Shown one piece after another: positions 1 to 23,803 of a DNA stretch of 23,803 nucleotides; positions within the stretch are counted from its first letter, which is position 1, and each line of letters starts with the position of its first letter. The position numbers were made by a program, and so were the translations under genes. A model generated the notes under the pieces. The model saw only the letters and a program-made list of their open reading frames with translations. It searched no databases and was not told the DNA's origin. The DNA is taken from IMG/VR virus record IMGVR_UViG_3300025093_000119, positions 1-23,803 of that record; one strand, given 5' to 3'. This DNA is from a virus.

Positions 1-112
1 TTTTGTATCTACTTAATTTACTCTCTAGTGATCTGCATCCAGAATATAATCCATATGCGCCACTGCTAGCAATACGTGCAAAACGTATCATATCTTTATC
101 AGTCCAACTCAT
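1..112 (-). CDS. Small protein, first of the micro-ORF array (3' end cut by window)
   Basis: An open frame of 37 codons runs from ATG at 112 to the window edge, so the C-terminus is missing. It begins MSWTDKDMIRFARIASSGAY and has no recognisable domain. The start is chosen because the repeated leader ACCAAAACAAAG lies directly before the ATG, exactly as for its upstream neighbours, and because the preceding micro-ORF stops at 125, leaving only that 12-base leader between them. The function is unknown. It is probably co-translated with the rest of the array. Confidence 0.6.
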   Translation of the reverse strand, partial: MSWTDKDMIRFARIASSGAYGLYSGCRSLESKLSRYK

Positions 113-124
113 CTTTGTTTTGGT

Positions 125-211
125 TTATAAACAATGCAGGTTTTGGTAGCGATGTCCTGTTCGACCAATTTTTATGTGCGGACTCACACTCCTACATTTT
201 TGCTTTATCAT
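125..211 (-). CDS. Micro-ORF, 28 aa, basic, unknown function
   Basis: The 28-codon frame (MIKQKCRSVSPHIKIGRTGH at its start) is basic and has two cysteines, at residues 6 and 27. It is too short for domain assignment. Support comes from position rather than homology: the leader ACCAAAACAAAG precedes the ATG, the upstream ORF ends exactly 12 bases before it, and the next ORF starts 12 bases after its own stop. It could be spacer sequence between leaders, but the same arrangement recurs five times. Confidence 0.5.
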   Translation of the reverse strand: MIKQKCRSVSPHIKIGRTGHRYQNLHCL

Positions 212-223
212 CTTTGTTTTGGT

Positions 224-319
224 TTAACTTGTTGTAATGGATAGGATTAGATATATGCCTATGTAAAAAACTACAAAAATAAAACCCACCCAAAATACCT
301 TGTCAAAATTTTTTTTCAT
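224..319 (-). CDS. Micro-ORF, 31 aa, predicted single-span membrane peptide
   Basis: This 31-codon frame encodes a basic start (MKKNFDK) followed by an almost unbroken hydrophobic stretch at residues 8-27 (Val, Phe, Ile and Tyr rich), as in a one-span inner-membrane peptide. Its ATG overlaps the upstream stop (ATGA, 316-319), which predicts translational coupling. Membrane micro-proteins are common in phage early regions, where they may alter host envelope functions, but no specific role can be assigned. The hydrophobic pattern makes this one of the better supported ORFs of the array. Confidence 0.62.
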   Translation of the reverse strand: MKKNFDKVFWVGFIFVVFYIGIYLILSITTS

Positions 320-441
320 CCTCTTTGTTTTGGTTTAGCTGTATTGTTTATTTTGTGAGTTGTTGTCATACCATATTCTTTCTTTTCTTTATCAGAAAGA
401 TTCATAGGTATTTCCCATTCTCTTAGTTTCTTCTTACTCAT
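316..441 (-). CDS. Micro-ORF, 41 aa, charged protein
   Basis: The 41-codon frame begins MSKKKLREWEIPMNLSDKEK and is rich in Lys and Glu, suggesting a small soluble helical protein. Its start overlaps the stop of the upstream membrane micro-ORF by eight bases (434-441). Its own last residues (AKPKQRG) are encoded by the repeated leader, so the leader doubles as C-terminal coding sequence. No family is recognised. The sharing of leader and coding sequence at both ends argues for a real coupled array. Confidence 0.6.
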   Translation of the reverse strand: MSKKKLREWEIPMNLSDKEKKEYGMTTTHKINNTAKPKQRG

Positions 442-520
442 CTCTGTTTTGGTTTTTAATGCAAACATAAAGGCATATTACTAATGCTAATGCCCAGCTA
501 AATATTACTACTTCGATCAT
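434..520 (-). CDS. Micro-ORF, 28 aa, predicted membrane peptide
   Basis: This 28-codon frame encodes MIEVVIFSWALALVICLYVC followed by a polar tail (IKNQNRDE). Residues 3-21 form a clear transmembrane segment. The ATG overlaps the upstream TGA (ATGA, 517-520), and the stop overlaps the next start. The tail is again encoded by the repeated leader. It is the second membrane peptide in the array, with no sequence similarity to the first beyond hydrophobicity. Function unknown. Confidence 0.6.
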   Translation of the reverse strand: MIEVVIFSWALALVICLYVCIKNQNRDE

Positions 521-603
521 CTTTGTTTTAGTTTAAAATAATGAGGTAGTATTAAACCAGAGCACTTACCTCCGTTCCCCATTCCAGGTTCCCTTGCTTC
601 CAT
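517..603 (-). CDS. Micro-ORF, 28 aa, first ORF of the array in transcript order
   Basis: The frame starts at ATG 603 after a variant leader (TATTAAACTAATC) and ends with residues KLKQR encoded by the leader of the next gene, overlapping its start by ATGA. The sequence (MEAREPGMGNGGKCSGLILP at its start) is Gly rich and has no domain. A 10-bp perfect inverted repeat (AGTATTAAAC and its complement) lies across the start and the middle of the ORF, so the start codon may be held in RNA structure. That also makes coding status less sure than for the others. Confidence 0.45.
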   Translation of the reverse strand: MEAREPGMGNGGKCSGLILPHYFKLKQR

Positions 604-1027
604 GATTAGTTTAATACTGTGTGTCAGGTTATTTGCCTATCCTATTACCAGTAGGGCTTCACACTTTGCTCTCTATCTTCCCATAGGTTGCCCATCACCT
701 CCACGCTTTACCTAGAATATGCGAATCAGGAACTCTTACGTTTTTCTATTCTCATTCTACCACGCTTCCACAGCTTAACATGACATTGCCACTTGTAGAG
801 TCACACCTCAAATAAATAAGCATTCATTTTTAACTTTTATGAGCACTTGCTCTATATAGCTGATCAATTCTACTAGTTACAAGCTCTTGGTACTTCCAGT
901 AACTATTTAAAGTCAAACACAAGGTCGCATGAATGCTAATAAGTTTAAAAAAGCAGAACTCATCGAATCAATTATCATAAACCTCATGTTTTAATTATCA
1001 AACGATTTACCAGAGCCCTGCTTATTT
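604..1027 (-). other. Gene-poor spacer with inverted repeats
   Basis: No convincing gene is seen. A 9-bp inverted repeat (AGCATTCAT near 820 and its complement near 930) encloses about 100 bases that contain a smaller AGTTAC/GTAACT stem. Another local fold on the minus strand joins GGGC near 695 to GCCC near 657. One 24-codon minus frame (913-987) follows an AATTAAAAC leader, but it lies in the inverted-repeat zone and is not called. The stretch may be another structured RNA of the kind seen at 1711-1917. Confidence 0.35.
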
Positions 1028-1309
1028 TTAGATATGCTCTTTATCATATACTTTCTCTATTTCATAGCTGTCCATCATAGACACACTAAATCTAGGAAAA
1101 TATTTTGATGTCAACTCTTCCTGTTTAATGTCAGAAAGATTATCCCACCAAGGTAGAATTACATTCTCAAGTCTTTTTTGTTCTTTGAGTTCTTTACCTT
1201 CATCTGTTTCCCACCACTCATCTAACATCTTTTTTCTCTTATGTTCATCAGCTTCAGTGAAGTTTAGACTGCTTTTGATGTCTATATATAATTGCTTCAT
1301 TAATCCCAT
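1028..1309 (-). CDS. Hypothetical acidic protein, 93 aa
   Basis: The protein is 93 residues, strongly charged (Lys and Glu rich, residues 20-45) with three Trp pairs or singles (WWETDEG, LPWWDNL), probably soluble and helical. No family is recognised. Start 1309 is preferred over the in-frame ATG three codons later because TAAAACCAGAAGATT precedes it, resembling the leader of the array at 1-603. It overlaps the upstream gene by 56 bases, a long overlap that should be checked by protein evidence. The plus-strand frame in the same place is a shadow. Confidence 0.7.
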   Translation of the reverse strand: MGLMKQLYIDIKSSLNFTEADEHKRKKMLDEWWETDEGKELKEQKRLENVILPWWDNLSDIKQEELTSKYFPRFSVSMMDSYEIEKVYDKEHI

Positions 1310-1547
1310 AATCTTCTGGTTTTATTTTTATTGATCTACTTACTCTTAAATGTGAGAAAATGAATCTGTAAGCCCCTTTCTCCAATGCATTTCCATTTTC
1401 ATCATAATCAATAAGATATCCTATAATGTTGTGATGATAACCTGTAGAAGGATGAGCTAATCTCACAATGTATAATCTACTATTATCAGCAGTAATTACA
1501 AAATCTCCAATATTGACTGTTTTTCCAAATTTATCTTTATACTCCAT
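1254..1547 (-). CDS. Hypothetical protein, 97 aa, SH3-like beta pattern
   Basis: The N-terminus MEYKDKFGKTVNIGDFVITA followed by alternating hydrophobic strands (LYIVRLAHP, NIIGYLIDYDENG) resembles small phage or KOW/SH3-like barrels that begin with the pattern GxxVxxGDxVxxx. That is an inference from pattern only. The start overlaps the upstream gene by 11 bases (1537-1547). The last 18 codons overlap the downstream gene in another frame. Function unknown, perhaps a small nucleic-acid or protein-binding barrel. Confidence 0.72.
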   Translation of the reverse strand: MEYKDKFGKTVNIGDFVITADNSRLYIVRLAHPSTGYHHNIIGYLIDYDENGNALEKGAYRFIFSHLRVSRSIKIKPEDYGINEAIIYRHQKQSKLH

Positions 1548-1686
1548 ACATCCACTTTTTTAATAATGTTCTTGCTTCTTTAGTAGGGATGTCAAACTCC
1601 CTAACAATGTATGGGGCAGCCCCAAACATATTGGTTACACCTGACTTTCTGAGTTCATCTAGGTATTCAAATACTTGTTGTTCCAT
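1537..1686 (-). CDS. Small hypothetical protein, 49 aa
   Basis: A 49-codon frame reads MEQQVFEYLDELRKSGVTNM and continues into FGAAPYIVREFDIPTKEART and a Lys-rich end. It is amphipathic and helical throughout, like the small regulatory or helix-turn-helix-like proteins common in phages (an N-terminal helix, the turn SGVTNMFGAAPYI, then FDIPTKEARTLLKKW). The PxKEAxxLLKxW end resembles short host-like proteins that act on transcription or translation, but no assignment is made. It overlaps the next gene by 11 bases. Upstream, at 1687-1710, a short A-rich leader connects to the structured RNA. Confidence 0.7.
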   Translation of the reverse strand: MEQQVFEYLDELRKSGVTNMFGAAPYIVREFDIPTKEARTLLKKWMYGV

Positions 1687-1710
1687 ATTGTAATAGTTTT
1701 AATGTAAAAA

Positions 1711-1917
1711 TAACTACCTGTCCCCAAGTGGAGTGAAGAACCTTGGTTTTTCCAAGACATGAACTTCACCATCCAACAGACTAACCCTTTCTTGGATTTG
1801 GGTTGTGACCGAGCTTCTAAAGATCGTGGATTCTAATTTGCTTACGCTGTTTACTCAGCTAACGCTAAAACACTCTCTAACTCTATTAATCACTTGTCTG
1901 TCTTCAGCAGGTAGTTA
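1711..1917 (-). ncRNA. Candidate structured RNA closed by a 10-bp helix
   Basis: A perfect 10-bp inverted repeat (TAACTACCTG at 1711-1720, complement at 1908-1917) encloses about 190 bases with no credible ORF. Nested inside it are CAAGTG/CACTTG (1725-1730 with 1891-1896) and GAGTG/CACTC (1731-1735 with 1871-1875). Local hairpins lie at 1742-1756 (CTTGG/CCAAG, with an A5 loop on the minus strand) and 1846-1858 (GCTG/CAGC). This is the nested pattern of a multi-branched RNA. Orientation is taken from the flanking minus-strand genes. Class unknown. Confidence 0.55.
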
Positions 1918-1923
1918 CTATTT

Positions 1924-2319
1924 TTAATATGTCTGATAGACTATAGACAAAGTCTTCTTAACTCTATCCATCATTCTTATGCATCTGAATGGTGATGCTT
2001 TCACATCATAATCTATTGCACGTAATGCTTTAATCATTGGCAGTGGACAGAACACTACATCTACGTGTCCATCTCCTGCTATTCTCTCCCACTTCTCTAC
2101 CTCTTTCATCACAGCATCACTTAACTCAAAGGTTAATTGCATATCCACACTATATCCTTCTACTCCATCAGAATCTTTGTGCTCTATAAAATCAACCTTT
2201 AATCTCTGTGCTTCTTCATTGCTTTTAGCTGGAAGCACAGTACCATCCTCAAATGTAAATGGATGAGGTGAGCTAAAATTAGCTACGCTTTTTCCATTAC
2301 TTAATTGTACTACATCCAT
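1924..2319 (-). CDS. Hypothetical protein, 131 aa
   Basis: The N-terminus contains the compact motif FSSPHPFTFEDGTVLPA (residues 15-31), which looks like a conserved beta-hairpin core. Beta-strand and helical segments follow, including a charged helix (residues 69-83), and the C-terminus is hydrophobic and basic. No function is recognised. Its leader (stop codon, then CCCAAAACTAAATATT before ATG) is nearly identical to that of the gene at 2336. The two genes lie 16 bases apart and are presumably one transcription unit. Confidence in the gene is high, in its role nil. Confidence 0.8.
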   Translation of the reverse strand: MDVVQLSNGKSVANFSSPHPFTFEDGTVLPAKSNEEAQRLKVDFIEHKDSDGVEGYSVDMQLTFELSDAVMKEVEKWERIAGDGHVDVVFCPLPMIKALRAIDYDVKASPFRCIRMMDRVKKTLSIVYQTY

Positions 2320-2335
2320 AATATTTAGTTTTGGG

Positions 2336-2728
2336 TTAATGATTCAGCTTACTCTTTGCAAACTTATCTACAGTTTGTTTAGCTTCATAAAGTGATTTAC
2401 CAGTTCTTTGCTTATGCATTTTAACAGCATAGAGCCTACCTTCATTCAATAGAGTTTCTATTTCTTCTTCTGATAAAGTGTTTTCTATTGCCTTTCTTAG
2501 GTCATTAGCTAATGAGACCATTAAATCATAAGCTTTAGTTCTAAAATCTATACTACCTGATTTCAGAATTTTAAATGTCTTACCTGTAGTAACACACTTA
2601 ACATTTAAATTGCCTTTCTTTCTCTTATTAGCTATGTCAGTTTGAAGCTTAAGCAATTCAAAGTGATTGATTACTTTTTTGTATCCTTCCACTTTATAAG
2701 TTGGGATATTAATACTTGTGATTTTCAT
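2336..2728 (-). CDS. Protein with ribosomal L7/L12 C-terminal-like motif, 130 aa
   Basis: Residues 1-90 show an N-terminal strand, basic loops (KRKKGN) and a helix, without a recognised domain. Residues about 95-126 read GRLYAVKMHKQRTGKSLYEA followed by KQTVDKFA, matching the helix-turn-helix signature of the ribosomal L7/L12 C-terminal domain (K-x-A-V-K-x-x-R-x-x-T-G-x-x-L-x-E-A-K-x-x-V). In ribosomes that surface contacts translation GTPases. Some phage and bacterial proteins carry the motif alone. A role in binding host translation factors is possible but is inference. The leader matches that of the following gene. Confidence 0.75.
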   Translation of the reverse strand: MKITSINIPTYKVEGYKKVINHFELLKLQTDIANKRKKGNLNVKCVTTGKTFKILKSGSIDFRTKAYDLMVSLANDLRKAIENTLSEEEIETLLNEGRLYAVKMHKQRTGKSLYEAKQTVDKFAKSKLNH

Positions 2729-2759
2729 AACATTTAGTTTTGGGTTAATAAATTAATTC

Positions 2760-2853
2760 CGACATCAAGTGGGTGGTATCTCAAGGACGTCTAACTCTCC
2801 ATCTGGCGACAGAGTATCAACAACTCCCACCTATCCTCATTACACTTGTGTCG
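2760..2853 (-). ncRNA. Candidate small structured RNA, about 94 nt
   Basis: The ends pair over 11 bases: CGACA (2760-2764) with TGTCG (2849-2853), then after one bulged base CAAGTG (2766-2771) with CACTTG (2843-2848), then GGTGG (2772-2776) with CCACC (2827-2831). No ORF fills the interval, which sits between the stop of one gene (2856) and the leader of the next. Like the element at 1711-1917 it has a closing helix followed directly by a CAAGTG/CACTTG helix. It is too short for the ornate phage RNAs. Class unknown. Confidence 0.55.
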
Positions 2854-2855
2854 AT

Positions 2856-3131
2856 TTAAACTAATGTGTTTTTGATCTTTTTAGCTATTAAATGAGGAAA
2901 CTCTTTCTTTTTCCAATTGTGTACTCTACCAAGAAAACCTTGAGTGCAAGAGATCTTAAGAGCATCTGAATGGTTTTTCTTAAATCCTTTAACTTTACGC
3001 ATCAATATAAACTTGGGTAGTCTTGGATAATTAGGAAATTCCTTACGCATATCCTTATGTTCCTGGATTTCTTCTTCGGTTAATAGCTTAGTTAATCCTT
3101 CACTTTTTTTTAATTTACTTAGTGCTTCCAT
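2856..3131 (-). CDS. Hypothetical basic protein, 91 aa
   Basis: A Lys-rich protein (about one quarter Lys or Arg) with an acidic patch at residues 18-27 (LTEEEIQEHK). The central RLPKFILMRKVKGFKKNHSD and the C-terminal RVHNWKKKEFPHLIAKKIKN suggest nucleic-acid binding. No family is recognised. It ends three bases before the structured RNA at 2760-2853, so that RNA may be its 3' untranslated region. The start is ATG 3131, preceded by an A/T-rich leader (GGTTATATTATTTG read on the plus strand). Confidence 0.72.
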   Translation of the reverse strand: MEALSKLKKSEGLTKLLTEEEIQEHKDMRKEFPNYPRLPKFILMRKVKGFKKNHSDALKISCTQGFLGRVHNWKKKEFPHLIAKKIKNTLV

Positions 3132-3143
3132 TTTACGGTTATA

Positions 3144-3287
3144 TTATTTGATTAAAAACAACAGATGTAAGCATACTTCGCTTACACCTGTTACTTCTTT
3201 TGTTATGTATTTATTCCAACGCATACATAGTGTACCTGTAGCATCTATGTATAGGTCGTAGTCTGAGGATAAATTGTAATTATTCAT
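3144..3287 (-). CDS. Small hypothetical protein, 47 aa
   Basis: The open frame extends further upstream, but the ATG at 3287 is chosen because it overlaps the stop of the upstream gene by four bases (ATGA, 3284-3287). That gives MNNYNLSSDYDLYIDATGTL and then CMRWNKYITKEVTGVSEVCL with a hydrophobic end. The pattern YDLYIDATGTLCMRWNKYIT suggests a beta-hairpin. No family is recognised. The longer version would overlap a membrane protein by 64 bases and is less likely. Confidence 0.6.
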   Translation of the reverse strand: MNNYNLSSDYDLYIDATGTLCMRWNKYITKEVTGVSEVCLHLLFLIK

Positions 3288-3805
3288 CTTTTCTTGAATA
3301 TAGATGCACCTATAATCAACTTGATTGCAGTGATTAGTGCACCACATACAGTAGCTATAAAAATTGTAGTTATAAAGCCACTGTATATTTTATCGTAGTT
3401 AAACGTATCAGGTTGATCTGCCATTACATACAGATTGCCATAAATAAATGCAATCAATACTAAAACAAATGTCAATCTACTAATTAGATCACGTTTATTT
3501 GATTTCATCCTCTCTTTCTTTCGAGTTGTTGTGTACTCTGTTGTCGTATACTTCTCGTGTTCAGGTAACATAAAAGAACACCAAGTAAATATAAACGCAA
3601 GTACACAACATACTACAACTGCACCAGGATACTCCCTAAAGTATATTGCAGTAACCAGAAGCAGAGTTGAGAAAGCATTTATAGCAACAAAACCTTTAGA
3701 TATTCTCGTAACTGTTTTGGTATAAAGCTCCTCGTCTTTGTTATAATATGGTTTGGGATAATTCTTGCGGTGTCCTTGGACACCAACTGTTTCTAAATTT
3801 CTCAT
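3284..3805 (-). CDS. Predicted four-span membrane protein, 173 aa
   Basis: The N-terminal 33 residues are polar. Two hydrophobic segments follow (about residues 38-56 and 61-79), then a charged cytoplasmic loop with Thr and Lys/Arg (about 83-107, including TTTRKKERMKSNKRD), then two more hydrophobic segments (about 108-128 and 141-165) and a KKR end. This is a four-helix inner-membrane layout. No family is recognised; candidate roles are envelope modification, superinfection exclusion or holin-like activity, none supported by sequence. The leader is TTAACCCAATAGAAATC. Its stop overlaps the next start. Confidence 0.75.
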   Translation of the reverse strand: MRNLETVGVQGHRKNYPKPYYNKDEELYTKTVTRISKGFVAINAFSTLLLVTAIYFREYPGAVVVCCVLAFIFTWCSFMLPEHEKYTTTEYTTTRKKERMKSNKRDLISRLTFVLVLIAFIYGNLYVMADQPDTFNYDKIYSGFITTIFIATVCGALITAIKLIIGASIFKKR

Positions 3806-3834
3806 GATTTCTATTGGGTTAATGAATAATTATT

Positions 3835-4077
3835 TTAGTTGTCAGAAAATGTGGGCATTTCTACTGTAACATGCTCTTCGGCTACCTTAACACCTATTTG
3901 TGTAGATACTGCAATCCCTTCAAGGGCTGTTATTGTACCTTCATTTATAAGTTCGTGGATATACCAAGAAGCACCAATCATATCTGATTCAGCATTTAAT
4001 ACCATAGCAACTATATCTGCTATTCTTTCACAATTTAGACCCATTTCCGACATGTAGCAATTACATTCTTTAGACAT
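3835..4077 (-). CDS. Hypothetical protein, 80 aa, Cys-rich N-terminus
   Basis: The start MSKECNCYMSEMGLNCERIA holds three cysteines (residues 5, 7 and 16). An acidic helical region follows (MVLNAESDMIGASWYIHELI), ending in VEMPTFSDN. The cysteines could bind a metal, but the spacing CxC-x8-C matches no family I know. The leader contains TTAACCTTAAAACAATTAGAAATT, a version of the left-arm leader. The plus-strand frame over the same bases is a shadow. Confidence 0.7.
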   Translation of the reverse strand: MSKECNCYMSEMGLNCERIADIVAMVLNAESDMIGASWYIHELINEGTITALEGIAVSTQIGVKVAEEHVTVEMPTFSDN

Positions 4078-4101
4078 AATTTCTAATTGTTTTAAGGTTA
4101 A

Positions 4102-4608
4102 TTAAAAAGGTACTGAAAAATACCGAGAAACTGTGTATAAGTCTAGCTCTTCATCAAATTCTGAGAAATGCCACAGATCGTTGGAAAATCCTTCATCATT
4201 TATATAAACGATGATCTTATCTTTTTGTCCTTCAGTCCAATAAACTACTTGATTCTCTTCTAAATTAACAGTTATGAGATCTAACGCATATACCTTTTTG
4301 TTTTCGAGTTTTATTTCTTCTGGAGGTGGAAAGTTACCGTTTCGTGCATATTTATTAAACCAATCCAACTTTTCATAGTTGTAAATGTTTATAGTTAATC
4401 TTGCTCCGAATTCAGTTTCTTCGAACTCCATTTTTGTTATTACGTCGCTAACATATTTTGCAACGTGTTCTTTTTCGATTGTATCATATTCCAACTCAAA
4501 TATTGTGTCTACTTCCCAAGCTGTTTTATATTTCTCTTGAGAATGACTAAAAGTAGCCGTTACAATAAGTGTGAAGGTTATGATAAAAGTTAATACAAAA
4601 TTTTTCAT
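4102..4608 (-). CDS. Secreted or periplasmic protein with Sec signal peptide, 168 aa
   Basis: MKNFVLTFIITFTLIVTATF followed by SHSQE is a textbook signal peptide: one Lys, a 16-residue hydrophobic core and a likely cleavage after SHS (residue 23). There is no lipobox Cys. The mature part is acidic, with many alternating strands (ARLTINIYNY, KVYALDLITVNLEENQVVYW, DKIIVYINDEG), suggesting a small beta protein in the periplasm. Such proteins in phages often act in exclusion or in lysis control. No family is recognised. The leader is TTAACCCAAATAAAG. Confidence 0.75.
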   Translation of the reverse strand: MKNFVLTFIITFTLIVTATFSHSQEKYKTAWEVDTIFELEYDTIEKEHVAKYVSDVITKMEFEETEFGARLTINIYNYEKLDWFNKYARNGNFPPPEEIKLENKKVYALDLITVNLEENQVVYWTEGQKDKIIVYINDEGFSNDLWHFSEFDEELDLYTVSRYFSVPF

Positions 4609-4654
4609 CTTTATTTGGGTTAATGATTAAACAAAAAAGAAGATAGGGTTTCCC

Positions 4655-4897
4655 CTATTCTTCTTCATCTACACACATATTTTCTAAAAAATCTTCGAAT
4701 CTATTAATAAAATTCTCGAACCACCACTCCATTTCACTATATTCATCTTGTATCCTTTTTTCTCTTTTTACATTTTCTTTTGGGTTTTCCGCCCTTGGAA
4801 AATATTCATTTTCTAAACATGTGACACTGCGATGATACATAGCTCCATCTTCTAATAGTTCAAGAACGAGTTTTAATTTTTCGATTGTGTTTTTCAT
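4655..4897 (-). CDS. Hypothetical acidic helical protein, 80 aa
   Basis: The sequence begins with an amphipathic helix (MKNTIEKLKLVLELLEDGAM), has a polar middle and ends in a second acidic helix (YSEMEWWFENFINRFEDFLE) closing with VDEEE. The two long helices suggest a helical hairpin and perhaps a dimer. Function unknown. Upstream lies the double hairpin that ends the gene at 5005, so this gene may be transcribed by readthrough or from a weak promoter in 4898-4944. Confidence 0.7.
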   Translation of the reverse strand: MKNTIEKLKLVLELLEDGAMYHRSVTCLENEYFPRAENPKENVKREKRIQDEYSEMEWWFENFINRFEDFLENMCVDEEE

Positions 4898-4944
4898 AAT
4901 TTATAAGTTTTAAGTTAATCTACTTTAAACTTATACTTATGTGT

Positions 4945-5002
4945 GATAAAAAGAAAGGTGAGAGCACTTACGCACTCTCAACCTTTCAACCAAGAAATTG
5001 GT
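4945..5002 (-). terminator. Rho-independent terminator of the 188-aa gene
   Basis: On the minus strand, two hairpins follow the stop at 5005. The first is 4989-5002 (ACCAA/TTGGT). The stronger has GAAAGG (4953-4958) and GAGAG (4960-4964) pairing with CTCTC (4975-4979) and CCTTTC (4982-4987), interrupted by one or two unpaired bases. On the minus strand the run after it is TTTTTATC. The gene it closes is also preceded by a tRNA-like element, so it may be a separate transcript. Confidence 0.75.
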
Positions 5003-5004
5003 GA

Positions 5005-5571
5005 TTAGCTTCCTGCCAAATCACCGCCAACAAGACCTGACTTGTCCTCAAGCTTTGCAGCTACAGGAGTTCTTCGGTCTTCATCGTGCTTAGAACCGTC
5101 TTTGCTAAAGAATTTAGCAGAGAACTGAATTGCACCGTTAGCATCAGCTATCGGGTTTCCTTCAGCATCTCGAACCATTTGAGCATTCTCAAATACGTCC
5201 AAAGAGGTTAAACCTGCTTCGATCGCATACTCCTGACCAGATGTTAGGATAGGCTCATTTGACAAGATCTTGTAGATCTTAGCATCTGGGCACTTATCCA
5301 GCATTGACTGAACAGTTTCTGCACTTGTTCCTTTAGGAACTGAAATCCAAGTAACTCGAATCTCTGTGTATTCATTTCCACCTTCAAGACCAAAGTCTTC
5401 ACTTGAAAATAAATCATCTGACATACTACTGCTAGTTTGTACAGATGGATAGATTTTTGTTACTTCTTGACGCAATTGTGCTGAGTCTAAAGCATCTTTG
5501 TAAGCGTCTGGTTTTACGCTGTCGACAGTGATTTTTCCAAATACCGTCTTGATTCCTGAATTTTCACTCAT
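5005..5571 (-). CDS. Hypothetical protein, 188 aa, possibly highly expressed
   Basis: The protein has a polar Ser-rich stretch (residues 45-60), a beta-alpha core (EYTEIRVTWISVPKGTSAET, then SMLDKCPDAKIYKILSNEPI, then LTSGQEYAIEAGLTSLDVFE) and a disordered charged tail ending GGDLAGS. No family is recognised. Several features suggest strong and separate expression: its own terminator (4945-5002), a long A-rich leader, and more C- and G-ending codons than nearby genes. An acidic single-domain protein with a flexible acidic tail recalls phage ssDNA-binding proteins in layout, but no OB-fold signature is clear, so this is only a thought. Confidence 0.75.
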   Translation of the reverse strand: MSENSGIKTVFGKITVDSVKPDAYKDALDSAQLRQEVTKIYPSVQTSSSMSDDLFSSEDFGLEGGNEYTEIRVTWISVPKGTSAETVQSMLDKCPDAKIYKILSNEPILTSGQEYAIEAGLTSLDVFENAQMVRDAEGNPIADANGAIQFSAKFFSKDGSKHDEDRRTPVAAKLEDKSGLVGGDLAGS

Positions 5572-5703
5572 TTTGTTTGATTTTTGTGATTATTACTTGT
5601 TTATTATTTGATTATAACTCGCTACATAATTACTTTCATCTATCGCTACCCTATGTACGTATTACTTGCTGGCTGATAGTGTATGAATTATGGTTGGAGT
5701 AGA

Positions 5704-5793
5704 AGAGAAAGGGAGATTCGAACTCCCAACTATTTACTGTTGCTGATGTGGAAAACATAAGGTAAATCGCTTTTCCAATTAAGCTATTTCTCT
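5704..5793 (-). tRNA. tRNA-like element with irregular anticodon region
   Basis: Read on the minus strand, the ends pair as a perfect 7-bp acceptor (AGAGAAA with TTTCTCT, extendable to 8). The T arm is perfect (GGGAG, loop TTCGAAT, CTCCC), and the D arm reads GCTT, loop AATTGGAA, AAGC. The middle fits two ways. One is a 5-bp anticodon stem (ATTTA/TAAAT) with a 26-base loop, about 19 bases too long. The other is a type II tRNA with a mismatched anticodon stem (TTATG/CATCA) and variable arm CAAC/GTTG, but with 7 extra bases before it. The discriminator would be U. No anticodon is assigned. Confidence 0.6.
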
Positions 5794-5817
5794 TGCCATT
5801 CGCTATCTGAATGAATG

Positions 5818-6009
5818 TTATTTAAGCAATTCCCGAAGGTCTGCTATAAAATTTGGATCGTCCAATAGGATTGCAGTCATAAGTATAATTAATATGAGTG
5901 TTCCTACATATCCCATTGCACGTTTATTCTCTTTTCTAAGTTCTTTTCTTGCCGATTCTGACATAGGTTTAGAACTAACCTGATTGAAGTATTTTATTCT
6001 TGGGTTCAT
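5818..6009 (-). CDS. Small single-span membrane protein, 63 aa
   Basis: The N-terminal 32 residues are basic (SARKELRKENKRAMG). One hydrophobic segment follows at about residues 33-49 (YVGTLILIILMTAILL), then an acidic tail (DDPNFIADLRELLK). The positive-inside rule predicts the N-terminus in the cytoplasm. No family is recognised. It lies just upstream of the tRNA-like element in transcript order, with 24 bases between its stop and the 5' end of that element. Confidence 0.68.
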   Translation of the reverse strand: MNPRIKYFNQVSSKPMSESARKELRKENKRAMGYVGTLILIILMTAILLDDPNFIADLRELLK

Positions 6010-6029
6010 ATTACTGATTTTTGTTATTA

Positions 6030-6143
6030 CTATATAGCTTTATGCTTATGCTTTTGCTTTCTGTAGTATTTCTTTTTGTTTCTATAGACCCTATGTTTCA
6101 TAGCGTCTTGAATTTCTTTCTGGGTTACTTGTATAGTTTTCAT
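6030..6143 (-). CDS. Small very basic protein, 37 aa
   Basis: A 37-codon frame starts MKTIQVTQKEIQDAMKHRVY and continues RNKKKYYRKQKHKHKAI, with about 40% Lys, Arg or His, all in the second half. That suggests nucleic-acid or ribosome binding. It begins 15 bases past the hairpin at 6158-6184 and ends 20 bases before the next gene. An overlapping plus-strand frame is a shadow. No family is recognised. Confidence 0.62.
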   Translation of the reverse strand: MKTIQVTQKEIQDAMKHRVYRNKKKYYRKQKHKHKAI

Positions 6144-6157
6144 AATGTATTAATTAA

Positions 6158-6184
6158 AAAGATTGCACTTACTGTACAATCTTT
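6158..6184 (-). terminator. Terminator-like hairpin inside the left-arm gene row
   Basis: An 8-bp perfect stem, AAAGATTG (6158-6165) with CAATCTTT (6177-6184), directly follows the stop of the gene at 6186. On the minus strand it runs into TTTTT and an A/T-rich stretch. It could end the upstream transcript, attenuate it, or protect its 3' end, since the next gene starts only 15 bases later. Confidence 0.6.
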
Positions 6185-6185
6185 C

Positions 6186-6470
6186 TTATTGTTCAAACCA
6201 CAATGTCCATACTAAATATCCATTATTTTGGATAATGTTATAGTGTGAGCATTTTTTCAGTACTTCTAAAGGCATTACAGAAAATACATCAGGATTATTA
6301 AGTTTAGGATTAGCATTTATTACTACTCCTTGAAATCTATAACCATTCTCTGTATCATGAGAATCAATATGAAACACCTTTGCATACTTAGGCATCATTT
6401 CTGTAATTATATCCTTACCTGTATTTTTTGCGGAAGGAAAAATACTCTTAATATCATTTAATCTTAACAT
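6186..6470 (-). CDS. Hypothetical protein, 94 aa
   Basis: MLRLNDIKSIFPSAKNTGKD leads to a helix (IITEMMPKYAKVFHI), then a beta region (YRFQGVVINANP, DVFSVMPLEVLKKC) and YLVWTLWFEQ. The pattern of a short helix then strands, with an aromatic end, is that of a compact alpha/beta domain; no family is recognised. The leader is the left-arm type (TTAACCCTTAAATCTATACAAT). The stop is followed at once by a terminator-like hairpin. Confidence 0.7.
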   Translation of the reverse strand: MLRLNDIKSIFPSAKNTGKDIITEMMPKYAKVFHIDSHDTENGYRFQGVVINANPKLNNPDVFSVMPLEVLKKCSHYNIIQNNGYLVWTLWFEQ

Positions 6471-6488
6471 ATTGTATAGATTTAAGGG

Positions 6489-6626
6489 TTAATAAAAACA
6501 GCTGAGAGTTTGACTGCTTGTACGCACATTAATAAAGGTTTCCCTCAATAACTCACACAACCATTTCTGATTGTAGTACGCATGGACACGAGTTAAGATG
6601 CTCGCCATCACTACTGTTGTGGTCAT
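6489..6626 (-). CDS. Possible small protein, 45 aa, with a 5-codon leader ORF
   Basis: The frame (start MTTTVVMASILTRVHAYYNQ) ends in TAA exactly at the TTAACCC leader of the gene at 6470, as real left-arm genes do. Upstream, a GGAGG lies five bases before ATG of a 5-codon ORF (MKLNL) whose TGA overlaps this ATG. GGAGG sites are not used by most Bacteroidota genes, and the frame uses codons (GCG, GTC) rare in neighbours. The stretch may therefore be the 3' end of the structured RNA next to it instead of a gene. Confidence 0.35.
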   Translation of the reverse strand: MTTTVVMASILTRVHAYYNQKWLCELLRETFINVRTSSQTLSCFY

Positions 6627-6659
6627 AAGTTCAATTTCATACCAACCTCCTTGCGAGAT

Positions 6660-7447
6660 ACACAGACTGCCGTCTGTTAGCTAGATACTACTTTATTCCT
6701 TCACGATTGAACTTGCGGTCCGCACGTGTCCCCATATTACAGAGGAATAAGTCCATTGTTGCCTTTATTGGGCTCACAACAGTCTCCAAGTTATTTTGCT
6801 TTTTTCTTGTTTTATTAGTTTAAGATGCCAATCTAATGGCTTAAAAGGATTCAGGTGAATAGTAGAAGGCACTTGGAGTTTATGTAATCGTGCTTCCTTT
6901 TGGGAAGTTTAGAATACTACTCCTACCTGCTTTTGCTTGTCAAAGCTACTCACTAATAACTAAACGTGAACACAAGATTTCTCTTAGCACTCTGTTTCAT
7001 TATCTAATAACAGCTTCAAGTGTGACAACACTATACTACCGTTACTTATTACAACGCTTATTGATATTTCTATCTCAAGAACCTGCCTGTCAGATTCTCT
7101 ATGTTTCTATCAGCCTGTAGGCCCATTCCAAAACATAGATGTTATAATACCTTTCTATAGAATGCAGTAAACTGCATCACAATAAGTTTCCTAATTAACT
7201 TATCATTTTATCCCATTGCTGGTTTATCTTAACGTGATGAAGGCTCACGGATATATTCTTTAGACACTAATACTCAGTCAAGCTGAGATATAAGCCACGG
7301 TATATATCAAACGTTCCAAGGATTCTCACCTTAGCATATTTAAATAAACTCCCACAAGGTTGCTATCCTTGAGGCTACTTCATTGATAAGAGTCTTTTAT
7401 CTTATACTTTCGCATTCTTAAGTCTACCAGCAATTGGATGGGAGTTT
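6660..7447 (-). ncRNA. Candidate large ornate structured RNA, about 790 nt
   Basis: No believable ORF covers this stretch, but perfect complementary helices tile it. Enclosing helices: 7346-7354/7439-7447 (9 bp), 7250-7256/7302-7308, 7182-7188/7197-7203, 7098-7106/7131-7139 (9 bp), 6784-6791/6871-6878 (8 bp), 6693-6700/6743-6750 (8 bp). Hairpins: 7355-7371, 7386-7405, 7273-7287, 7233-7249, 7162-7177, 7113-7122, 7019-7032, 6893-6907, 6819-6845, 6714-6724 and 6662-6677. The minus strand is favoured by flanking genes and purine-richer loops. Size, complexity and phage setting recall GOLLD and ROOL RNAs; identity is not established. The plus-strand ORF at 6890-7120 is rejected. Confidence 0.6.
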
Positions 7448-7449
7448 TA

Positions 7450-7481
7450 TGACACTTCTGTGACACTACTGTGACACTTCT
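7450..7481. repeat. Three tandem 11-bp repeats
   Basis: The unit TGACACTWCTG occurs three times head to tail (7450-7460, 7461-7471, 7472-7481, the last without its final G). The array abuts the 5' end (minus strand) of the candidate large RNA at 7447. An 11-bp period puts each unit on the same face of the helix, as for a DNA-binding operator. It could also be a loose tandem duplication. Confidence 0.75.
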
Positions 7482-7533
7482 AATTTAAATAATGGTTACC
7501 TTTGCAGGGGTTGATGTGGTGGATTATGCACAT
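7480..7533 (-). CDS. Possible micro-ORF, 17 aa
   Basis: The frame (MCIIHHINPCKGNHYLN) starts one base after the stop of the preceding micro-ORF. It has two Cys and three His in 17 residues, but this may be chance. Its stop falls in the tandem repeat array. Support is positional only. Confidence 0.25.
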   Translation of the reverse strand: MCIIHHINPCKGNHYLN

Positions 7534-7534
7534 C

Positions 7535-7603
7535 TTATTTCCATTTCCTACTGAACTTTATATTGAGTCCAAATAGAATACAAATCATTTCTAAGTAAAT
7601 CAT
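7535..7603 (-). CDS. Possible micro-ORF, 22 aa, hydrophobic
   Basis: The frame MIYLEMICILFGLNIKFSRK plus two residues is hydrophobic with a basic tail, like the membrane micro-ORFs at the left end of the window. It follows a left-arm leader (TTAATTAACCCA before ATG). It may be the first ORF of a short leader cistron for the large RNA. Confidence 0.35.
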   Translation of the reverse strand: MIYLEMICILFGLNIKFSRKWK

Positions 7604-7671
7604 TGGGTTAATTAATTAACGCTATATAATATCAATAAGATAGTAAATAGCTGATTAGAAAAATAGTTAAA

Positions 7672-7707
7672 TGTGTGAGTGGATGGACTATGCCACGCAC
7701 TCACACA
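7672..7707 (-). terminator. 10-bp hairpin spanning the stop codon of the 58-aa gene
   Basis: TGTGTGAGTG (7672-7681) pairs perfectly with CACTCACACA (7698-7707). The stop codon of the gene at 7688 lies in the loop, so the stem is made partly of the gene's last codons. On the minus strand TTTAACTATTTTTC follows, a loose U-rich tail. It is a terminator or a 3'-end protecting hairpin. Confidence 0.55.
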
Positions 7708-7864
7708 CTAATAGTGCTTCTTCAAAGTTTTTAACCTTTGGTAAACGGCAAAACTCTTCTGCTACATGACCAGGTGAATGGTTCAATTGATAAGAGCGTA
7801 CTTTATTGTTTATTGTGTTTAGCACATAAATAAATTCATCTGAATAAGCAATTACTTTATACAT
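7688..7864 (-). CDS. Small hypothetical protein, 58 aa
   Basis: This frame reads MYKVIAYSDEFIYVLNTINN, then KVRSYQLNHSPGHVAEEFCR and a C-terminus with two Cys (LLVCECVA). Beta strands (YKVIAYSDEFIYVLN, VRSYQL) precede a helix (HVAEEFC) and a second helix. The start ATG at 7864 follows a leader of left-arm type (TTCACTTAAAACAAATAAGTC). The gene lies between two candidate large RNAs and has a hairpin over its stop codon. No family is recognised. Confidence 0.65.
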   Translation of the reverse strand: MYKVIAYSDEFIYVLNTINNKVRSYQLNHSPGHVAEEFCRLPKVKNFEEALLVCECVA

Positions 7865-7895
7865 GACTTATTTGTTTTAAGTGAATAATATTTAG

Positions 7896-8385
7896 AAAAA
7901 AAGGAGCGACTTTCGAGAACAAAGTTCTACTCCACACATATTCCTATGTGTCTGAGCTCGCCCGTAGTTATTGTTTCATGTTCCTTTGTTACATATGACA
8001 CTGTAACAAACAACCATTCCATGCAATAACCGTATAAAAGCAAGTTCCTATCTATTACCGAATATAACGGCTGAATGGTCAAGGAGCCAATAGATGAATT
8101 TCACATCTTAAACCTTGCTTTTAAAATAACAAGTGGCTACTATTGTTCACCACTTGTACCTAATGGACAATTATCCATTAGGGTTAACAGTGTCTGCTAA
8201 CGTAGTTAGAACACCGTTTAGTATTATATAAGTATCTTTCACAGTCTTGGGTATTATGAATGATAAATAAACACTAAAGACAAATTAAATGCTATCACCT
8301 ATTTCTTGGTCTTTAGTATTGGCATATAACAGGTATAACTGGACCTGTTCTGAGTACGTTGTTATTTCCCTCTTGTTAATAGAGA
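7896..8385 (-). ncRNA. Candidate large ornate structured RNA, about 490 nt, with 3' terminator
   Basis: There is no credible ORF, but there is a dense set of perfect helices: 8370-8373/8381-8384, 8328-8334/8343-8349 (7 bp), 8273-8281/8309-8317 (9 bp), 8186-8193/8211-8218 around 8197-8201/8205-8209, 8160-8167/8174-8181 (8 bp), 8129-8136/8150-8157 (8 bp). A branched domain follows: 8036-8044/8114-8122 (9 bp) enclosing 8050-8056/8089-8095 and 8069-8072/8085-8088. Then come 7985-7992/8003-8010 (8 bp) and 7934-7940/7945-7951, whose loop on the minus strand is GGAA, a GNRA tetraloop. The 3' end is GGAG/CTCC around an AGAAC/GTTCT hairpin followed by seven U. Resembles ROOL/GOLLD in style; class not shown. 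Confidence 0.7.
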
Positions 8386-8415
8386 GAAAAAAAGAAACAC
8401 GCTCGATAGAGCGTG
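8386..8415 (-). terminator. Rho-independent terminator after the 58-aa gene at 8436
   Basis: CACGCTC (8398-8404) pairs with GAGCGTG (8409-8415) around a 4-base loop. On the minus strand the stem is followed by TTTCTTTTTTTC. It ends the transcript of the gene at 8436-8612 and separates it from the candidate RNA downstream, unless that RNA is made by readthrough. Confidence 0.85.
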
Positions 8416-8426
8416 AGACTTTTGTT

Positions 8427-8448
8427 CTCTGAGGCTTAGACCTCAGAG
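8427..8448 (-). other. Hairpin containing the stop codon of the 8436 gene
   Basis: CTCTGAGG (8427-8434) pairs perfectly with CCTCAGAG (8441-8448). The stop codon (8436-8438) is in the 6-base loop and the last codons form one arm. This is the same arrangement as at 7672-7707. A ribosome reaching the stop would melt the hairpin, so it may couple termination of translation with RNA stability. Confidence 0.7.
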
Positions 8449-8612
8449 ATGGTGATTTTATCACCAGCGGCGAGGTCCATAGCCTCCACTTCCGCCGCGG
8501 AAATCAACATTGGTTTAGTATAGAGTACTACACCGTTGTTTTTCGTAGGCACGAAGTGAACCTTAACCCAATCAGGGTTCGAGGTTATTTGAATTTCTCT
8601 AATTTCCAGCAT
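8436..8612 (-). CDS. Small protein, 58 aa, possibly highly expressed
   Basis: From ATG 8612 the protein is MLEIREIQITSNPDWVKVHF, then VPTKNNGVVLYTKPMLISAA and a C-terminus ending AAGDKITISEV. Alternating strands and the closing MDLAAGDKITI suggest a small five-strand barrel, OB- or SH3-like. The frame stays open to a GTG at 8657, but that codon lies in a hairpin and the A/T-rich stretch before 8612 looks like a normal leader. Codons are clearly more GC-rich than in neighbours (GCC, GAC, CTC, TCC). With its own control region and double hairpin end, it is probably a separate, strongly expressed transcript. No family is assigned. Confidence 0.68.
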   Translation of the reverse strand: MLEIREIQITSNPDWVKVHFVPTKNNGVVLYTKPMLISAAEVEAMDLAAGDKITISEV

Positions 8613-8639
8613 AGCGAATGAAATTTTAGAAATGAAAAC

Positions 8640-8752
8640 TATCGTGTTTTCCCACACGATTGAAAGGGGGGTCTTTCGACGCCGCTACAAAGCAGGGGTC
8701 TTTGATTTAGATGGTCCACACCCTCAATAATTTTTTTAAAAAATTTTTTTTT
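8640..8752. promoter_or_regulatory. Divergent control region: hairpin, 9-bp direct repeats, A/T tract
   Basis: Between the two arms lie a hairpin (ATCGTG/CACGAT, 8641-8660), two direct copies of GGGGTCTTT (8668-8676 and 8695-8703, 27 bases start to start), and a 26-base pure A/T run ending in a T tract (about 8727-8752). The G-rich repeats stand out against the A/T-rich background and are candidate operators for the gene at 8436. The A/T run would bend or melt easily. On the minus strand CAAATGTA at 8780-8787 is a reversed TAnnTTTG element, so a leftward promoter is possible there, without a good -33 box. Confidence 0.5.
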
Positions 8753-8787
8753 CATAATCCACATAAGGTATGGGCTATACAAATGTA

Positions 8788-8818
8788 TTTGATGGTCTAA
8801 TAAAATGTATTATCTTTG
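8788..8818 (+). promoter_or_regulatory. Bacteroidota-type promoter of the right arm
   Basis: TTTG at 8788-8791, a 19-base spacer, then TATCTTTG at 8811-8818. This fits the Bacteroidota primary sigma consensus TTTG-N19-21-TAnnTTTG with no mismatch. Transcription would start a few bases upstream of the ATG at 8835, giving a very short leader. The site is one of the main reasons for placing the host in Bacteroidota. Confidence 0.75.
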
Positions 8819-8834
8819 ATAAAAAGATGAGGCA

Positions 8835-9203
8835 ATGGTTATTCCTATTGAAGTAAAAAAGGATAATTTTTATAGGTATTATGTAGAGTTAATTAATCCG
8901 ATAATAAAGCTTAGAAAGAGAGAGCTGGATGTATTGGCGAGATTGATGTATTATAATAATGAGTACAAGGATCTAAAGGAGGATATTAGATTTAAGATAG
9001 TATTTGATTATGATACTAAAGTGAAGATAGCAAAGGAATTGGATATTAGCTTGGATGTACTGAATAACAATTTTTCAGAACTAAGGAACAAAGAGATTAT
9101 AAAGGATAACAAGTTGACTAAAGGATTTCAGATCTATCATAATGATAAGGAACATAAGTTGACATTTAGATTTGGTTTTGAGAATGGAAAAAAGAATTCC
9201 TAG
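8835..9203 (+). CDS. Winged-helix-like DNA-binding protein, 122 aa
   Basis: The core reads KLRKRELDVLARLMYYNNEY (residues 26-45), then a helix-turn-helix-like segment (KIAKELDISLDVLNNNFSEL, residues 65-84), then a wing-like pair of strands (KEIIKDNKL, FQIYHNDKEHKLTFRFGFE). That is the layout of a winged helix as in MarR/GntR-like or replication initiator modules. It is the first gene of the right arm, 17 bases after the promoter, suiting a regulator of the late genes. Regulator versus structural adaptor cannot be settled. It overlaps the next gene. Confidence 0.72.
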   Translation: MVIPIEVKKDNFYRYYVELINPIIKLRKRELDVLARLMYYNNEYKDLKEDIRFKIVFDYDTKVKIAKELDISLDVLNNNFSELRNKEIIKDNKLTKGFQIYHNDKEHKLTFRFGFENGKKNS

Positions 9204-9390
9204 AAAGATAGTACGGGTATATGAAGATAGTAATATACAGAATGTCATGGACAGGTATATGGAGTATAGGGAGATTATAAAAGAGTGGCAGGAGAGATAT
9301 CCAGATACCAGATGTGATTATGAGATATCGATTGGTAAAAACTTTCATAGAGTAAAACTGACTATTTATGATTATTCAAAAGAAGGTTAA
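9184..9390 (+). CDS. Hypothetical protein, 68 aa
   Basis: The start at 9184 (MEKRIPRKIVRVYEDSNIQN) is preferred to the ATG at 9172, because it shortens the overlap with the upstream gene from 32 to 20 bases. The frame is basic at the start, then helical and acidic (DRYMEYREIIKEWQERYPDT), then a strand pair. No family is recognised. Like its neighbours it overlaps the following gene (by 23 bases), so the first four genes of the right arm are probably translated in series. Confidence 0.65.
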   Translation: MEKRIPRKIVRVYEDSNIQNVMDRYMEYREIIKEWQERYPDTRCDYEISIGKNFHRVKLTIYDYSKEG

Positions 9391-9616
9391 AGATCTGATA
9401 AAGAAAATAGCCACAGAGAATAACTTAAGTGAAGAAGAAGTTACAAAGGCGGTATACGCTTACTTTGGATTATTAAAGAAAGTGATGAAAGATGCGGATA
9501 AGGATGATACGGATAGTTTTAAGAATGTGAGGTTTATGCACTTTGGAATATTTGCAGTGAAGCAAGGAAGATTGAAGAAGTTGAATGAAATGAGAAAAAG
9601 GAATGAAGATATTTGA
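9368..9616 (+). CDS. HU/IHF-like DNA-binding protein without the long arm, 82 aa
   Basis: Residues 5-45 form the two-helix dimerisation part (LIKKIATENNLSEEEVTKAV, AYFGLLKKVMKDA). Residues 49-70 read SFKNVRFMHFGIFAVKQGRL, matching the HU/IHF strand pair with its F-G-x-F core. The protein then ends after about a dozen charged residues, before the beta-arm that HU uses to grip DNA. HU/IHF-like genes are known in crAss-like and other Bacteroidota phages. Next to the terminase genes it may bend DNA at the packaging site, which is inference. Confidence 0.72.
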   Translation: MIIQKKVKDLIKKIATENNLSEEEVTKAVYAYFGLLKKVMKDADKDDTDSFKNVRFMHFGIFAVKQGRLKKLNEMRKRNEDI

Positions 9617-10148
9617 GATAGTAGGAGATGATATTAAGGTTACTCCAGAAGCATTGATGGTAAAGGAGTTTAAGGAATTGTGGAAGAAGGATAAGAGTAA
9701 GGGTAAGGAGAAGGCTAAGATACAGTTGAGCTATGTGTATTACTTTAGTGATTGGGAATCTCCATACGCAAAGTATATTGAGGAAGAACGACAAGAGAGA
9801 ATAGTTAATGATTTGGGGATGAAGTTGGAATGGGTGAAAGGTACTGATATAAGATTGGCGATAGATCGGTATGCAGAACTGACTATGACAACGAGTATGT
9901 TGCTACTACAGGATGCAAAGGTAGCAGTGAATAAGTTGAGGGGTTATTTTAGAGAAGTAGATTTGGCTGCGTTGGATAAAAATGATAAGCCTATTTATAG
10001 AGCGAATGATCTGACAAGTAACCTTAAGGCAATTGGAGGAGTAATTAAAGGGTTGAAGGAATTAGAAGATGAGGTGAAGAAAGAACAAATGGATACCAGC
10101 TCGATTAAAGGTGGTGGACAAAAAGGATTTTTTGAAGATGAACTATGA
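9603..10148 (+). CDS. Candidate terminase small subunit, 181 aa
   Basis: The gene directly precedes the large terminase and overlaps it by ATGA (10145-10148), the usual place for a small terminase. The sequence is helical: a Lys-rich segment (residues 20-42), LSYVYYFSDWESPYAKYIEE (43-62), and long helices to residue 160 (LQDAKVAVNKLRGYFREVDL, ASNLKAIGGVIKGLKELEDE-like). Small terminases are usually helical oligomers of 100-200 residues that select viral DNA. No clear N-terminal helix-turn-helix is seen, so the call rests on position, size and helicity. Confidence 0.55.
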   Translation: MKIFEIVGDDIKVTPEALMVKEFKELWKKDKSKGKEKAKIQLSYVYYFSDWESPYAKYIEEERQERIVNDLGMKLEWVKGTDIRLAIDRYAELTMTTSMLLLQDAKVAVNKLRGYFREVDLAALDKNDKPIYRANDLTSNLKAIGGVIKGLKELEDEVKKEQMDTSSIKGGGQKGFFEDEL

Positions 10149-12214
10149 GTAGTACGGATAGGAGTAAAGTTAAGATGTTTGATGATGAAAAGGTTTTCAG
10201 CAGCAGAATAGATACCTTTCGTGAGTCAGCATTACATTTTCAGGAATTTGGTAAGTACACGAATGCGATACCAAATAGTCATCCTAACAGCCAGTTTATG
10301 AAATTCTGGAAAGAAGAGATGCGAAGATGTACTGAAGGATACTCTATTGGGTATGATTGGATACCTGGATATTTTTACTTCTATCTGAACTACTCGCCTA
10401 TTTTTATTGTGGAAGCATTAGCTGAAGGAAGTGAAGAAGGAAGGGTTGAAGGGAAAAGGTTTAAAAGTTTTCCAAAGTTTTGGGATGGAGATTATTATTA
10501 CTATCACTATTTAGATGAGGCGGAGAGAGCAGGAAGTCACGGTTCTGTATTAAAAAGCAGGGGACGTGGCTACTCATTTAAAGGCGGATCTATGTTAACA
10601 AGGAATTATTTTTTAATTCCTGGTTCCAAGTCTTATGCAATGGCAGGCGAATGGGAATATTTATTATCCGATGGACTGTTGAATAAGGCTTGGGACATCA
10701 TGGATTTTCTGGATGAAAACACACCTTGGGCTAAGAGAAGACAATTTAAGAATAGTGAAAAGCATAAGAGAGCGAGTTATGAAAAGAATGACGGGAATGG
10801 TGTAAAGATCGAAGCTGGATATAAAAGTGAGATTATTGGAGTGTCACTAAAGGATAATCCTGATAAGGCTAGGGGGAAAAGGGGTAAGCTTATTCTATGG
10901 GAAGAAGCAGGTAAATTCCCTGGTCTGCTAAAGGCGTGGCAAGTAGCAAGACCTTCAATGGAGCAAGGTAAAGTTACATTTGGTTTGATGATAGCATTTG
11001 GTACAGGTGGTACAGAAGATGCAAATTTTGAAGCACTGGAAGAATTGTTTTATTACCCTAAAGCGTATAATGTTCATCCTGTATCTTGTGGAAACATATG
11101 GGATAAAGGTAGAGAGAATACGGACTGTGGTTTCTTTATGCCTGTGGATAAAAACTATGAGTTTTGCTATGATGAGTTTGGAAACTCGGATAGTGAGAAA
11201 GCAATTGCATGGGAAGAGAAAGAAAGGAAGAAGGTAAAAGAGAATTCAAGTAATGCTACAGCATACGATCAGTATTTGGCGGAGAAACCATTTAATCCAC
11301 AAGAAGCAGTAATGAGATGGCAGGGAACTATATTCCCTGTTAATGATCTGAAGAATCAGTTGGGTGAGCTGGAGATACATAGGAAAAAGTATATTGATAG
11401 TGCCTGGGTAGGAGGATTAGGAATAGATGGTGAAACGGGAGATGTAGAATGGAAGATAGATTCTGACGCAAGACCCATTATGAATTTTCCTATACGTGAC
11501 AATAAGAATTTGGAAGGATGTGTTGTTATTTATGAAATGCCATATAGGAACAATGAAAACAAGATTCCAAATGGAATGTACATTGCTGGAACTGACCCCT
11601 ACGATCATGATGAGTCACAAACTACGTCGTTGGGAAGTACATTTGTGATGAATGTATTGACTGAAAGAATTGTAGCAGAATATACAGGAAGACCAGCCAC
11701 GGCAGATGAGTATTATGAGAATGTGAGAAGATTGTTGATGTTCTTTAATGCGGATTGTAATTATGAGAATGCACTAAGGGGAATGTTCAATTATTTTAAG
11801 AAGATGAACTCGTTGCATCTGTTAGCTGATACACCTGAAGTGCTAGTGGATAGAGAAATGATGAGCTCAACTATGATGAGTAGGAAGAAAGGTACTCCTG
11901 CAACAGTTGCAATAAATAAGTGGGCAAGGGAATTGATCAAACAATGGTTGATAACGCCTACGCCAGATGATGAGGATTTTATGAACCTGCAGAAAATTAG
12001 ATGCATGCCTCTTATAAAGGAGCTTATTTATTGGAATAAAGATGGTAACTTTGACCGAGTTTCAGCATTAGGAATGGTACTTATTTTGAAACAAGAAAGA
12101 GTACAGCACGTAGTTGAAACAGAAAAGAAGATTAAAAGTATAGCAACAGATTCTTTTTGGGACCGTCCATTTAAGAAGAATTATGGCTATAGCAGAAATA
12201 TATTTGGAAGATAA
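10145..12214 (+). CDS. terL: Terminase large subunit, packaging ATPase-nuclease, 689 aa
   Basis: The motor that threads DNA into the prohead and cuts the concatemer. ATPase signatures: a Walker A variant KSRGRGYSFKGG (residues 137-148), Walker B LILWEEAGK (249-257, Glu253 and Glu254 acid), and a coupling motif AFGTGGT (284-290). The nuclease domain is RNase H-like: Asp484 in YIAGTDPYDHDE, an acidic residue about 541 in NADCNYENALRG, and Asp637 in GNFDRVSALGM. The length is typical of large phage terminases (500-750 residues). It starts by ATGA overlap with the candidate small subunit. Expression is probably from the 8788 promoter. Confidence 0.93.
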   Translation: MSSTDRSKVKMFDDEKVFSSRIDTFRESALHFQEFGKYTNAIPNSHPNSQFMKFWKEEMRRCTEGYSIGYDWIPGYFYFYLNYSPIFIVEALAEGSEEGRVEGKRFKSFPKFWDGDYYYYHYLDEAERAGSHGSVLKSRGRGYSFKGGSMLTRNYFLIPGSKSYAMAGEWEYLLSDGLLNKAWDIMDFLDENTPWAKRRQFKNSEKHKRASYEKNDGNGVKIEAGYKSEIIGVSLKDNPDKARGKRGKLILWEEAGKFPGLLKAWQVARPSMEQGKVTFGLMIAFGTGGTEDANFEALEELFYYPKAYNVHPVSCGNIWDKGRENTDCGFFMPVDKNYEFCYDEFGNSDSEKAIAWEEKERKKVKENSSNATAYDQYLAEKPFNPQEAVMRWQGTIFPVNDLKNQLGELEIHRKKYIDSAWVGGLGIDGETGDVEWKIDSDARPIMNFPIRDNKNLEGCVVIYEMPYRNNENKIPNGMYIAGTDPYDHDESQTTSLGSTFVMNVLTERIVAEYTGRPATADEYYENVRRLLMFFNADCNYENALRGMFNYFKKMNSLHLLADTPEVLVDREMMSSTMMSRKKGTPATVAINKWARELIKQWLITPTPDDEDFMNLQKIRCMPLIKELIYWNKDGNFDRVSALGMVLILKQERVQHVVETEKKIKSIATDSFWDRPFKKNYGYSRNIFGR

Positions 12215-12255
12215 AAATTTCAATTTTTGACTAATATTGTGTAAATAAAAAAATT

Positions 12256-14712
12256 ATGAAAGGATCCGCCAATGTGACTTTCTTTCCAAGCCAGAAAAAG
12301 GCAACTTCACAAAAAAATGAGAAGTGGATGAAGGACTGCATGGACGCTGCAGAAAACTTTACAGTGTTCAAAGATAATCGAATAAGGCAGTCTCAATACA
12401 ACAAAAAAATAAACTACGATCTGTACAATGACATACTTGACCAAAGAGATATGCAGTCAGTATGTAATCCGTTGAATCTGCAGAATGCTACATTCCCTGC
12501 TAAGATGCAGAACTATCCTATTGCAAATCCTAAAATTGATCTACTTATTGGCGAAGAGTTCAAAAGGAAATTTGAATGGAGAGTAAGATCTGTGAATGAT
12601 AATGCAATCTCTGAGAAAGAGAATTATAAGAAGGAACGAATAATGAATCTTCTTATGCAGCAGATACAGGGTGATGCAATGAATGAGCAAGATCTGCAGA
12701 ACGAGCTTAGAAGATTAAACAAGTATTTGAATTACGAATATCAGGACCTTAGAGAGCTAAACGCTACAAGAATACTTAAGTATCTGTACAATGAGCAAGA
12801 GTTGAAATTGAAATTCAATCAAGGTTTTACTGATGCGTTAATAGCAGGAGAAGAGATCTATTGTGCAGACATTGTATCTGGAGAACCTATTTTAAGGAGA
12901 GTAAATCCATTGAACTTATTTACGATAAGGTCAGGTGATAGTCATCACATTGAAGATTCGGATATTATTATTGAGTATTCGTATGAGCCCATAGGTAAAG
13001 TTATAGATTTTTACTACGAGTATCTCACGGATAAACAGATAGATGATATTGAAGCTGGAAGTGAACTGAACACTGCGGCTAATAGTGTACTTGCACACAA
13101 AGGATACAATCCTGTATTTGATATTGGGGACTTTGTACGACAGAATGGAAATGGTGGATTGATCGAAGTAAACGACAGTGCTACAAGATACTTTGGTGGA
13201 AGCTATGACGAAGAAGGGAACATTAAGGTTGTACGAACTGTTTGGAAATCTAGAAGAAAAGTTGGGAAGTTAAAGTATTATGATAAGGATGGAGATGCAC
13301 AGGAGGAGATAGTAGATGAAAGATACAAACCTAACGTAGATAAAGGAGAAGAAATAGAATGGATATGGGTAAACGAATGGTGGGAAGGAACTAAGATCGG
13401 TGAAGATATTTATGTGAAGATGCAACCTCGACCTATTCAGTTCAGAAAGATGACTAACCCTAGTTATTGTGCACCTGGATATGTAGGAACGCTATATGCT
13501 ACTAATGATTCTAGTGTAAAATCACTAATGGATCGAATGAAGCCTTATCAGTATTTGTACAATGTGTTCATGTATAGAACTGAACTTGCATTTGCTAAGT
13601 CTAAAGGTAAAATAGCACAATTGGATCTGTCACTTGTACCTGATGAATGGGAAGTAGAGAAGTGGTTGTACTATGCTGAAGTATTAGGATGGGCTCCTGT
13701 AGATTACTTTAAAGTTGGTAATAAAGGTGCTGCAACAGGAAAATTGAGAGGAAATATGACTGGTGCTTCTGGTCATCAAGTTCTTGACCTGGAACTGGGA
13801 AGCTATATTCAACAACATATTGGAATGTTGAGTTATTTGGAAAATCAGCTAGGTGAAATAGCAGGTGTTACAAAGCAACGACAAGGTCAGGTTGAGAATA
13901 GAGAATTGGTAGGTAATGTAGAAAGAGCTGTAGTACAGTCAAGTCATATTACTGAAAAATGGTTCTCTGCACACGATAATACAAAACTTAGAGCAATGGC
14001 TACATTGCTTGAAACTGCAAAGTTTGCATGGCGGAATAAAAATAAGAAGTTGCAATATGTTACAGATGATCTAACAACTGTAATGTTTGAAGTTGATGGT
14101 AAGATATTCAATGAATCTGAATATGGATTGTTTATGTCGAATACTAGTAATGATGCAGCACTTGAACAATCATTGAAACAACTTGCACATGCTGGTATAC
14201 AGAATGATAAATTGAAGTGGAGTCAGCTGATGGATATCTACTACAGTGATTCTATAACATCTATTCGAAGAAAGATCGAACAAGGTGAACAAGAACAACT
14301 TGAGCAGAAACAACAAGAAATGCAACAACAACAGCAACATGAACAACAGCTACAACAGATGCAACAACAAGCTCAAGAGAGAGCACTTGAAATTGCAACT
14401 GCTGACAGAGAGGACAGGCAGATCCATGAGAAAGAGATGAAGATGATGGATAATAATACCAAACTGGAAGTCGCTTATATTAATTCTGCAGATAAAGAAT
14501 TCGATAGAGATCAGAATGACAATAGAGTTCCTGACGATATTGAATTGCAGAAGCTGATGCAAATGCAACAAAAGATCGATAATGATTATAATCTGAAACA
14601 GCAAAAGCTACAACAGGATAATCAAAAAATTCAGAACGATAAGGAGATGAAAGAGAAAGATCTTAAGTTGAAAGAGAAAGCTTTAAATAAAAAAGAAAGT
14701 AGTTCAAAATGA
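12256..14712 (+). CDS. Portal protein, 818 aa
   Basis: Directly follows terL. The protein opens with a helical part, then NPKIDLLIGEEFKRKFEWRV (residues about 92-111), a typical portal clip/stem entry seen in Bacteroidota phage portals, then a mixed alpha/beta wing (to about 420). The stem and crown helices come next (about 440-620, with QHIGMLSYLENQLGEIAGVT at about 520-539). The last 150 residues are Gln- and Glu-rich coiled coil (QQEMQQQQQHEQQLQQMQQQ near 690), then Lys/Glu repeats. 818 residues suits crAss-like portals. The leader at 12215-12255 holds TAATATTG, a partial promoter -7 box. Confidence 0.85.
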   Translation: MKGSANVTFFPSQKKATSQKNEKWMKDCMDAAENFTVFKDNRIRQSQYNKKINYDLYNDILDQRDMQSVCNPLNLQNATFPAKMQNYPIANPKIDLLIGEEFKRKFEWRVRSVNDNAISEKENYKKERIMNLLMQQIQGDAMNEQDLQNELRRLNKYLNYEYQDLRELNATRILKYLYNEQELKLKFNQGFTDALIAGEEIYCADIVSGEPILRRVNPLNLFTIRSGDSHHIEDSDIIIEYSYEPIGKVIDFYYEYLTDKQIDDIEAGSELNTAANSVLAHKGYNPVFDIGDFVRQNGNGGLIEVNDSATRYFGGSYDEEGNIKVVRTVWKSRRKVGKLKYYDKDGDAQEEIVDERYKPNVDKGEEIEWIWVNEWWEGTKIGEDIYVKMQPRPIQFRKMTNPSYCAPGYVGTLYATNDSSVKSLMDRMKPYQYLYNVFMYRTELAFAKSKGKIAQLDLSLVPDEWEVEKWLYYAEVLGWAPVDYFKVGNKGAATGKLRGNMTGASGHQVLDLELGSYIQQHIGMLSYLENQLGEIAGVTKQRQGQVENRELVGNVERAVVQSSHITEKWFSAHDNTKLRAMATLLETAKFAWRNKNKKLQYVTDDLTTVMFEVDGKIFNESEYGLFMSNTSNDAALEQSLKQLAHAGIQNDKLKWSQLMDIYYSDSITSIRRKIEQGEQEQLEQKQQEMQQQQQHEQQLQQMQQQAQERALEIATADREDRQIHEKEMKMMDNNTKLEVAYINSADKEFDRDQNDNRVPDDIELQKLMQMQQKIDNDYNLKQQKLQQDNQKIQNDKEMKEKDLKLKEKALNKKESSSK

Positions 14713-17700
14713 AATACCGACCATCTGAAAGATTAGAGATTATTAGAAAACTCAAAAGTATGGGCTATAAAGGTCTTTACTCTGAAGCTATTGATAATCT
14801 TGAAACACAAAAATTTGCATTAGGTGGAACTATAGATGCACCAACGGATATAAAAAAGGAAGAAAAAGAAAAAGCACCAAAAGCAGCACCAAAAGCTCAC
14901 ATATATACAAAAACACCATTTCAAGAAAAAATAGATATTGCGGCACAACACCATAACCTTAGTGAAAATCAACTAAAAGGATTATATATACTCAATGGCG
15001 TAGAAAGCAAATCTGGAACTGCTACAGAAGATGCGCATTATAGTAGAAACGGTATATATAAGAATTTTGGAGGAACAAGTAGATCAGGTACATCATTATC
15101 AGAATTTGCTAAATCCAAAGGATGGTATAAGAATGGTAAAATAGTTGGAGAATCTACAACATGGAAAGATCCAAAAACTGGAGTTACTTACACAGTATCT
15201 AAAAAACTAGACGACTGGATTAAATCTCACGTAAGCGCTAAAGGTAGAGATAATGATGGTAAAAAATTAGACAGTAAAGAAAAATTAAAAAGACAAAAAG
15301 AACTTTTCAATACAGTTTATTCAGATAAATATGGAAGACATTTGGATAATGATAATCCAGATGATGGTTGGAAATACAGAGGTAGAGGCGGAGTTCAGCT
15401 AACAGGAAGAGCTAATTATGAAAAAGTAACAAAAATTCTTAATAAGAATGGTGTTAATATTGATCTAGTTAAGAATCCTGAATTAGCTGCCGATCCAAGA
15501 TATTCCGCAGATGTACTTGTAGCATATGCTTCAATGAAAGGAATGTTTAATCCAAAAAGTAGGAGATATCTTTCTGAAGAAGATTATGAAAAAATATCCA
15601 AAGGTGATGCAAAAGCAATAGATAAGTTACATGACGTTACAAATCCTAAAGCAAATGATGCTAGAATGATTCAAGAAGCTAAAAAAGTTTATGGATTTGA
15701 TGAAGCTTATAATACAAAATCTTCAAAAAAGAAAAAGAAAACTCCCACTGTACCATATGAAAAAATAAAAGATCTGGTAGCAGCAAGAAAAAAAGTAGAA
15801 AAGGGTTCAGATGAATGGAAAAAAATACAAAATAAGATTAATGAAGCATATGGAGTTGATAAAAGATATGAAATTTCAGATACGAAAGATAAGAAAGTAG
15901 AAGGTGAACCTCAGTATACAGAATTAGATGAAGTAGTAATTGAAGCTAAAGCACCAAAGCCACTTGATCTTTCTGTAAAACCAAAACCACTTGATGTAAA
16001 TTTAGATCCAGAAATTCAACAACCGCCAAGTCTTAGTAATAGAGATACTCGCAAGTTCAATAAACAAATGCCTTTAATTAATAAAGGAGCTGATGCAATA
16101 AGTAAAGTATTGAACAGATCAAATCATCATTCAAATATTGAAAAGAATCCAAAAGAATATTCAAGATATTCTAAAACTCCTGATATCAAAAGTGCACTCA
16201 ACCAAAACAATCTAATACAAAAATATCACACAGGAGGAACCATTCCTCATTCTCATCCTCATCCTGAAACAGCTATAGCTGAAAGTACTGGTGTTCAAAC
16301 ACCGAACATTATAGATATCAATCAGAAACGTAAAGAAGTAGAAGAATTAAAGGCAACTCAAGCAAGAAATAAAGCAATTGCGGAAAAAGCAAGAGAAGAA
16401 GGACTTATAGATGATCCTAAAGAAGAACTATATAAAGAATGGGATGCACTTGAGAAAAAAAGAATAGAAGGTGGAAGTTGGACAGCATTCGATAAATTTG
16501 AAAAATTTACACCTGAAGATCAAGAAAGAATGTGGGAAATTGAAAATTCATTACCCACATTGAATAGAGAGACTGGAACACCAACAAAACAACAAATTAA
16601 AGAGTTACCTGGAAATGTTGAAAGGCTTGGTGAAGTAGCAGATCAAATTGAAAAAGATCGTAAAGCTGTTGTTGAAGAAAGTAATCTAAGAAGAGATAGA
16701 TTAGATAATGTAGTTACTCCGCAAGAAGATATAGTTATAGATCCTAGTACAGGAAAACCAATGACTGAGGAAGAGAAGAAAAAGATGCGTGATGAAATGG
16801 CTGAGTTATATACAGTACCAAGTGGAATGACTCCAAGTGAGATAGGGCATATGACCTTAGATGCGGCTGGCATGATACCTGTAGTTGGTGAAATAGCAGA
16901 TGGGATAAATGCTCTATGGTATACTAAAGAAGGAAATTATGCAGACGCAGCTTTATCTTATGCTGCAATGATTCCGTTTTTAGGATGGGCATCAACTGGA
17001 GCTAAATGGGCAAATAGAGCAAGAAAATTAAGAAAAGGAAAAGAATTTGTTGATTACATGCAATACCTAGATGGAACTCATGCACAACAGATAAAGAACT
17101 TAAAACACATACAAGATGCTGGTTTTGCAGGCTATGATGCCACTGAATATTATGATGAAATCTCTGGTATTGACGAATTCGAAGAAGACTATTATTTAGC
17201 TAAAGGTGGACCATTAAATTTATCTCCAAAAGGTGGACCTAAAGCTGAAGAAATCAACAATGATAATAGTGCAGATGGTATGATGAAAGCAAGGCTTGCT
17301 TATGAAGAAATGCATGGTAATCCTGCTGCTAAGAGAATGGTAAGTCCTACAGATAATCCGTATATGTTTCCTTCAGGAGAACGTGGTACACACTATATGG
17401 GAAGTTATGATAATTATGCTATTCCTAATATACAAGATGTAAACGGTAGATTAGAAATGACTGGTCCCATAGCAAATGAAGAGATGAGATTTGAAACAGA
17501 AGAAGATGCTAGATATTTTGCAGAACATTATAAGGATATAGCACCCGCATTTCAAAAAGCACATGGTGGTGTAATAAAAACAAGAGCTCCTCAGAGATAT
17601 GTAGGAAAAGCATATCAGGATAGAAAACATCACACAGGTTTTATGGAAGGTGATCTGAATATGTATATGGCATACGGTGGACCATTAAGTGGTTCTAGTT

Positions 17701-18032
17701 CTGGGGGACCTAAAAGAAAGAATAGTTCAATAGGAAAAAAGGCAACAGATTATTTTATGTCCAATGCTTATTTCAATGCGTTAAAAGATAACGTACCGTA
17801 TAAATCTGATATGGGAGAACTAATTAATCTAAGATTACCCCAACCTGAAAAAAATAACCCTATAAGATTCAATCCGTATATATCAGGCAACGAACAAGGA
17901 TTAAATGTAGGCGGTAATGTTAGTATGGATTTGGGTGAAAATATTAATGTAAACTTGTCTTCAGAAATTGAAGAGAATGAACCAAAATACAATTTTGGAG
18001 TAAAATATAGAATACCATACAAAAGAAAATAA
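14709..18032 (+). CDS. Multi-domain virion protein: GH19 muramidase-like domain, pretoxin-like hydrophobic module, beta C-terminus, 1107 aa
   Basis: Residues about 68-335 are GH19-like (chitinase/lysozyme fold): LKGLYILNGVESKSG with candidate catalytic Glu99, and GWKYRGRGGVQLTGRANY (220-237), the family's hallmark. They would cut peptidoglycan on DNA entry. Residues 717-765 (LDAAGMIPVVGEIADGINAL, YAAMIPFLGWASTGAKWANR) resemble the hydrophobic pretoxin (PT-TG-like) module of polymorphic toxins. Residues 892-945 (GTHYMGSYDNYAIPNIQ, then FETEEDARYFAEHYK) match a module of phage internal virion proteins. The end (1055-1107) alternates like beta-barrel strands. Six GG motifs mark linkers (38, 508, 832, 842, 952, 989). 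ATGA overlap with the portal suggests an ejected capsid protein. Confidence 0.8.
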   Translation: MKYRPSERLEIIRKLKSMGYKGLYSEAIDNLETQKFALGGTIDAPTDIKKEEKEKAPKAAPKAHIYTKTPFQEKIDIAAQHHNLSENQLKGLYILNGVESKSGTATEDAHYSRNGIYKNFGGTSRSGTSLSEFAKSKGWYKNGKIVGESTTWKDPKTGVTYTVSKKLDDWIKSHVSAKGRDNDGKKLDSKEKLKRQKELFNTVYSDKYGRHLDNDNPDDGWKYRGRGGVQLTGRANYEKVTKILNKNGVNIDLVKNPELAADPRYSADVLVAYASMKGMFNPKSRRYLSEEDYEKISKGDAKAIDKLHDVTNPKANDARMIQEAKKVYGFDEAYNTKSSKKKKKTPTVPYEKIKDLVAARKKVEKGSDEWKKIQNKINEAYGVDKRYEISDTKDKKVEGEPQYTELDEVVIEAKAPKPLDLSVKPKPLDVNLDPEIQQPPSLSNRDTRKFNKQMPLINKGADAISKVLNRSNHHSNIEKNPKEYSRYSKTPDIKSALNQNNLIQKYHTGGTIPHSHPHPETAIAESTGVQTPNIIDINQKRKEVEELKATQARNKAIAEKAREEGLIDDPKEELYKEWDALEKKRIEGGSWTAFDKFEKFTPEDQERMWEIENSLPTLNRETGTPTKQQIKELPGNVERLGEVADQIEKDRKAVVEESNLRRDRLDNVVTPQEDIVIDPSTGKPMTEEEKKKMRDEMAELYTVPSGMTPSEIGHMTLDAAGMIPVVGEIADGINALWYTKEGNYADAALSYAAMIPFLGWASTGAKWANRARKLRKGKEFVDYMQYLDGTHAQQIKNLKHIQDAGFAGYDATEYYDEISGIDEFEEDYYLAKGGPLNLSPKGGPKAEEINNDNSADGMMKARLAYEEMHGNPAAKRMVSPTDNPYMFPSGERGTHYMGSYDNYAIPNIQDVNGRLEMTGPIANEEMRFETEEDARYFAEHYKDIAPAFQKAHGGVIKTRAPQRYVGKAYQDRKHHTGFMEGDLNMYMAYGGPLSGSSSGGPKRKNSSIGKKATDYFMSNAYFNALKDNVPYKSDMGELINLRLPQPEKNNPIRFNPYISGNEQGLNVGGNVSMDLGENINVNLSSEIEENEPKYNFGVKYRIPYKRK

Positions 18033-18042
18033 AAGCTATAAA

Positions 18043-18077
18043 GAACTAATTTTTGGTGTTAGAATGTCTAACAAAAA
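18043..18077 (+). terminator. Hairpin between the 1107-aa gene and the scaffold gene
   Basis: GTTAGA (18058-18063) pairs with TCTAAC (18067-18072) around ATG. The flanking T and A runs extend it into an imperfect stem of about 12 more pairs. In either direction the flanking tract gives a U-rich tail, so it may act as a partial terminator for the upstream genes just before the promoter at 18079. It could instead be an RNA processing site. Confidence 0.55.
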
Positions 18078-18078
18078 A

Positions 18079-18109
18079 TTTGAACATCACGTAACTAATA
18101 TTAATATTG
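18079..18109 (+). promoter_or_regulatory. Promoter-like site before the scaffold and capsid genes
   Basis: TTTG at 18079-18082, a 19-base spacer, and TAATATTG at 18102-18109 (one mismatch to TAnnTTTG). The ATG of the scaffold gene is 16 bases further on. The same -7-like TAATATTG with a following A-rich run is present before the portal gene (12232-12239), but without a -33 box at 19 bases. This site would give the capsid block its own strong transcript. Confidence 0.5.
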
Positions 18110-18124
18110 TAAAAATAAAAAAAG

Positions 18125-19282
18125 ATGGACGGACTAGATTTTGGCAAAGTAGACCTGAACTCAATTGAAGGCGAAATGATTGAGGTGAACGTAGAGGATT
18201 CCGACGGAAAAATAGAGAATCCAACAATAATTGAAGAGGCAAAAAAGATAAAAGAAGAAGCGGCAAACGAGCCCTCCCCTGATTCAGGGACAATTGAAAG
18301 TAAAGAAGATTCAAACGACTTAATAGAAATTGAGGACACTGAAGATTCGCCTCAAGGTCAAGGAAGCATTGGACACTCTGCTAGGACAGCATCTCCGTCT
18401 GATAGTAATATTATCGCATTCGCCAAAGCGTTATCCGAGCAGGGTGTGCTTTCTGACCTACCTGAAGACTTTGACGGTACAACTGAAGGTTTGGTCAAAC
18501 TAATGCAGAATACTGTTAATAGTGGAATTGAAGCGTATAAAAATGATCTGCCACCAGTAATTAAGGATCTGGTAGATAATTACGAAGAAAATGTTCCATT
18601 AAAAGATCTGATAAATACAAAGTCGAGAGAGATTCAATATTCAACAATAACTGAAGAAGCTATTGATAGTAATGTAGATCTCCAAAAAGCATTGATTGCT
18701 GAAGACCTGAAGAATAGAGGATATACGCAGGAAAAGATCAATGAGCGAATTGAAATGTTTGAATCGAATGATGTATTAGCAAACGAAGCAAAAGATGCAC
18801 AAGCTGCATTAGTAAACGTTGAAAGATATCATCAAGAGCAGTTAAAGAAAAGAACTGAAGAAGAAAAAGAGCTTGCTGCTAAAAAGAACGAAGAAAACCT
18901 ATCTAACATTAAGACTAATATAGGTAAACTTCAAGAAATTATACCTGGAATTCCTTTAAATGATAATTCCAGAGAAAATATTTACAAGTCTATGACCAGT
19001 GTAGTTGAGACAGATGCAAATGGAAGACCAATGAATGCCGTGATGAAAACACGGACAGAGGATCCATTAAAATTTGAAACAACATTGCACTATTTACATA
19101 GCCTTGGCGTATTTGATGGAGACTGGAGTAAGATCCGAAATGTTTCCAAATCAAACGCAATGAAAGAATTGACTGAAAAACTGAACAGCAATACTTCTAC
19201 AATGACTCCAGGAAAAGGAGTGAGACAATCTCAATTGTCAGATAGTATTATGCAAGGTTTGAAAATGTTTAATAAAGATTAA
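18125..19282 (+). CDS. Candidate scaffolding protein, 385 aa
   Basis: Lies directly before the capsid gene, the usual place for a scaffold. Residues 1-80 are strongly acidic and low-complexity. A short conserved-looking domain follows (AFAKALSEQGVLSDLPEDFD, residues about 93-112). Long Glu/Lys/Gln helices fill about 160-260 (VERYHQEQLKKRTEEEKELA), and a basic C-terminal helical part includes MKELTEKLNS. This acidic N-terminus, coiled-coil middle and basic C-terminus is typical of head scaffolds, whose tail end binds capsid protein. No protease domain is seen. The call is by position and composition, without family match. Confidence 0.68.
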   Translation: MDGLDFGKVDLNSIEGEMIEVNVEDSDGKIENPTIIEEAKKIKEEAANEPSPDSGTIESKEDSNDLIEIEDTEDSPQGQGSIGHSARTASPSDSNIIAFAKALSEQGVLSDLPEDFDGTTEGLVKLMQNTVNSGIEAYKNDLPPVIKDLVDNYEENVPLKDLINTKSREIQYSTITEEAIDSNVDLQKALIAEDLKNRGYTQEKINERIEMFESNDVLANEAKDAQAALVNVERYHQEQLKKRTEEEKELAAKKNEENLSNIKTNIGKLQEIIPGIPLNDNSRENIYKSMTSVVETDANGRPMNAVMKTRTEDPLKFETTLHYLHSLGVFDGDWSKIRNVSKSNAMKELTEKLNSNTSTMTPGKGVRQSQLSDSIMQGLKMFNKD

Positions 19283-19309
19283 AAGTTTAACCAAATAAAT
19301 CAATAACCA

Positions 19310-20791
19310 ATGTTAATTTCACCTCTTCAAAAATATGAACCGAAGGATTGGACAGGTCTAACGACTGAAAATCATCTTGGTTCTCTTTTTGCTTTGGAAC
19401 CACAACTGGTTTCAAATTTGATTGAGAATATTTACAAAGTTAACCTTGGAGACGATCTTATTAGTTTTATGAATCAATTTCCTATGGAATACATTGATGA
19501 CGATAGACCTTATGAGTGGTTCTTACAGGGAGCAGACGAAAAAAATATTCCTCTAATCGCAGCATATGCTGACTTCGACAAGAATGCATTGCCAGCAGCT
19601 CCAGGTATCAACTTCACAAGATTCGTTCTCGAATTTCCTGAAAGATACTTTGAAGCTACCGATGTAATTGTTGGTAATAAAGTAGACCTTTACAAACTAC
19701 GAATTGTATCTGATCCTGTAAACGCAGGAACTGACAACTGGATGTATCAGGTTGAGCTTGTTACTGGAGATAGCTTTCTTTCTGTTCCTACTCAAGATCT
19801 AGCAGTTGGAACACGATGGTCAAAAGAATACTCGCTTGTAGAACAAACTCTTTCTAAAAGAGGTGGTCTTACTCACCACACTTCTCCATTCAGAATGCAG
19901 AATGTAATGAGTATGATCCGTAAGCAGTATACTGTTCCTGGAAACATGATTCGAAAAGGTAAGAACAAGCCAATGGCTTTCTCTTGGAAAGATCAAAGTG
20001 GTAAAGTTCAAACTGCATGGATCAAGAAGCTTGATTATGACTTTATGGTACAGTGTCGTAGAGAGATCGCTAAATTGTTGATGTTCGGAACATCTAACAA
20101 GAAAGCTGATGGTACTTACGGTAACCTTGGAGATTCAGGATATGAAATCCGATCAGGTGCAGGACTTCGTGAGCAAATCGCTCCTTCTAACAAGTTCTTC
20201 TACAACAACTTCAACTTAGATTACTTGACTGAAACACTTCTTGGTCTTTCTGTTGGTAAACTTCCTGAAGATAAGCGTAGATTCGTTCTTGGTACAGGAG
20301 AGTATGGAATGTTCCAGTTCCACAAAGCTGCGGAAGAAAAAGCATCTAACTACACTCCAAACTTCGATCAAGGTCGAATTACTCACAGTGGCAAAAACAA
20401 AATGGGATACAAAGGACAGTTCTTGGAGTACAAAACTGTTAACGGTATTACTGTTGAGTTGATGCACATTCCACAATACGATGATCCAGTTCGTAACAAG
20501 ATCTATCACCCAGATGGTGGTCTTGCTGAATCTCGTCGATATACAATTATGGATTTCGGTACTGCTGATGGAGATGCGAACATCAAGCAAGTAGGTATGA
20601 AAGGAGATTCTGAAATTTTCAGATATATTCCTGGACTACGTGATCCATATTCTCCATATGATCAACAAACTTCACCTACAATGGCTGCAAGCTCTGTAGA
20701 TGGATATGAAGTTCATAAGGCGTTTATCGGTGGAATCATGGTTAAGAATCCAATGAGAATGGCTGAGTACATTCCTAACATCTTAACCTAA
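19310..20791 (+). CDS. Major capsid protein (candidate), 493 aa
   Basis: The protein (MLISPLQKYEPKDWTGLTTE at the start) has the length, position and composition of a Bacteroidota phage major capsid protein. It follows the scaffold and precedes connector genes, has mixed alpha/beta content, a long Gly/Asn-rich loop region (residues 260-290) and no signal or membrane segment. An HK97 fold is likely but its E-loop and P-domain are not assigned residue by residue. Codon choice shifts to C-ending codons (AAC, TTC, TAC) in the middle and end of the gene, more than in neighbours, fitting very high expression. The start at 19310 follows a leader TTTAACCAAATAAATCAATA. Confidence 0.78.
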   Translation: MLISPLQKYEPKDWTGLTTENHLGSLFALEPQLVSNLIENIYKVNLGDDLISFMNQFPMEYIDDDRPYEWFLQGADEKNIPLIAAYADFDKNALPAAPGINFTRFVLEFPERYFEATDVIVGNKVDLYKLRIVSDPVNAGTDNWMYQVELVTGDSFLSVPTQDLAVGTRWSKEYSLVEQTLSKRGGLTHHTSPFRMQNVMSMIRKQYTVPGNMIRKGKNKPMAFSWKDQSGKVQTAWIKKLDYDFMVQCRREIAKLLMFGTSNKKADGTYGNLGDSGYEIRSGAGLREQIAPSNKFFYNNFNLDYLTETLLGLSVGKLPEDKRRFVLGTGEYGMFQFHKAAEEKASNYTPNFDQGRITHSGKNKMGYKGQFLEYKTVNGITVELMHIPQYDDPVRNKIYHPDGGLAESRRYTIMDFGTADGDANIKQVGMKGDSEIFRYIPGLRDPYSPYDQQTSPTMAASSVDGYEVHKAFIGGIMVKNPMRMAEYIPNILT

Positions 20792-20818
20792 TTATTCGAT
20801 AATAATTAATAAATAAAC

Positions 20819-21712
20819 ATGGCAACAAAAGATAAGAATACCAAAGACTCATCCACTGTTGCAATAGACTATACTACAAAGGATCCCATCTTGACCGATA
20901 AAAAGGTCAAGGTGGTTCCTGTGTATAGGAATGGCGGATGGCTGCCCCAAGGGCATGACGGAGAATTTATGTTTACAGGTACAGTTTGTGAATTTGATCT
21001 ACCGATCAGTATGAAAACTGGAAGACTGGTAAACATTTTAACAAAAGAAGAACAAGCGTTCTTTGAAAAAGAATTGTTTTTAAACCCTGGAGATCTTTCT
21101 ATCTACAAGAAGAAAGATAACTATTGGCATACCTTCAAGGTAAAACTTGATAAAGAAGAAAGAGTCTTTGACCTTTCAGATCCAATAGATAATTTATGCT
21201 ACAGAGTATGTGTAGTATCTCCACACGTAGCACCAAACTGGGAGTCAAGATATCAATCTGCTTCATTTCAGTTTGCACTACAGGACGAAGAGATAATTGT
21301 ACAGGAAAAAGTTACCAAAGCTAACAAGAAAAAAGATGCATACAAATTCTTAGGAAGAGTTGAAAACAACCCAGATAGAATGCGTAACGTATTACGAGTA
21401 TATGGCAATAAGGTAGCACCAAATACACCAGCAAATGTAATGTACACTACTATTGAAGAGTTGATCGATGATGATAAATCATTGCCTAAGTTATTGGCAG
21501 TCATCAATGATCCTAACTTCGAGATGAGGATCTTCATAGAAGATGCATTAAGTGTTGGAGCAATATTAAAAGATGGTACTCGATACACACTCCCAGGTGG
21601 AGATAAAATTGGTGGAGTACTAAACGATGTTATTGACTTCTTTAAAGATACTGTAAATCAGGATATTTATTTGAAGATTAAGAACCAAATAGATTTAAGT
21701 ACTAGTAAATGA
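20819..21712 (+). CDS. Virion structural protein, 297 aa
   Basis: Residues 1-35 are polar, followed by a beta-rich domain (KVKVVPVYRNGGWLPQGHDG at about 28-47, then TGRLVNILTKEEQAFFEKEL) and helical segments. The C-terminal part contains NNPDRMRNVLRVYGNK, YTTIEELIDDDKSLPKLLAV and KIGGVLNDVIDFFKDT. Sandwiched between capsid and connector genes and overlapping the connector start by ATGA, it belongs to the head or neck. It may be a head-stabilising or head-completion protein. No family is named. A clear single domain of 90-120 residues with Trp and Cys (CYRVCVVSPHVAPNW) is notable. Confidence 0.72.
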   Translation: MATKDKNTKDSSTVAIDYTTKDPILTDKKVKVVPVYRNGGWLPQGHDGEFMFTGTVCEFDLPISMKTGRLVNILTKEEQAFFEKELFLNPGDLSIYKKKDNYWHTFKVKLDKEERVFDLSDPIDNLCYRVCVVSPHVAPNWESRYQSASFQFALQDEEIIVQEKVTKANKKKDAYKFLGRVENNPDRMRNVLRVYGNKVAPNTPANVMYTTIEELIDDDKSLPKLLAVINDPNFEMRIFIEDALSVGAILKDGTRYTLPGGDKIGGVLNDVIDFFKDTVNQDIYLKIKNQIDLSTSK

Positions 21713-22437
21713 TCTTTCTTACTGCTGCTGATATGAAAACTGAGTTTCTGATTGGATACGATCGTGTATCCAATTCAGCGGCTCCAGGTTATGATAACAG
21801 TGAAATATCACTATTTCTAAATAAAGCACAAGAAAGAATCATTAAAACAAGATATCGCCAACTCAATAAATATAGAGAGGCGTTTGAGCAGACTGAGAAA
21901 AGAAGAAAAGATTTTTCTGAATTGATCAGAGATGCTGTTGATGGAACGGGCACATTAAATACGTCAATTTCATCAAACCAAAATGGAACACTTCCGAATG
22001 GAACGTTCTTTGATTTACCAGCTGATTTTATGTACAGCATTACAGAGCGTATTGAATCTGATATTCTATGTGATAATGTAAATAAGATTATAGATGTTTC
22101 ACCAATTACTCATGACGAGTATAATGCAAACAAAGACAATCCCTTCAAAAAGCCATACAGTGAGGCAGCTTGGAGAATTGATTACAGTCAGGAAGTAGTT
22201 GGAGCAGGTCAGAGAAAAAGGCATGAAATAGTTACTGATGGTACATATTCGCCATTAAAGTATTTTTTGCGATATTTGAAAAGACCTGTTGAAATTGATA
22301 TCGACACTGCAGTTAACTGCGAACTGGATGAAACAGTTCATAGAGAAATTGTAGATGTTGCAGTTGAAATAGCTTTAGAAACTATTATGGATCCTAGATT
22401 TCAATCTAAAAAGATCGATAACGTTGAAATAGAATAA
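21709..22437 (+). CDS. Candidate head-tail connector (adaptor), 242 aa
   Basis: The start region (ADMKTEFLIGYDRVSNSAAP) followed by DNSEISLFLNKAQERIIKTR (residues 27-46) is the helical pattern typical of adaptor proteins that join the portal ring to the tail. A Thr/Asn loop (residues 84-100), then strands and acidic helices follow (ETVHREIVDVAVEIALETIM). Position one gene after the capsid, size and helicity support a connector. The ATGA overlap with the upstream gene suggests coupling. Firm assignment would need structure comparison. Confidence 0.66.
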   Translation: MIFLTAADMKTEFLIGYDRVSNSAAPGYDNSEISLFLNKAQERIIKTRYRQLNKYREAFEQTEKRRKDFSELIRDAVDGTGTLNTSISSNQNGTLPNGTFFDLPADFMYSITERIESDILCDNVNKIIDVSPITHDEYNANKDNPFKKPYSEAAWRIDYSQEVVGAGQRKRHEIVTDGTYSPLKYFLRYLKRPVEIDIDTAVNCELDETVHREIVDVAVEIALETIMDPRFQSKKIDNVEIE

Positions 22438-22464
22438 TTTAAGTTTAATTTAAAAAGTAAAAAA

Positions 22465-23721
22465 ATGTTTACGACAACAAATGCAAAACATGTACTAGTA
22501 GCAGGAAATGTTGCAAGAACAGCTAGTGCAAGCATTGACCCTAATTCTGCAGACTACATCGCTGATGGTGAAGTAGTTATTGTATCTAGTGCTGGAACTG
22601 TACTTGACAGTACAACTGTTTTAGCTGAAGATAAAATTCGTATTGTTCAAAGAAGCGGAGATCAGGTCTTTTATTCACCCACAATCAAAGGATCCGATAT
22701 TGCGAGCTATAAAGGTTCTGCATATGCTTCTGATGTAGAACAGCTATCTTATCTTGGATGGAATGGAACATCTGGTGCAATTGATGAAATTACATCAAAT
22801 GATTACCTTGTTCGTATAGTTCGACAAGACACTCAAGCTACCTACTTGAACAAAGAAATGCTTAAGTTTGGTGCTTACCGATCATTAGCAACAACTTCTC
22901 AAGAAGATATTGCTAAAGGTTTAGTTGAGTCATTAATTGCCAACTTCTCACGAGAGCCAGAACAAGAGATCAAATTCGAAAGAGTTTGTTCAGGAACACA
23001 AGCAACTGATGGTACTGCTACAAGTATTACTGTTACTAATGGATCTACAGCTGCAACACTAAATGCAGGTGCAACAACTGTTGCAGTAGGTGATTACTTA
23101 GTAATTGGTGCAGGTGCAACAGATGCAGTATACGAAATCACTGCTTTAGTTGGAACTGCAGTTACTCTTGATGTACCTTATCAAGGAACTTCTGCTGCTG
23201 GTGTAAGTATTGATTACATTACTGCTGCAAATGTTACTGCTGGTGACATGGGTATCAAAATGACTGGTGTAGCTCGAAAGTTTAAAAGAGGAGTATTTAA
23301 ATTCAGCAAAGTTCGATTTGTTGTAACTCTTGATAACTTCGGTACTACTGTTGTTACTAATGATACAGAAGCTAATGAAGGAAACGGTACTTGGGAACGA
23401 TCTCAAGAACTAGAATGGTTTGCTTCAGAAGCAGCTCACGGTAAAGTTGAAAGAATTGGAACTCCTCCACCAGAATTCAAAAAGGATTGTGGCGATGGTC
23501 GATCTTTCTCTACACTTTACGTTTCATTTGCTGACAGATCATACGCAGGTATCCAAGGTACTCCTGATTCAAAAATAGAATTGATTCTATTGCTTGATAA
23601 AGGTGTTGAAGGTGCTGGATTCGGTGGTCAGGTTACAGGTGCTGCTACAGACATCATGAATGTTCTTGATGCATATGCTGTTGCCAAAGGTGTAGGAACT
23701 GCACAGGTAGGTAACCTATAA
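22465..23721 (+). CDS. Virion protein, possibly tail tube or tail sheath-like, 418 aa
   Basis: Rich in Ala, Gly, Thr and Val, with mainly beta structure. The ends look like one domain: residues 1-175 (start MFTTTNAKHVLVAGNVARTA, with SPTIKGSDIASYKGSA at 71-86) and 258-418 (ADRSYAGIQGTPDSKIELIL at 356-375). Between them, residues about 178-257 form a repetitive Ala/Thr/Gly/Val module (TAVTLDVPYQ, AGATTVAVGD) with only one acidic patch, resembling an inserted Ig-like surface domain. Position after the connector suits a tail tube or sheath subunit; a decoration protein is an alternative. It is followed by a strong terminator. Confidence 0.5.
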   Translation: MFTTTNAKHVLVAGNVARTASASIDPNSADYIADGEVVIVSSAGTVLDSTTVLAEDKIRIVQRSGDQVFYSPTIKGSDIASYKGSAYASDVEQLSYLGWNGTSGAIDEITSNDYLVRIVRQDTQATYLNKEMLKFGAYRSLATTSQEDIAKGLVESLIANFSREPEQEIKFERVCSGTQATDGTATSITVTNGSTAATLNAGATTVAVGDYLVIGAGATDAVYEITALVGTAVTLDVPYQGTSAAGVSIDYITAANVTAGDMGIKMTGVARKFKRGVFKFSKVRFVVTLDNFGTTVVTNDTEANEGNGTWERSQELEWFASEAAHGKVERIGTPPPEFKKDCGDGRSFSTLYVSFADRSYAGIQGTPDSKIELILLLDKGVEGAGFGGQVTGAATDIMNVLDAYAVAKGVGTAQVGNL

Positions 23722-23735
23722 AATATACATATTGT

Positions 23736-23767
23736 GAAAAAGGGGGCATTAAGTTGTCCCCATTTTT
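23736..23767 (+). terminator. Strong rho-independent terminator of the virion gene block
   Basis: GGGGGCA (23742-23748) pairs with TGTCCCC (23755-23761) including one G-U, loop TTAAGT, followed by A and TTTTT (23763-23767). The A5 run before the stem makes it bidirectional. It directly follows the stop of the 418-aa gene at 23721 and closes the right-arm block. Confidence 0.85.
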
Positions 23768-23803
23768 GCGTATATTTTATTACCTAATGTCTAATCCTAA
23801 ACC

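Follow-up and report, generated by a model that had tools for sequence, protein, structure and literature searches.

On the minus strand of a crAss-like phage fragment lies a conserved structured element that carries no coding signature, bears exchangeable arms, sits beside a divergent GOLLD RNA and displays a hairpin loop that recurs elsewhere. The fragment, a virus record of 23,803 bases, is referred to here in its entirety as the window. We consider it highly probable that the element acts as a structured RNA of the minus strand, and most likely it represents a new, narrow RNA family that is neither GOLLD nor ROOL. Both of these are abundant phage RNAs whose structures have been solved, and we know of no function for either. 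Overall, the best explanation of the element, to which we assign an even chance, is a noncoding phage RNA that presents a protein-recognized loop, that of hairpin P5, and serves as a stable binding partner or decoy. With its loop shared and a GOLLD nearby, the element is more interesting than its core alone would be. A crAss-like phage with both a divergent GOLLD and a second, unclassified structured RNA offers a new natural context for studying GOLLD and ROOL, while the P5 loop, as a short, strictly conserved RNA sequence, could be used as bait for a partner in Bacteroidota or their phages. If confirmed, it would mean that phage groups common in the gut and the sea share an RNA signal.

The terminase, portal and major head proteins of the window match PHROGs families, and among the listed hits the terminase is ~37–44% identical to those of named Crassvirales. 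A terminase search recovered four contigs with the same region from IMG/VR, all of one crAss-like clade (L001, L002, L004 and L005), and the set did not grow when fragments of the RNA were used in pattern scans. A further relative with a 72% identical terminase, L014, lacks the core: its corresponding slot contains no more than a short hairpin, and the RNA therefore looks clade-specific. Consistent with a narrow distribution, no additional convincing full-core member emerged when a model of the core, R1, was run over 84 loci and 49 whole records, nor was any further core member found by R1 in eight named phage genomes, by pattern scans of IMG/VR and GTDB, or by BLAST against phage genomes. One candidate full core, in L057, was dismissed as a chance match of the core model (E = 0.035).

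Small leftward genes fill the left part of the window up to 8657 and rightward genes begin at 8835, which places the RNA region, 7896–8385, on the leftward side of the switch. Directly upstream is a small minus-strand gene (8436–8657), a 73-amino acid ORF without a family hit, whose intrinsic terminator (8386–8415, minus strand; a hairpin at 8398–8415 with a T tract) directly precedes the RNA region. Small ORFs neighboring the RNA region have no match in Pfam or PHROGs. Among relatives (L001, L005, L014), the slot at 8436–8657 is occupied by unlike small genes. Farther right, in the divergent intergenic region, the stretch 8690–8727 around GGGGTCTTTGATTTAGATGG is very conserved and occurs also in L001, L002, L013 and L014, and a Bacteroidota-type promoter (TTTG...TATCTTTG) is seen at 8788–8818 on the plus strand.

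A preliminary description of this DNA had proposed that 7896–8385 encodes an ornate phage RNA of about 490 nt. Folding of the interval is indeed strong: the minus strand reaches −137.9 kcal/mol against a mean of −105.2 (z = −5.45, with 0 of 100 dinucleotide shuffles as stable), and the plus strand attains z = −4.28 (again 0 of 100). The perfect helices that had been claimed are present, and the interval is largely ORF-free as described, with no convincing ORF. As a conserved unit, however, the 490-nt RNA shrinks to 8127–8323 (~200 nt). In a patchwork alignment of the five contigs, conservation covers this core together with a stretch at 7600–7711 that has a terminal hairpin and an AT-rich palindrome, and 7896–8126 is variable sequence, missing from most relatives; the original 490 nt therefore comprise a conserved core and private decoration. 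The genomic slot of the core is identical in all five contigs and flanked by a terminator: the small leftward gene, followed by that terminator, is on one side, and the leftward block that comes next and includes the divergent GOLLD is on the other. Homologues of the core show no protein-coding signature, their indels being 1, 2, 3 and 5 nt long and no reading frame being conserved.

Within the core (8127–8323, minus strand), RNAalifold predicts five hairpins from the five homologues, all on the minus strand: P1, a long hairpin with a conserved AAAUAGGUGAUAGCAUUU tip (8273–8318); P2 (8233–8265); P3 (8186–8218); P4 (8159–8182); and P5 (8129–8157), whose tip, GUGAACAAUAGUAGC, occupies 8136–8150. 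Conserved single-stranded stretches and loops also lie within the core. On the minus strand the consensus energy falls 6.5 sd below that of column-shuffled alignments; on the plus strand the margin is 5.2 sd (−5.24). When the helices were aligned by hand, double compensatory changes were found in 7 of 47 pairs, with two each in P1, P4 and P5 and one in P3; one-sided standard changes are all G-U, and the three non-standard cells all fall in P3. In an automatic alignment, the covariation score exceeds those of all 500 shuffles and all slid controls. Of the two findings that the preliminary description said would refute the RNA, a coding signature in homologues and helices without covariation, neither was encountered. 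In a set of five sequences from two sub-clades, which the double changes mostly separate, we regard the compensatory changes as good, not final, evidence for P1–P5.

Good folding on both strands raises the question of what the inverted repeats act as. A DNA-level element, such as a replication, packaging or recombination site, would also fold well on either strand, and the region adjoins terminase genes and is a hot spot for inserts. Nonetheless, the wobble changes suit a minus-strand RNA only: the minus-strand structure contains 14 G-U cells and no A-C, making a DNA element improbable. A plus-strand RNA was likewise rejected, as plus-strand folds place A-C mismatches (9 cells) at the sites of minus-strand G-U pairs.

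Outside the core, the element is a mosaic. At its 5′ side, a hairpin of 9 bp including one G-U (8365–8389, minus strand) has a counterpart in most relatives, as read by eye, with unrelated sequence; the adjacent 7-bp hairpin P0 (8328–8349, minus strand) is constant in position and varies in length and sequence. Between the core and the terminal hairpin, L004 has no insert, possibly through an assembly effect because its contig ends there. L001 and L002 carry a degenerate tRNA-like arm, which in L001 scores a sub-threshold 19.9 bits against a cut-off of 29, and their inserts are no more stable than shuffles. L005 and the window share an 89-nt module, with further arms and a 58-amino acid ORF in the window only. 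Insert modules are thus exchanged among relatives while the core and the terminal hairpin remain constant. Degenerate tRNA-like arms and inserts of ordinary stability are what a neutral spacer, or a remnant in decay, that folds by chance might contain, but the conservation of the core and its compensatory changes over five contigs render that account very improbable, the least likely of those considered here.

Several details of the preliminary description concern this variable part. Its branched module was located at 8037–8125 (minus strand), with a ~8-bp closure (~8–9 bp against the 9 bp described), and is found only in the window and L005, at 95.5% identity. A tRNA fold for this module was considered and discarded: a T-loop is not seen, the stability is weak (z = −1.05), and neither ARAGORN nor Rfam matches a tRNA there. 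Nor was the suggested tRNA-like element in the same arm borne out, both programs detecting no tRNA in 7400–8900. The window-only arms (7896–8036, minus strand) do include the described GGAA tetraloop, on a 7-bp stem at 7934–7951. They also include the run of seven U (7896–7902) that, following a multi-stem, had been taken for the RNA's own terminator; the run exists, but no intrinsic terminator is scored there, and as a conserved feature the idea is not supported, since nothing similar occurs in the four homologues. Instead, the conserved 3′ landmark of the region is the terminal 12-bp hairpin (7672–7709, minus strand; z = −5.28), after which a U-rich stretch follows. The 58-amino acid ORF (7688–7864, minus strand), for which no homologue was found, lies between the arms and this hairpin.

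Before the next leftward genes comes an AT-rich imperfect palindrome of promoter-like character, TTATTGATATTATATAGC (7618–7650, minus strand). Its 29-bp center is identical in L001, L002 and L005, and a similar ATTGCTATAATATAGC occurs in L014; the palindrome is possibly a phage promoter or operator. Directly after the palindrome lies a micropeptide ORF, MIYLEMICILFGLNIKFSRKWK (7535–7603, minus strand), with relatives in L001, L002 and L005 that show many differences at third codon positions.

How does this RNA relate to known systems? The Rfam covariance-model check that had been recommended assigned 7896–8385 to none of GOLLD, ROOL, HEARO or any other Rfam family, and the GOLLD, ROOL and HEARO models each gave no match up to E = 5 in 7400–8900. 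Like GOLLD (RF02032), the element is a structured phage RNA that combines a conserved domain with a variable portion in which tRNA-like elements can occur; conservation in GOLLD, however, extends over >800 nt as opposed to a ~200-nt core here, and the sequences are unrelated. With ROOL it shares the character of a multi-hairpin, phage-borne RNA whose function is not known, but in the window the core is not beside a tRNA array, only a single tRNA-like gene being present (5702–5793). A third parallel is provided by Vibrio phage ICP1, for which RNA-seq has shown an abundant unclassified ncRNA of ~800 nt (PMC7567579). Both are phage intervals without ORFs, yielding an unclassified RNA that RNA-seq established in ICP1 and that is predicted here; the phages are unrelated, and model R1 found no match in ICP1.

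The link to large ornate RNAs drawn in the preliminary description thus does not hold for the RNA itself, but it does for the neighborhood: the 3′ domain of a divergent GOLLD lies ~1 kb along the same strand. A sensitive scan of 6500–7720 matched 6500–6927 on the minus strand to positions 1–416 of the full GOLLD model (68.4 bits, E = 2.5e-17), and the whole RNA probably spans 6491–7334, as a neighbor of the core RNA and not a part of it. This score is below the Rfam gathering cut-off of 150 bits, which is why a first scan had missed it. GOLLD is also present in L001 (66.4 bits), within an 854-nt block that is 93% identical to the window (L001 5047–5898); one GOLLD 5′ hairpin tip, near 7100–7140 in the window, is swapped for unrelated sequence in L001. 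None was detected in 47 other IMG/VR records, many of them fragments, or in seven named crAss-like phages. Earlier work describes GOLLD as a cage-forming phage RNA of unknown function, with variable 5′ regions and a linker that sometimes contains tRNAs, and cryo-EM of other members revealed a 14-mer RNA cage (PMC12286853).

Such variability invites the question of whether the core could simply form the 5′ portion of a single, very long transcript of GOLLD. The two RNAs share a strand with ~1 kb between them, the variable 5′ regions of GOLLD have linkers in which tRNAs can occur (PMC12286853), and L001 and L002 have tRNA-like arms. Against an extended GOLLD 5′ domain, the micropeptide ORF intervenes between core and GOLLD, joined in L001 by an 80-amino acid ORF that ends directly before the conserved 854-nt block. 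That block, already of the usual GOLLD length, is therefore a unit separate from the core RNA. The two RNAs, moreover, have no sequence similarity. We therefore consider a single extended GOLLD unlikely, though co-transcription of the core RNA and GOLLD is possible.

The broadest connections of the element are made by the tip of P5. Scanning IMG/VR with 15 bases of this tip, GTGAACAATAGTAGC, returned 73 contigs. Once the five focal sequences are set aside, 69 viral occurrences remain, of which 27 have at least six complementary bases on each flank, where ~0.2 would be expected by an estimate from six random pairs with G-U allowed; these 27 include near-identical copies and by our own count represent ~15 independent stems. 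In the hairpins found elsewhere, the loop is unchanged on unrelated stems, with a T run immediately after many of them in the manner of intrinsic terminators (for example, L132 2675, L160 913, L168 66, L134 2511 and L057 5150, the last on the minus strand). The crAss-like L057 was found via its terminase and not the motif, and there the loop tops a terminator-like hairpin that overlaps the end of an ORF. Among the matches listed for GTDB cellular genomes, stems of this length occur at 4 of 118 places, and two of these four have T runs, both in Bacteroidota MAGs. Where the 11-mer occurs again in the whole records that were scanned, its stems measure 0–3 bp. Hairpins with exactly one mismatch in GAACAATAGTA were absent from 1.58 Mb of viral loci, many of which had been chosen by the exact 15-mer. 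A covariation table of 20 P5-loop stems was excluded as proof because the hairpins had been selected for having stems.

When three motif-bearing loci were searched against phage genomes, one proved to have DNA in common with Flavobacterium, Tenacibaculum and Cellulophaga phages and a second with crAss-like, Flavobacterium and other phages, partly through a tRNA gene; the third had no match. From its sequence, the P5 tip may fold as a bulged-G motif (GAA/AGUA). Open-access literature held nothing relevant on the loop sequence or on noncoding RNA of crAss-like phages.

The resemblance to terminators underlies the main rival to a trans-acting RNA, namely that these are cis-acting intergenic hairpins which terminate, insulate or process the leftward transcript in the interval that separates the small gene from the GOLLD block. 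The core sits between a terminator and a promoter-like palindrome, a U-rich stretch follows the terminal hairpin, and P5-type hairpins of other phages often precede a T run; most instances of the loop elsewhere resemble plain terminators, which fits a cis role equally well. Yet a 200-nt core with conserved loops and single-stranded stretches exceeds the needs of termination, and P5 of the window has no real T run after it. A purely cis role is accordingly a serious but minority prospect in our estimation. P5-type hairpins differ from ordinary phage intrinsic terminators in that the 11-nt loop is invariant on unrelated stems.

We favor, instead, a noncoding RNA that presents the P5 loop, while recognizing that an intrinsic terminator directly upstream and good folding of the plus strand count against it. 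The element would be transcribed leftward, through read-through or from a putative promoter, and P1–P4 would form a scaffold presenting the loop GUGAACAAUAGUAGC to a protein of Bacteroidota hosts or their phages. Elsewhere, the same loop would be carried by terminators at the ends of phage transcripts. Variable arms, some of them degenerate and tRNA-like, may tune processing or host-specific contacts, and during infection the RNA would most likely serve as a stable binding partner or decoy. Recognition of the loop by a protein is plausible, at somewhat less than an even chance; a decoy or scaffold role in trans is a more tentative proposition. Equally tentative is a fuller proposal, to be taken as a whole: that a new phage ncRNA family shares its P5 loop with many unrelated Bacteroidota phages, that the loop binds a protein marking or protecting the 3′ ends of phage RNAs, and that the RNA is dedicated to carrying this site or serving as its decoy, beside GOLLD.

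Two further observations concern genes for tRNA-like RNAs. The gene at 5702–5793 of the window (minus strand; Rfam tRNA, 52.8 bits), with a counterpart at L001 4231–4322 (minus strand), has ~17 extra nt in its anticodon loop and is called by ARAGORN as tRNA-Ile(tat) with an intron; this is unusual in a bacterial virus, and the gene perhaps encodes a non-decoding tRNA-like RNA. Finally, the viral contig L127 contains a permuted tmRNA at 2305–2772 on the plus strand (Rfam, 62.9 bits, with ARAGORN in agreement), and also carries a P5-type hairpin beside a tRNA-Gln.
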